Assembly: GCA_025174535.1 (NCBI GenBank) | Contig: JALBUN010000034.1 | Location: forward strand, 102,501 to 166,500 | DNA length: 64,000 nt | From: Cantharellus purpuraceus | Taxonomy: Eukaryota; Basidiomycota; Agaricomycetes; Cantharellales; Hydnaceae | Direction: 5' to 3' | Part shown: one piece after another, positions 1 through 64,000 of the stretch | Layout of the letters: each line of letters starts with the position of its first letter | Numbering within the stretch: position 1 is the first letter of the stretch | Program-made: the position numbers and the translations under genes | Notes under the pieces: model-generated | Seen by the model: the letters and a program-made list of their open reading frames with translations, nothing else | Told to the model about the DNA's origin: nothing | The model's database searches: none

Positions 1-365
1 AATCATTTACATGGATATAATAGGAATGTCTGTATTAATATAATTGGTATTATATAGGGTATTTAGATATACAAATACCAGATGGGGATTAAAGATAGTT
101 CAAATTATGTTACAAGTATTGTATAAGAAAGAATCAATGATATTTGGATGTTCCCTCAAGAGAGTTGCCACCACTAAATAGGGAAAAAAACAGTTATTTT
201 TGAGAATTATGCCAAAATATCAAAATATGTTTTAATCTAGTATATTGTGTAAAATTTGAGAATCATGTTGAAATATGAAAATAAGTTTGAATTGAAGTGT
301 ATTGTATAAAATTTGAGGAAAATAGGTTGTATATACGTATTTGTTGTATTTCTGAACAAGCGTCT
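1..365. other. AT-rich stretch without a recognisable gene
   Basis: Low-GC sequence with short repeated phrases (variants of 'gtataaaatttgag' occur twice). I see no coding frame, LTR terminus or RNA gene in it. Confidence 0.5.
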
Positions 366-1054
366 ATGGCTCCGAAGGTAAATTGACCCTGAGTCACATG
401 AGGACTTCAGTCAGCATCCACAACAAATACTCCTTATTGTCTTAGTGATCTGTCTCCATATGGTATCCCGTTCCAAGAGTATTCGGTCCCTTTACCTGAC
501 ACGATGTAACCTGAGTCGGATTGAAGTGGGAGGATAGGTCAGCGATGGCAACTGAAATTCTACCTCACGTTCGACTCTTCTATCCGTGTTACGATATAGA
601 GGCGAAATGTCAAGGAATGTATATGGTTCAACGGAATTGTGAAAGAATATGGGATCACCAATGGCATAAGAGAGACATGGTGGGGATCTTGGACATTGAA
701 AGAGTTTTGGAAGTATTTTGACACGTGGAGGTGGCTTAACATGCCCATGGAGCTTGGCATATTTTTGATAGTCCTCTGTGTCCAGAGACCAGTGTGACGT
801 ATTATTAGAAGTGATGTTGGAGAGGGGAATAGAATGGGAAGCCATGTGAATGATGATGAAAGGATCAGTGTGAATAGAAGGCTGATAATGATCGATGGCG
901 ATGAAACACGAGTGACAATCAATGGCTAGAATTAGAGACTGAGGTGGAGAGGGAGTTGCGGCGCTATTTAAAAGTTGATATGAAAAGACGCTGGTGGAGT
1001 TGGACTGTCAGAGTGGTTTGATATATGTCCTCAATGCGTCCTGGCTCGTCAGTG
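366..1054. repeat. Terminal 0.7 kb of an insertion element shared with 55.7-56.4 kb
   Basis: From 'ctccgaagg' to 'ctcgtcagtgg' this matches 55,745-56,434 almost base for base. At the right-hand site the same sequence is one end of a 1.4-kb insertion in a copia polyprotein gene. Here it directly abuts a copia gag fragment. I find no long reading frame shared by both copies, so it looks like a non-autonomous or LTR-like element. Its other terminus is absent here. Confidence 0.7.
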
Positions 1055-1056
1055 GT

Positions 1057-1430
1057 TGCATTTTACCACGGCTGCTGCTGCTTCCTCAGTACTCACCAAC
1101 CTAAGAGATTACATGGAAGCAATCTACAGTGACGGTGCACCAACCAAGGATGAATGGACTGTTGGCATTTTGCTACATGCCATGAGCAACAGTGTCTTTG
1201 ACAACCTACGAAAAATCCTTATCGCCTCCTCACTTACACTTACCCCCTCCGACATCATACAACGAATTGAAGCAGAAGCACAAGAATCCCATTATCACGA
1301 GCAGATCAAAAATGAGGACACCCTGCTAGCTGCCAAACAGAAGCAGGCAAAGGGTGCCAACAAATCTCTAAAATGCTCAAACTGTGAGAAAACTGGACAT
1401 TCAATCGAGAAGTGTTGGGAAAAGAGGGGA
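1057..1430 (+). pseudogene. Ty1/copia gag fragment with CCHC zinc knuckle
   Basis: This open stretch encodes the C-terminal half of a copia gag: a helical region followed by one zinc knuckle, C-S-N-C-x4-H-x4-C, at about 1,375-1,416. In a full element it would form the nucleocapsid. The N-terminus is missing, because the reading frame begins at the edge of the upstream repeat. The frame is cut at 1,430 by the start of an LTR, TGTATGGGAAC. The right-hand copia copy (56.4-58.1 kb, opposite strand) carries a similar but not identical knuckle, so two copia lineages may be present. Confidence 0.75.
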
Positions 1431-2838
1431 TGTATGGGAACCACCTTTTCCCTATCAAATTCCATTTATGCAGCACCAATGTGCTATTCTTTGCTTTTCC
1501 ATTCCTAAATATCAGCATATATTTGATGCTTGTACCTGGAATGGACTTATTTAAATATTCTCTATTTTTCCATATTTTTCTGGGAATATTCCATGCAGAA
1601 CTCGGCCCAGAATCATTTATTTCTGCTGTGCTACAGTTGTGGACCCATAGGCGCCCACAAACCTTCACACAGCCAGCTCTCCCCCTTTGGACCAGGCATT
1701 TGGCCTGAATTCAAGCTCAGATGTCTCTGATCAATAAATATTCTGTAACTTGACAACCACAGCCTCTCAGGGCACTATTTTCCATGGAGATCATCACCTG
1801 AGATGTGGCTATCCATGGCTGTCCAAACCAGTGCAGAAAACTGTTGATTATGGGAGAAAGGGGTTAGGAGATAGGGGGAACAGGAGCACATAGGAGGCTC
1901 AGGAGGTTGAGGGGGAGGTACCATAACATTCTAGCTGTTTCCTTCTATTATTAGATAGAACTTTCCAGAACCATTATTCAGCTCCTGATCAGTGTTAATG
2001 CAGTGATCAGAACCTGTGATTGGCTTGGAATATTCTACCCCTTTCTTCCACCTTCCACAACCTTCCAGTAGTTTCCATCTATTAATAGGTAGAATATTCA
2101 GAACCATTAGTCAGCCCCTGTAAATACAATATATAAGGAGGCCATTCTGCCTCTGAAATAAAAACATATTCAACATATCCTACCCATCTTCTGCACACCA
2201 GTGTGACTAGAGTGACATACAGTGTCATCCTCTATCTCAGTAACTGTTGATTTCCAGTTCAAGGATCTTTTACAGTTGTGTAACTGTACTTGATTGCACT
2301 CGAAGTAGTGATATTCCTGCTTGGGGCGTGAGTGTAGTATCTGCCTCACGTGACTACAAATCTACAGGGTGAGATTGTCTGTCAATAGTCCTGCCATTAG
2401 TGCTCTTTGTTTAAGTTACTAGTGTGTACTGCCTTTGCAGAGCATTAGAAGCTTGAACTTGTGTGAAGCAGTTGCTAGACTACTTCACACATTGCTGTTA
2501 CCCACTTCTGAGTGCCACTGGTTGGACGGTTGGATTCATCCACCTACTTCCTTTAGCCTCTAAGTGCATTCCCCTCATTTTGGAATATCTGGATCCCTAA
2601 GTGTCCATGAACTCTAGACTCTGGAAGTCTTATTCATTTCTTGCTGCTAAGAAACGTATTACTTTTCTGCGTATAGTCTGCATTGACCAATACAAAGGAT
2701 TGTAACCAAAGTACAAACGTTAAATTGTTTCTGGAGTTGTGCTGCAGCAGGGTTTGATATTCTTCTCAGCTGTTCATTCACGGAATTGTGGTGATTTAGA
2801 GTTTGCCCTAACACCATAATTTTGCGGGTTCCAAAACA
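1431..2838 (+). mobile_element. LTR, family A (TGTATGGGAAC...CCAAAACA), solo
   Basis: Family A LTRs begin TGTATGGGAAC and end CCAAAACA, with TG...CA termini. The orientation is set by a TATATAAGG box near 2,130 followed by an AATAAA near 2,157. This copy interrupts the copia gag. Its flanks (GGGGA and GTCGG) do not match, so it has been rearranged since insertion. A stretch near 1,850-1,915 resembles the interior of the copia LTR at 13.6 kb, so the copy is mosaic. It lacks the TGACTC array of other copies. Confidence 0.8.
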
Positions 2839-3150
2839 GTCGGCCTCGGAGACCCATCACCAGAGTAATTATTATTAGATTTCAAATATGTATTTAAGTT
2901 GCCCAACTGGGGACTTCATTCCCCAGTTTGAATATTGAATCACGCCTAGTTCCTAAGTCCAATCCTAACTCTCTAAGTCGTACTCTGTCTCCGAAATCTC
3001 AGACACCGGTATTAGTGAGGGCGCAGCACAGAAGCTGAAGCCAAGTCCATTCCAACCCCCATGACATACCTGACTCCTCTGACTCTGACCAAACCTCCGA
3101 CCAAACCTCTGACCCAATCTCCGACCCCCAATCAGACCTAGTGCATAACA
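2839..3150 (+). mobile_element. LTR, family C, 3' part only
   Basis: Matches the right half of the complete family C LTRs at 16.3 and 59.4 kb, and ends 'ctagtgcataaca'. The element's 12-bp minisatellite is replaced here by short, degenerate C-rich units (about 3,075-3,130). The first half of the LTR is missing, and it is fused directly to the end of the family A LTR. Confidence 0.7.
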
Positions 3151-3793
3151 AGCAGGCAAACCTGTTATTTACTTTCCAGATGTCATTGTCTGCTTACATG
3201 TTGTCCCACAGTACAAGCACATCAATGACTTGGCATCCATAGTCTTTACACAACATCGGTGGATGGGCTGGCACTCCTTGTCACCATCAGCATTGCCCTC
3301 ACCCTCACTCCCATCATATTTGGAGGGAGGGGTGCTCATGCACATCACTAGATGGCCCACCTCTGGCACCTCATCCAGCTTGATGCTCCTCCCTGCCTGA
3401 ACCTGCTCCAGCTCCACCCCAGTCTCACTTCCACCATATTTGGAGGGAGGTGTGCTCATCAGCATCACCTGACCGGATGGGCCTGCCTCCGATGCATTGT
3501 CCTGCTTGGCACTCCTCCCTTCCAGATGCAGCTCTGCCCTGATCTCACTCCTGCCATACTTGTGGGGGGTGTGCTCATTCTTGACTTAGAAGAGCTCTCC
3601 ACAATCTGTCCTTGTGCCCCCCCAGATGAGGTTCACTCCCCATCACACTTGTGCAAACCAAGCAAATGTCTCCATCATTTCTGGGTCAAGGGGCCTGCCT
3701 CTGAGTTGTGGGCCTTTTCAGGACCCAATTGTAAGTGCCCAGGGTACTTACTTATTGTAGTATGTAGTCATAATTAATGTATACAGCATCCCA
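3151..3793. other. Unassigned stretch with a duplicated peptide frame on the minus strand
   Basis: The minus strand is open from 3,468 to 3,169 and encodes two imperfect copies of a motif beginning M-S-T-P-P-S-K-Y, followed by a C-x2-C pair. The plus strand is also open over much of this region. I cannot assign it to a family. Its position next to gypsy coding sequence makes an element fragment more likely than a host gene. Confidence 0.35.
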
Positions 3794-5835
3794 TTAAGGA
3801 ATGGTGTCTTCTTGGTAGATATATGTGCCCATAGGGTGCATATGTATATTTATTATGTAAGCCAGTAGACCCAAGTACACATGTGGGTCCACAGGTAGAA
3901 AAAAAAACTTAACCATGCTGTATAACACATTGCCCAACCAATATACTTGGTTGAGTTCTGTGCAATGGTGTGAACTAAGACACACATTTACACTTTTTTG
4001 AACTTCCAAAGGAAGAATCAATTGATTCTTCCTCATTATTGAAGTTTTCTAGTCAATACTAGAAAACCAGCAGTTGCTGGTGTACAGATGTATACCAACC
4101 CCCCCAGTCACTCATAGAAGTGAGCAACTAGTAAACTAACTTAGTTAGTCTACAAAGATAGAAGAAAGAAAGGAGTCATCATAATGATGACTCACAGTAG
4201 AGTGAGTCATACTGGCAGCACCCAGGACATCATAAATGATGAACGGCAGCACATAGCTAGCAGCAGAAGCTCCCATGAAGGGGAGCTAGACCCTAGAGAA
4301 GTCACAGGGACTTCTTGTAAGGAAGACTCTAGAAGAGAGTCACCATGATTGCGAGACCACACAGACAATCAGAAAATAGATCATCTGTCAAACAAGAACC
4401 CTTCATCGAGTGGTTCTTTGATTAGAGAAGAAAGGAGGAGAGTCATCAACTGTCTCCAATGTTCCTAAAGGAAAGGAACATGCTCAATATATGAGCACAA
4501 GTAGAAGTAGAAGTAGCAATACTTCTACTAGGGAATCACACAGCATGGAGTGGCATGAAACCCACAGGTCAATTGCAAGATTGACTGAACAACTCATGCA
4601 TAATCAACATGAGATGAAGAGCATAGTGAAGCTAGTGCTCAGGCAGCCAAGATAGCTGCCAAAGCAGGGCATGCTGCCACTACTATGGGGCAGCAAATTG
4701 CAGAGCTAGGAACAATGTTAAAATTGCTCCAAGAAAACTCTGAGTGATGCAAGTCATGTCACCAAAGATCAGATTCTCGACAAGAATCTGAATCCAGAGA
4801 GTCTGGATCTCCCTGGGGTGAGGGGATCCAACCAAATGATCAAATTCCCCCAATGGAGGGAATTAGAGACCCAGTAATCCCTGTGAGACAAGGATTACTG
4901 ATCCAGATTGAAAAGGAAACTCCTCAATCTATGGCAAAGGAGCTTGATCAAGAGATCAAGCTATGGAAACAATGAGAAGTTGAGGCTTCTTGTAAACACA
5001 GCTTAGCCCTCAAACAGAAGGCTAAACATGCAGAGCAGGAGCTTGGCCAGCTGTTTAGAGAGCAGTGGCCCCAGCAAGAGCTCAATGTGGCTGTCAATTT
5101 AAACTGACAGTTGTGACATGTGCTGAACAGTTACCAGCATGTATGGGCAGTGAGCCTTTCAGGAGACACCTACCATGAGCAATGAGATACCCAATGGGTA
5201 CCTCAAGAAGATGTTCCCCATAACAGGGAACAATCAGTGCCATTGACCCTAGAAGGTCAAGGCATACCAGATCAATTGGACACAATTGATCCTATCAACA
5301 GCATTACTCACATGGTGCAAGTAGCCATAGTTGATAATAGAGATACAGACCCAGAGAAGTCTGTACTTGCCAAGGTGGGCATTAAGGTATTGCCTCCTGA
5401 GCAATATGCAGGAGGTGCAGATCTCAAAGAGTTCTAGATCTTTGTAGCAGGTATGCTATGATGGCTGAAGATGAATAATCTCTAGGGCTATCAAGTACAA
5501 AGTTTCAGCTATTGTACTTAGGCACTCACCTTAAAGGTGAGGCCCAGGAATGGCCCTACAGGAATGTAGAACATTACAACAGGGCAGTCCAAGACTGGAC
5601 CCTGGAAACTGCAATCCAAGGGTTGCAGTGTAGATTCCTACACACCCTGATGCATCATCATGTGTCAAATAAATTTGACTCTGTAATACAGGGTCAAAGG
5701 ACCATTCACAAATTAATGAATGACCTAGATAAGTATGTGGGCCACATAATAATGCTGCTGGATGCATACACATACAGGAAGAGGTTTGTAACTGCAATGC
5801 ATGAACCTCTGAGACAAGAAGTCCTCAAGAAGGGC
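3794..5835 (+). pseudogene. Ty3/gypsy gag, upstream part, decayed and hairpin-rich
   Basis: The stretch 5,237-5,835 encodes, with scattered stop codons, the retrotransposon gag domain typical of basidiomycete gypsy elements. Landmarks are L-P-P-E-Q-Y-A-G-G near 5,390, L-Y-L-G-T-H-L-K-G-E-A-Q-E-W near 5,515, and an L-M-N-D-L-D-K-Y helix near 5,715. In an active element this protein would form the capsid. The upstream 1.4 kb is likely the gag N-terminus or leader and has several stops. CpG is strongly depleted. Almost every 20-50 bases hold a short inverted repeat (see findings). The gag frame breaks after L-K-K-G at 5,835 and resumes at 11,757. Confidence 0.75.
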
Positions 5836-7418
5836 TTCCCAGGTGCAAACGGCCAAGGACATACACCATGAACTCCCCTTCCTCACCACGGACCTCCCTT
5901 AGACATCCACTAACCCTATCACATGCCATACAAACATAGATACATACCGTAATACCTCAGTGCTCCACTCTCGAACTATCCTTAGCATGCCATTCTCCTT
6001 TCTCCTACCATCATCTTAGAAGCCAGTTGTTGTACAAACCCGCAGCTTTCAATTTGATCTGGTTGTTGGTGGACTGAAGCCTCGCGCTTAGTTGTTAAAA
6101 ATCCTTAAGACCTTACCCTCTTCATTTTTGCCTCCAGCTTTCTATTTCATCTTCTTCACCCCTATCCAACTCGTGCATGGGACTCAAGTTGATCTGGTTG
6201 ATGGGTGAACTGAAGCCTCACGCTCAGTTGCAAAATCATTCACCTCATCCTCCTGGTTTTCTTTTTGCAGCCGGCTTTCAATTTCTTCACCCCCAGATGT
6301 GATGATAACCAAGTCCCCCCCGGCCATCTATAGTGCATCCCTTGCATATCAGCCATCACTGCTTCCACACCTATTGCCTAGGTACACCAATGGCACTTGG
6401 AATAGTCCATCCTGGAAGTCCCGCTGCTGAGGGTTCCTCAGCAACCCCTGCTAGATGTCGCTTTCGACTGTGCAGGGGTGGCCACCATACATATGGCCTG
6501 GGCTGCTTGATTTACCTCTGCAACTGTCAATGCAGGGTTAGGGGGTTTTCAATAATAAAACCATTGAGAACATTAAACGAATGATAGTTTGGTCGGAATC
6601 GCAAGCTTCAGCAAGGAGGTTAATGACATAGCGAGCAATCGAGAAAGAACATGGTCGTTCTTGCCCATTGTTACTGCATGCCGTGGTACGAAGTCTGCAA
6701 GTTTCACACTGTCCCTGGAAACACTAAACACGGAGGAGTTTATAAAGTCTACTGAACAAGTACCTAGTTGGCTTGCAGCAATCCATGACATACTCCGTGT
6801 GACAAACTTGCCAGTAGAATTTCACCGTCAGGTCCGCGTGAGTCATCTAAAGTAATGATTCAACCGCATTTTCCCGGTGTTTGCCATGTCAGGATACCGG
6901 TTTGTGTCATAATACACTGGAGGGATTTGGGTGTCACCCCAGATCGATGTACATGCATGTTCGCTTTGGTACAGTGCCTCTTGACGCCCATTGATGTACC
7001 TTCGGCCTATATTTAAGACCTTAAATCACGCCATCCGTGAATGCTCACCCGGCATTGAGATCGATAAGGTCTTTCAGTGCAGGCCGTTGCTTCACGTCCA
7101 AGTTGGCATGCAATGCAAGCGCGACTTGCATCTGCTGACGCCTTGCTTCATTCTATCTGTACTCTTCAGCATCGTTTCGCTCCATCTCACTGTTGTCTCG
7201 ACCCTGCGTAAAACCATACCAGTTCAAGTATGAGTCTACCCAGAGTCATGCTCGACAGTGAGGTCACACGCGAAGTGTTGATGTCACGTCCTTGAGTTTG
7301 AAAAGGACGATTGGGAACGATTGTATCATGGAGTGGAGCATTCTTTTGAAATGATTTGCGAACAGGTGCGATGGACTTGAGGTGAGGCTCTGGTAAAGTA
7401 GTGAATTCATTCTGTGAA
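5836..7418. other. Left part of the block that splits gypsy gag; no gene resolved
   Basis: Sequence composition changes abruptly at 5,836: hairpins end and CpG returns. Around 6,040-6,300 there are imperfect tandem units of about 140 bp, each with 'gatctggttg' and 'actgaagcctc'. Short open frames occur at 6,589-6,855 and 6,991-7,233, but I recognise no product and see no supporting splice pattern. Confidence 0.4.
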
Positions 7419-9190
7419 CTACCTCACTGCTTCCCCTGACCGCCTCCAGACCACTAACTCCCTCGTCGGAGACTCAGCAGCTCGTCCCGTCATATCACTA
7501 TCGCTATACTCGACAGTGACAGTCTGAGAGACTCTAATGTTGATGTTTGTTCGTTGAGGGAACTCAGTCATTACTATCGTCGACGGGGGATTGAAATCAC
7601 GATCCCCCGACGTTCTCGTCGATAGCCCGAGTCCAGCCTGTTCGCATTTAGCATCCCTTATACAATTTATACAGATACATACGTACCCTAACGATAATCA
7701 TCGAAAACGTGATCCCCTAAAAAGTAGTCAACAACTAAGAGTCAGCAAGCACCCTGTCGACTAACAAACACATACAATAATTGGGACCAATATATCAAAT
7801 CCTAGCGGGCAGTTACTCATCATCAGACAAATGCATCTGGAAAGCGAAAAGAAGGCCATTTCATACCGATATATTGCACGTCACTGTATGCCAGGTACGT
7901 TGCAAGCGATACCACAAGCGCTGTCGAATAAATTGCGCCACTCTCCAGCATAATCGCAATCACGGGCCACAGCGAGCGGCCCCTGTTCTCAGGCGCAATG
8001 CTGACATGTGCCCGCCAGATCCTGTACCTATAGCCCGTGTCCTGTTAACATAGGTCGACAGAGGTGGGAGTAATGTTACATACACGATCATGAAGGTGTC
8101 GTAGAGGTTCTGTACCAACGACGACACGAAGAACGCGGCTGCGCAGCCGGCCAGACTGGGCGAAAAGACCTGCCAGATCGTTGGTGTTTGATTCAGAAAT
8201 GCCTGGTAGTCAGACTCACCCCTGAAGTTGTTCTGCTATTGATCACCTCGATCGCGATGCCTGACGCTAGAGCAGTCGCAAAGGGTGAAAGGTTAAAAAT
8301 AATAATACCAATACAGGTTGCACGTACTGATACCGCCACACAGCAGGACCATAGGTGCGACAATTGTCCTTCTATTGTGACCTGAAGCGACATTAGTACG
8401 CGACAGAGTGGATGTCATCCAGGAGACACACCCCAGACTATGTACAGTCTGTATATCTGTATATCGCAAGTAAGTGCTTCAACTTCCAAACACGAGTTAT
8501 CAAGTGACGCACAGACAATGAATCGGCAACAGCTGTCAGAGTGATATACACTCCAATACGTGTCACCTGCAACTCGTGTCGCACAACAGTCCCTAAAGCA
8601 GCCAGAAGGAGGCATACCTGTTTCCTATGAGAGGGCTGCGCGTGAGTTGCGATTGAGGGACGGCTAAATGTGGGACATACCAGTTATTCGTCGACGAAAA
8701 GTAGGTGGGGCAGCCGTTGGAGTCCTGCGAACACTTTGGCAGCGAACCAATAAAACGCTCTGAGATAAATGTGAGTTTCCACTGAGTGAAATGCCAATAT
8801 GTGGCGTACCCATAGCCATACTGAGACTTAGAGAGTAGTGGATAACAATGAATATCCACTGAAAGCAAAAGACTGAACAACTGGACGACAGTTGAACAAC
8901 ACCTCAGAACCTACCATCACGACTGCCATTATAAGAAAAGGGCGGTTGACACCCTCTGAACGCCGTCTTAAGACATGTAAGCTATGAATGTCTACAGCCG
9001 TGAAGATGTAGTGGCTCACCCGTAAAGTATGTAGTAAGAGCAAATCAGGAACATCGCCTGCATGTGCGCAAGGTGTCAGTGGAACAGGACATGTGTCATT
9101 GATGTCATAATCCATGCTTGCCTGATACGCTCCAAACAGAGCAGACTGGAATACGAATCCGATTGTTACGGCGATGGAAACATTCATCAT
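7419..9190 (-). CDS. Multi-pass integral membrane protein, 15 exons, 332 aa
   Basis: This resembles the large family of about seven-segment membrane proteins found in mushroom genomes, usually annotated as hypothetical (DUF6533/DUF6534-like). Exons, 5' to 3' on the minus strand: 9190-9122, 9057-9020, 8981-8915, 8858-8810, 8759-8681, 8624-8618, 8566-8513, 8456-8432, 8381-8334, 8260-8220, 8169-8084, 8027-7867, 7801-7776, 7716-7687, 7637-7419. All junction phases agree and total 999 nt. Visible family marks are I-Y-R-L-Y-I-V-W-G after the third hydrophobic segment, Y-R-I-W-R, then E-S-G-A-I-Y-S in the sixth, and L-V-P-I-I-G-I-T-F-S near the seventh. A polar Ser/Thr-rich tail of about 70 residues follows and is probably cytoplasmic. 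Exon 6 is only 7 nt, and the first intron has a GC donor. Function is unknown. The gene appears intact although it lies inside a split gypsy gag. Confidence 0.8.
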
Positions 9191-11756
9191 TGTGATTTGA
9201 GAGAGGCACAGAGGGAAGGGAGTGAGTTCAATGGACTCGGACCCTCATTTTCTCCACAGCTCAGCACTTATATAGCATTGCAGAGGCGGATTCCTGGGCT
9301 ATTTCCCATGTCCTGAGAGTGTCCTCGGATCTTCACAGCGTTCTAGAAGCTGGAAATCAATGTACGAAGCACGAAGCATAAGCAATTTCTGATTGCGCTC
9401 ACCTCGGCTCGGTTGTGTTTCCATTGCTAACCAATGCGATTGGCGTGTACGAGCAAGCAAATACAAACTCCAGCCGAGAAAATACAAGGTACACACCCGA
9501 CAAAAATCCGAAAACGTGTTCTATAGACCTGCTGCAGTTTATGCCTCAGGCATACAGGGCACTCGAGCTTCAACTCTGTGCTCCTCCCACTTTTACGAGG
9601 ACCATGCAGCGCAATCCTAACACTATATTGATGTCTCCCACGAACCTAGCACCCTCTTTCCAGATAAATACCGGGCCTCCCCGCTCGACTCGGAGCGACC
9701 CACACACTAGGGTCCAAAGAGAATTGTCGCAATGCCATAGGTAATATATCGAGGAAGTTACATTCACCCGGAAGGACAAGAGGAGATAACAGGCCTTAAT
9801 GTGGTTGGCATCAGAAAGTGGCTGATTTCCAGAAAGAACACAAAAGGCATTGAACAATATAACTTGCCTTTTCGAATACCGCATTAGAAGTCCTGTGTCT
9901 ATTCGCTTCGTGGCCCTTGATTACAGTCACAAATGTTGCGATCTGGGAATGAATCTTTGCTTAGTAGGAACAGTGTGCCACCAGGACTTACCCGCTGTAC
10001 AGAGAACCACAGAACGGAAAGTCACCAACCTGGCTGACAGGCTGTGACTTCGAGGACAGCGAATGATTCGCGAAGATATCTCGCGGCGTAAACATCCCCT
10101 AGTCAAAAGCACTGCACCGACTGCGGTGGGCTAATTGTTGTGGAATATTTGGCAACCAGCAGTGGAGCGTTGGTAGATCCACACTGGTGACCATTACATC
10201 GTGCTGTATCGTTCTTCCGCGATACATCAGTGAGCACATTCTTGAAGCTTGAAAGCCGGTTGACACCATGTTGTGTTTCGCCCAGGACCCTCGTCGTATA
10301 CTAAGAGGAAGGAAGAGCCCTACAACCAATGTAGTGAGAGTCTCATATATCGCTCCTATTAATTGCGTTGATTTGCTTTAAAAATATTGCCACCAACTTC
10401 AGAGAAGCTACAGTAGTAGTGGTATATATCCTGAAGAGAAGCAATGAAGGTGCATGCGCCTGCTGCATTAGGTCTTCAGAGAAGCTTCCCTACGCAGAGA
10501 AAAGTGTACGCTGTAGCATGAGGAGCACTGGTTGTACTAGAATAGCAGCGGTAAGCAAACACATTCCTGTCTTACAGAACACGGGCTTGGAAGGAATGAC
10601 GTAAATCAAGCTGGCACTACGTAGTTCGCCCAGCAAGTTGGTTAGGTTAAGCGATGCGACGTTGTGGGACCATGCGGAACGAATTCCAAGACCATCAACT
10701 TTCATAGTAGTCGCTATAGATTATGCGCGGTGCCTGCACTTTGTTCCCACGCGAGATCAGCGTGGGTGGGTCCGTGAATCAGCAAAGAGTCATGATCACG
10801 GACAGTGTGCATATTGAATTCCTGCAATTTCCCGCTGCAGATGTGGAGTCTGCCCGCTTCCCTACGCATCACTTGATAATTACCTTGGCAAAAATTCATT
10901 TTGCTGTGCAAGACACCACAAACCGGGCATCTGCATTCGCCAATCTTTCGGCACCCACCATGACATCACGAAGCTCGGGGACAATATAGACATCGTGGCG
11001 TGCTTGTATCCACCATCCCTGAGGCCTGATATCCCCCAAGGCTCTCTCGCTTTCAAAGGACTCATCAATGACTTCGGCGTTGGCTCGCAAGGTGATTGGC
11101 GTGCTTTGTTAACTCAGTCTAAACCATCCACTTTAGGCGGGACTTTCCCTGTTCGAAAAGCATCTCAAGAATTACGAGCCGGAGGACCCTGTGTATGAGA
11201 CATACACGGACAGTAAGGGCAAGACGCGTCGGCGTAAGGTGTGTTGTAACTTGTAATTCGGTGGTTGCACAAAAGGGTGCTGAGACACGTGTAGAGGGGG
11301 CTGCCACCTGGTCTCTCAGCGCGGGATGCCAAAGTCCTACGAAAGGTGAAGAGATGGGCACGTCGCCTTGATAGGAGCTTTTCACTCTATGGTGTGCAAT
11401 TTTGGTGGACATTCATTATCGGCGAGGGTTCTCATGACGTTTATGTATTCTCGAGTTCATTGACAGTGCCCTAGGGTTAATTCCTGTCGTTGGTGATGGA
11501 GTCAACGCCGGATTGAATTATGTGCTTGTTGTGAGGAAAGCCAGGGAAGCAGAGTGCGCTCGTTCTTTGAGTTTACCCGTCATGCATAATCCTCATTGAT
11601 GAATAGGATTCCTGGGTGGTTGGAGCGCCGTATGCTAATGAACAACGCCGTGTCGATGGGAGTAGGGTAACTATCATCGCTTATTATTTTAAATTCGAAT
11701 CAGCTCATTGCAACGGTTGGTGGTAGGTTGATCCCATTGGTTGGAGATATCCTGGC
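9191..11756. other. Right part of the inserted block; no gene resolved
   Basis: 2.5 kb with normal CpG content and many short open frames, but no recognisable product. The minus strand at 10,490-11,090 has frames that look more protein-like than their surroundings, for example E-L-R-D-V-M-V-G-A-E-R near 10,960. They could be a decayed gene. I could not join them with convincing splice sites. Confidence 0.35.
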
Positions 11757-12676
11757 AACATTCAAGCTGAGTTTAGCAGTATAGAGCAGTTGTACGAAAC
11801 TGCTTGAATGATAGAGGAAGCAATGTGATACCACCATGGTATGTGAGAATGCAGCTAATGCGTCCTCCTCAACCCATATACCAGTAGTCAATAGAACTAC
11901 TGGTATGATGAATACAGGGAGTTGACCCACACCCCATGGATGTATGTATACGGCTCCTAACACACACTCACAACAAGCAAGTGTGTCAAGGTTGGAACCC
12001 ATAATGGAAGCTCCAGGTCCAATTCCAACAATTACCCCTTCAAGGATAATTATCAATTGAAGCCACCAGCACATGTGAGTGGTGATCAATCAAACAATGT
12101 TGCCAGTAATGTTGTGTGCTATGAATGTGGCCAGACAGGTCGCATGTGACCCAGCTGCCCCAAACTAAAGGGCAACATAAGGTCAGCTGTGGTCCAAAAG
12201 GACATGTCCTCACACATAGTGGAGGACAATGTAGATGGATTCTCCCTGATAGAGGGAGAACATGAAGAAGCAATGGATGATCCCAAGGACCATCTAGACA
12301 AAAAATTGCCAGCTATAGAAGTAGCAGACAGATGGGATGAGGAGGTCACCCCATATGAATGGGACAACCAAGATGATGCCCCCAAAAAGGAGGCTATGCC
12401 AACATATCACTCTAATGCAATACAAATTCCACTGAAACACACCTATGCAGTGCGTTTCTGTAGTGCAACAAGATTCCCAACAAGCAGGGAATCATGACAC
12501 CTGCATATAGCTGCTGTCAGCATCAACAGATCAACCAAACCTATGTATAATCATAGGACCCAACAGAAGTCAACAGTGCAACCCAATAGGCTGCACATAA
12601 ATAATAAAACAATCTCCAGGTATTGGGAGATTGGTGGAACACTTGCTCACTGTCTATTAGACAGTGGGAGCAAGGG
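11757..12676 (+). pseudogene. Ty3/gypsy gag C-terminus and protease start, decayed
   Basis: Continues the gag frame broken at 5,835: A-E-F-S-S-I-E-Q-L near 11,763, then a proline-rich linker. A zinc knuckle follows at 12,117-12,158 (C-Y-E-C-G-Q-T-G-R-M-stop-P-S-C), in which the zinc-binding His is replaced by Arg and a TGA stop is present. An acidic linker follows, then the start of an aspartic protease, L-L-D-S-G-S-K-G, near 12,651-12,676. An LTR fragment cuts it there. It is CpG-poor and as hairpin-dense as the upstream part, which argues that both parts were once one element. Confidence 0.75.
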
Positions 12677-13562
12677 TATTTTGGAACCCGCAAAATTATG
12701 GTGTTAGGGCAAACTCTAAATCACCACAATTCCGTGAATGAACAGCTGAGAGAATATCAAACCCTGCTGCAGCACAACTCCAGAAACAATTTAATGTTTG
12801 TACTTTGGTTACAATCCTTTGTATTGGTCAATGCAGACTATACGCAGAAAGGTAATACGTTTCTTAGCAGCAAGAAATGAATAAGACTTCCAGAGTCTAG
12901 AGTTCATGGATGCTTAGGGATCCAGATATTCCAAAATGAGGGGAATGCACTTAGAGGCTAAAGGAAGTAGGTGGATGAATCCAACCATCCAACCAGTGAC
13001 ACTCTGAAGTGGGTAACAGCAATGTGTGAAGTAGTCTAGCAACTGCTTCACACAAGTTCAAGCTTCTAATGCTCTGCAAAGGCAGTACACACTAGTAACT
13101 TAAACAAAGAGCACTAATGGCAGGACTATTGACAGACAATCTCACCCTGTAGATTTGTAGTCACGTGAGGCAGATACTACACTCACACCCAAAGCAGGAA
13201 TATCACTACTTTGAGTGCAATCAAGTACAGTTACACAACTGTAAAAGATCCTTGAACTGGAAATCAACAGTTACTGAGATAGAGGATGACACTGTATGTC
13301 ACTCTAGTCACACTGGTGTGCAGAAGATGGGTAGAAGTGGTAGAATATGTTGTTATTTCAGAGGCAGAATGACCTCCTTATATATTGTATTTACAGGGGC
13401 TGACTAATGTTTCTGGAATATTCTACCTATTAATAGATGGAAACTACTGGAAGGTTGTGGAAGGTGGAAGAAAGGGGTAGAATATTCCAAGCCAATCACA
13501 GGTTCTGATCACTGCATTAACACTGATCAGGAGCTGAATAATGGTTCTGGAAAGTTCTATCT
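12677..13562 (-). mobile_element. LTR family A, partial, reverse orientation
   Basis: Begins with the reverse complement of the family A terminus (TTTTGGAACCCGC) and runs through the R region and TATA box to about 13,560. There it is cut by the start of a copia-type LTR. It replaces the rest of the gypsy protease. Confidence 0.75.
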
Positions 13563-14317
13563 TGTTATTTGGAAGACCGGACTTCTAGGGGAGAGGGGAA
13601 CAGAGGGGGAACAGAGGGGATAGGAGGAATAGGAGCACATAGGAGGCTCAGGAGGTTGAGGGGGAGGTAGGAAAGCGAAGGGAAATGATTAGGAGGGAAG
13701 AGGAGAAGCCCCTGTAAGCTCCACACACATCAGATCATTCTCCTATATTTCTTTTATATTTTATTTCATCATTTTTTCCCTATTGGCTCCACCCCCCATT
13801 TCGTTTTTATCACAAGTTTCTTTCCCATGTTTCAAATGACACAGAACTTTTATCACGAGTTATCAGCATGCATATCTTGTATAAAACACGCCTAGCTAGA
13901 TATGCAATGGACCAGAGAATTTTCTCTCACCTGCTTTTTGTTGACTGTGTCTGAACTATTCGTTTCTGGAATAACTCCAGAACGAACGCGTATCTCTACA
14001 ATCTTTTGCATCCTCTTCCAGAGTATTGCAACATATATTCGAATCCCAGTTTTCGAAGCCTAAGCTCCACTGGTTGATTTTCTATTAAGCATTTACTCTC
14101 GTTCAAGTCATCTGCTCCTGCTCCCTGCTCAAATTGTCAAAATCTAGATGAATATCACACCAAATCCCATCAAACTTCGTAGGAAGATACTACTCAAGTA
14201 TATCTTCAATTCGATTATGCATACATCCAGTTCCCATCACTCCCTCTGTCTCTATTCGAAATCTACTCTCCACACACCCCCAGCAAGGCGAAGTTTCTTC
14301 AACATATCTAACAATAG
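13563..14317 (-). mobile_element. Copia LTR, truncated copy
   Basis: Starts TGTTATTTGGAAGAC and matches the copia LTR at 52,301-53,230 as far as the Cys-free A/T-rich segment near 14,300. It lacks the 14-bp minisatellite and the far terminus. It is fused to a reversed piece of family A LTR at 14,318-14,418. Confidence 0.65.
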
Positions 14318-14632
14318 AAGGAAACAAGGGGTAGAATATTCCAAGGCAATCACCTGATCTGATCACCCATCACCTGCTCTGATCCCTGAACTAGGCACTG
14401 ATCAGGCAAAAAGAAGGGTGTATGGGAACCACCTTTTCCCTATCAAATCCTATTTATGCAGCACCAATGTGCTATACTTTGCCTTTCCATTCCTAAATAT
14501 CAGCATATATTTGATGCTTGTACCTGGAATGGACTTATTCAAATATTCTCTATTTTTCCATATTTTTTCAGGAATGTTCCATGCAGAACTCAGCCCAGAA
14601 TCATTTATTTCTGCTGTGCTACAGTTGTGGAC

Positions 14633-16059
14633 TGTTTTGGAACCTGCAAAATTATGGTGTTAGGGCAAACTCTAAATCACCACAATTCCATGAATGAACA
14701 GCTGAGAAGAATATCAAATCCTACTGCAGCACAACTCCAGAAACAATTTAACATTTGTACTTTGGTTACAATCCATTGTAATGGTCAATGCAGACGATAC
14801 GCAGGAAGGTAATACGTTTCTTAGCAGTAGGGAATGAATAAGACTTCCAGAGTCTAGAGTTCACGGATGCTTAGGGGTCCAGATATTCCAAAAAGAGGGA
14901 AATGCACTTAGAGGCTAGAGGAAGTAGGTGGATGAATCCAACCGTCCAACCAGTGGCACTCTGAAGCGGGTAACAGCAATGTGTGAAGTAGTCTAGCAAC
15001 TGCTTCACACAAGTTCAAGATCCTAATGCTCTGCAAAGGCAGTACACACTAGCAACTTAAACAAGAGCACTAATGGCAGGACTATTGACAGACAATCTCA
15101 CCCTGTAGATTCGTAGTCACGCGAGGTAGATACTACACTCACGTCCAAAGCAGGACAATCACTACTTCAAGTGCAATCGAATACAGTTACACAACTGTAA
15201 GCGACCCTTGAACTGGACAATCAACAGTTACTGAGATGTAGAGGATGACACTGTATGTCACTCTAGTCACACTGATGTGCAAATGATGGGGTAGAAAATG
15301 GTTTTTTATTCAGAGGCAGAATGGGCTCCTTTTATATTGTATTTACAGGAGCCGACTAATACTACTGGAAACTTCTACCTATTAATAGATGGAAACTACT
15401 GGAAGCTAGTGGAATATGTGAGAAGGGGGTGGAAGTTTCCTAGCCAATGAGCTGCTTGGATTTGCTCTGACTCATGGCATGAGTCATGGATGGAGTCATA
15501 GTGTGACTCAGAGCAGGAGTCATAGTATGAGTAATCACAGGAGTCATAGCATGAGTCATGGCAGGAGTCATTGCATGAGTCACCATTACTCAAATAACTC
15601 AATCAATACTTCATTTCCCGGGCTGATTAGCACAGCTATGGGTAGGAACAGCTTCTATTGAACTCTCCACTGAAAATGGAGTCAGGAGATGCAGTGGTTG
15701 TGAAGATATTGAGCATTTACTGGCAGTGGTGACCAGATTGAGTCGGAGATTGAAATGAGTCATGTGATTGAAAATGAGTCAGTTGTCCGGGTGACTCCGG
15801 CTGACTTTAAAGCTGCTGACATCTGCGAAGGTTTGTGGGTCCATGTGGGTCCCAAAACTTTGCCCAGCAGAACAATAAGTTTGTAGACTCATTTCTGCAT
15901 GGAAAATTCCTGAAAAAATATGAAAAAATAGAGAATATTTGAATGGCCCTGAATCAAGAAAGCAGCAGATATATGCTGATATTTTAAGGCCATGAAGCGA
16001 AATTGTACAGTTTCAGGACTTTAAACAAGATCTTTTAAGGGAAAACCAGTTCCCATACA
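14633..16059 (-). mobile_element. Complete solo LTR family A, 1,427 bp, TSD TGGAC
   Basis: On the plus strand it reads TGTTTTGG...CCCATACA, so the element runs on the minus strand. It is flanked by a perfect 5-bp duplication, TGGAC, at 14,628-14,632 and 16,060-16,064. Removing it restores 'gttgtggacccatagg', as in the uninterrupted copy at 1,640. It carries the TGACTC array. Confidence 0.92.
15467..15600 (-). promoter_or_regulatory. Array of TGASTCA/TGACTCC sites in the LTR upstream region
   Basis: About a dozen copies of TGACTC or its complement in 130 bp, several being perfect TGASTCA, the site bound by Gcn4/AP-1-type bZIP factors. It lies just upstream of the TATA side in this LTR's own orientation. 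No binding is shown. Confidence 0.6.
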
Positions 16060-16302
16060 TGGACCCATAGGCACCCACAAACCTTTGCACAGCTGGCTCT
16101 CCACCTTTGGACCAGGCATTCGGCCTGAATTCAAGCTCAGATGTCTCTGATCAATAAATATTCTCTAACTTGACAACCACAGCCTCTCAGGGCACTATTT
16201 TCCATTGAGATCATCATCTGAGATGTGGCTATCCATGGCTATCCAAACCAGTGCAGAAAACAGGGTGGACACCCTTCTTTTTGCCTGATCAGTGCCTAGT
16301 TC

Positions 16303-17053
16303 TGTTATGACTATATTCATTAACGTCCAGATCCCCATCCGATCCACTCAGATCCCCGTGCATATGAAATCTATACTCCATTTGGAAACCGCCATCTCCA
16401 TCTCCCTGTCCAATTGTTACCGCTGATTCCACCCATCTGTCTCCGGTTCCAATTGATGCATCAGCATCACCATAGGAACCCGGACATCCGTCCCTGTTGG
16501 ACTCAGACATACTCATGCAAGGCCGTTGGCCTCAGAGACCCATCACTGGAGTAATTATTATTAGATTTCAAAATATGTATTTAAGTTGCCCAACTAGGGA
16601 CTTCATTCCCCAGTTCAAATATCGAATCACGCCTAGTTCCTAAGTCCGATCCTAACTCTCTAAGTTGTACTCCGTCTCCAAAATCTTGGACACCAGTATT
16701 AGTGAGGGTGCAGCACATAAGCTGAAGCCAAGTCCGTCCAACCACGACATGCTCCGGCTCCAACCCAACCTCCAACCCAACCTCCAACCCAACCTCCAAC
16801 CCAACCTCCAACCCAACCTCCAACCCAACCTCCAACCCAACCTCCAACCCAACCTCCAACCCAACCTCCAACCCAACCTCCAACCCAACCTCCAACCCAA
16901 CCTCCAACCCAACCTCCAACCCAACCTCCAACCCAACCTCCAACCCAACCTCCAACCCAACCTCCAACCCAACCTCCAACCCAACCTCCAACCTGAACTC
17001 TGACCCAATCTCCGACCCAATCTCCGACCCCCAATCGGACCTAGTGCGTAACA
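16303..17053 (+). mobile_element. Complete solo LTR family C, 751 bp, TSD AGTTC
   Basis: Reads TGTTATGACTATATTC...CTAGTGCGTAACA, with duplicated AGTTC at 16,298-16,302 and 17,054-17,058. It holds a TATTTAAG box near 16,580 and a long 12-bp minisatellite. It was inserted into the outer family A LTR. Confidence 0.92.
16761..16992. repeat. 12-bp minisatellite, unit CAACCCAACCTC, about 19 copies
   Basis: Near-perfect tandem repeat inside LTR family C. The period of 12 contains no stop in any frame, so long frames on both strands across it are artefacts. The minus strand is G-rich (GGTTGGGTTGGA). Confidence 0.95.
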
Positions 17054-17417
17054 AGTTCAGGGATCAGAGCAGGTGATGGGTGATCAGATCAGGTGATTGC
17101 CTTGGAATATTCTACCCCTTGTTTCCTTCTATTATTAGATAGAACATTCCAGAACCATTATTCAGCTCCTGATCAGTGTTAATGCAGTGATCAGAACCTG
17201 TGATTGGCTTGGAATATTCTACCCCTTTCTTCCACCTTCCACAACCTTCCAGTAGTTTCCATTGACCAATACAAGGGATTGTAACCAAAGTACAAACATT
17301 AAATTGTTTCTGGAGTTGTGCTGCAGCAGGGTTTGATATTCTTCTCAGCTGTTCATTCACAGAATTGTGATGATTTAGAGTTTGCCCTAACACCATAATT
17401 TTGCGGGTTCCAAAACA

Positions 17418-18102
17418 GCTACAGCTCTCCAGCAGCAAATAAAATGTTCACTACAATTATTTGACCATGTGCAGTGGGAAAAATTGTGTGCAGTTTCCCT
17501 TTTTGGCACAGAAGGCACTGGCAAGAGTTTGATATCCACTTGATTGTTCTCATTCCTTGACGCAGAATGAGCAAAAAATATGAGGGTTATTGAACATACA
17601 GAACAAAAGAGCTCACACATGCAATATGTATCTTCGCACCCCTTAGATATGCTCACATACCAGCCGGAGCCACCCCGCCAGAGAAAGGACTTTATGAAGC
17701 TTGAGCCAGTAGTCGAAGACACGCCCCCGACTTTTCCCCTCTCATTCAGGGAAACATATTTCCAAGTTGTGACCGTCCCCAGCCCCACACGCACAAATAT
17801 ATTCTGGCGTGATGCTTGGTCACTTAGCATCGGGCTTGCATGCGTGGCCTAAGGTATTACTAAAGTTCTTATCACCTCACACCAATATTGACATGGGATG
17901 AAGAGTGCTCCAAATACGTCTATGTTCACATATCTATTAAAGTCTGGCATGTTTGAGATTGTGCTATGATGAAGAAATCATGAGGAAACGACACAGCCAA
18001 ATGAGTGATACGGTCGGAGGAGTCAGCCCATGAACTCCAACCTTAACATATAAATGATGACAACAGTTCTGAATCACGCGTTGCGTATGGCTGAAAGCCC
18101 AT
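17418..18102. other. Boundary between repeats and the gene island; no gene seen
   Basis: Single-copy-looking sequence downstream of the TBC gene. The minus strand is open at about 17,830-17,420, but I recognise no product. It likely contains the 3' UTR of the TBC gene. Confidence 0.4.
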
Positions 18103-21100
18103 CTACGCAGATAAGTCTCTGAGTTCCTTTACCCTCGCATCCCGCTTCTTGATGATATCGGCATTGACCACGTACGGCCGTAGCTCGACTTCATTCTGAA
18201 GCAAAGCGATGTTGTCAGTCTGCCGTAAAACTGCGCACAACGATGTGATTAACGCACCCGGAGCAACTTATCCACTTCCCACATGCGGGTGGGAAGACTC
18301 TCGAGTGTGACATATAACGCAGGCACAGACTTGGCCTGGAGAAGTTCAGCTTCGTTGATCCGAAGGATCGACAGTGCGATGCGGAATAGTACGTCAAGGC
18401 CATCGACGATAAATACATCCCACACACGGAACAGAGTCTAGAGGAAATAACTCAGTTCCGCAGCATCGCGAGATTGCATAGGTATTAGATACAGACCTCC
18501 ACCGGTAGACAGTCTGTGAAGAGCGAGAGAAACCAAGAGAAACATATGGCAGGAAGATCGACCCCGAGATCCATGAGATGGTTGAAGATGGCAGGCATCA
18601 GGTCATGGACATAGTCGAGCAAAACAAGTGGGCATGCTCTTGACACCAGCAAGGATGGCGAGAAAAAATCCTCAGGAAGGTGTTTCTCGATAATACAGGT
18701 CAAGTTCCAGAATGCATCCTCCTCATCGGCATGCACGAGCAGCAAGGTAGAAGCAACAAGGTTCATCCCCTGGCAGTAGCCCACGCTCGAATTGCGTCTG
18801 AGGTACAGTCGACATGAAACGGTTTTAGGTCGCCCTGTAGTTAAGAATGCAGCACTTACCGACTGTATGCCCTCAGAACCCTCCGAAGTTTGTCTACGCC
18901 AACACCATCACCACCAAAGAATACATTCAAGGGCATGGTCCTCCCCACATCTTTCTCGATCTCAGTAATTGCAATACCCCCTTCTTTCACAGCATCCGCC
19001 AGAAGATCCCTGAACGCTCCAGGCTCGGCCATCTCCAGCGCCCCACTGCACTCAAGCCACACCTTTGCGCGATACACCAAAGGAATGCCTCCCCGGACCA
19101 ATCGCCCAAACTCCTTGCGCTCGTTCTGATTTGACGCGAGCCCCATTTGGGAGAACCCTACTAGTCCCTCGCTCTGCCGCAGTTCTTCCACATCATCTTC
19201 CGCCCCGCGAGAGCCGAGCCCAAGGATCGCGGCAGCACTGCTCGAAAGTGCAGCAGGGCGCGCAGAAGTAGCGGAGGAGGCCTTGACGGGCTTCATGTCC
19301 CTCCTCACTCGCAAGAAAGCATCCCACTCTCCTTTAAGCTTTGCCTGTTTCTTGTCATGCATATCAGTCAGCCGCGCGACGAGAGTCTGAACTGTATTGG
19401 GGCAGGCATGGTTTGGCACAAACGCGCCCTCGTCAACGGCTGGTAGGAAATCCAAGCTCACTATCTTGAGCGGCGCAGAGAGTGCGACAGAACGCGGCTT
19501 GATGCTTTGAGATGCCCGTTTACTCGACGGTTTCGAAGAGGACGTGCTGATCATTGACGCGACCTCGCTCTCGCCATTCGCAGCATCCTGATCCTTCCTC
19601 TCCTCGGGTATCACTTGGCCATTAAGTCTAATGCCATCCTTACACTCACAACTTCCCCGAACGACCTCAAACTCCCTAGCTCTCTCCGTATCATCACTCA
19701 AAGGCCAATCATCATCCTCTTCACGATCGGCCACTTTGATCCCTGTTAGACACCCCGGCGCTGAATTACCAGCACGCAACGCTCGATCCAGCAAGAGAAC
19801 ATCGTAGGACGACACCTCGTATACAAAGCCATAGCGGTCCGTGATAGGCTCCCTGCCGTCCGCATCCTGTCGGGTTGCGAATCGGTCACCCGTGAAGCCA
19901 CCAAATGAGGAGGGCGGCTTAAAGTCCGGGGAAACCAGCGAGGTATAAGTACGAGCGAGGTATTGTGTTGGCGGTTTGGCAGTCGCTGGAATGATGCTCT
20001 CCAAGGCGACAGATAGCCCCCCCGCCGTGGGCGCTGCTGAGACAACAGCCGTAGAGGGTCCTGTAGGTCCTGTGGTGATAGTCGAAGGACCCCCAGCAAC
20101 CTCCTCACGGGGATTAGTGGAGGTGACCTTGGCTTTAAACGAGCCGGCACCCAATCCGATTAAAAGCGGGTTCGTAAGCGTGCCCAGTCCGCCTGGTTTT
20201 CGGGCCTTTTCGACGGCGCTAGTTGAGTTTGCAATCGACACTGACAGATTTCTCGTCATGATGACAGCACGGCTCTTCCGCTTGCCATCGTCATGCTGTT
20301 CCAGCTCTCCTTCCGGTGCATGTTCAGGTCCGGACAGCGGGGGCGGTTTGGTCCTGAGTTTTGGCTTGGAGGGCTCCTTAAAAGTGATTCCATTGTCTCT
20401 GACATGTATGATGAGCTCCCAAGCGAGCCGAGTAACGAGCTCCCCCACATCGTGATCCACGAGGATAGATGACGCGTCAGGCGACATGACGCGCGTCGCG
20501 TTGCATAAAGCACGCAGGCTCGACCCTTGCACTGGCACAGCTTCCTCTGACGTTGACGTCTGGTCCTGAGGAGAGCGACTGGACGAGAGCACTGACGCGA
20601 CTTCGCTTTCTGCAGCAGACATGGCTGCGGATGTTACTGAGACTTGTGGTATTGGCTTTATCTCATCGTCATTCGGAGCTTCGGATATGCCACTTGTTGC
20701 AGTGACGGGTGCAGATACGGCAACCGGAGGAACTGGAACTGGTGCTGGGGGTGTGAATCCACCCAGGATAGGCGAACTCAGCACACTAGGTACTACCGAC
20801 TTTGTACTGACGCTAAAAGACGTCTTGCGATTATGACTGGGTGATTGGGAAGGCGTTGTCGATGGAGTAGCCTTTTGTTGAAGCTGAGAGGATGGCGAGC
20901 CCAACCGGAACGCGTTACGCACACCGTTGGCCAGACGCATGGTTGCCGTCGGACCCTCTTTTGCTTGCTTCGCCGTCAAGGTTGCTGTGGCATCCCTCTC
21001 GTGATGTGACAGCAACTCCGTCGTTCTCGTATTACTCTGCTCATCGTTGTTGTTGGCCTCAGTACCTTCCTCCGCGATAGAGTCATCTGTGGCTGGGACC

Positions 21101-22618
21101 TCGTCCTCAGTAATCGCACTCCCAGATCTCCCCTGCTGTCTGCTTTGAGCTTTAGCTAATGCGTTCTTTCCGAACCATCCCATCCAATCTCCAAGGCCTG
21201 TCGATGTCATAGACGCTAGAGAGCCTGAGCTGTCCGCTCGACTCCTCACGGACGGTCGCAACGATGTTGGGACACGAGACAGCGGCTGCGGGGAGGAGGT
21301 TCGAGACCGCGCTTGATCTTCATCATGAGTAACACTTGCGGTGTCCTCATTGATTGACGGCGTGAAAATTGAGCCATTAGGCTCGGACACAAGGATGCTC
21401 TGGGCCACTTTCTTGGAGCGGGTCTTTGGGTCCCACGGTGGTTCAGAGTCGGGAGGCGTGATCGACATGGCGGGAGATGGTGCTTGCGGGGCTGGGTCGT
21501 GGATTTTTGGCGTAAGGTCTTCTGAGAGTGCAACAAAGAGTGAGTCTTTCAAGGACTATTTCTGGCATAAGCATTATATTGACAAAGACATGACTCATGC
21601 TCACGAGTTGACCATGAGCACGCATGGTAGAGGTGCACGAATCTTGAGCATTCATGCCATCAGAACCCACATCCTCTACCTCGGAGTCGATGTCACTGTC
21701 TTGCGAGCCGTCCAAGATAGTCATGATAGACTCTCTGAGCCCATGCTCACGTTCCGGGTCTGAGACTGGGGATGAAATTGCTGCCTCTCGCACCATGGCT
21801 TGCTTCTGGATGAGTTTCCTCCGACCTTCCTCGAGTTCAATGCGCGCCTTTGTCAACTTTTCCACTGCCTCAGATAAAATCCGTAATGCAGAATGATAGG
21901 GGTGCACGACACTGCGGCATAAATCTCAGCAATAGTACCGATGTGTATTGACACAGCGAGAGACTCACTTCACATGGTCCTCTTCAGACAAAACAGATAG
22001 ATCTGAAATGGCATTTTGAATGTCGGCATCACTAAGAGAATGAAATGGAGTTGAAAGGACATGCGAAGCAGCACGTGCAGGCAAATCATGCAGAGTTTTG
22101 TGGGACGCGTCCAAGCCGGGAGAAGACGATAGGGTCAGAAGAGGCCTCTGAAGTGGTGTGCCTGGAGGAGTAGTCAGGGACCTCTCAGACAAGGCGGCTG
22201 ACTTGGACGAGCCAACGATGAAGAGCGGAACAGAGGGCAGGTCCCAGACCAATGAAAGAGTACTGGATCGTGTGGACACCGACGCCGACTCCAGACTGCG
22301 GGAATCGTCTTTCAACGAAACACGACTTTTCTGCTTTCGTTTTGAGAACTCCCGAACGCTGCCATCCCAATCTGCGGTCGATCGTCGTGCGTAACTAGAA
22401 CTATAGCGCTTACGCCCGCTGCCATTCGAGGACACCGCCTCTTGTGCAACGTGGCTGTCTGGAAGACAATAGCTTGTCGCTGGCCGGGGAATGGGTGGCG
22501 GTTTGTCGTCTCGTCCTCGTGCACGCCGCCGCGGAGCTTTGCCGCTGGCTGGGAGGTCGTCGGGTGACAGTGGATGTGAGTTTACAGGAATAGCAGAGTT
22601 GTTCAAAGAAATGCTCAT
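18103..22618 (-). CDS. TBC-domain Rab GTPase-activating protein, about 1,400 aa
   Basis: TBC proteins speed GTP hydrolysis by Rab GTPases on membranes. Exons: 22618-21969, 21911 to about 21,650, about 21,530 to 18860, 18797-18497, 18437-18258, 18219-18103. I could not fix the second intron. The start is the Met of M-S-I-S-L-N-N. The first 1,000 residues are mostly low-complexity Ser/Pro-rich, apart from a charged helix (K-L-T-K-A-R-I-E-L-E-E-G) near residue 235 and a D-R-Y-G-F-V-Y-E block typical of large fungal TBC proteins. The C-terminal TBC domain begins R-G-G-I-P-L-V-Y-R. It keeps the arginine finger (I-E-K-D-V-G-R-T) and the glutamine finger (Y-C-Q-G-M-N), so it should be catalytically competent. 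The domain is split by three introns. The target Rab is unknown. The start lies 156 bp from the divergent COA6 gene. Confidence 0.88.
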
Positions 22619-22774
22619 GGTGAGCAGAAACGAAAGCACTTGAGAGCCTTAGTGCCAAGTTCTCATGTGTCTAATTAGTATTGCGCCGTACGTTGAGGGC
22701 TTGGACGACGCCTGTCACGTTTGTAACTGTACCTTGCCCGTGACCGTGACCGTGACCCTGCCGATTCCGTCTGC
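22619..22774. promoter_or_regulatory. Shared divergent promoter, TBC gene / COA6
   Basis: 156 bp separate the two start codons. A short CCGTGA/GTGACC run (22,735-22,760) is present. I see no clear TATA box. Confidence 0.5.
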
Positions 22775-23143
22775 ATGGGCTGGTTTTCGTGGTTCTCATC
22801 TCAACCTGACCCGTCTTCAGCAGTAGCACCTGACAGATCACAACGCAAACTCTGCTGGGAGGCCAGAGACGCGTATTTCTCATGTTTGGATCAAAAATAC
22901 GTGCTCAAACCCGGTCAGGAGCACGGCGCCTGTTTAAAGCAACTGAACGCATACGAAGGGAAATGCGCCAAAAGCTGGGTAGGTTGTCATCAAGCATCCT
23001 CATTTTCTCATCAGTGTTATTTCCAAAACTTATGACCTCTGTAGATTGATTATTTCAACAAGCGGAGGGTTCTGCAGGAAGAACAAAAGGACCAGCTCGC
23101 CATGGCGAAGGCGCAGGCTGACGAGGCAGCCCATGGCAAATAA
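22775..23143 (+). CDS. COA6: Cytochrome c oxidase assembly factor 6 (CHCH protein)
   Basis: Exons 22775-22978 and 23045-23143, 100 aa, with a 66-bp intron. Coa6 acts in the mitochondrial intermembrane space in copper delivery to the Cox2 CuA site. The twin cysteine motifs are visible: C-x9-C (C-W-E-A-R-D-A-Y-F-S-C) and C-x10-C (from A-C-L-K-Q-L to E-G-K-C). They are followed by K-S-W-I-D-Y-F-N-K-R-R, the family's end of helix 2. There is no cleavable presequence, as expected for import by disulphide relay. Length matches the family. Confidence 0.93.
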
Positions 23144-24175
23144 TAATCCTTCTCTGTCACTTTTCTGTCAAAGCAATTGCGTACCTCCATTGTGAGTGAT
23201 TGATTCGCCACTGTACGTACATCTCATGACACTGGTCAGGTATTTCGTCTCCTTACATATCCCAACTCTCCATTATGACATCAATTAACCAGAAATATTG
23301 TAAAAAAGCGTAAGAATCAAGTATAATAAATAGTAAGCAAATGTCCGAATGGTGGCAAGCACGTTAGTACACAGGCTATAATGCTCACGAAATCATCTCA
23401 CCTTCGTCATGAATACATACGCACTGACGAGGACGTCCTCGCTGTGACTACAGGGTTTGCTCTCGGGGAAATATTAGGGACATATACGTCCTGTATCTAT
23501 TTCCCTAATGATTTGAAACTTTGATATAAGTTCCGCCCGTATGACAAGGTCACAAACGATCCAAGATAAGCAGTTTTCCAGAATCCCCTCAATTTCGCAA
23601 GTTGACTCGAACTGATTTGGTTATGAATTTGATTCTCCAGCTCATCCAAGAATGAGCTCATATATGCAATACAATGTTTCAAGGGTATATTCTTCCGGTG
23701 TCAGTCTTTACATGTACTGCCCCGGTTTCCACCACCCCACGTCTCTAGTATTCTCCCTTCACATGTAACTTCTGCACCTGTTCCTGCTACCATAACTTCT
23801 TTTGCTATAGCACGCTCCTCTTGTCTCATTATAATGGGACAGGCACACCCTCCTTTAAGCTTCCAGTGTGGAAGGTTTTGTTCTTCCTGCCTGCTGGGCA
23901 GCATGTTTCCAACGCGAGGTGGATCGGTATTCTCGACGGTAACCACCTGTGTAAGATCTTTGTCCATGTCCTCCAGTTGCCATCCCTAACAAGTCGATCA
24001 TTGTTCCGAGGAGCCAGTTTTGAGCTCAAACGGAGAGTTCCGTGACGAGGGTGTAATCGCAATAGCTTAAGGCTTCGAACCACCGACAAAGACAAATGGC
24101 CACTTCAAGGACGGTATCCATCAGTACATTGACGTGCTGTGAAGCTCGAAAGTACGTACCCGACGCTACCCAACG
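23144..24175. other. Intergenic, no gene resolved
   Basis: 1.0 kb between the convergent ends of COA6 and the DUF4604 gene. A minus-strand frame at 23,682-23,497 and opposite frames at 23,820-24,100 show no known motif. Probably 3' UTRs and spacer. Confidence 0.4.
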
Positions 24176-24827
24176 TCATCCTATATCCTCTCTATCAAAG
24201 GATAGTAATCCTTTCTTTAATTTCTTGGATTTTTTTGGATTTTGCTTCGTATCATCAGACTTGCCGCTCCCGTTTGGAGCCTTGCGTTTCAAACCAGTCG
24301 TCTTAGTTTCCTCCTTCACCTTTTTTGAAGAAAACGAAAGTCCAGATGATGAATCGATAGTTTTCGTTGATTCTGTAGTAGATCCTTTGAAAGTCGTGGA
24401 TGACTCTGAAGCATCAGGCTCTGCATGCAGTGGCGGAAGACCCTGTGCTGAGTAGCATAGAAATAATCACGCAGGAATAAGAAGTTGACATGAAAGTTGT
24501 TGATGACGGCACACCTTTGCGCCTCTCATTCTTCGCCTCTAGCTCAGTCAAATGCTTCCCTTCTTTCAGAACGACTACTATCGGCTTCTCATCAGCATCA
24601 TCCTCGTCATCTGACCGTCTTTCATCGTCTTCAGGTCGTTCTGGTATAGGAGGTCGACGTTCTCGACCAAACTCATCAAGACCATCTAAATATTGTGGCT
24701 CGTCCTCATCGTCTGCTGCACCTCTGCCAGCAACCTGGTTCTGTAGCCTTACAAGGAACGAGGGCTTGTGGCTGTCATAAGCAAGACGGGAAGAAAGCTG
24801 GTGGCGAGTAGGTTCTTTAGGTGGCAT
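24176..24827 (-). CDS. DUF4604 (KIAA1143-like) nuclear-type acidic protein
   Basis: Exons 24827-24515 and 24447-24176, 194 aa. The family signature is at the N-terminus: H-Q-L-S-S-R-L-A-Y-D, then K-P-S-F-L-V-R-L-Q-N-Q. A D/E-rich middle follows, then K-P-I-V-V-V-L-K-E-G-K-H-L-T. The tail is lysine-rich (K-K-S-K-K-L-K-K near residue 180) and could be a nuclear localisation signal. The biochemical function of this eukaryote-wide family is not established. It is divergent from TFB2 with 80 bp between starts. The intron (67 bp) is placed by phase; its acceptor could shift by one AG. Confidence 0.85.
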
Positions 24828-24907
24828 TATAACGCTTCAACGAACGCTACGGCGTTGGCAGTACCGTTCGGAAGCAACTCCGCCACTCCGCTCACGATCT
24901 TGGACAA
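24828..24907. promoter_or_regulatory. 80-bp divergent promoter, DUF4604 gene / TFB2
   Basis: Only 80 bp lie between the two start codons. It holds 'cgaacgctacggcg' and no TATA box. The two genes likely share a nucleosome-free region. Confidence 0.5.
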
Positions 24908-26975
24908 ATGCCACCGGCCCCTACACGAGGATTAGATGCTATTCCACATTCATTGTTACCATTTCTGCAATCTCAGTCACAAAATTCATTGACTCGACTT
25001 TCCTCTCGCCCATCGTCATGTCTAGCCATATTTCGGTACGCGTCATGGGTCTTGTAGTTGTCCGATTCTTATAGACTCGGTATGGAAGCCTATTGGGTCC
25101 AATGGAAAGGCAGATTGTGATGAATCTGCTTTGGCTTGACTCCTCTGTACCAACTGCAACCCTAGATTCGTGGATAACGCGAGATGGGCGAAAGTATGTC
25201 TGGCAGTCATGCGTAGAAGAATGTCACAGAGAACTGTATTCCACAGACATTATGACGCCGCCATTAGCTCACTCGCACGACTACACATTATAATGAACCC
25301 TTCGTCTAAATTAACCTTGAATTCTACTTTCAAAGCGGCATTTAGAATGGCAATCACAGGAGAGTATGTGTACACTTCTGATGTTTCTCAATTTCCACCT
25401 AAACATGACTTGATGGTAGTGGAGAGCATAGAAGCTTTGGAGTCCCTGCAGGGAAGGATGAAAAACGATCTGCAAGCATAGAAGTTTTGGATGCATATGC
25501 CGTAGAGCGTTGGGAGGTAAACATTTTGGTCTTGATTACTACATTCATTGATTTTCCTTCTCCCCTTTCCTTGCAGACAATTCTTCATTTCATGGTCTCA
25601 TCTGGGACAGGACAGGCGCCAGCAAAGCCTTCACAGGGTGTATTATATCTTTTACAACGGAGTGGCTTGATGACAACGATGCTATCGCAGTCGTATGTAC
25701 GTTCCTTGTGTCTACTTACAACTTGTCCTGAAGGTTCCCCCCGCCATTTCCGACGTTTCCTAAACTAAAATAGGGGAACAAGCATGAAAATCACTTCCTC
25801 AGGCTTTCAATTTCTCCTCCACTCACCTCACGAGCAGTTATGGACTCTTCTCTTACAATATCTACATATGGCAGAAGTATGCACCTGTTCACGACTTGAT
25901 ATTTCCAAATACCGACATTTCGTTCAATACAGGAACGGCAGATGGATCTGGTTGAGGTCCTCAGCTTTTTGCTGATGCTATCAACTATGGAACTGGGCCA
26001 GGATTATTCCACTGAGAATCTCAGCCCAACGCAGCTCACCATGCTCGAAGACCTGCGAGACTATGGCCTTGTATGGCAGCGTAAGGTAAGGAGTCCTTCA
26101 CTGCAGTGATCATGTCACGTTCAAACAGCTAATTGTGCTTGGTCTTTCAACCTCAGCCCTCGTCTCGTCGGTTCAATCCTACACGTCTAGCCACCACCCT
26201 CACTTCGTCTTCTCCCCCATTACCCACTTCAATGGGCACAGGCTCATCAATGCAAAACAATGGCTCAACCTCGGACGGATTTATCATCCTCGAGACTAAT
26301 TATCGACTATACGCGTACACAGGTACGAGATGCGTTGTGATTTTGTTTGACTTGAACCTTGGTCCAACACGCCCATGTATGGGCAGACAACCCGCTGCAA
26401 ACAGCGGTTCTTAATCTCTTCGCAAGCCTAAAATCCCGCTTCCCAAATCTCGTGGTTGGGAGCATCACACGCGATAGCGTGAAAAAAGCACTGGCTAACG
26501 GCATCAGTGCCGATCAGGTCCATATATTCCCGAAGATGGTTGCCCAATCTCTGACCCTATTGAATTGACACAGATCATTAGCTACTTGACAGCACATGCT
26601 CATCCTCAGATGCGGAAAAATGTGCGCATGCGATTTAGCTTTCTTACATATTATTCATACCAGGCTTGCTCAGAATCCCTTATTACCTGTGACTGTTCAA
26701 GATCAAATCCGCCTATGGGAGCTGGAGAAGAATCGTCTCAAATCACAGGAAGGCACGTATCACCTCATTGATGGATTCTATCTTGAATGTCAAGTTCCGC
26801 AGGCTATCTATATACAGCATTTGCATCTCAAGCCGACTACGAGTTCGTACTTGATTACGCGAGAAAGTTAGGAGTCGTGATATGGGAGAACTCGGCAAAG
26901 CGCTGCTTTTTCGGTACCTTGGAAGGACACGTCAATGTGCGGGGCTTCATTGAACGGAGAACCGGAGGTGGATAG
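24908..26975 (+). CDS. TFB2: TFIIH subunit TFB2 (p52/GTF2H4), 12 exons, 452 aa
   Basis: TFB2 is a core TFIIH subunit that anchors and stimulates the XPB/Ssl2 ATPase in transcription and nucleotide excision repair. Exons: 24908-25035, 25089-25193, 25247-25363, 25477-25516, 25577-25692, 25774-25876, 25933-26085, 26157-26322, 26387-26517, 26574-26621, 26674-26752, 26803-26975. Phases all agree. Family landmarks in order: C-L-A-I-F-R-L-L-G, E-R-W-E-T-I-L-H-F-M-V, T-S-S-G-F-Q-F-L-L, D-L-V-E-V-L-S-F-L, L-G-Q-D-Y-S-T, L-E-T-N-Y-R-L-Y-A-Y-T, H-A-H-P-Q-M, D-Q-I-R-L-W-E-L-E, then a C-terminal domain with W-E-N-S-A-K-R. Length matches human (462 aa). The last intron has a GC donor. The third intron (113 bp) is the least certain, because part of it could be exon. 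Confidence 0.93.
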
Positions 26976-27164
26976 AATTGAGTGGCGCTGTATTTGGCTC
27001 TTTTACCCTTCTCTAGATTGTAATATTCAGATTGTAAAGCCACCACACTTCAAAACGCGATAATACGCAGTGCAGTCTAAGCAGTGCCCAGTAGTAGCGT
27101 CTTTATGAGACGCGTCCGTATCGCGAGCACGTGACGGGTGACGCAACTCATCGCACTTAGATCC

Positions 27165-28387
27165 ATGTCAACACTTTCAGTCCACTCCGCTGCACAAAAC
27201 AGTATGTGGACCATCCCAATCCAAATCATTGTTCTGATTAACAATTTCCTGTGATCACCGTAGATCAACTGTCTCTCCTGCGCTCACTCCTAGCAGAGAA
27301 TCCAGCCCAACTTAACGCAGGAGACGCGGTGCGGCAGATCCAATAGTTTCAAAATCAGCATACTCACACATATATCTTATTGTTCGCGTACGGTGCTGTC
27401 TGCAGGACGCTCGCACGCCATTACACTGGGCATCCTCCTCCCCAGGCGGAGTGGAGATTGTTCAATTTCTGCTCCAGCAGAACGGTATTGAAGTGGATAG
27501 GCCAGATAGCAGTGGGTGGACACCACTTCACATCGCAGGTAAGAGTTTCCACGCCTGGAATTTGAAGGAAGGGTGTGTAGGGCTGTTTCTAGTTAGTGCA
27601 GGACGAGAGGGCGTCGTTCGAGAGCTACTCGGTGCAGGGGCGAATGCGAATAAGACAAATGACAAAGGTCTTACTCCCTTGTGCGTGGCGCGCTTCATAT
27701 CGCATCGCAGCCGATTGATGAAATCGCGTAGACATTATGCTGCGTCAAAGTCGCGTGTATCAGTGAGTTTGACTCCACACTCACGCTTGTCATCGCGAGA
27801 CTATAGGACCCACAGATTGGTCAACTACTAATATCACGCGGCGCAGATGTAAGCCCTCGTGTAGTGCAGTGACATACTCAGCCTTCATACACAGCTAGAT
27901 CAATGCGAAAGATCGTGCAAACCAACACCCTCTGTAGGTCCCCATTGGTTGATTGTATGCACACACCCACTAACAGTTAAACACAGACACCGCGCCGCAA
28001 CAACTGGCTCAGCTGGCTTCGTATCACTGCTTCTCAACCCACCAGAGGGTGTTCCAAAGACACGTTTAAATACCGCAGACCGCGTTGGTGAGTCTCACAC
28101 GTCAGCAGCCAGAGATACGACGTTCATCGCGCTTATCAAGGAAACACACCGCTGCACCTTGCCATGGAGTCGGGACATGCAGAGGCCGCTGTACTGCTCA
28201 TAGAAGCCGGTGCCGATCGTCATCGTGTTCGTATCCCTTTCCCAATATCACGCGGCACACAGCTCATGTCTATAAAACCCATCAGTTGAATCATGAAGGT
28301 CAAGCACCAGAGGAAGTCGAAGGCGTGGGTGGGCAGGAGCAGAAGAGAGCGCGGGAGTATGTTATCGACCGAGTTGGGAAGCCTTAA
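27165..28387 (+). CDS. NAS6: Gankyrin-type 26S proteasome assembly chaperone, 10 exons, 233 aa
   Basis: Ankyrin-repeat chaperone (PSMD10/Nas6) that binds the Rpt3 ATPase during assembly of the proteasome base. Exons: 27165-27201, 27264-27328, 27406-27538, 27602-27680, 27732-27762, 27816-27848, 27899-27933, 27987-28087, 28141-28226, 28286-28387; total 702 nt in consistent phase. Ankyrin cores are visible: R-T-P-L-H-W-A, W-T-P-L-H-I-A-G-R-E-G, L-T-P-L-H-Y-A-A, Q-H-P-L-H-R-A-A, N-T-P-L-H-L-A-M-E-S-G-H. They are joined by L-L-x-x-G-A-x-x turns. Length fits gankyrin (226 aa) and yeast Nas6 (228 aa). Repeat 5 has a five-residue insertion (P-P-E-G-V). It lies 189 bp downstream of TFB2 on the same strand. 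Exon 6 may begin 9 nt earlier, in frame. Confidence 0.92.
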
Positions 28388-28747
28388 TGAGCCTTTGCTG
28401 TACTCCTGCAGACGTAAATATCAATCCATTACTACAGCCTCGAGGAATGATGGCAACGTGTTGGAGTGAGGGCAGATCGGTGTGCGTCTCTTTGTGTTGA
28501 AGTCAAGCCTTTCTGGAGTCCAGTCCTCGCTGAGCTTGAGTACTCCAACTTGCATCGTCCATGACTCGGGGAGGTCGGTGAAATAACAAGATGTATTACA
28601 GATTTCAGTGCACGTCCGGTATGGTTCATCTGTATCATGAGAACGGTATACCTGCCTGCCATACGTTATACCAGAGGTGACTACCCCCATACACAGTCAG
28701 CTCGCCTTCACCACCTGTATACGACCATATAGCACAAACTCACCCGT
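28388..28747. other. Convergent 3' spacer, no gene seen
   Basis: 360 bp between the stop codons of NAS6 and the RING gene. Short open frames only. Confidence 0.5.
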
Positions 28748-30680
28748 TCACACATATATCCCCACCGCACCACTCTCGGGGTCCATCTTCCATCGACCCC
28801 CAATCTTGACACTGACATGCACACGTCCGCATCCCGAGACGGGACACGTCCATTCGTACTGGTCCTCAACTACCTCGGCCTTAGCTGCCGGGCTCGTGGC
28901 GCGTTTGCGTTTCGTCCCGCGGCGCCGTGTCGAAGATACACCTCCACGGGTAACGGGTTCAGTCGTCGCAGGTTGGCGAGGAGTGCGACGCGGTCGAATG
29001 GAGCAACTGGATGTTCTGGTGGTAACTGACGGCGAAGGCACTGTAGCATTGCGTCGAGGGCGGAGACGAGAGAGCATTGAGGTGTCCGAGGAAGAAGGAT
29101 TGTTTGCAGGTTCGGAAGAGGGGAGTGGGAGAGACATTTTCTCCCCGTCGTCAGACGGCTGAGGTACGGGATCGTTGACTGGCGCAGCAGGAGCCTTGCC
29201 TTTGCCCTTGACATCGAGGGTTGTGACCAAACCCTTCACCTCATTCTCACTGTTATTTCCAAGATCGATTTTCTCTTCTGCTCCCTTTCGCCTTCGCTTG
29301 CCCGTCCTGATATTTTCAGGGGGGTCGATGTCCTCGACGTCCCTACCGTTCTCTTCATCCGCAAGCTCCCTTTCCCGCTCAGGCACCATCAGACTGTCCA
29401 CACACTTCCCATCCAAGACATGGCCACATCGTAATCCCCACACGCGCCTTCCTTTCCTTTCCTTTTCACCAACATCCACCATCCCATCGGCATTCGCCAG
29501 CAATGGATCCAGACACTTTGCGCAAACGAGAATTTCTGATCCCTCCACCTTAGCCTTAGATGCATCATCCTCCTGCTCTATGCCGAAGTCATGTGTCCAG
29601 CCAGGGCCCGGTCGTATTGGGTGTGTCAAACTCGTGTCATAGTCTGGACCGAGGCCGAGTGCTGCATCTCTACGACCCCATGGTCCCAAGGCACCAAAGG
29701 ACGAGAAACCAAAGAAGCCCGCACCAGGAGTATGCCCAGGCTCCCCTGCGAACTCGGCTAAATCGGTTAAATCGAGTGCCTGATGCAAATGGTGGATACT
29801 GCCTGGGTTCATCCTGGGTCTCCCGCGTGATGGATTTTGGCCAGATTGTGAAGTCATGAATGCATTTCTAGAAAAATAAGATGCGAAAAACCTGGAAAAA
29901 ATGGCAGAAGGGAGTCCCAAAGATGTGTTGTTCTCATTATGTGAGAACTCATCATAGACATCAAGATTAGGAGCTTGAAAGTGGACTTGTGTGCGAGGAC
30001 CGAGGCGACGTGAGTTGTTGCCCTGGGACAAGAGTCCCCCACCGAGTTGTATGCCGCTGCCACTACCATTACCAGTATTATGGTTGTTAACTGACTGAGG
30101 TGGATCGTCGAAAGGGAGGCGAGGTCGTCCTTGATTGGGACGTGAAGGTGGGGGGAGAACGGTGAAAGGCGACGGCTCGGCAATGAGGGGTGGAAGAGCG
30201 GGAACGGGAGGAACAGGGTGATATTGTGGAGGTGGAGGTGGTGGGGAAAAGATTCTGAAAGAAGAGTCTGAAGACCTTGGGTTAACATTGTCCTACAAAC
30301 CGGACGCGAACCTGCTCACTTTCTGTGCGTCGATTTCGATGGCTTGAATTTGCTGACCCGGATGGATGTTCCTCGTCACTGTCTAAGACAACGATAGGGC
30401 GGTTCTGGGCACCATTTCTGGTCCTCTGACTTGCTGTACTCCCTCCAACACCTGTATCCTCTATGACAGTGACAGAGTTGTCGTCGACGACGTTGCGTGT
30501 GGCAGCTGGTGGCCTGGAATGCCTCTGCATCTCCGAGTTATCCTCGTCTACGACAATAATTGGTGTGCGTGAATAGTCACGAGACACAGGTCTTTGTCGG
30601 AAACCAGTGAGCTCGATGTCGTCAATGGGAAGGTGCTGATGGGTGTCTGGACTTGACCGTTCAACTTCTGCGGTGGACAT
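28748..30680 (-). CDS. RING-type protein with four SUMO-interacting-like motifs, 626 aa
   Basis: Exons 30680-30320 and 30267-28748. The N-terminal 105 residues carry four hydrophobic/acidic motifs like SUMO-interacting motifs: I-E-L-T (22-25), P-I-I-V-V-D-E-D (40-47), V-T-V-I-E-D (70-75) and P-I-V-V-L-D-S-D-E-E (95-104). A proline-rich, disordered middle follows. From about residue 367 a RING begins: C-A-K-C, then L-R-C-G-H-V-L-D-G-K-C. The final zinc pair, W-T-C-P-V-S-G-C, lies only at about residue 595, after a disordered insert of some 185 residues with basic patches. This layout suggests a SUMO-targeted ubiquitin ligase (Slx8/RNF4-like), acting in the nucleus on sumoylated proteins. That function is inferred. 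An upstream in-frame Met exists at 30,830, but the chosen start is the first with a compact N-terminus. Confidence 0.8.
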
Positions 30681-31565
30681 TGTATGGTTAAAGCCGCAGC
30701 ACGTGTCAAAGCAAGAAGCAGTGTGTGAACAAGATATGGAGAAGGCAAAGAGGTGACGTGCTGACAAAGCCGGACGCCACCCTCGTTCTGAGCTAGACGC
30801 CACCCTTGTTCTAAGCCAGCCTCTGGTCAATATCTGACTTTGCCTCTAGTGGCACCAATATATCTTATCATGCGGTGTACTCTTGGTACAGTCTTCAACA
30901 TGACGTGGCACACTTTCGTTCCTTTCTTTCTCGGCTCAACGGACAACACTCGGACAGTGGAACACTAGCCGGTTAAGTATAAGTATCCATCCCTGATCTA
31001 TCGAAGGAACTCAGCTCAAGATGACTCCATCCATTGTATTCAAACCTTTTTTCCTGATGATCTGACTCACCAAAATTCAGGAGAAAGGTTCAGATCAATT
31101 CCGCATGCGTTCATCGACCCTATCACAAGATCTGAGAGCCTCATAAGTCTTTCGGCTCATACTGCACCTCGTTTCAGTACACATTTTCATGGGGAATGAC
31201 AATACAAATTTTCATACCAATGTGTTGATCGGGGGCGGATCTGTCAGCTGGATCACTGCATATGAAGTAGCCTCACGTGTAATGACTTGTCATGGCCTGG
31301 TACTACAGGATACAGCTCTACCCAGACTACATTTGGCGATGTGCTACAGTCCAGCTACAAATGAGCCAAGTTGGCATGACTGGCTGTAACTACCTGCAAC
31401 TCCAATCGGCGACCTTGCGATCGACATGACACACATTACCTACCTAAGTAACAAAAAGATTGTAAGCGGCGATCCATGCTATCGTCATCACCATTAGGCT
31501 AAGGTATTGACAAGAACAGGTATTTCGTTGAGTCAAAACCTTGTTGGAATTGTTTATGAATATGA
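30681..31565. other. Intergenic, no gene resolved
   Basis: 0.9 kb holding the promoter of the RING gene and the 3' side of LAS1. A small plus-strand frame at 31,189-31,389 has no recognisable motif. Confidence 0.45.
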
Positions 31566-33324
31566 TCAATTGTATACTCCAATTGGACAGGGTTTCCACC
31601 CAGAACTCTCATCGAGCAGTCTCCATCCTTTGGCCTCGAAATTCCGTTCAGACGGTGTCTGTGCCAAGATGTTTCTTCGAGAGGACATCTCGACATCCGC
31701 GTCTTCTAGGTCATGCGCTACAGGGGATGGAGAAGGCCCTGTAAGACCTGAACTAGGGCGTAATTGGGAAAGTCGTCCAGACATTATGTCAAGTGCATTG
31801 TCCTCCCACGTCTGACGTAGAATCCACGGACAGGTCAGCAAGTGAGGGGAACGAGTAGTAATGGTCTTACCGAAACTCGACTTGAATGTTGAATAGCTTT
31901 AGAAAGTAGATTGACTTTTTCTTTAAGATGCACATTGTTTTCTGACAAAGCCGCTAGTAATGACCGGATACTATAGTTGGAGAGTCAGGCAGGTCGCAGT
32001 ATACACCCCTGAGGAACTTGCGTTTTATTATCGTCTGCTCGACCGAGACTGACGAGGAGTCCCTTCACGACTTCGCTGACTTCACATCCTGCATATGGAT
32101 CATTGCCCCATTGGTCAATGATCCACAGCGCCCAGGAAGCCAGCGTATGGTCATATGTTGGGTCAGCGGCAGGCACGTCGCCGACAGGGTAATCGTTGAC
32201 GGTGGACAAAGCTTGTGATGGAGCAGTAATATGCTTGATTATATGAGAGAGGAGTGTAGAAGGGAATGAGGGGTGCCGCGACTGTAGGTGTAGTACTAGC
32301 GGTGACCAGAGCCCGATATGTTGCGAAGCGGGCAGCACCAATCTTTGAAGATGTGAGGGACGTTTCCTAAAATCAATAAGTGAGATGAATTGTTTCCACT
32401 GAAGAAATGTATACTGGCCTCTTGGACACCGGGACTAGACCACCTCGGGCGATTAGTGCATCGCACAAGCACCCCAAAGCCAATCGTTCCTTTGCATCTT
32501 CTTCATCAGGTTCTGAATCAAAGTCAGATTGAACCACAGAAGCAGAGAATTTGGCTTCTGAAATCCATTGTTCAATGTCTCGCAATATTTGAGCCTCCGT
32601 GTGTTTGAAGCGTGCCTTGAGCGACGTATCGCGGGTTGTAGATTTGAGAAGGTGCTTATATTGTGTAAGTAAAGGTGATATGGGCGGCGGCTTCACCCCA
32701 GAAGCACCTGAATGGTTCGCGGGGGAAATGGTGGGCAAGAAATAGTTGCGCAAAAGCCATGACATCGCCTTCGTTATTCAAAATTTTAAAGGAATAAAAA
32801 TAAACGTATTCAGCATTTCAACTCTTAGAATAAAGGAGTGGCCCATCACCTCTCTACAGCCCTCACGGAGCAACTCTAAACTGGGTAGCTCTTCGTGGGT
32901 GCCAGCATGCCGCAGCTCAACGAACCACAGTGGCAATCCAATCTGTGCTGCAATGGACGCAATCGGGCGTGCGAATGCGCCGTGTTGAAGCGGATCAACG
33001 AGTCCGTTTACCAAACGGATCAGTGCCAGAGAGTAGGACTGGCGCAAGGCTAGAGTAGAGGTATTTGAATGATTGTCATCTTTCAAGATAACGGTCAGAA
33101 GCAACAGGGCAGAGTCCAATGCGTGAGGTAATGCCGTCGAAGATTTCCAGGCTGCTAGCTGTTACGAAATGAGCCTCGGCGAACGCAACGAAGTAATTAA
33201 ACAGACGCACTCTATTGACAGCAAGAAGTTTAGCTGGGAGATCCTCCTCAGATTCATATATCCAAGAACAAATCTGCTCTATCTCGGAAGGATTTGACCA
33301 CGGTACACGCCTAGGAAGCCTCAT
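31566..33324 (-). CDS. LAS1: LAS1, HEPN endoribonuclease for ITS2 pre-rRNA cleavage, 487 aa
   Basis: Las1 cuts the ITS2 spacer of pre-rRNA together with the Grc3 kinase in the nucleolus. Exons: 33324-33211, 33158-32850, 32768-32419, 32366-32005, 31953-31871, 31811-31566; total 1,464 nt. Family marks: R-V-P-W-S near the start, A-W-K-S-S-T-A-L-P-H-A-L, R-L-V-N-G-L-V-D-P-L-Q, then the HEPN catalytic motif R-H-A-G-T-H (R-x4-H) in L-P-L-W-F-V-E-L-R-H. Next comes L-P-S-L-E-L-L-R-E, and the conserved end G-W-R-L-L-D-E-S-S-G-W-K-P-C-P-I-G. The third intron (32418-32367) has no GT in usable phase. The best join uses a GC donor and keeps the basic S-K-R/K-R-P linker. The fourth intron could be 36 or 51 bp; I use 51. 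Confidence 0.9.
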
Positions 33325-34091
33325 ACTCGCCAGAAACAAACAGCTCTGGTCACTTTTTTGTGCTGTCTGAGTTTGAAAGCGCTGAGTCTGATCATCAGGC
33401 GGCTGTCATCATTACGGGAAAAGTGTCCAGAAGCGACAATTAAGGTCAATGACGTATCCGCCTCCACACCAAAATAATCTCAATGCATTGTAGATCGTAA
33501 TCGGGGCCGCGTCCACATTAGCATACAGAGATGCAGCCTTGAGCTTGAAACTTTAGCTTTGGCTTCTCAGCCCACTCAGCGATCTGGCTGACCACCTGTC
33601 CAACCCTCGATGCAAGATTCCAGGTCAGGGAAGGCATCAAGCCAAGCAGTTGATAAAATCGCCCCTGGCAAACACCCTCTCCATGACAAAGACATTAGCC
33701 TGTCAAGCAAACTAACAAGATAATAAATGCATGCGTAAATCTACGAGCATGCAGGCTTCATAATTGTTGGAGTATGTTGTGTATTCAGATTCTTGTTTCC
33801 AAGGGGATGCAACCACTCGCAGTGCACATTGAATAGAGAGTTATATAGCAGGGTATAGTAATGTCTCCGAGAGAAGCTATCATTTTTGCATTTATATATT
33901 TTCTACAGATTGAATTTGGAGTATATATATATTGCAATTGTAAAGTGGATTGTTCACGATGTACATGCAAAATAGACATGGGTCAAATGTGGCTTATAGT
34001 GGTGGTTTTAAAAAAGAATGTACATAAAAGCCAGTTTCATGGACATGCGAACTAAGTTGTTGGAAAATGCATAAAGCCATGAAGGATCTAC
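33325..34091. other. Intergenic, no gene resolved
   Basis: 0.77 kb between LAS1 and the next minus-strand gene; AT-rich near 33,880-33,960. I see no coding exon or RNA gene. Confidence 0.45.
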
Positions 34092-35576
34092 TCAGATCAT
34101 TCTGAGTCTACCCCAGCCCGAACCACTCTTGCCCTCTTGAAACGTATAGCTATAACCACTGCATTTATCATATTGGATCCGGTCGGATGAAGAGCCTGGA
34201 AACAGTCCCATTGGAGGTGGCCTAGGAGCACGACGCGGGGTTCGGGTGAAAACAGGTGACGAGACAAGGGTAGACGTCGAAGGGGAAGACATTGTCTTCG
34301 GTGGTTTCTTCCTCAAAAGCGAACGTGTCGGTGTTGAAGGAGAGAGAGCTGTAGACATGGGAGATACTGTGACAGTAGCCCGCGTCTGTCTGGCTGAGGT
34401 TGCCACCCTACCAACATGAGTCATGTCAGGTTTAGTTTTATGAATGATGCCTGGTTTATGCTCGGTTAGCATAGGATCATTCTGATGAAACTCGGGAGAG
34501 GGTTTTACGTTTAGTGAGTTTACGGCCTTGCACCCTGCGATTCGGGACGTGAAGCAGTGAAGAATCAATGGACTTGCCGCCTTGGGCTGTACGACCTGAG
34601 ACCCTGGGAGAGGAGGAATGAATAGATGAAGAAGTCACCCGTATCTCTGGGACCGCTCTTGAGTTTCCGTGTTCATGGGGTGTTGTTCGCCTTGAAACGC
34701 TAGGAAAGCTAATACTTGATACACCTGTGCATCCTTGTGGCACCATTTCTCTCGCACCGACAAGAGGCATGGGTTGGAACGGATCCAGACCGTTGAGCGG
34801 TGGTGGGGTACAGTCGCTCACTAAACGGGCATCGGGTGTCGATTTTGACGTGGAAACCATTGGTGGGATGGGAACGGAGGGTTTCAAAGGCGGAGTGGGA
34901 AAACTTGTCAGAATTTCTGTCAAACGAGAAGATGTGGACGCCGAATCTCTGAGAGGGATTCTACCATCTTCAAGACGGATCGTCTCTCTCTCGGCTTGAT
35001 CAGAGAAGTGCACACGAAGGTTTTCATTCTCCATTTGAGTCACCGAACTGTGCTTTAGGCGTGGTTTTCTGCTCAGTAACGGAATGGCTAATGCCACTCT
35101 ATCAGTTCCCCTTATGTGGCACAGGTCTTCGAGCATTACTCACCATTACTGACAGTAGGCCTTGATGGATTCACAGGTGGTTCAATAATGGTTTTATCGA
35201 AGGCCGTGGTGTAGATGGTGCTTGGCAGGACGCCGCTTGAACCCATATCCAAATCTTGGTGAGGGCGTATTTCGAATGTGGTTTGGGCCATAGGACGACG
35301 AGAAGGACAGAAACGAGAGTGAGATGACTTGAAACGAATAGTGAAGTGGTGTTTGCCTAGGTTCAAGCAACGGCGCAAGAATGCTAACATGGCTGACATG
35401 AAAGAGCGGTTGGACTCGTAGTGGTCACAGTGAAACCAGTGGCATATTTCAGAAGCCACTTTCTGGAGGTTGTAGTGGAACTCGAACTCCATACAGTCGG
35501 CGATACAACTTGCGCTGTTTGTGGGAAGGTGCCAACACTTTGCCTTTGCGGGGGTGGAATTTACACAACACGGCAT
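34092..35576 (-). CDS. Unknown fungal protein, 3 exons, 458 aa
   Basis: Exons 35576-35144, 35087-34534 and 34481-34092 join in phase with introns of 56 and 52 bp. I do not recognise the family. The first 110 residues are rich in Cys, His and aromatics (C-W-H-L-P near residue 15, then C-I-A-D-C, and C-H-W-F-H-C-D-H). They could form a compact, possibly metal-binding domain. The rest is Ser/Pro/Thr-rich with basic segments (R-K-P-R-L-K-H, then R-S-L-L-R-K-K-P-P-K), suggesting a disordered, phosphorylatable and perhaps nuclear or cytoskeletal protein. It ends in a short aromatic/basic tail. A start 51 nt upstream (35,627) is also in frame. Confidence 0.7.
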
Positions 35577-36026
35577 AGGTTTATCTTTGATGCCGAATCC
35601 TAGCAGTAGTAAAGCACGCCTCGACACAGATCTATAGAGGACGACAGCCTGGAAGTATCACGGGTGTTTCAACTTGGGTGCAACTTGAGCAACAAAGAGA
35701 ACAGTATCCTAGGCTCCCGCAGAGAATGGTAAGCGGTGATATCAGGTAGAGAACCCAAGATGCAAAGATTGTCTCAAAGCAGGAGGCTCTAATGTCGTCG
35801 GTGAGGATATTGTTTGAGACACTGTAATTGTTCAAAGTATGCCCTGCAAACCGTTGAACGGTAGTTAAATCAAAAGAATCTCTCCCTGATTATTAGCATG
35901 TTTTTATTTCGGCCTGAGACGCTTGCTGGTGGATGAATGAGCTCAATAGGTATTGAGTAAGTTGACAGCAATGTACACTATGGACATCTGTGGACCTGCC
36001 AGACTTTAGCGCCTCAAACTCCAGCC
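35577..36026. other. Intergenic between divergent genes
   Basis: 450 bp between the unknown minus-strand gene and the plus-strand uL30m gene. It presumably holds both promoters; I see no further gene. Confidence 0.45.
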
Positions 36027-36431
36027 ATGATGTTGCACAAGCGGATTTCCTCCCTGGTCTGGTCAGTTTCACATCCTAGTCGAACACGATTATATTCAAA
36101 TCAACCCTCATTAAAATCGTCTCTACCACCCGCTTCTACCGATATCAACCCTCCAAACACCCACTATCGTATCACGCTATACCGATCGGCCATTGCTCTG
36201 CCCAAACGGTACAAAGCAACCCTCGTTGCACTTGGCATCCACCGACGAATGCAGACGGTATATCATCCACATACACCTGATATCGCTGGCAAAATTCTCA
36301 GAGTTAAAGAGTTGGTGGAAGTTAAAAATGTTCCGGCGAGCAGTGTCAGGACAAAAACGGAACAAAGATGGGAGAGGCGGCCACACAAAGGATATGAGGT
36401 AGTGAAGAGATCGAAGGATGCCACGTGGTGA
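36027..36431 (+). CDS. Mitochondrial large-subunit ribosomal protein uL30m
   Basis: Single exon, 134 aa. Residues 1-40 are basic and Ser-rich with no acidic residue before residue 39, a likely mitochondrial presequence. Residues 47-105 form a ribosomal L30 fold: [22 protein letters not shown], then a block ending [15 protein letters not shown]. The protein belongs to the large subunit of the mitoribosome. It could start at either of two consecutive Met codons. Unlike its neighbours it has no intron. Confidence 0.9.
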
Positions 36432-36874
36432 CTAGGTCAGCTTTGTCTTGTTCGATTCATGTGAGCATGATTGATCAACGAACTGCCCACACTGAGTAGA
36501 TCGTGCATTGGACACTCGAGTGACGATGCCGGTGGTTTAGATTTCCCATCTTTGCATTTATCAGTATGTCCGAATACGATGAAGCGAGCCCCACACGTAA
36601 CTTTCGCTGTTCAAAGCGACGAATGCACCCTCATTCACATATCTCCAGACACCCGGTCATAGCAGGAGCGAGGCGCATCAAATTTAGGAGTCTATGCATG
36701 CGCTACATATTATTGACTATACATAAGATGTATCCACAGGTATCGCAATCAAACTGTCACTTCCCGCTTGTCTGTCCTCGGCGGTCTCATGTACATCCTG
36801 CATTAAGATGTCGAATACTTTCCTGCTCACTAACTGTGTAGGAAGGAAAATCCAAGCCTAGTGGCCTTCATTAC
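36432..36874. other. Convergent spacer, no gene seen
   Basis: 443 bp between the stop of uL30m and the stop of the first FAD monooxygenase. Short frames without motifs. Confidence 0.45.
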
Positions 36875-38645
36875 TTATGACGGTCGAGATGCTCGCTGTT
36901 GAACTTCCATCCAAAAAATCCCCCTGTTGGCATCGTCTTTTGGACCCGTCTGATCTCGCCCTCCAATACCCGCGGACTCCTCAAAAATATGTCGAATGCT
37001 CTCTTTGATACGCATCATATCGCCTCCATGGGTAGAGTTGTATTGGAATTCGCGCAACGCGAGCCGAGCATCTGTAACGAGCTTGTTGCCATATGGACGT
37101 CGAACCGCTTGGTACGCCTCAAGAGCCAAAGGTAACCATGCACGCGTTGTTACATCGGCGGAAAGTATGCGAGCAAGCACATATGCATCCTATACCACCT
37201 GTGAGAATGTGTTGCTACAGCATCTGGACTCACGCTCACCTCTATGGCGAATGCCGCGCCTACCCCGATGTATGGCACTGCAGCATGGGCCTGATTCCTT
37301 GTCAGGCGGGCCCCAATGTCAGCTCTCTTTGTGAACTCACTGCGTCGCCGATGAGAGCCACGCGACCCCTAACGTAGAATGGAAGAGGTTCTATGTCCAT
37401 GATTGCCAACTCGATCGATGACTCAATGGTCTGAAATGTCCGTTGGGATCAATGCAATTACAACAGTATTGCTTTCACTCACTTTGATCACTTGGACCGC
37501 TTCTGCATCCCAATCTACAAAGCGTTGGTGGATCTTTGTCTTACAGGCATCTTTGTCAATACATCTTGACCAAGTGGGCAACGACCAACGACCATTTTCC
37601 TTCGAGCGATCGGTAATCGATACTGCAATGTTCAATGTTGTTTGTGAAGCAGGGAAACCGATTATATGCTTCAGGAATATCCTCGATAAGCCTCGCGGAA
37701 ATAAGGGAAAGGAAATTGCAAACCTGATTCTTTCCGAGGTACTGGGCGGCAAAAAGAAATAGGGTGAGTAACTGGCGATTACAATGACTGTATAATGGCA
37801 GGATGCATCACTTACTATTTGGCCACCAGTAAGCAGGCTATGGTTGGGGTTCGTTGCGGCTAAACGAGCTCTGGGAATCAACGAACGATAGGTTATCGTG
37901 CCACTCCACCGGGGCCCTATATATCGCAAATAGTCCCTCCTTCTAGTGCGTTCGGCCTCCTGGCTCATCATCTGAGCCCGGGCTACTGACCGTATCCCGT
38001 CACAGCCAATGAGTACATCACAAGCTGCATGTGTTCCGTCTGAAAACTCAAGCATGAGCGGGGAACTGGTATCCCCTTGCCCGTACTTGCGGAGTTGCTT
38101 TCTCAAATGGATATTCCGGGTGGGAACATGACGTAGCAGGATGCGTATCAAATCCGCTCGAGGTATGCTCCAGGCGTCTTCAGTACCGGTGTTAGCACAA
38201 AGGAGGCGACGACAGGCACAAGACTCACCTTTGAACGGGAGTACTCCAAAGTCTTCATCAGGCTGTCGGAATCCTCGGAGCTTGAATTGAGTCGCCGAAG
38301 CTGAGAAGGCAAAATCATTCTCGTTGTACCACTGGCACAAGGAATGTGAAAGCCTACTGGCAGGAAAGCTACTGCTCGATGCAGCGACGGTAGAGGCTCT
38401 GTTGCACTCACTTGCGAGGCCCATGAGCTGCAAGGCTTCGCATACCCTTCCCCAAAGGGTTATGCCAGCGCCGAGTTCGTCAATTTTACTGGATGCTTCA
38501 TAGACGTCGACTTGGATGTTGTTGTTCTTCACCAGCTCAGCGGCCAAACATAGCCCAGCAATCCCTCCACCACTGAGGCCTATCAGTGCTGGAACGAAGA
38601 GCCACAGGAACAACTTCACCTTATAGCAACTGTAAACTTGGTCAT
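36875..38645 (-). CDS. FAD-dependent aromatic monooxygenase (salicylate-hydroxylase type), 463 aa
   Basis: Group A flavoprotein hydroxylase that would use NAD(P)H and O2 on an aromatic or related substrate. Exons: 38645-38620, 38572-38229, 38177-37816, 37741-37724, 37668-37483, 37430-37341, 37290-37240, 37189-36875; total 1,392 nt. The FAD motif S-G-G-G-I-A-G spans the first splice junction. L-I-G-C-D-G-I-R-S is the DG motif, and A-L-I-G-D-A-A-H-A is the GD motif, formed by splicing. Exon 4 is an 18-nt microexon encoding Y-L-G-K-N-Q, also present in the paralogue at 41.6 kb. A further intron near 38,390-38,290 is possible, because a GTGAGT lies in frame there. The substrate cannot be read from sequence. 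Confidence 0.88.
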
Positions 38646-41635
38646 AAACTTGGTCGTGAAATATCAATATGGTTGATTGATGGGAAGTTCTCGCAATACA
38701 AGGCAGCTTATATACAGTCCACAATGGAGGCGAAAAAACCGCAGGGATGTTGAGTGGCGAGCAATTGAGCACGTCCGTCTGGATCGGGATATGAGCGTTC
38801 CGTTCATCTAGGACATGAGGTTGACGTATGCTCTGCTTGGGAAAGTCGACAAGGTATCATAGCTTCTTTGGCGATGAAGATGTGGCTTCAGGAAGGAGGC
38901 TGTGTAGACCGAAGGAGAGGCAGGGCGGTAGATGCTCCTCTCTTCTAACCATTCAGGGCTCTGTCAGCTGCTTATTGTGAATGATTGCGATGTGGATTTC
39001 ATTTTGTACTCCGTTTCCGACGAACTCGGAGACAAGGACATGAGGATCCAATCTCCCAGACACACCGAAAAGTTCGGTCATTAAAGGGCAGAAACAGAGT
39101 CGCATGCAAACGGTTATATGTTACATGGTTACCTTCTTTGTCGTGGATATCTTGATGCTGTACTTTGTCGATGTCCCTTATTCGGCATCCGCCGATGCTA
39201 ATGGGCAGCTAACTCTCGCGCTACGGATGTTTTGCGACACAACTTCCCCACCAAAACCTACTAGAACGCAGCCATTGGGGCCTGATTGACCAGTACGGTT
39301 TCTTATATAGAGAAGGTCGGTCAGGTACCACCGATATTAGTGAAAGGTTGTACAATAAGTTGTCAGCTGGGCGAAGGTACGTACCACGCTTCCGCTATGA
39401 CCTCTTCCATGTACAGACCGACAAGATTATACGACGTCCCGACTCTCAGGCCCGCGGATTGCGACTCACTCGGAGACCGAGCAACACGGAACTTAAGAAC
39501 CCAGAGTTAGGATTGCGGATCCAGCAGACTCTTTTGCTAATGGGCGGCAAAACTGTAGTCCAGGGTATGCTCTGGGTGTAAGTTAAGAGGGTCAGGTCAC
39601 TGCCATTTATTGGGCTTAGTGCTGAAGTCCTAGGCTCGTAACTAACTATGGATTGACAGTGATTTGAACCAACGGAGTGCGATTAGAACTCAAGGATTAG
39701 GCAACGGAACAGAGATGACCGACTTTCACGTGGGCGTGTGTTTCCTCATCCTCAGGGTTGATTCCAGGCTCCAAGGAACTGCGGCGGTACGACACCCTAC
39801 TAGATCGCTTTGAAATCACCATACCCATGGGTGGGCGTGAGAATCATGACGGATGGCAGCTCTGACTCCGAAAGTAACGGAGCAGTCGACGGTTCTAGAA
39901 GTAGGTAGGGCACTACTACCCGAATGTGCAGGCATATAATATCCGTCACGTCTTCTATGTGTCCAGAGCCTAACACGCTCCCACGTTGTCAATCACAGCG
40001 ACATCGTACCGAAGATGAGACACGTTTTTTTTTACAATTACGAATCCCTGCCGCCTTTAGATTGGTGGGCATGGTAGAGGCTTGAGTTAAACTTCAAAGG
40101 CCAAGCATGCGCCACCTTATCACGGAGTAGAGGCTACTTGACAGGTCGTCAAAGGATTCCTATGTTAGTCCCACTCCGCGAATTGATTGAGGTGGGTGGT
40201 CCTGATACCTCGCTCTGGGCCACAATTGATTTTGAGAGCTGCGAAGGTGTGAATGTGGGTGAATCAAATAATTACGAGGATTTATGTTGACAAGCATTTT
40301 AAGCTCAGGGATCAGAACTTCACTGGCCTTTAATGGCAGGAATTTAATCGAGAAAAGGTCAACTGACTGATTGCCATCTTCTGGACACCGCATCCGTGGA
40401 CACCATGACTAAATACCCTAAACAAGATCCTCCCGACTCCACCTACCTATGTCCCACCTCGTTCTAATCACTAAGTTGTCAATCGCTTCTGCAAGTCACT
40501 AACACATGACCGTGCCAATTCTCAACCATTATCATTCCATATATGCTGTCTGATATTAGTACAGCTGAATTAGTGCCAGGCAACCGCGCCGTAACTCGTT
40601 TGGGGATGTGCCCTGACAAAGTGAAGCCGAAGAGATCGGACAGGAGTTAAGTTGCATCAGGATTGAAGATTTGACAAGGATAGAGAATGAAACAATGATG
40701 AACTCTACATGAAAATACATCAAGTATACCGTGAGTTAGAAGATAAAGTGCGATAACGGACAGGTGAAATTTAGGTCACTTGTTACATAAAACCTAGATG
40801 GAAGAACATGCCTTACATTCGTATACCGAAGTTGTTGACGATTCTTAGTATCTGAAAAGCCAAGCAATGCTTTCAAACGTGAATCTATAATTACGAAGCC
40901 AACCGGGAATAAGGATTGAATTGAGTGTAGGTGCAATCTCCACCTCCAGAATCGTGAGATATACTTGTCAATCCCTGCTTGATAAAATATATATAGTAAG
41001 ATGTCATTCCTGGTTCGGCATTCTCCAGTGCATGTCGTTGGTCTGAACTTCTGCTGTAGCTGTCATTTCTCCTAGCTGCGGGAAAGAACCAGCGGTACCA
41101 CCGATGACGTGTAGTTGAATCCCTCAAAAATCGCATCATCCGAGTCGCTACTGTATGCAAGATCTTGCAATTACTTGCTTTCGTGTTTCAGCGATGCTTC
41201 TGTATGTAGAAGAATACAGGATATCTTGAATTAAGTCGATCATTTTGTAGCTGGAAAAATGGTGTGATTGGATGGGAAAAGAGAGAGTAGAATGACTCGT
41301 GACATGAAGGCACTCGAGAAGTGGGGAATAGTTGCAACTCCTTACCGATTCCTTCTTGCCCCCATCCTGGTGATTTCACTTGGAACATTGTAGAAGGAAA
41401 CCTCTCTAGACGTTGATAGTTTGAGAAAGCAATTGTTATTCTTCTCCCAACTCCGCTCTCCTTAAGATACAGTATTACTACCGAGGAACCGGCTCGTTCA
41501 GAACAGCTCACGGAGAGCCAACTCCGTCGACAGCATGCAATTGCAGTGATCAGGTTAGTCTTATTTTACTAGTGACTATTCTTAGCTCGCCCGAGGTATT
41601 CTGACCTCCCCGACCGGTACTGTCAGGGAGCTCTC
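38646..41635. other. 3.0-kb intergenic region between divergent monooxygenase genes
   Basis: I found no coding exon, LTR terminus or RNA gene here. The outer few hundred bases should carry the two divergent promoters. A T-run (40,026-40,034) is the only obvious low-complexity feature. Confidence 0.45.
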
Positions 41636-43494
41636 ATGTCGTCCCCTCCAGCTAGGCTTCGTGTCGCAATCTGGTGAGTGCTGTTCATGGCATTTGACGA
41701 GATCAGATGGTCTAAATGCAGACACGATATCACAAGTGGCGCCGGCATTGGTGGCCTAACACTAGCGCTAGGACTGGCACCGTACCCAGATATCAGCATC
41801 GACATTTATGAGGCTGCCACTCGGTTCGAGGAGATTGGGGCTGGTCTGGCTATATGGGGAAGGAGTGTGGCTGCGCTGAAAAAGTTAGGTCTGTTGGAGT
41901 CCCTGCGAAGTATATCGCCCGGTACCGATGAGCGTGAGGGTTTGCTTACGGAAAGCTTTGTGGGATGGTATTCTGATATCACGCTACTCCGCAGCTACAA
42001 GGTTTGAATTAAGAAAGGCGGATATGCCGTCCGGGGGACAGAATATAGGAGAGTTATTTTTCTCTAGTGAGTTCCGAGTACATCGAGAGGCTCAAGAAGA
42101 TGACCGTAATCTTCGTCAATCATAGCCAATATTGGCTTCCATAGGGCACAATTGATCAATCTCCTTGTCGAACTACTTTCTCAAACAAATCGAGCCACCA
42201 CCCACTTTCGCAAGCGCTGCGTCTCATTTACTGATCGTAGTGGAGAGACAAGCAACGACAATGGACCTGCTGAGGATCTGGTTACCCTGCATTTCACTGA
42301 TGGTTCTTCTGCGACGTGTGACGTTCTTGTTGGCGCTGATGGCATCAAGAGCGCTGTACGTGGCCAATTGATGCGTGGTACTCAAGCGGAGAACAAGGCC
42401 TCCATGGGGAACTCGAACATATATCCTGGCACGAGATTCAGCGGCACTGTGGCATACAGAGCCCTGGTGAACCCTGATAGGTTAAGGGCGATGGCCGGCG
42501 AACACAGCGCCATGACTGCTCGGAAACTGGTACGTATCCAGGTACGTACAACCAAACTCGAAAAACTGAAATCCGTTGCCACAGTATGTGGGGAAAGACA
42601 GGGTGAACGATTTCCTAGTTTCCTCCTCACTCACCTCACCCTTAGTATGCTCCACAGCACCTTGTTAGCTACCCTGTGGCTGGGGGTAAATTCATCAATG
42701 TAATTGCGTACTGTTCGGATCCTGCTAGCCAGGCCGACTGGAAAAATAGCCCTTGGGTAGTTGAGGTAGAGCCTGAGGAGCTCCATTACCAATACCGAGA
42801 TTTTGAGCCGGAAGTGCAGGCCATAATCAAAGTGTGTTTCATTTCCCATTATGAAACTGGGACCTGACGAGAAAACTTGATAACATTCATGTACCAACGG
42901 TAAGTGTATTGGTAATTCATCTAGGTGGTCAATGTACGACCTTGAGCCCTTACTGTTTTGGTCGCGGGGGCGAGTCACAATCCTCGGAGATGCCGTAAGC
43001 AGCCAATCCCACCCTTGTAGATCATGATCAAATTGCCTGCCCTGTGACAGGCTCACGCAATGTTGCCTTTCATAGGCTCCGGGGGCGGACAGGTCATTGA
43101 GGTTTGCCACCGTTTGTGTGCCGTCTGTGATGAATTCGATGCCGATTTCAAATAGGATGTTTACATACTCTCCCGCCTTCTTGGGTCCCCTGTTGCAACC
43201 CGCAGCACCCTCTCATATGTCCTGCGCGCATACGAGAAAGTGAGGCTTCCGAGGGCCAATAAGGCATTGATGAGCACGCGCGAGTCACGACGAGCCTTTG
43301 AGTTCCAGGAGGAGTATTCAGAGGTAGGAGGGGAAGAAATGGCACATTCTCTGACTGCAATGACGGAGTGGCTATGGGAGGGGAAAGGTGACCCAGATGA
43401 TGACGTCTTTGAGGCGAAAAAACTGGTGGAGGAGTATATTGCAAACTCTGAGAAGTTAGGGACGATAGATAGCCAGTCACACGTATCATGCTAG
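41636..43494 (+). CDS. Second FAD-dependent monooxygenase (paralogue), 451 aa
   Basis: Same family as the enzyme at 36.9-38.6 kb. Exons: 41636-41673, 41737-41933, 41995-42066, 42126-42529, 42585-42602, 42658-42833, 42925-42994, 43051-43092, 43156-43494; total 1,356 nt. Motifs: C-G-A-G-I-G-G (FAD, split by intron 1), E-E-I-G-A-G-L-A-I-W-G, F-H-R-A-Q-L-I-N-L-L, V-G-A-D-G-I-K-S (DG), I-L-G-D-A-A-H-A (GD), and D-V-Y-I-L-S-R-L-L. The 18-nt microexon (Y-V-G-K-D-R) matches that of the paralogue. Without intron 41934-41994 the frame shifts; its GTGAGG donor fits, so I take the gene as intact. The long acidic C-terminal tail differs from the first copy. Confidence 0.87.
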
Positions 43495-44610
43495 TTCAGC
43501 ACAATGCTCGGAGAACATCAGCACCGGTCGAAGCCACTAAATGGCGGAGCTTGAGGTCGCCCACGTGTTCAATTGAAGAGCTAATTTACGAAACTCAAAC
43601 TCAAGATCCAAGATCTATTGACGTCGCCTAACCCAACCCGTTGCCAAGAGCATGAGAAATCTATACCAGAGCATGCTGAAGTAATACTAGTCATCAATTC
43701 GGGCATATCGAAGTGTTCTCCGCTGCTGGAATGTTGAAGAACGACACGTTATGGCCACTGCTGAAAAAAGGATCTAAACCAATAGAAGAGGACTTATGAG
43801 ACTGCATGGTAGGTAGATGAGAAAGGGAGGAGAAAGTAGCTGTCAGCAGATAAGGGATGGTAGGTATTAGAAAATGCGGCTTGAAGCACACGCTCTTGGA
43901 AGGATCAATACATAATTTGCAAGAAAGTGTTCTCATATATGAAACCAAGCTAAAGCTTGGACAATAACCCATTCTACTGTAGATCAGTATTAGAATCAAG
44001 GGATTGACGGACGCACCTGTTGCGTACTCTAATGAAACGCCGAGTCTCTATAACATCGAGGGAACCGACAATACGAGGATTGAGGTGATACCATGTGATA
44101 TAACAAAAAATATAGTTATTGTATATTAGGTCAAAGACCGAATGACCATCACTCTACTTCCTCGACAATACAGTTGTCTTTAAATCGTGGGGGTCGACTC
44201 AATGTTAGCTTGTCGGTTGGTTTGGTCTCAATGTCCAGAAGTTGGGCACGTTCTACGTAGCTCTGGTCAGAATGCTTTAGCAACTCCCAGCAGTCTGCTT
44301 CTAATGAGTGATCATTTTCGCGTCAACACCGTCTGCGTCTGATGGATTGCCAATGGATGCACAAACTGCCCTCTGGAGGACATTTTCAACTCTGGCCATT
44401 CGCTTGGTTGTTCAATCATGATGGCAATCCTCAGATCCACGTAACATGATTGTAGATAACTCTAGTTCAACATACTTGATTTCCCTTCCTAGAAGCTTGT
44501 GCAAAAAAAACTTTGCACTTGCCCGTCATTGAACACAAGCACAACACATCCATAAAAGACAGTCCTCATGCAGCGCCCGCAGGATGATCGAGTGGCGCGT
44601 GCGAGGATCT
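43495..44610. other. Convergent spacer, no gene resolved
   Basis: 1.1 kb between the stop codons of the monooxygenase and the MFS transporter. Short frames without motifs; AT-rich patch at 44,090-44,130. Confidence 0.45.
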
Positions 44611-46666
44611 TTATTTATTGCTTGTCATTTCTCTTTGTTTCAACGTCCATGCTTCATCGATGTTTGCGTGTAGAGGCATGCCTTTCATGCCGACGGCGGA
44701 TAACAGACCGGCCCCTGAAACCGCCGACAGAACAATCCAAATTACCCTCAGACTGTCGATGAATGCCTGGCGGACTTCGTCCTTGAGAACCGGAGGCAGG
44801 TCCCGGATCCCCGGGATCGCAGCATAGGCGATTCCAACACCCGCTGGTAATTGGGAGGTGTATGCTTGTGGTAGTCGGTTGCTTAGCCCATTCTGAAGGA
44901 GAGCGCCACCAAGCGTAACACCCCATATCTGCCAAGTACATTATTTCGTGAGATTGTTGCGAGAAGAAACGGTCTCGATACATACCCCAGCAAATGTACG
45001 TAAGAAAGTGTAAAACGATAGGGCGTGAGCATTCGCAGAGACCGGCAACGGCGCTTGAACTGGATATATTTGTGTGGCATAATTTATACTTGTAGTGGGT
45101 GGGTCCTTGTATCAGAATTTCTAATTGATTGCGGTAGTATTAACTCACCCAGCTCCTACTCCGAAGATGGCACAGAAGCCAACAACCATGGCAGTAGTTG
45201 TTTCAGACTTGACTGTTGTCATCAGGGCCATTCCGATGAGTTGCAGAGCCCACCCTATCCATATTTGTGGTCGGTAGCGCTGGAGGATACTCACTGCTAT
45301 CCCACCTCCTGCCGCGGCGGGCGCAATGGATGCTAACCCAAGCGAGAGAATGCCAGAGTTGATAGCATCAGCGTCTTTGCAGGCTTGAAAATATACGGGC
45401 ACGTAGTCTATCATTATGGATGAGAGACTGAGGAGATAGCAAAGGGAGGACATTCACAAATGGCTGCAAGGGTTGTAACCGGAAGGAGGAAGGTTTGCGC
45501 ATATCTAGAATATGTTCAACGTCATCAATTATGTTCACAGAAGTCCCAGAAACTCACCCGCTGAGACTTGTTCTATTAGCTAGGATGCAGAATGGGATCT
45601 GAAGTCATTAGAAGACACGAATTAACTAAGCATGAAAAATGCATACGAGGGGATATTTGGCCCACAGCGCTTCGTAGACCATGAATAACACTAGTCCGGT
45701 CAGTCCAATGATTAACGGAGAGAGAATTCGCAAGGAATTCCAAGGATAGATCACTCCTCCCTCCGTCAGGCCGATTGTTGTTGAGCAGGATGAAGCTATC
45801 ACTAGAAAAGTGCCGCTGGAATGATGGATTAGCACGCACCCGATACGAACGAAGAATATACACACATCCAGTCTATGCGCGACAATTTTTCCCTAACTGC
45901 GCCTGGCGGTGTGGGCAAATTGAGAAATGAAGCGACCAGTATTGCCGAAATACCGCATATGGGGATATTAATGTCTGAGATATTTTGTATAGTGAAGCGA
46001 AGCACCTCGAAGAGTGAATAAAATGGACCAACAAAATATCAACCTCCATTGTCCTTTACTGGCGAGACTCCCACCAAATACAGGGCCGAGGGCAGCTGCG
46101 ACACTCCAGGTTCTAATCATTGAAATTCATTAGGCAGTCAGAAGCAAGTGCAGATTTAAATTCTCTCACAAGCCGAATAAGCCTTGATACAAACCCCGCT
46201 CTTCAAGAGGTACGAGGTCGGCGAGTATGATGGCGGAATAAGACAAGATTGCCCCACTGCCAATCCCTTGGACAGTTCTTCCAGCAATCATCATTGGCAT
46301 GCTTTGTGCTGTCCCGCAGAGAGCGCTTCCGATAGCGAAGAATGCAATGGAGGGAAGAACAGCAGGCCCCCGTCCAAACAATTGAGCTAATCCACCCGTC
46401 ATGGGGAGGATCGCTGAAGAAGCGAGAGCATAGGCAACGCCAACCCAGACAAAATTGCCACCTTGCAGAGTGGCAACTATAGTGGGAAGGGCTGTAGAAA
46501 TAGCGGTTAATTCTAGTGCTGACAGAAGAAGACTGAGACATAGAGAAAGGATAATGAACCAGAAACGGTGGTCTCGTTTGGTTGAAGTCTGGGCTATCAT
46601 CCCCGATGGACTTGAATCATCAGTATCACTAGAGCAAGCCTTCGAGTCTCTCTGGGAGGAGTCCAT
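44611..46666 (-). CDS. MFS transporter, drug:H+ antiporter type, 9 exons, 540 aa
   Basis: Likely a plasma-membrane proton-driven exporter of small organic molecules. Exons: 46666-46170, 46112-46033, 45974-45866, 45815-45647, 45598-45558, 45504-45458, 45407-45149, 45088-44986, 44928-44611; total 1,623 nt in phase. After a 35-residue Ser-rich cytoplasmic N-terminus comes L-S-A-L-E-L-T-A-I-S-T-A-L-P (TM1). Next is G-G-L-A-Q-L-F-G-R (loop 2-3 motif), G-R-T-V-Q-G-I-G-S-G (motif B), and G-P-V-F-G-G-S-L (motif C, the antiporter signature). Then come I-Y-Y-V-P-V-Y-F-Q-A and N-Y-A-T-Q-I-Y-P. The number of hydrophobic segments fits the 14-helix DHA2-like group. Proximity to two monooxygenase genes suggests export of a shared substrate or product, but this is inferred. 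Confidence 0.9.
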
Positions 46667-46811
46667 ATTCTGAGAGTGAGGGAAGACGGCACCAAGCTAT
46701 TTATCTCTGGTGAAGACTGCCTCAGGCAAGATCTGGCACCACCTGTCCAAGTGTAAATCTAGATGTATCGGAGGGACAGTTACGACAATATTCTCCGAGG
46801 AACGAGCCAGA

Positions 46812-46889
46812 AGGATTTGTTCGTATGGAAGGCGATCATCCTTATTAAGGCCTTAATAAGGATGATCGCCTTCCATACGAACAAATCCT
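46812..46889. repeat. Perfect 78-bp palindrome with no spacer
   Basis: Arms 46,812-46,850 and 46,851-46,889 are exact reverse complements (39 bp each), centred on AAGG/CCTT. It lies 145 bp upstream of the MFS start codon. The flanking sequences are unrelated, so it is not part of a longer inverted repeat. Confidence 0.95.
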
Positions 46890-47944
46890 CAAGGGCTTGG
46901 ACTCTTGACCCTTTTGCGCAATGCTTCTAAGTCGACCACTAGTCACCAAACACTGCGATCCTAAAGAGTCGGTAGGTACAGCATCGCAAACCCCTGTAGA
47001 AGGTTTTCGGGCCTTGTCCGATGTAGTTTCCATTGGCTTGCGCGCCGTTGCACGTGGGACAATGTAGCCAGTGCGGGTCACAGCGGAGTCGAATTGCAGC
47101 TGTAATGTCCAGGAACAACGGCATGGAATTGTATACCACGCTCATGCTAGATTGTGATCTACATGATGCATATCCATTGCGATATGGGCAGGCACAAAAC
47201 GGTAGAGCAACAATATTGGAGTGTATCCACATATGTGGACCGTACCTACATTAATGATATATCACGGCATGTCATGTCCATCACTGCCCTATTTCATGTA
47301 GTCTGAGGTTATGAGCGCAGCAGACAAGTTCTTACGCCTCTATGTACATGTTTCGGATGATACATCTACACTACCATCAGACCCCGGGATTTTGAACTCC
47401 CCAAGTATTTGAAATGATTTTATAAGGTTTTATAAATATTTGGGATTGTTCCAAGCTTTAGACAGTCGGTAAAAAAATCATGTAAAGACTGTATGACTAG
47501 AATTACAGTGTGTCAGGCCAGCCTGATGATGAAAACTGAGAAGGAACGTATCCTCAGTTATTATGGACGAGCGTAGTCACCGTCCAGGCGCTAGGCACTA
47601 TGCGCATGAACTCTGTAATTACACAATGTTTGTAGAGAGATTAGATAATCAAGTGAAGTTTTATCAACAATCTACCTGCATCTTTGAGTTAAACATAGAT
47701 AACTGCCCTCTTACACTGCCTGAACCTTGTTACCTGATTCAATGTTACATGAGCAAGCAAGCATGTGCATGGTTTGTATGCCCCAGAACATGTGAGACAT
47801 GTGATTTTTTACCACAGATTTTTGTCACTTCACTTTATATACATGATATTTTTCAGAATTTTCTCTGAGCTCCTAATGAGCTCTGGAAAGAAATTCTCAA
47901 CTTCCTATTTGTCTGTGTGACACATTGCTGATGCTGCCAGTTCA
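46890..47944. other. No gene resolved
   Basis: About 1 kb. A plus-strand frame at 47,563-47,868 and minus-strand frames at 46,845-47,232 show no known motif. The right end leads into retroelement sequence. Confidence 0.4.
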
Positions 47945-48105
47945 AGGAATTGTGGTGATTTAGAGTTTGCCCTAACACCATAATTTTGCAGGTTCCAAAA
48001 CAGCTGCAGCAGGGTTTGATATTCTTCTCAGCTGTTCATTCACAGAATTGTGGTGATTTAGAGTTTGCCCTAACACCATAATTTTGCGGGTTCCAGAACA
48101 GGGGT
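47945..48105 (+). repeat. Two tandem family A LTR 3' ends
   Basis: The terminal segment 'attgtggtgatttagagtttgccc...ttccaaaaca' occurs twice in succession (ending near 48,002 and 48,100), a local duplication or two nested insertions. Confidence 0.75.
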
Positions 48106-48213
48106 GGTGGCCTTGCACATTGAGCTAATCAAGCCTGCTTGAAGGGCAGTCCTTGGACACTTTTGACTGCAAGCTGGAAGACAAACTGGAACTGGAACTG
48201 GCAGGGGAAGGAT

Positions 48214-48808
48214 TGTTATACACTAGGTCCGATTGGGGGTTGGAGGTTGGGTTGGAGGTTGGGTTGGAGGTTGGGTTGGAGGTTGGGTTGGAGTTGGAGA
48301 GGGAATTGGGGTGCACCATGGGGGTTGGAATGGACTTGGAGGTTGGGTTGGAGTTGGAGAGGGAATTGGGGTGCACCATGGGGGTTGGAATGGACTTGGA
48401 GGTTGGGTTGGAGTTGGAGAGGGAATTGGGGTGCACCATGGGGGTTGGAATGGACTTGGAGGTTGGGTTGGAGTTGGAGAGGGAATTGGGGTGCACCATG
48501 GGGGTTGGAATGGACTTGGCTTCAGCTTATGTGCTGCACCCTCACTAATACCGGTGTCTGAGATTTTGGAGATGGAGTACAACTCAGATATTTAGGATCA
48601 GACTCAGGAACTAGGCGTGATTCGATATTCAAACTGGGGAATGAAGTCCCCAGTCAGGCAACTTAAATACATATTTGAAATCTAATAATAATTACTCCAG
48701 TGATGGGTCTCTGAGGCTGACAGCCTTACATGAGTATGTCCAAGTGCGACAGGGACAGATGTCCAGGTTCCTATGGTGATGCTGATGCATCAATTGGAAC
48801 TGGAGACG
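48214..48808 (-). mobile_element. LTR family C, reverse orientation, truncated
   Basis: Begins TGTTATACACTAGGTCCG, the reverse complement of the family C end, and includes the G-rich minisatellite. It continues to 'ggaactggagacg', where a second family C copy starts at 48,809. The expected far terminus is missing. Confidence 0.75.
48240..48519. repeat. 12-bp units expanded into a 60-bp higher-order repeat, 4 copies
   Basis: GGTTGGGTTGGA units (48,240-48,290) pass into a repeat of exactly 60 bp, four near-identical copies (about 48,280-48,519). Each contains GGAATTGGGGTGCACCATGG and one 12-bp core. Long open frames on both strands here are repeat artefacts. Confidence 0.93.
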
Positions 48809-49307
48809 TGTTACACACTAGGTCCGATTGTATGGGAACTGGTTTTCCCTTAAAAAGATCTTGTTTAAAGTCCCGAAACTGTACAATTTCGCTTGATGGC
48901 CTTAAAATATCAGCATATATCTGCTGCTTTCTCTTGATTCAGGGCCATTCAAATATTCTCTATTTTTTCATATTTTTTTGGGAATTTTCCATGCAGAAAT
49001 GAGTCTACAAACTTATTGTTCTGCTGGGTGAAGTTTTGGGACCCACATGGACCCACAAACCTTCGCAGATGTCAGCAGCCTCAAAGTCAGCCGGAGTCAC
49101 CCGGACAACTGACTCATTGTCGATCACATGACTCATTTCAATCTCCGACTCAATCTGGTCACCACTGCCAGTAAATGCTCAATATCTTTGCAACCACTGC
49201 ACCTCCTGACTCCATTTTCAGTGGAGAGTTCAATAGAAGCCATGCCTACCCATAGCTGTGCTAATCAGCCTGGGAAACGAAGTATTGACCGAGTTATTTG
49301 AGTAATG

Positions 49308-49450
49308 GTGACTCATGCAATGACTCCTGCCATGACTCATGCTATGACTCCTTCCATGACTCATACCATGACTCCTGTGATTACTCATACAATGACTCCT
49401 GCTCTGAGTCACACTATGACTCCATCCATGACTCATGCCATGAGTCAGAG
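49308..49450 (+). promoter_or_regulatory. TGASTCA site array in U3 of LTR family A
   Basis: In about 140 bp there are six perfect TGASTCA sites, five TGACTCC and one TTACTCA, spaced mostly 12-16 bp apart. Further TGACTCA sites lie at 49,110-49,135. TGASTCA is the core site of Gcn4/AP-1 bZIP factors. The array ends about 130 bp upstream of the TATA box. Confidence 0.7.
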
Positions 49451-49578
49451 CAAATCCAAGCAGCTCATTGGCTAGGAAACTTCCACCCCCTTCTCACATA
49501 TTCCACTAGCTTCCAGTAGTTTCCATCTATTAATAGGTAGAAGTTTCCAGTAGTATTAGTCAGCTCCTGTAAATACAA

Positions 49579-49586
49579 TATAAAAG
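49579..49586 (+). promoter_or_regulatory. TATA box of LTR family A (TATAAAAG)
   Basis: TATAAAAG with AATAAA 18 bp further on (49,604-49,609), giving a compact U3-R arrangement. The equivalent in the copy at 1.4-2.8 kb is TATATAAGG near 2,130. Confidence 0.65.
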
Positions 49587-50496
49587 GAGCCCATTCTGCC
49601 TCTGAATAAACAACCATTTCTACCCCATCATTTGCACATCAGTGTGACTAGAGTGACATACAGTGTCATCCTCTATATCTCAGTAACTGTTGATTGTCCA
49701 GTTCAAGGGTCGCTTACAGTTGTGTAACTGTATTCGATTGCACTCAATGTAGTGATTGTCCTGCTTTGGGCGTGAGTGTAGTATCTACCTCGCGTGACTA
49801 CGAATCTACAGGGTGAGATTGTCTGTCGATAGTCCTGCCATTAGTGCTCTTGTTTAAGTTACTAGTGTGTACTGCCTTTGCAGAGCATTAGAATCTTGAA
49901 CTCGTGTGAAGCAGTTGCTAGACTACTTCACACATCGCTGTTACCCGCTTCAGAGTGTCACTGGTTGGACGGTCGGATTCATCCACCTACTTCCTCTAGC
50001 CTCTAAGTGCATTCCCCTCTTTTTGGAATATCTGGACCCCTAAGCGTCCGTGAACTCTAGACTCTGGAAGTCTTATTCATTCCCTACTGCTAAGAAATGT
50101 ATTACCTTCCTGCGTATCGTCTGCATTGACCATTACAACGGATTGTAACCAAAGTACAAACGTTAAATCGTTTCTGGAGTTGTGCTGCAGTAGGATTTGA
50201 TATTCTTCTCAGCTGTTCATTCACGGAATTGTGGTGATTTAGAGTTTGCCCTAACACCATAATTTTGCGGGTTCCAAAACACCGATTGAGGGTCAGAGAT
50301 TGGGTCGGAGGTTTGGTTGGAGTTGGAGAAGGAGTTGGGTACATCATGGGGGTTGGAACGGGACTTGGCTTCAGCTTATGTGCTGTGCCCTCACTAATAC
50401 CAGTGTCTGAGATTTTGGAGGCAGAGTACAAATTAGAGAGTTAGGATCAGACTTAGGAACTAGGCATGATTCGATATTCAAACTGGGGAATGAAGT

Positions 50497-50858
50497 TGTC
50501 AGGGTTCAAATAAGTCATATTCTATTTTTAGTATTTTCTCTTGACACCCCTATCAGCGCAGCCTGTCAGGGTGCGTCTCCCCTATTTCATTGCCCCTATC
50601 ACTTCCCCTATCCTTCCTCCCCTATCTTGGTTCTCCTATCTGTCTCCATCATTTAGTATAAAGACTCGCCTTGGTGCAGTGTGATCCCCTCAGCTTGATC
50701 TCTGAGGATATCCGCTGTACCAGGTAAGTCCCAGGTATTTATCAGAAACAGCTGTATAGACTGAGGATATCCACTGTACCAGCTGGCATTATTTCTTATC
50801 GGCTCTCACTTATTGAGTATCTTGTTGTTGTGGCCTCGTCATCAGCGTCGCCCTCACA
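50497..50858 (+). mobile_element. Solo LTR family D, 362 bp, TSD GAAGT
   Basis: TGTCAGGGTTC...GCCCTCACA, with perfect GAAGT duplications at 50,492-50,496 and 50,859-50,863. It has a TATAAAG-like box near 50,657 and TG...CA termini. Only one copy is in the window. Removing it restores 'gggaatgaagtccccagt', as in the copy at 48,640. Confidence 0.9.
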
Positions 50859-50941
50859 GAAGTCCCCAGTCGGGCAACTTAAATACATATTTGAAATCTA
50901 ATAATAATTACTCCAGTGATGGGTCTCTGAGGCCGATGGCC

Positions 50942-51191
50942 TTACATGAGTATGTCTGAGTCCAATGGGGATGGATGTCTGGGTTCCTATGGTGATGCTG
51001 ATGCATCAATTGGAACTGGAGATGGATGGGTGGAATTGGTGGTGACAATTGGACAGGTAGATGGAGTTACATGAGTATGTCTGAGTCCGACAGGGATGGG
51101 TGTCCAGGTTCCTATGGTGATGCTGATGCATCAATCGGAACCGGAGACGGATGGGTGGAATTGGTGGTGACAATTGGACAGGTAAATGGAG
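50942..51191. repeat. 125-bp direct tandem duplication, 2 copies
   Basis: Two copies, each starting TTACATGAGTATGTC (50,942 and 51,067), differing at scattered positions, inside the family C LTR. Other family C copies have only one unit. Confidence 0.85.
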
Positions 51192-51545
51192 ACATGATGG
51201 TTTCCAAATGGAGTATAGATTTCATATGCATGGGGATCTGAGTGGATCGGATGGGGATCTGGACGTTAATGAATATAGTCATAACAGTATCTCTCCATTT
51301 AAGGCCGAGCCCCTGAGGCCTCATGTCCGTGGATTGAATAGATGAGATGGTTGGGTGCAGTCAGAGTTATACTGGGGGTCTGGAGACATATAAAAGGAGG
51401 GGCATGATTGAGGCCTTATCCCCAATGATGTCAAACCCTTTGGCAAGCATGAGTGTGGCTGAGCTTGAGCAGTTGCTCTTGGCCCGATGGAAGGAAGAGG
51501 AAGAGGAATGGAGACAGAAAGAGGAGGAGGAGGCAGAACAGAGAC

Positions 51546-52166
51546 TGTATGGGAACTGGTTTTCCCTTAAAAGATCCTGTTTAAAGTCCTGAAACTGTAC
51601 AATTTCACTTCATGGCCTTAAAATATCAGCATATATCTGCTGCTTTCTCTTGATTCAGGGCCATTCAAATATTCTCTATTTTTTCATATTTTTTTTTGGG
51701 AATTTTCCATGCAGAAATGAGTCTACAAACTTATTGTTCTGCTGGGTGAAGTTTTGGGACCCACATGGACCCACAAACCTTCGCAGATGTCAGCAGCTTT
51801 AAAGTCAGCCGGAGTCACCTGGACAACTGACTCATTTTCAATCACATGACTCATTTCAATCTCCGACTCAATCTGGCCACCACTGCCAGTAAATGCTCAA
51901 TATCTTCACAACCACTGCACCTCCTGACTCCATTTTCTGTGGAGAGTTCAATAGAAGCCATGCCTACCCATAGCTGTGCTAATCAGCCTGGGAAACGAAG
52001 TATTGACCGAGTTATTTGAGTAATGGTGACTCATGCAATGACTCCTGCCATGACTCATGCTATGACTCCTTCCATGACTCATACCATGACTCCTGTGATT
52101 ACTCATACTATGACTCCTGCTCTGAGTCACACATCCATGACTCATGCCATGAGTCAGAGCAAATCC
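51546..52166 (+). mobile_element. LTR family A, 5' part only
   Basis: Starts TGTATGGGAACTGG and follows the complete copy through the site array to 'atgagtcagagcaaatcc'. TATA, R and U5 are missing. It is joined to unrelated sequence before the copia LTR. Confidence 0.8.
52024..52155 (+). promoter_or_regulatory. TGASTCA site array, third copy
   Basis: Same layout as at 49,308-49,450, but two sites shorter at the right end ('agtcacacatccatgactc'). The LTR body it served is truncated. Confidence 0.6.
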
Positions 52167-52300
52167 TATCAGTCGGAGTGAATTTAAAGAGCTTGATTCA
52201 ATGTCCATAGCAGCAGGAATCTACCTGCTTTTATACAAGCCAACTATTCTAATAATAAACCAGGTGGACTCTCAATTTGATGAGTCAGATATCTTTTGTC

Positions 52301-53230
52301 TGTTATTTGGAAGACTGGACTTCTGGGGAGAAAAGGAGAGGGAGGAACAGAGGGGATAGGAGGGATAGGAGCATATAGGAGGCTCAGGAGATTAGGAGGG
52401 GATAAGGAGACGAGGGGAAATGACTGAGAGGGGAAAGAAGGAGTCCCTGTAAGCTCCACAATGATCTGAACATTCACCCTAATTTTTTCTTTTGATTTGT
52501 TTCATCATTTTTTCTATTTGACATCACCCCCCCATTCTTTTTATCATAAATCACTTTCCCTTTATTCACATGACACAGAACTTTTATCACGAGTTATTAG
52601 CATGCATATCTTGTATAAAACATGCCTAGCTAGATATGCAATGGACTAGAGAATTTCCTCTCACCTGTTTCTGTTGTCTGTGTCTGAACTATTCGTTTTT
52701 GGAATAACTCCAGAATGAAAACGTATTTCTACAATATTTTGCATACTCTTCCAGAGTATTGCAACATATATTCGAATCCCAGTTTGCGAAGTCTAAGCTC
52801 CACTCGTTGATTTTCTATTAAGCATTTACTCTCGTTCGAGTTATCTGCTCCTGATTCCTGCTCAAATTGTCAATATCTAGACGAAGATCACACAAAATCT
52901 CATCAAACTTCGTAGGAAGATACTACTCAAGTATATCTTCAATTCAACTACGCATACATCCAGTCACCATTACTCCCTCTGTCTCTATTCGAAATCTACT
53001 CTCCACACACCCCCAGCAAGGCGAAAATTTTTTTTTTTCAACATTGTCCACCTTCATATTGTCTCGCCTTCCCATATCCACTCTTGTCTATCCACTCTCA
53101 CCTATCCACTCTCACCTATCCACTCTCACCTATCCACTCTCACCTATCCACTCTCACCTATCCACTCTCACCTATCCACTCTCATCTATCCACTCTCATC
53201 TAGTGACCCTGCATCATCATTCTGACAACA
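52301..53230 (-). mobile_element. Copia 3' LTR, 930 bp
   Basis: Plus-strand ends are TGTTATTTGG...CTGACAACA. It directly abuts the copia polypurine tract, so it is the 3' LTR of the element on the minus strand. It contains a 14-bp tandem repeat (about 53,089-53,205, unit CTATCCACTCTCAC, some eight copies). The matching 5' LTR is not in the window. Confidence 0.8.
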
Positions 53231-53247
53231 CTCCCCCTCAAATTGAG
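53231..53247 (-). other. Copia polypurine tract
   Basis: The minus strand reads CAATTTGAGGGGGAG immediately before the LTR start TGTTGTC, the classic primer for plus-strand DNA synthesis. It overlaps the pol stop codon (53,238-53,240). Confidence 0.8.
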
Positions 53248-55028
53248 AGGTCTGAGTAGCCTAGCTTCGCGCAAAGATACCGGTGTTGGTTGAGTTCCAA
53301 GCCCTTGGTCATTAAGTCTGCTGGATTCTCCTTTGACTGGATGTAGGTAAGTGTTGCTTCGTTTGAAGCCACTTTCCCATGAATAAAATGGTAGGCAACG
53401 TTGATATGTTTCATGTGGGCATGATAAGTTGCATCGTGGGAGATTGTAATTGCACTGAGATTATCGGATCGGATGGAAGTTGGTTTGGACTGGTCAAATT
53501 TGAGGTTTTGGAGAAACTGTCATAGCCAGACCAATTGCTTTGCTCCTTCTGTCAATGCGATATATTCTGCCTCTGTAGTTGATAGTGCAATCGTCCTTTG
53601 TTTTTTAGAACTCCATGCAATGCAGCCTCCGCCGATCATTGCCACATATCTGCCAATTGAGAGTGTGTCCACTCAATCGGCATAATCTGAGTCCACGAAA
53701 AGTTTGAGGTCCAGTCCAACACCCTTTTTGAATACGATGCCACCATTGCGAGTGCTTTTAAGATATCAGAGTACATGCTTGATCACAGTCCAGTGCTCTT
53801 GCTTGTATGATGTTGTGAATTGGCTCAAGTGTTGCACCATAAATGCTAGATCAGGTCATGTGCCAAGTACTGCGTACATGATCGATCCAATTGCCGTTGC
53901 ATAAGGTATGTCATTTCTGGCATGTGCAGTTTCCTTGGCTGACATCAATTTGACTGTTTTGCTGAGTGGGGTGGAGACCAGGTTCATGTCTTGCATATGG
54001 AAATGAGTGAGAACAACGTTGATGTATGGCCCTTGGGAAATCTTCAGCATCCCTTCCTCATGATTCCTCTCAACCCTTAGACCTAAGATCTTCTTCATCT
54101 CCCCCAAATCTGTCATAGTAAATTTCTCATTCAGCTCCCCCTTAATCCATCTCATCCCTTCTTTTGAGCTTGCAAAGAGTTCTAAATCATCCACATAAAC
54201 TGAAATAACCTCCATGCCAGATTTGCTGGTTTTGATATAGATACACTCATCAGCTGTACTTTGCATATAGTCAAAACTTAGCAGTGTATTGCACAGTTGC
54301 TGGTGCCAAGTCCTGCCCGCCTGTTTGAGTCCATATAGAGCACATCATAGCTTTAAAACATGTCCAGTGCCATCATTGAAGCCTTCAGGCTGGCGCATGT
54401 AAATCTCCTCTTCAAGTTTTGAGTTCAGAAAAGCACCTTTGACATCCATCATCTCAATTTCCCAATTGAGTGCGTTGCCAACTGCCAGTAGAAGTCATAG
54501 GGAATCAAACTTGACTACCGGGGATGTGATATCATAATAGTCCATGCCGGGTTGCTGAGTGAAACCTTGAGCTACAACATGGGCCTTCGGTTTGTCAAAG
54601 CTGCCATCGGGCTTTGTTTTTGCAGCGAATACCCATCAGCTGCTGATTGCTGCTCTGTCAGGAGGGAGATTCACAAGTTCCCAGGTGCCAATTTCATCAT
54701 GTTGGTCTATTTCAGTCTCCATCGCACTTCTCCACATAGGTGTGTCTTCGCGTGACATTGCTTCTTTGTAAGACTCAGGTGCTGTAATGATTTCATGGCT
54801 AATAAATGCCCTGTCATCAATTCTTGTAGTTGGGTCATTGAGTAGGCAATAGTCAGGTCATGTGACATGTCGAGTGCTGCGACGTGGTTCAGTGATGATT
54901 GAGGTAGGTTCGCTAGTTTTGGATGTCTGTGGGGTTTTGGATTGATCTTCGGTCTCCTGTTCAGTAGCTTCAGTACTTGGTTGCTGCTCACATGCATGAT
55001 TCTCCCCCTTGAGCGGTGTCGGTTCACT
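53238..55028 (-). pseudogene. Ty1/copia reverse transcriptase and RNase H, decayed
   Basis: Read in the pol frame: T-W-E-L-V-N-L-P, V-A-Q-G-F-T-Q, N-W-E-I-E-M-M-D-V-K-G-A-F-L-N, Y-G-L-K-Q-A-G-R-T-W-H. The catalytic Y-V-D-D follows near 54,200, then RNase H with A-L-S-T-T-E-A-E-Y near 53,570 and an end in L-G-Y-S-D-L-S-I. Several in-frame TGA/TAG stops are consistent with C-to-T change of CGA or CAG codons. The 5' side is cut at 55,029 by an insertion between integrase and reverse transcriptase. Confidence 0.88.
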
Positions 55029-56434
55029 TAAGGAATAGATCCTATAAGCCTGCGCGCAACGGTCCTAGCAAGCAGACGGTGTGTAACGCAGTTGTTCAGC
55101 ACTCCAAAGATCAATCAGGGCGAGGAGTACGTAACAGGGAAGTGGGATAGTGCTCTGTGGTTGGATGAGGATGGGAGCAAAAGGTCGGTCCCGATGGCTG
55201 ATCGTGCTCTGTGACTGGATGACAATGCGGAGCCCGGTTGGGAGGTACGCGAAAGCTGGTTTCAGGAGAATCAACCTCTCGGTGGCGGAGGGAAATCTGA
55301 TCGTTGAACCAAGGTGTTTTACCTCAGTGTCGAGATGATGGATTGTGATGTAGAGCGTAGAGCGTAGACTTAGAGCGTGGACTTTGACTTTAGAGCGTTG
55401 GCTGAAAACTTGTTGATTGATTCCAAAGGCGAAAACTAGCGCCCTTTTATATACAAATCCCCAGGGCACAACGACACAATATGAGGAGCAAATGATGCGA
55501 TATGATGCAAGAAATGCTGATCAAGTCAGCTGACGAAGCGTGTGAAGTTGAACTACTAAAGGGGGTAATCATGGAGAAATGAAACGACAGATAGGGGTAA
55601 TCTTTGTAAGAATAGGGGGTGATGAGTAATAAAAGAACCAAAAATAGAACAAGGATGAGTAAGTCGTGTATGAATGAATTAAAAGATGAAACAGGGGTGA
55701 GTCATATAAAAGAACAATAGAAACGTCCACCAATACCATCTTCCCTACGGCTCCGAAGGTTAATTGACCCTGAGTCACATGAGGACTTCCGTCAGCATCC
55801 ACAACAAATACTCCTTATTGTCTTAGTGATCCATCTCCATATGGTATCCCGTTCCAAGAGTATTCGGTCCCTTTGCCTGACACGATGTAACCTGAGTCGG
55901 ATTGAAGTGGGAGGATAGGTCAGCGATGGCGACTGAAATTCTACCTCACGTTCGACTCTTCTATCCGTGTTACGATATAGAGGTGAAATGTCAAGGAATG
56001 TATATGGTTCAATGGAATTGTGAAAGAATATGGGATCGCCAATGGCATAAGAGACATGGTGGGGATCTTGGACGTTGAAAGAGTTTTGGAAGTATTTTGA
56101 CACGTGGAGGTGGCTTAACATGCCCATGGAGCTCGGCATATTTTTGATAGTCCTCTGTGTCCAGAGACCAGTGTGACGTATTATTAGAAGTGATGTTGGA
56201 GAGGGGAATAGAATGGGAAGCCATGTGAATGATGATGAAAGGATCGGTGTGAATAGAAGGCTGATAATGATCGATGGCGATGAAACACGAGTGACGATCG
56301 ATGGCTCGAATTAGAGACTGAGGTGGATAGGGAGTTGCGGCGCTATTTAAAAGTTGATACGAAAAGATGCTGGCGGAGTTGGACTGTCAGAGTGGTTCGA
56401 TATGCGTCCTCGATGCATCCTGGCTCGTCAGCGG
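55029..56434. mobile_element. 1.4-kb insertion in copia pol, 4-bp duplication CACT
   Basis: CACT occurs at 55,025-55,028 and 56,435-56,438, and removing one copy plus the insert rejoins integrase and RT coding in order. No long frame spans it. A TTTTATATAC box lies near 55,446. Its right 0.7 kb equals 366-1,054. The termini are not TG...CA and no inverted repeats are evident, so the class is open. Confidence 0.65.
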
Positions 56435-58127
56435 CACTATTGTGACTTCACCATTGTCCTCGTTTGGGATTGGGGGTGGCTTAGTATTGCTCTGATCAAA
56501 GGTGATATTCCAAGAGATTTGGACATGCCTTGAGACACCATTATAGTATTTCCATGCCTTTGAGTGCTCCACAACTCCAACAAAGGTATGTTCCTCCGCT
56601 TTGGGGTCTAATTTGCTGCATTGTTGATTTGGGACCATTACCCAGCACTTGGATCCAAACTCTTCCAGTTGAGATACATCTGGTCTTCTTCCAAAGAATG
56701 CTTGGTATGGTGTGATTTCTTGTCTGAGTGCTTGAGTAGGTGATCTATTTTTGATGTAGTTGGCGTAAGCCACTGCTTTAGGCCATAGGACTATTGGAAG
56801 ATTCTTGGCATAAATCATGGCTCGTGCATGTTCCAATAAGGTTCAGTTGAGGCATTATCGGATCGGAACCGCTTGATTTTGTTACCTGTCTGTGTCTTGA
56901 TAAACTGCTTGAATGACTTGAAATGTTTCAGCGCCTCATCCTTCATAGTTCCAAAGTAAATTTCCGTGTATCATGACTTGACATCTGTGAATGAATAAAA
57001 GTATTTTTCTCGACTTGCTCCCTCAATCAGTGCTGGTCCCCATACATCAGATACGATGACATCACCAATCATTTCAGCCTTGTATTCGACTCGCTGTGGG
57101 AAGGGTTCAACATGTTGCTTTCCTTGATAACATGCATTGCATTGGGTGGGTGCTTGAGACTCATCAATCTGTAGTCCCATGACCAAATTATTCTTCTTCA
57201 AGGTTTGGATTGTCCAGATATTAACGTGTCCAAGGATTTGGTGCCATTTGTCTAGGGTGCAGTCCTTTGTTACCGCCACAAAGTCTGGACCCTGACCCGT
57301 GTGTATGGTTCGTACTCGCATTTGATACATTCTTCCATTTTTGTGCCCTATACCAAAGGTAACACCTGTTTTGAATTTGAATTCTACACCAGTTGGTGTG
57401 AAAAATGCTGAGTGCCCATTATCTGTCAGCTGTCCTATACTGATGAGGTTATTTGGGGAGTCTGGTGCATGTTTGACATTATTTAGCACAACCAAATATA
57501 TCTTGTCTTTAACTTTGAATTCAACGGCCACAGATCCATGTCCTCGGGTTTGAAGAGTGGCACCAGGTGTGATTCCCTCAATTTCAGATCCATCCTCAGA
57601 GTAGCTGGTGAAATCTGCCTTGTTACGAGCAATGTGAGTCGTTGCTGCTGAATCAGCAAGCCAATTGGAGGCTGATATGGATGCAAGTGTGATTTCAGTT
57701 GCCATAAATGCAAACTCATTCTCATTAGACTGCTTAGTGGTATCCTTTGGTTCCTTAAACCATGATGGTGCCTGACCCTCCTTGCCGCCACCCTTTGCCC
57801 AACAGTCTTTTATGTAGTGTCCTTTCTTTCCGCAGTTGTGGCATTTGCCCTTTGTAGCGCCTGGCTGATCCTCTCTGGCCTTTAGTGCCATTTGCTGAGC
57901 TGTCCCTGCTCTCTGGGACCGATCCTCATCTAAGATCCATGCAATCAAAACTTCTGATGCGATTACTGCTCCTCCCGCATTGATAGTGGTTATGAATGAT
58001 GACCAGGAATCTGGTAGTGAGGTGAGTAGTGTATTTGAAAAATCAGCATCACTGATTTCTTGTCCTCAAGCATTCAATTGCTGGTGCAGTCCACGAAGTT
58101 TGCGGACATGTTCTTCCATACTCATGC
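56435..58127 (-). pseudogene. Ty1/copia gag-protease-integrase, decayed
   Basis: From the 5' side (right): M-S-M-E-E-H-V-R-K-L-R-G-L of the gag helical domain (one TGA stop near 58,065), then the zinc knuckle C-H-N-C-x4-H-x4-C near 57,840. The protease site D-S-A-A-T-T-H-I is near 57,650, the integrase zinc-binding H-Q-I-L-G-H with C-N-A-C near 57,240-57,130, and the integrase core follows. Most of it is one open frame (57,948-56,971), so decay is modest. The gag N-terminus and 5' LTR are replaced by a family A LTR at 58,128. Confidence 0.88.
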
Positions 58128-59335
58128 TGTATGGGAACCACCCTTTCCCTGTCAAATTCCATTTATGCAGCACCAATGTGCTATTCTTTGCTTTTCCATT
58201 CCTAAATTAAATATTCTCTAACTTGACAACCACAGCCTCTCAGGGCACTATTTTCCATGCAGATCATCACCTGAGATGTGGCTATCCATGGCTGTCCAAA
58301 CCAGTGCAGAAAACAGGGTGGACACCCTTCTTCTTGCCTGATCAGTGCCTAGTTCAGGGATCAGATCAGCTGATGGGTGATCAGATCAGGTGATTGCCTT
58401 GGAATATTCTACCCCTTTCCATAACATTCTAGCTGTTTCCTTCTATTATTAGATAGAACTTTCCAGAACCATTATTCAGCTCCTGATCAGTGTTAGCACA
58501 GTGATCAGAACCTGTGATTGGCTTGGAATATTCTACCCCTTTCTTCCACCTTCCACAACCTTCCAGTAGTTTCCATCTATTAATAGGTAGAATATTCCAG
58601 AAGCATTAGTCAGCTCCTGTAAATACAATATATAAGGAGGTCATTCTGCCTCTGAAATAGTAACATATCCAACCTATTCTACCCATCTTCTGCACATCAG
58701 TGTGACTAGAGTGACATACAGTGTCATCCTCTATCTCAGTAACTGTTGATTACCAGTTCAAGGATCTTTTACAGTTGTGTAACTGTACTTGATTGCACTC
58801 AAAGTAGTGATTGTCCTGCTTTGGGCATGAGTGTAGTATCTGCCTCACGTGACTACAAATCTACAGGGTGAGATTGTCTGTCAATAGTCCTGCCATTAGT
58901 GCTCTTGTTTAAGTTACTAGTGTGTACTGCCTTTGCAGAGCATTAGGATCTTGAACTCATGTGAAGCAGTTGCTAGACTACTTCACACATTGCTGTTACC
59001 TGCTTCAGAGTGTCACTGGTTGGATGGTTGGATTCATCCACCTACTTCCTTTAGCCTCTAAGTGCATTCCCCTCTTTTTGGAATATCTGGACCCCTAAGC
59101 ATCTGTGAACTCTACACTCTGGAAGTCTTATTCATTCCCTACTGCTAAGAAATGTATTACTTCCTGCGTATCATCTGCATTGACCATTACAATGGATTGT
59201 AACCAAAGTACAAACGTTAAATCGTTTCTGGAGTTGTGCTGCAGTAGGATTTGATATTCTTCTCAGCTGTTCATTCACGGAATTGTGGTGATTTAGAGTT
59301 TGCCCTAACACCATAATTTTGCGGGTTCCGAAACA
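58128..59335 (+). mobile_element. LTR family A, 1,208 bp, no TGACTC array
   Basis: TGTATGGGAACCACC...GGTTCCGAAACA, inserted in copia gag. Flanks CATGC and GGACC do not match. It is followed by a second family A 3' segment (59,336-59,448 plus 60,128-60,264). Like the copy at 1.4 kb it lacks the site array, so the family has array-bearing and array-less subtypes. Confidence 0.85.
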
Positions 59336-59448
59336 GGACCCCTAAGCATCTGTGAACTCTAGACTCTGGAAGTCTTATTCATTTCTTGCTGCTAAGAAAC
59401 GTATTACTTTTCTGTGTATAGTCTGCATTGACCAATACAAAGGATTGT

Positions 59449-60122
59449 TGTTATGACTATATTCATTAACGTCCAGATCCCCATCCGATCCACTCAGATC
59501 CCCATGCATATGAAATCTATACTCCATTTGGAAACCGCCGTCTCCATCTACCTGTCCAATTGCCACCACTGATTCCATCTCCGGCTCTGATTGATGCATC
59601 AGCATCACCATAGGAACCCAGACACCCATCCCCGTCGGACTCAGACATACTCATGTAAGGCCATCGGCCTCGGAGACCCATCACCGGAGTAATTATTATT
59701 AGATTTCGAATATGTATTTAAGTTGCCTGACTGGGGACTTCATTCCCCAGTTCAAATATCAAATCACGCCTAGCTCCTAAGTCTGATCCTAACTCTCTAA
59801 GTCATACTCCGTCTCTGAAATCTCGGACACCAGTATTAGTGAGGGTGCAGCACATAAGCTGAAGCCAAGTCCATTCCGACCCCCACGATGTGCTCCAACT
59901 CCAACCCAAACTCCAACCCAAACTCCAACCCAAACTCCAACCCAAACTCCAACCCAAACTCCAACCCAAACTCCAACCCAAACTCCAACCCAAACTCCAA
60001 CCCAAACTCCAACCCAAACTCCAACCCAAACTCCAACCCAAACTCCAACCCAAACTCCAACCCAAACTCCAACCCAAACTCCAACCCAAACTCCAACCCC
60101 CAACCGGACCTAGTGTGTAACA
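59449..60122 (+). mobile_element. Complete solo LTR family C, 674 bp, TSD ATTGT
   Basis: TGTTATGACTATATTC...CTAGTGTGTAACA, flanked by ATTGT at 59,444-59,448 and 60,123-60,127. It is inserted in the U5 segment of a family A LTR; removal restores 'aaaggattgtaaccaaag'. Its minisatellite unit is CAACCCAAACTC (about 59,897-60,096, some 16 copies), one base different from that at 16.8 kb. Confidence 0.93.
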
Positions 60123-60264
60123 ATTGTAACCAAAGTACAAACATTAAATCATTTCTGGAGTTGTGCTGCAGCAGGGTTTGATATTCTTCTCAGCTGTTCA
60201 TTCATGGAATTGTGGTGATTTAGAGTTTGCCCTAACACCATAATTTTGCAGGTTCCAAAACAGT

Positions 60265-61136
60265 TGTCATCATGTTCAGTGAATAAGCAGCATTGAACTT
60301 TTGCAACATAAGTAATTCTTCATCATCAGAAACTCCATCTTCATCCACATTTCTCTTCAATAATCACTCCATATTTCTGGCAGTCCAGGCATTGTTAATA
60401 TCATCAAGGTAATGTGGATTGGTTAATTCCGTTTGCCTCAATAGATTAGCATCGTCGGTAGTATCGGTTGCAGGAATGTTAATTAAGCCTGAAGGATAAC
60501 CAACCATCTTAACTTTGAAGAAAGTTGAGTATGTGTAATAAACAAGTGAAAATTTTCTTTTGAAGATTTTAGGATGAGGGTAAAGAGCACATTTTTGTTT
60601 CAATGAAGGCGCATTTTTGTTATGTATAGGTAGGATGAAATTAGCTAATCTTGATTAATCAGCCCAGTTGCATGCGCTCTCATTCACAAGTTCATTTGGT
60701 GCTGCAACATAACACAAGAATATCTGCTCTCTATCTTACTTACGTTTCTGTTATGTAGTTTATTCAGGTAACCACTTAGCCATATCCACAATATACAGAC
60801 TGAGTTTTCAGACTTCAACACAGACAGTCTACATTTCCTCAACGTCCGGTTCTGCTGCTCGTGCAACTTTGCTGAGATTGAATGGTATTGAAGACTGCTT
60901 TTGGGGATTTTATGAATGCTGGGTACTTGGCATGGCCATGGTAAACTCTTAGTTCACAATGTACGTGCACGCAGCGAGAATCCGAAACATTCTTCAATAG
61001 GGGCGAGGAGTTTTACAAGTGAGTAACGCCACGAGGCCGTGCGGGACGAAGTGATCGAGGACGTCACTAGGCGCCGCCGGGCTTTCGTGAGCCATATTAA
61101 GCGGCCTACACGTGTGGCTGGTTCATACAGGGCCCC
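60265..61136. other. Repeat-gene boundary; possible unknown minus-strand frame
   Basis: A minus-strand frame at 60,603-60,364 encodes an acidic/Asn-rich peptide (I-P-A-T-D-T-T-D-D-A-N-L-L-R). It continues in a nearby frame as D-E-D-G-V-S-D-D-E-E. I do not recognise it; it may be a decayed gene. The last 180 bp hold the HSBP1 promoter. Confidence 0.35.
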
Positions 61137-61633
61137 ATGCCTGCGACAAAGGCGGCCCATCTGAAGGTCGCGCCTGGTGCAAATGCTAATACCCCTACAC
61201 CCTCCAAGCCTGGTTCACCCGCAAACACACATGAAACATCAAATTCCCGTATTGAATCTACTTCAGCAACGCAGCTGGAAAATATTTCCAATCCTCGTGA
61301 ACTTACAGCCTTTGTAAGAACTGCGTTACATACCATGCTCATCTCAACTTCTCAGCAATAATGAACGATAGGTGGAAGCTGTACTTAAACAGTTAGAGGA
61401 CAAATTCGATGAGACGTCGACCCAGGTCCTTGACCGAAGTGCGTTCATTATTTGCTTTTCTTGAACGTCATTTCATATATATACATGACCTAGTGTCGCA
61501 GATGTCATCTCGTCTCGATTCATTGGAGACGTCTATTCAAGAGCTCCTAAATGGAGACCTGAGCATACCGGGCTCTCCGACACCTGACACCCTTGTCATC
61601 AAAACCCAGAGTCTGAGAGGAAATACACAGTAA
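61137..61633 (+). CDS. HSBP1: Heat-shock-factor-binding protein 1 homologue, 127 aa
   Basis: Exons 61137-61313, 61372-61438 and 61494-61633. Residues 50-100 are a continuous heptad-repeat coiled coil with the family core: E-L-T-A-F-V, K-F-D-E, Q-V-L-D-R-M-S-Q-M-S-S-R-L-D-S-L-E, then I-Q-E-L-L-N-G-D. HSBP1 forms small trimeric or hexameric coiled coils, was described as a negative regulator of heat-shock factor, and also supports WASH complex assembly. The N-terminal 50 residues (Pro/Ser/Thr-rich) and the 35-residue tail are longer than in animals. Intron placement is fixed by phase and by restoring the M of R-M-S-Q. Confidence 0.9.
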
Positions 61634-61836
61634 ACTGATGATCTGGACTGGCCACACATCTCTATCCTACATGTATTACGCGCCATTAGATGCGATTAGC
61701 TCATGGAATGGAATATGCTAGCCAAGCATCATCGAGACCTTCTATACCACCCATCCATTCAGATGCGACGCTTGATACCCAAGTCTTGACACCCCACCCG
61801 GCCAATATGACTAACGCTGTGATCATAGGATGACAG

Positions 61837-63007
61837 TCAAGGACCACTATTTGGATACAAGTCAATTATAAAAGTACCAGTAGCAACGTGGAAAATACCT
61901 CTTAATCCAAACCCTGCCGCCATGCCACCAAGAACGTTCCTAACCACCCATTGACGATCCAATTTATCCTCATCCAACAACTCTAATGCGCTATTGATCA
62001 ACGGGTTACTGTATTTTTTCCATGACATAGATGCCGTGTTCTCAGGACGCCAGATGGACAGCATCAATAGCAGAAACAGCTTCGTCAACGATGAATACAG
62101 GAGAGTCAAGGGAACGTGTGATGCCCTGGGAAGACAATAAGTTCAGAGAGAATGAGAATAAATGTAACGGTTGTCGCACCTGAATTCAAGTCTAATTGCC
62201 GAGGTGGCATTTCGAGAGAACGTACGGAGGAGGCGGAGCACCAGAACGCAGCCACAGGTGACTCCTGTATGGAAACTGACGGTTTCTACAAACGTTTGGT
62301 ATACCTTCTTGAAGGAAAATATGAGCGGAACTGACCGACGAGACATCCCACGAATGTTTTGATAAATATTTGTCTAGCTTCGCGATTCCATGGTGATGCC
62401 TCGCCTGGGATGGTAGCTCCTATGGGATCTACCAGCAGCAGAATTACTATACAGAGGGTTGTATCTCAAACAAAGTGACACACAATGATTTGACCAACGA
62501 ATAACTACCTTATAATGTCAGAAACTTTCTCTACGCCTCATTGGGATTCAGAGTGTCACTCACAGGCATCAGTCAAAATCAAAGTGATGCCTAATTCAAA
62601 CGCTGTCTTTCTTCGTTTCTAGAGAAACCAGGGTAGTTGTGTTTAACCAATCCACTTGAAGGACCTACTTGTTCACGTTCTTCGGAATTGCTCTCTGTGG
62701 TCCTTGCGGTCACACCGACTGTATTCGTACCAGACTCTCTCCTAGGTGCAGTTCCGCGGTTGAAAAGAAGATGTCGGTAAACACCTCTTTTTAGTAAAAT
62801 CAAGTCCAGAAGCAATGTCAAACTGTCATATTCCACATATGGATCTGCAAATGAGAGACATTGAGGCTATCGTGTGGCAATGAGTGAGCCGCGCCTTCGG
62901 ATCCCTGAAATAAAACTAACACACTGTTCAAGACGAAGGTTGTTCTCTGATTGATACACAGTGTAAAGATGTTCAATAGGCGAAGTGCAGGTCGTGCAAA
63001 TGGGCAT
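61837..63007 (-). CDS. ARV1: ARV1, ER sterol/lipid homeostasis protein, 7 exons, 285 aa
   Basis: Arv1 is an ER membrane protein needed for sterol distribution and GPI-anchor synthesis. Exons: 63007-62921, 62866-62656, 62590-62564, 62504-62484, 62446-62352, 62307-62180, 62125-61837; total 858 nt. The N-terminal zinc ribbon has C-T-T-C (residues 4-7) and C-P-Q-C, the second pair created by splicing of exons 1 and 2. Then come F-A-D-P-Y-V-E-Y-D and L-D-L-I-L-L-K-R-G-V-Y-R-H-L-L-F-N-R-G, the family hallmark. Hydrophobic segments follow: T-L-I-L-T-D-A-F-I-R-W, a second near F-V-E-T-V-S-F-H-T-G-V, and a third with S-S-L-T-K-L-F-L-L-L-M-L-S-I-W. Two exons are only 27 and 21 nt. It is divergent from the ABHD11-type gene. 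Confidence 0.9.
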
Positions 63008-63061
63008 GTTACTACTAGAAGTTGGCGCGAAAGAGGAGTTACGTAATCGAGGAGGCGTGTG
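63008..63061. promoter_or_regulatory. 54-bp divergent promoter, ARV1 / ABHD11-type gene
   Basis: Only 54 bp separate the start codons, so 5' UTRs must be very short or overlapping. No TATA box is seen. Confidence 0.5.
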
Positions 63062-64000
63062 ATGCTTTTAGCGACGAAATTTCCAAGAGCTACCTTAACA
63101 AACATCTTGTTAAGAGGACTGAGAAAGAGGGCTGTCTCGATTTTGTCTCGGGAGCCCTTAGAACTTCAGTATGAACGAGTAGGTGCACCCTCTTCGACTG
63201 GTCCTATTGGTCCATTGGTGATTTGCCACGGCCTTTTGTGGGTAATTTATGTTCGCATGATTGCCACACTTCTGATATCAATTTGCGCCCACATTCTTGT
63301 GAAATATTTAGCGGTTCAAAGCAGAACTGGAGATCCTTGTCAAAGGCATTTGCAGCTCGTTTGGGTGCCGATGTTTACTCACTGGTGATTCTACTTTTCT
63401 TGATCTACATGGAGTATGGATACGACTTTCAAAATACACAGGACCTTAGGAACCACGGCTCATCTCCTCACGCTGATGTGATGGATTATACTAGCATGGC
63501 CTCTGACGTCCTCCACTTTTGCCGTACTCACACTTTATCCAACATATCACTGCTAGGACATTCCATGTATGGATATCTCATGATATGCAACCCTTACCTC
63601 TCCCAATGTTTCGCATTCTCTTAGGGGCGGCAAGGTTGCAATGGCGTTGGCTCTAAGCCCAGACCTTCCGCCAGGCATCCTATCACATTTGATCGTGGCG
63701 GATATTGCCCCGTCACAAGGAGTACTTTCCTCCGAATTCAAGAATTACACGGATGCGATGCAAAAGATTGAACAACTACAAGTGACTACTCGAAAGGAAG
63801 CCAATGATATCATTCATGAAGTAGAGCCGGTAAGTCATGGGAACGCTCCTGGGCAATTCACATTAATTCTGATGCAAGTGCTCCCAAGGACACTTCTATC
63901 CGCGCGTTTCTGCTTACAAACCTCACATCCGATCATGGGGGAGCCCCCCTGAAATTTCGTGTGCCAATCGACACCATAAAAAAATCCATGGGTGTGATCG
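63062..64000 (+). CDS. ABHD11/Imo32-type mitochondrial alpha/beta-hydrolase, 3' end outside window
   Basis: Exons 63062-63237, 63312-63384, 63442-63566, 63625-63829 and 63889 onward, running off the window. ABHD11-type enzymes are mitochondrial serine hydrolases; in animals the protein protects lipoylated 2-oxoglutarate dehydrogenase. Visible: a basic N-terminus fitting a presequence, the oxyanion-hole loop H-G-L-F-G-S-K-Q-N-W (made by splicing), V-Y-S-L-D-L-R-N-H-G-S-S, the nucleophile elbow G-H-S-M-G-G-K-V (also across a junction), and I-V-A-D-I-A-P. The catalytic Asp and His are beyond or near the edge, so completeness cannot be judged. Confidence 0.85.

What the first reader, a model, noticed from the sequence alone, without database searches (positions are those of the whole stretch)
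3794..5835. Gypsy coding strand built almost entirely of short hairpins
I noted roughly 50 inverted repeats with arms of 6-11 bp and loops of 0-16 nt over about 2.9 kb (this region plus 11,757-12,676), often end to end. Examples: a perfect 22-bp palindrome at 4011-4032; 10-bp arms with a 4-nt loop at 4044-4067; 10-bp arms with a 1-nt loop at 4073-4082 and 10-bp arms at 4173-4193; 9-bp arms at 4872-4900; 9-bp arms at 4941-4962; 8-bp arms at 5270-5291. The sequence is protein-coding (gag), so the pattern must have coexisted with codon constraint. The neighbouring insert and LTRs do not show it. Possible meanings are selection for a structured genomic RNA (packaging, translation control, or dsRNA that feeds or blocks RNAi), or a replication mechanism that copies arms into each other. 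I know of no described element with this design.
Basis: partly seen in the sequence, partly recalled or inferred. Interest (0 to 1): 0.87.

Follow-up and report, generated by a model that had tools for sequence, protein, structure and literature searches.

The report
Retrotransposon built of short hairpins
A jumping gene, broken in the copies seen here, is written along nearly its whole length, even inside its protein genes, as a chain of small perfect hairpins about 23 letters long, a design I did not find described and which looks as if it was preserved while the element was alive.

Summary
Perfect inverted repeats (arm ≥7, loop ≤16) number 29 in window 3794-5835 against 2.0 in dinucleotide shuffles, and 8 against 0.9 in 11757-12676. 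The element is a decayed Ty3/gypsy copy. Sister copies in the same genome show the density through gag, protease, pol, a third region and the LTR; five copies of other gypsy families there stay within synonymous-shuffle range. Three alignments give 149 stems in 8.6 kb, arms 7-13 bp. Arm and loop lengths trade off, so the span clusters at 23±3 nt. After insertion the arms decay independently. Between two subfamilies arms changed about 3 times less than loops and linkers, so the stems were constrained while the family was active. Sense G·U pairs are not favoured over A·C mismatches, which argues against a purely sense-RNA explanation. Eight loops are exactly inverted in single or sibling copies, the known footprint of template switching, apparently too rare to maintain the stems. 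Best reading: genome-wide ordered local structure under purifying selection, like that of some RNA viruses but stronger. Its molecular level and purpose are unresolved; DNA of relatives from other genomes could not be obtained.

The parts
3730..3992 (+). 5' LTR remnant of the element (TGTAAGTGCCC...TTTACA), decayed: one hairpin with arm >=7, four with arm >=6
   Evidence: start seen in 17 fetched loci, four of them near-identical duplicates; a 3' LTR of 278 bp in L026+L030 at 11553-11830, preceded by a polypurine tract; hairpins
3993..5835 (+). gag region, frame broken in this copy; 3794-5835 holds 29 perfect hairpins with arm >=7
   Evidence: a sister gag segment matches Ty3_capsid below the curated cut-off
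5836..11756 (.). unrelated insert that splits the element; hairpins 2.03/kb vs 0.84/kb in shuffles
11757..12678 (+). end of gag and start of protease, 8 hairpins with arm >=7; cut off by another repeat from 12679
   Evidence: homology 11772-12295 and 12289-12667 to L013, hairpins; zf-CCHC and protease matches in sister copies
4010..4033 (.). perfect 24-bp palindrome (12-bp arms, loop 0)
4044..4067 (.). 10-bp arms, 4-nt loop
4066..4081 (.).
4173..4193 (.). 10-bp arms, 1-nt loop
4872..4900 (.). 9-bp arms, 11-nt loop
4941..4962 (.). 9-bp arms, 4-nt loop
5270..5291 (.). 9-bp arms, 4-nt loop
11878..11906 (.). 11-bp arms, 7-nt loop
12648..12666 (.). 9-bp arms, 1-nt loop in the protease start

Best explanation
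A Ty3/gypsy LTR retrotransposon family whose length, LTR included, is a chain of local, perfectly paired stem-loops of about 23 nt. While the family was active, purifying selection kept the stems paired, because some step of its life needed its nucleic acid locally folded (candidates: RNA in the particle, evasion of long-dsRNA or accessibility sensors, or single-stranded cDNA). It is thus a retrotransposon analogue of genome-scale ordered structure (GORS), with stems that are, from general knowledge, too short for Dicer. Once inserted the copies lose the stems by independent decay of the arms, much of it at CpG. Shown: density, specificity against five control copies, extent, span rule, slower arms, independent decay. 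Inferred: that selection is the cause, and what it is for.
For: Density 9-15 times dinucleotide shuffles in six gag and pol stretches and 9 times synonymous-codon permutation (89 vs 10.0). In five copies of other gypsy families of the same genome (two at 46%, three at 36% RT identity) 13 of 13 long ORFs lie within the range of 60 codon shuffles each. Of 110 distinct gag hairpins, 65 are seen in at least 3 of 19 rows, and many ORF3 stems lie at the same places in two subfamilies 74-81% identical. Fixed subfamily differences: arms 25 of 413 columns, loops 18 of 94, linkers 65 of 418 (arms vs rest P=1e-6); transversions 19 of 1041 in arms vs 71 of 1425 outside (P=3e-5), while singleton transversions among gag copies, mostly post-insertion, are equal (61/1092 vs 85/1581). 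Doubly decayed paired CpGs 205 matched, 189 mismatched: nothing re-pairs arms after insertion. Sense-strand folding energy exceeds shuffles by 39-40% in three element pieces, -6 to 6% in four control copies and the insert. Stem density is lowest in the RT segment (1 in 384 nt, loop <=12), highest in protease and the pol spacer, as if protein constraint opposed it.
Against: Sense G-U is not preferred to A-C (16 vs 26 fixed; composition alone predicts about 18 vs 24), which RNA selection on the sense strand should produce. Only 3 of 17 changed pairs between subfamilies are two-sided (about 0.6 expected by chance, my arithmetic), so covariation is thin. Shared transversions among gag copies show only a non-significant trend (8/1092 vs 20/1581, P=0.25). 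The negative arm-loop correlation is not what a simple stability threshold predicts. The B subfamily rests on 1-4 copies per column, and accepted columns with a single B copy. Coding constraint on arms was not separately controlled; the one partly noncoding set (ORF3 end plus LTR) has arms 6/212, rest 16/234.
Confidence: 0.5

Rival explanations
1. Mutational origin: the element's reverse transcriptase, when it pauses, folds the nascent cDNA back and copies one arm into the other before returning to the template. Repeated over many cycles this turns weak inverted repeats within a patch of about 23 nt into perfect ones, with no benefit to the element.
For: Watson-Crick arms with no wobble preference; span limited to about 23 nt with arm and loop trading off in gag, pol and ORF3; eight exact loop inversions in gag and ORF3 and no reversed or complemented loops, the published template-switch footprint (PMC8604942, abstract and one section). 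Seen in this family and not in five control gypsy copies of the same host, which points to an element-borne enzyme.
Against: Copying should make changed pairs mostly two-sided (3 of 17) and should not slow the arms. Loop flips are private to one copy or a sibling pair, so they may be ordinary host replication errors; pol shows none that is exact. No homogenisation after insertion.
Confidence: 0.27
2. Selection acts on DNA or on both single strands (cDNA hairpins or cruciforms), not on the sense RNA, so that wobble on either strand is equally bad.
For: G-U and A-C mismatches about equally rare on the sense strand; folding excess on both strands (sense 39-40%, antisense 28-39%); LTR copies included.
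Against: I know of no need of an LTR retrotransposon for some 150 DNA hairpins; the excess is slightly larger on the sense strand in 3 of 3 pieces; loops and linkers are A-rich on the sense strand, although the nearest control families are A-rich too.
Confidence: 0.18
3. Dispersed packaging signals: the stem-loops are contact sites for Gag along the genomic RNA.
For: Many similar-sized stem-loops spread over the whole RNA, as in the packaging-signal model (PMC6281560, passages); uniform 23-nt unit.
Against: No shared loop motif was seen by eye (no motif search was run); inverted loops occur; roughly 17 stems per kb is far more than is usually proposed (recalled).
Confidence: 0.04
4. Chance, composition, codon usage or assembly artefact.
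For: none found
Against: Shuffles of both kinds, control gypsy copies, copies at different places about 10% apart, LTR copies.
Confidence: 0.01

Closest known systems
Ty3/gypsy (Metaviridae) LTR retrotransposon with Tf2-1-like SH3 domain
   Same: capsid, zinc knuckle, protease, RT, integrase and SH3_Tf2-1 matches in that order, three of them (capsid, RT, rve) below the curated cut-off; LTR starting TG, polypurine tract
   Different: hairpin chain over the whole element; extra hairpin-rich region of about 2.3 kb between integrase and 3' LTR, without a Pfam match in the two ORF segments tried
Genome-scale ordered RNA structure (GORS) of positive-strand RNA viruses
   Same: largely unbranched consecutive stem-loops along coding sequence, duplexes kept to 14 bp or less, paired sites with less diversity (PMC7642675, passages)
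   Different: an LTR retrotransposon; folding excess about 40% in decayed copies vs 23.4% as the highest virus value in that paper (150-nt windows and dinucleotide shuffles here, 350-nt fragments there, so only roughly comparable); perfect pairing, no G-U preference; stems homologous between subfamilies, whereas GORS pairings are said to be poorly conserved
Template-switch mutation at short inverted repeats (yeast genes; rRNA hairpins)
   Same: exact spacer inversion between perfect short arms (PMC8604942, abstract and one section; PMC8794818, abstract and Discussion)
   Different: there single loci; here over a hundred stems in one element, and no arm homogenisation seen after insertion

Membership tests
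Ty3/gypsy LTR retrotransposon | gag with capsid and zinc knuckle | tested here: met
   Ty3_capsid E=9.5e-6 (25.6 bits, below the 29.1 cut-off), zf-CCHC 28.9 bits (cut-off 20.8)
Ty3/gypsy LTR retrotransposon | pol order protease-RT-RNase H-integrase | tested here: met
   Asp_protease_2, RVT_1 (23.1 bits, cut-off 29.6), Integrase_H2C2, rve (18.5 bits, cut-off 32.6), SH3_Tf2-1 in this order in L013 and L011; RNase H read by eye only, not submitted to Pfam
Ty3/gypsy LTR retrotransposon | two LTRs, polypurine tract, primer binding site | tested here: inconclusive
   5' LTR start in 17 loci, one 3' LTR of 278 bp with polypurine tract; no fetched copy was seen with both LTRs whole; no TGG-type primer site seen
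GORS | folding energy well below sequence-order controls through the genome | tested here: met
   39-40% sense in three pieces, controls -6 to 6%
GORS | paired sites less variable than unpaired | tested here: met
   arms 25/413 vs loops 18/94 and linkers 65/418 in ORF3
GORS | structure is in the genomic sense RNA (wobble tolerated) | tested here: inconclusive
   fixed G-U 16 vs A-C 26
GORS | host is a positive-strand RNA virus that persists | tested here: not met
   LTR retrotransposon proteins; persistence not testable
Template-switch hairpins | spacer inversion between intact arms | tested here: met
   8 exact sites, 0 reversed, 0 complemented in gag (19 rows) and ORF3 (8 rows); pol (15 rows) 0 exact and 3 near entries at two places
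Template-switch hairpins | arm homogenisation | tested here: not met
   205 matched vs 189 mismatched paired CpG decays, P=0.45; 3 of 17 two-sided changes

The most novel reading that the evidence does not exclude
A mobile element that carries a second code over its entire length: on average every 57 nt, protein-coding or not, is written to hold a 23-nt stem-loop, under selection that demands Watson-Crick pairing on both strands or in DNA. This would be a new class of genome-wide nucleic-acid architecture, distinct from viral GORS.
Probability: 0.3. Interest if true: 0.92.

Novelty: new variant of a known kind. Interest (0 to 1): 0.8.

Why it matters
It shows that a retrotransposon can keep its sequence in ordered local hairpins while still coding for Gag and Pol, to a degree beyond the viral values I read. 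It offers a natural test of two open questions: what genome-wide structure is for in elements that also pass through DNA, and whether perfect stems arise by selection or by template switching. The 23-nt span rule is a sharp clue that something of fixed reach is involved.

Tried and rejected
Covariation among gag copies: 25 pairs showed two-sided Watson-Crick changes, but by eye most fall on paired CpG sites, which decay independently, so I do not count them as support. Sense G-U tolerance as proof of RNA: rejected; pooled single-copy counts even favour A-C over G-U (86 vs 43 stems with one such pair), but those copies are not independent. Protein-only test for hairpins in metagenome relatives (codon sets that could pair): not informative, since two of four control proteins score as high (z 3.1 and 3.6) as the family (eight segments, z 0.1-4.7), and relatives average 0.70. 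Codon-phase bias: weak (20 of 89 in the phase with least wobble freedom, 27% in shuffles). DNA of relatives: none in viral contigs, phages or genome contigs; protein relatives exist (425 RT hits, best 120 listed at 54-82% identity; 91 gag hits) but without DNA. Rfam: no match at E 0.1 or below in window 3000-13000.

Full report
What was checked. A script listed every perfect inverted repeat in the window. With arm ≥7 and loop ≤16 the window holds 117; the two 1-kb bins 4001-6000 hold 28 of them. Against 200 dinucleotide shuffles, 3794-5835 has 29 (2.0±1.4, max 6) and 11757-12676 has 8 (0.9±0.9). The remaining window is nearer its own shuffles, although the insert and the repeats at 12679-18000 are about twofold above.

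What it is. The genome that holds the window (G000, 40.15 Mb in 50 contigs) gives 54 stretches matching 3794-5835 (40 of 493 candidates scored) and 150 RT matches (150 of 822 candidates scored; by eye about a hundred belong to the same family). I fetched 20 regions of up to 9.9 kb. One copy (L026+L030) carries a 278-bp 3' LTR after a polypurine tract. Segments of sister copies match a Ty3-like capsid, zinc knuckle, aspartic protease, RT, integrase and a Tf2-1-type SH3 domain, with capsid, RT and integrase core below the curated cut-offs, followed by about 2.3 kb of further hairpin-rich sequence. The element is therefore a Ty3/gypsy retrotransposon of roughly 9.4 kb (estimated from one 5'-truncated copy).

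Extent and specificity. Hairpin-dense stretches largely coincide with homology to the element in the fetched loci; a few short dense stretches outside it were not identified. In the 4.4 kb of L013 after gag (which include a 0.7-kb insert) there are 51 against 4.7±1.9 in shuffles. In 17 open-frame segments, 89 hairpins are seen against 10.0 after permuting synonymous codons (gag and protease are each represented by two copies). LTRs have 3-9 per 278 bp in 15 copies, but the window's own LTR only one. Controls in the same genome: two copies of the nearest other gypsy found (46% RT identity; L033, L034) and three of a common one (36%; L035-L037, near-identical to each other in part) have 0-2.6 hairpins per kb in 13 long ORFs, 13 of 13 within the range of 60 codon shuffles; the highest is 4 against 1.85±1.18. 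So neither the host, nor gypsy coding as such, nor composition explains it.

Anatomy. Stems were called from pairs seen in at least 3 gag or 2 pol or ORF3 rows rather than from single decayed copies: gag 51, pol 65, ORF3 33, i.e. 149 in 8567 columns, arms 7-13 bp, mean loop 5.5-6.7 nt. A random sequence gives 0.5 per kb, but that is a single sequence and not a union over copies, so the fair density comparison is the shuffles. Arm and loop lengths are negatively correlated in all three regions (rho -0.43, -0.27, -0.43) and the outer span is 23.0±3.2, 22.8±3.5 and 23.9±3.4 nt, tighter than when loops are permuted (P=0.0003, 0.0032, 0.0003); random hairpins show neither. 5' arms are C-rich and loops A-rich in five pieces; the nearest control families are A-rich as well, so the A-richness is not telling.

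Dead or alive. Gag copies are about 90% identical to each other in a star-like pattern; 774 of 951 variant column states are transitions (sums). CpG is strongly depleted (observed/expected 0.04-0.18 in five copies). At 41 places where a CpG-type site in one arm faces one in the other, doubly decayed cases are matched 205 times and mismatched 189 (P=0.45). Nothing visibly re-pairs or preserves arms once a copy is inserted. Singleton transversions are equally common inside and outside arms (61/1092, 85/1581). The regularity must therefore date from the time when the family moved.

Constraint while active. A second subfamily (B), 74-81% identical to A in the ORF3 region, was found next to one copy; three further B pieces and one A piece were fetched. 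Many stems lie at the same places in A and B. Among columns unanimous in at least two rows of each group, differences are 25 of 413 in arms, 18 of 94 in loops, 65 of 418 in linkers (one near-duplicate B row dropped; P=1e-6). Transversions, free of the CpG effect, are 11 of 661 vs 44 of 870 in ORF3 (75% majority, some columns with one B row) and 8 of 380 vs 27 of 555 in an LTR and a protease set with one B copy each (P=0.034); together P=3e-5. Shared transversions among gag copies point the same way without significance (8/1092 vs 20/1581, P=0.25). Of 159 pairs, 142 are unchanged, 14 changed on one side and 3 on both.

Which strand. If sense RNA were the selected molecule, G-U should be tolerated. 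Fixed mismatches inside helices are G-U 7, 4, 5, A-C 11, 0, 15 and other 24, 10, 17 in gag, ORF3 (80% agreement) and pol (unanimous), i.e. 16 G-U vs 26 A-C, where composition alone predicts about 18 vs 24. Folding energy beats shuffles by 39-40% on the sense and 28-39% on the antisense strand, controls -6 to 6%. I therefore leave open whether RNA, cDNA or duplex DNA is the selected form.

Template switching. In gag and ORF3 eight loops of 3-5 nt between arms of 8-11 bp are replaced in one copy (or in a sibling pair) by their exact reverse complement with arms kept, and none by the plain reverse or complement; 56 and 52 further loop sites differ in other ways. Pol shows no exact case, 3 near entries and 39 other sites. 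Yeast genes show the same spacer flips of 2-5 nt between arms longer than 9 bp (PMC8604942, one section), and template switching has been proposed to create and maintain RNA hairpins (PMC8794818, abstract and Discussion). At eight flips in at most about 1200 stem-copies of gag and ORF3 (51 stems in 19 rows, 33 in 8, many rows partial), and with no homogenisation, the rate seen here would not keep the stems perfect; a much higher rate during reverse transcription is not excluded and is the main rival.

Comparison. The nearest described thing is GORS: several hundred consecutive stem-loops through a coding RNA, duplexes interrupted to avoid more than 14 bp, paired sites with less diversity, folding excess 15% in SARS-CoV-2 and 23.4% as the highest recorded there (PMC7642675, passages). 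This family shows about 40% in decayed copies, although window size and shuffle differ. Searches for a similar retrotransposon (listings with starts of abstracts, at most 20 papers each) showed none; that covers open-licence PubMed Central only.

Verdict. Real, strong, found in this family and not in five control gypsy copies, and not found described; mechanism partly resolved.

Noticed in passing
window 16686-17081: A 12-bp minisatellite (CTCCAACCCAAC) of about 20 units inside a repeat that recurs in a shorter form at 3083-3152.
   Followed up: no
window 1417-3048, 12679-13562, 14405-15448, 16060-17418: Nested pieces of another LTR-type repeat in both orientations; the piece at 12679 is what cuts off the element.
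   Followed up: partly
L019-L022 (contigs C35, C1 and two places on C37): Four nearly identical stretches, those on C35 and C1 near a contig end and the two on C37 in opposite orientation, each holding element pieces in opposite orientation.
   Followed up: no
L015 603-5401: Two element copies, 96% identical in gag, lie in opposite orientation next to each other.
   Followed up: no
L019 6586-8940 and L026+L030 about 9209-11500: About 2.3 kb of hairpin-rich sequence between integrase and 3' LTR, with two ORF segments (116 and 104 aa) that match no Pfam family.
   Followed up: partly
gag copies L009, L010, L013, L016 and the window: CpG observed/expected is 0.04-0.18, as expected of methylated, silenced copies.
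   Followed up: partly
5' arms of the stems: 5' arms are richer in C than G (for example 0.255 vs 0.204 in L026+L030), which looks the same on both strands; unexplained.
   Followed up: no
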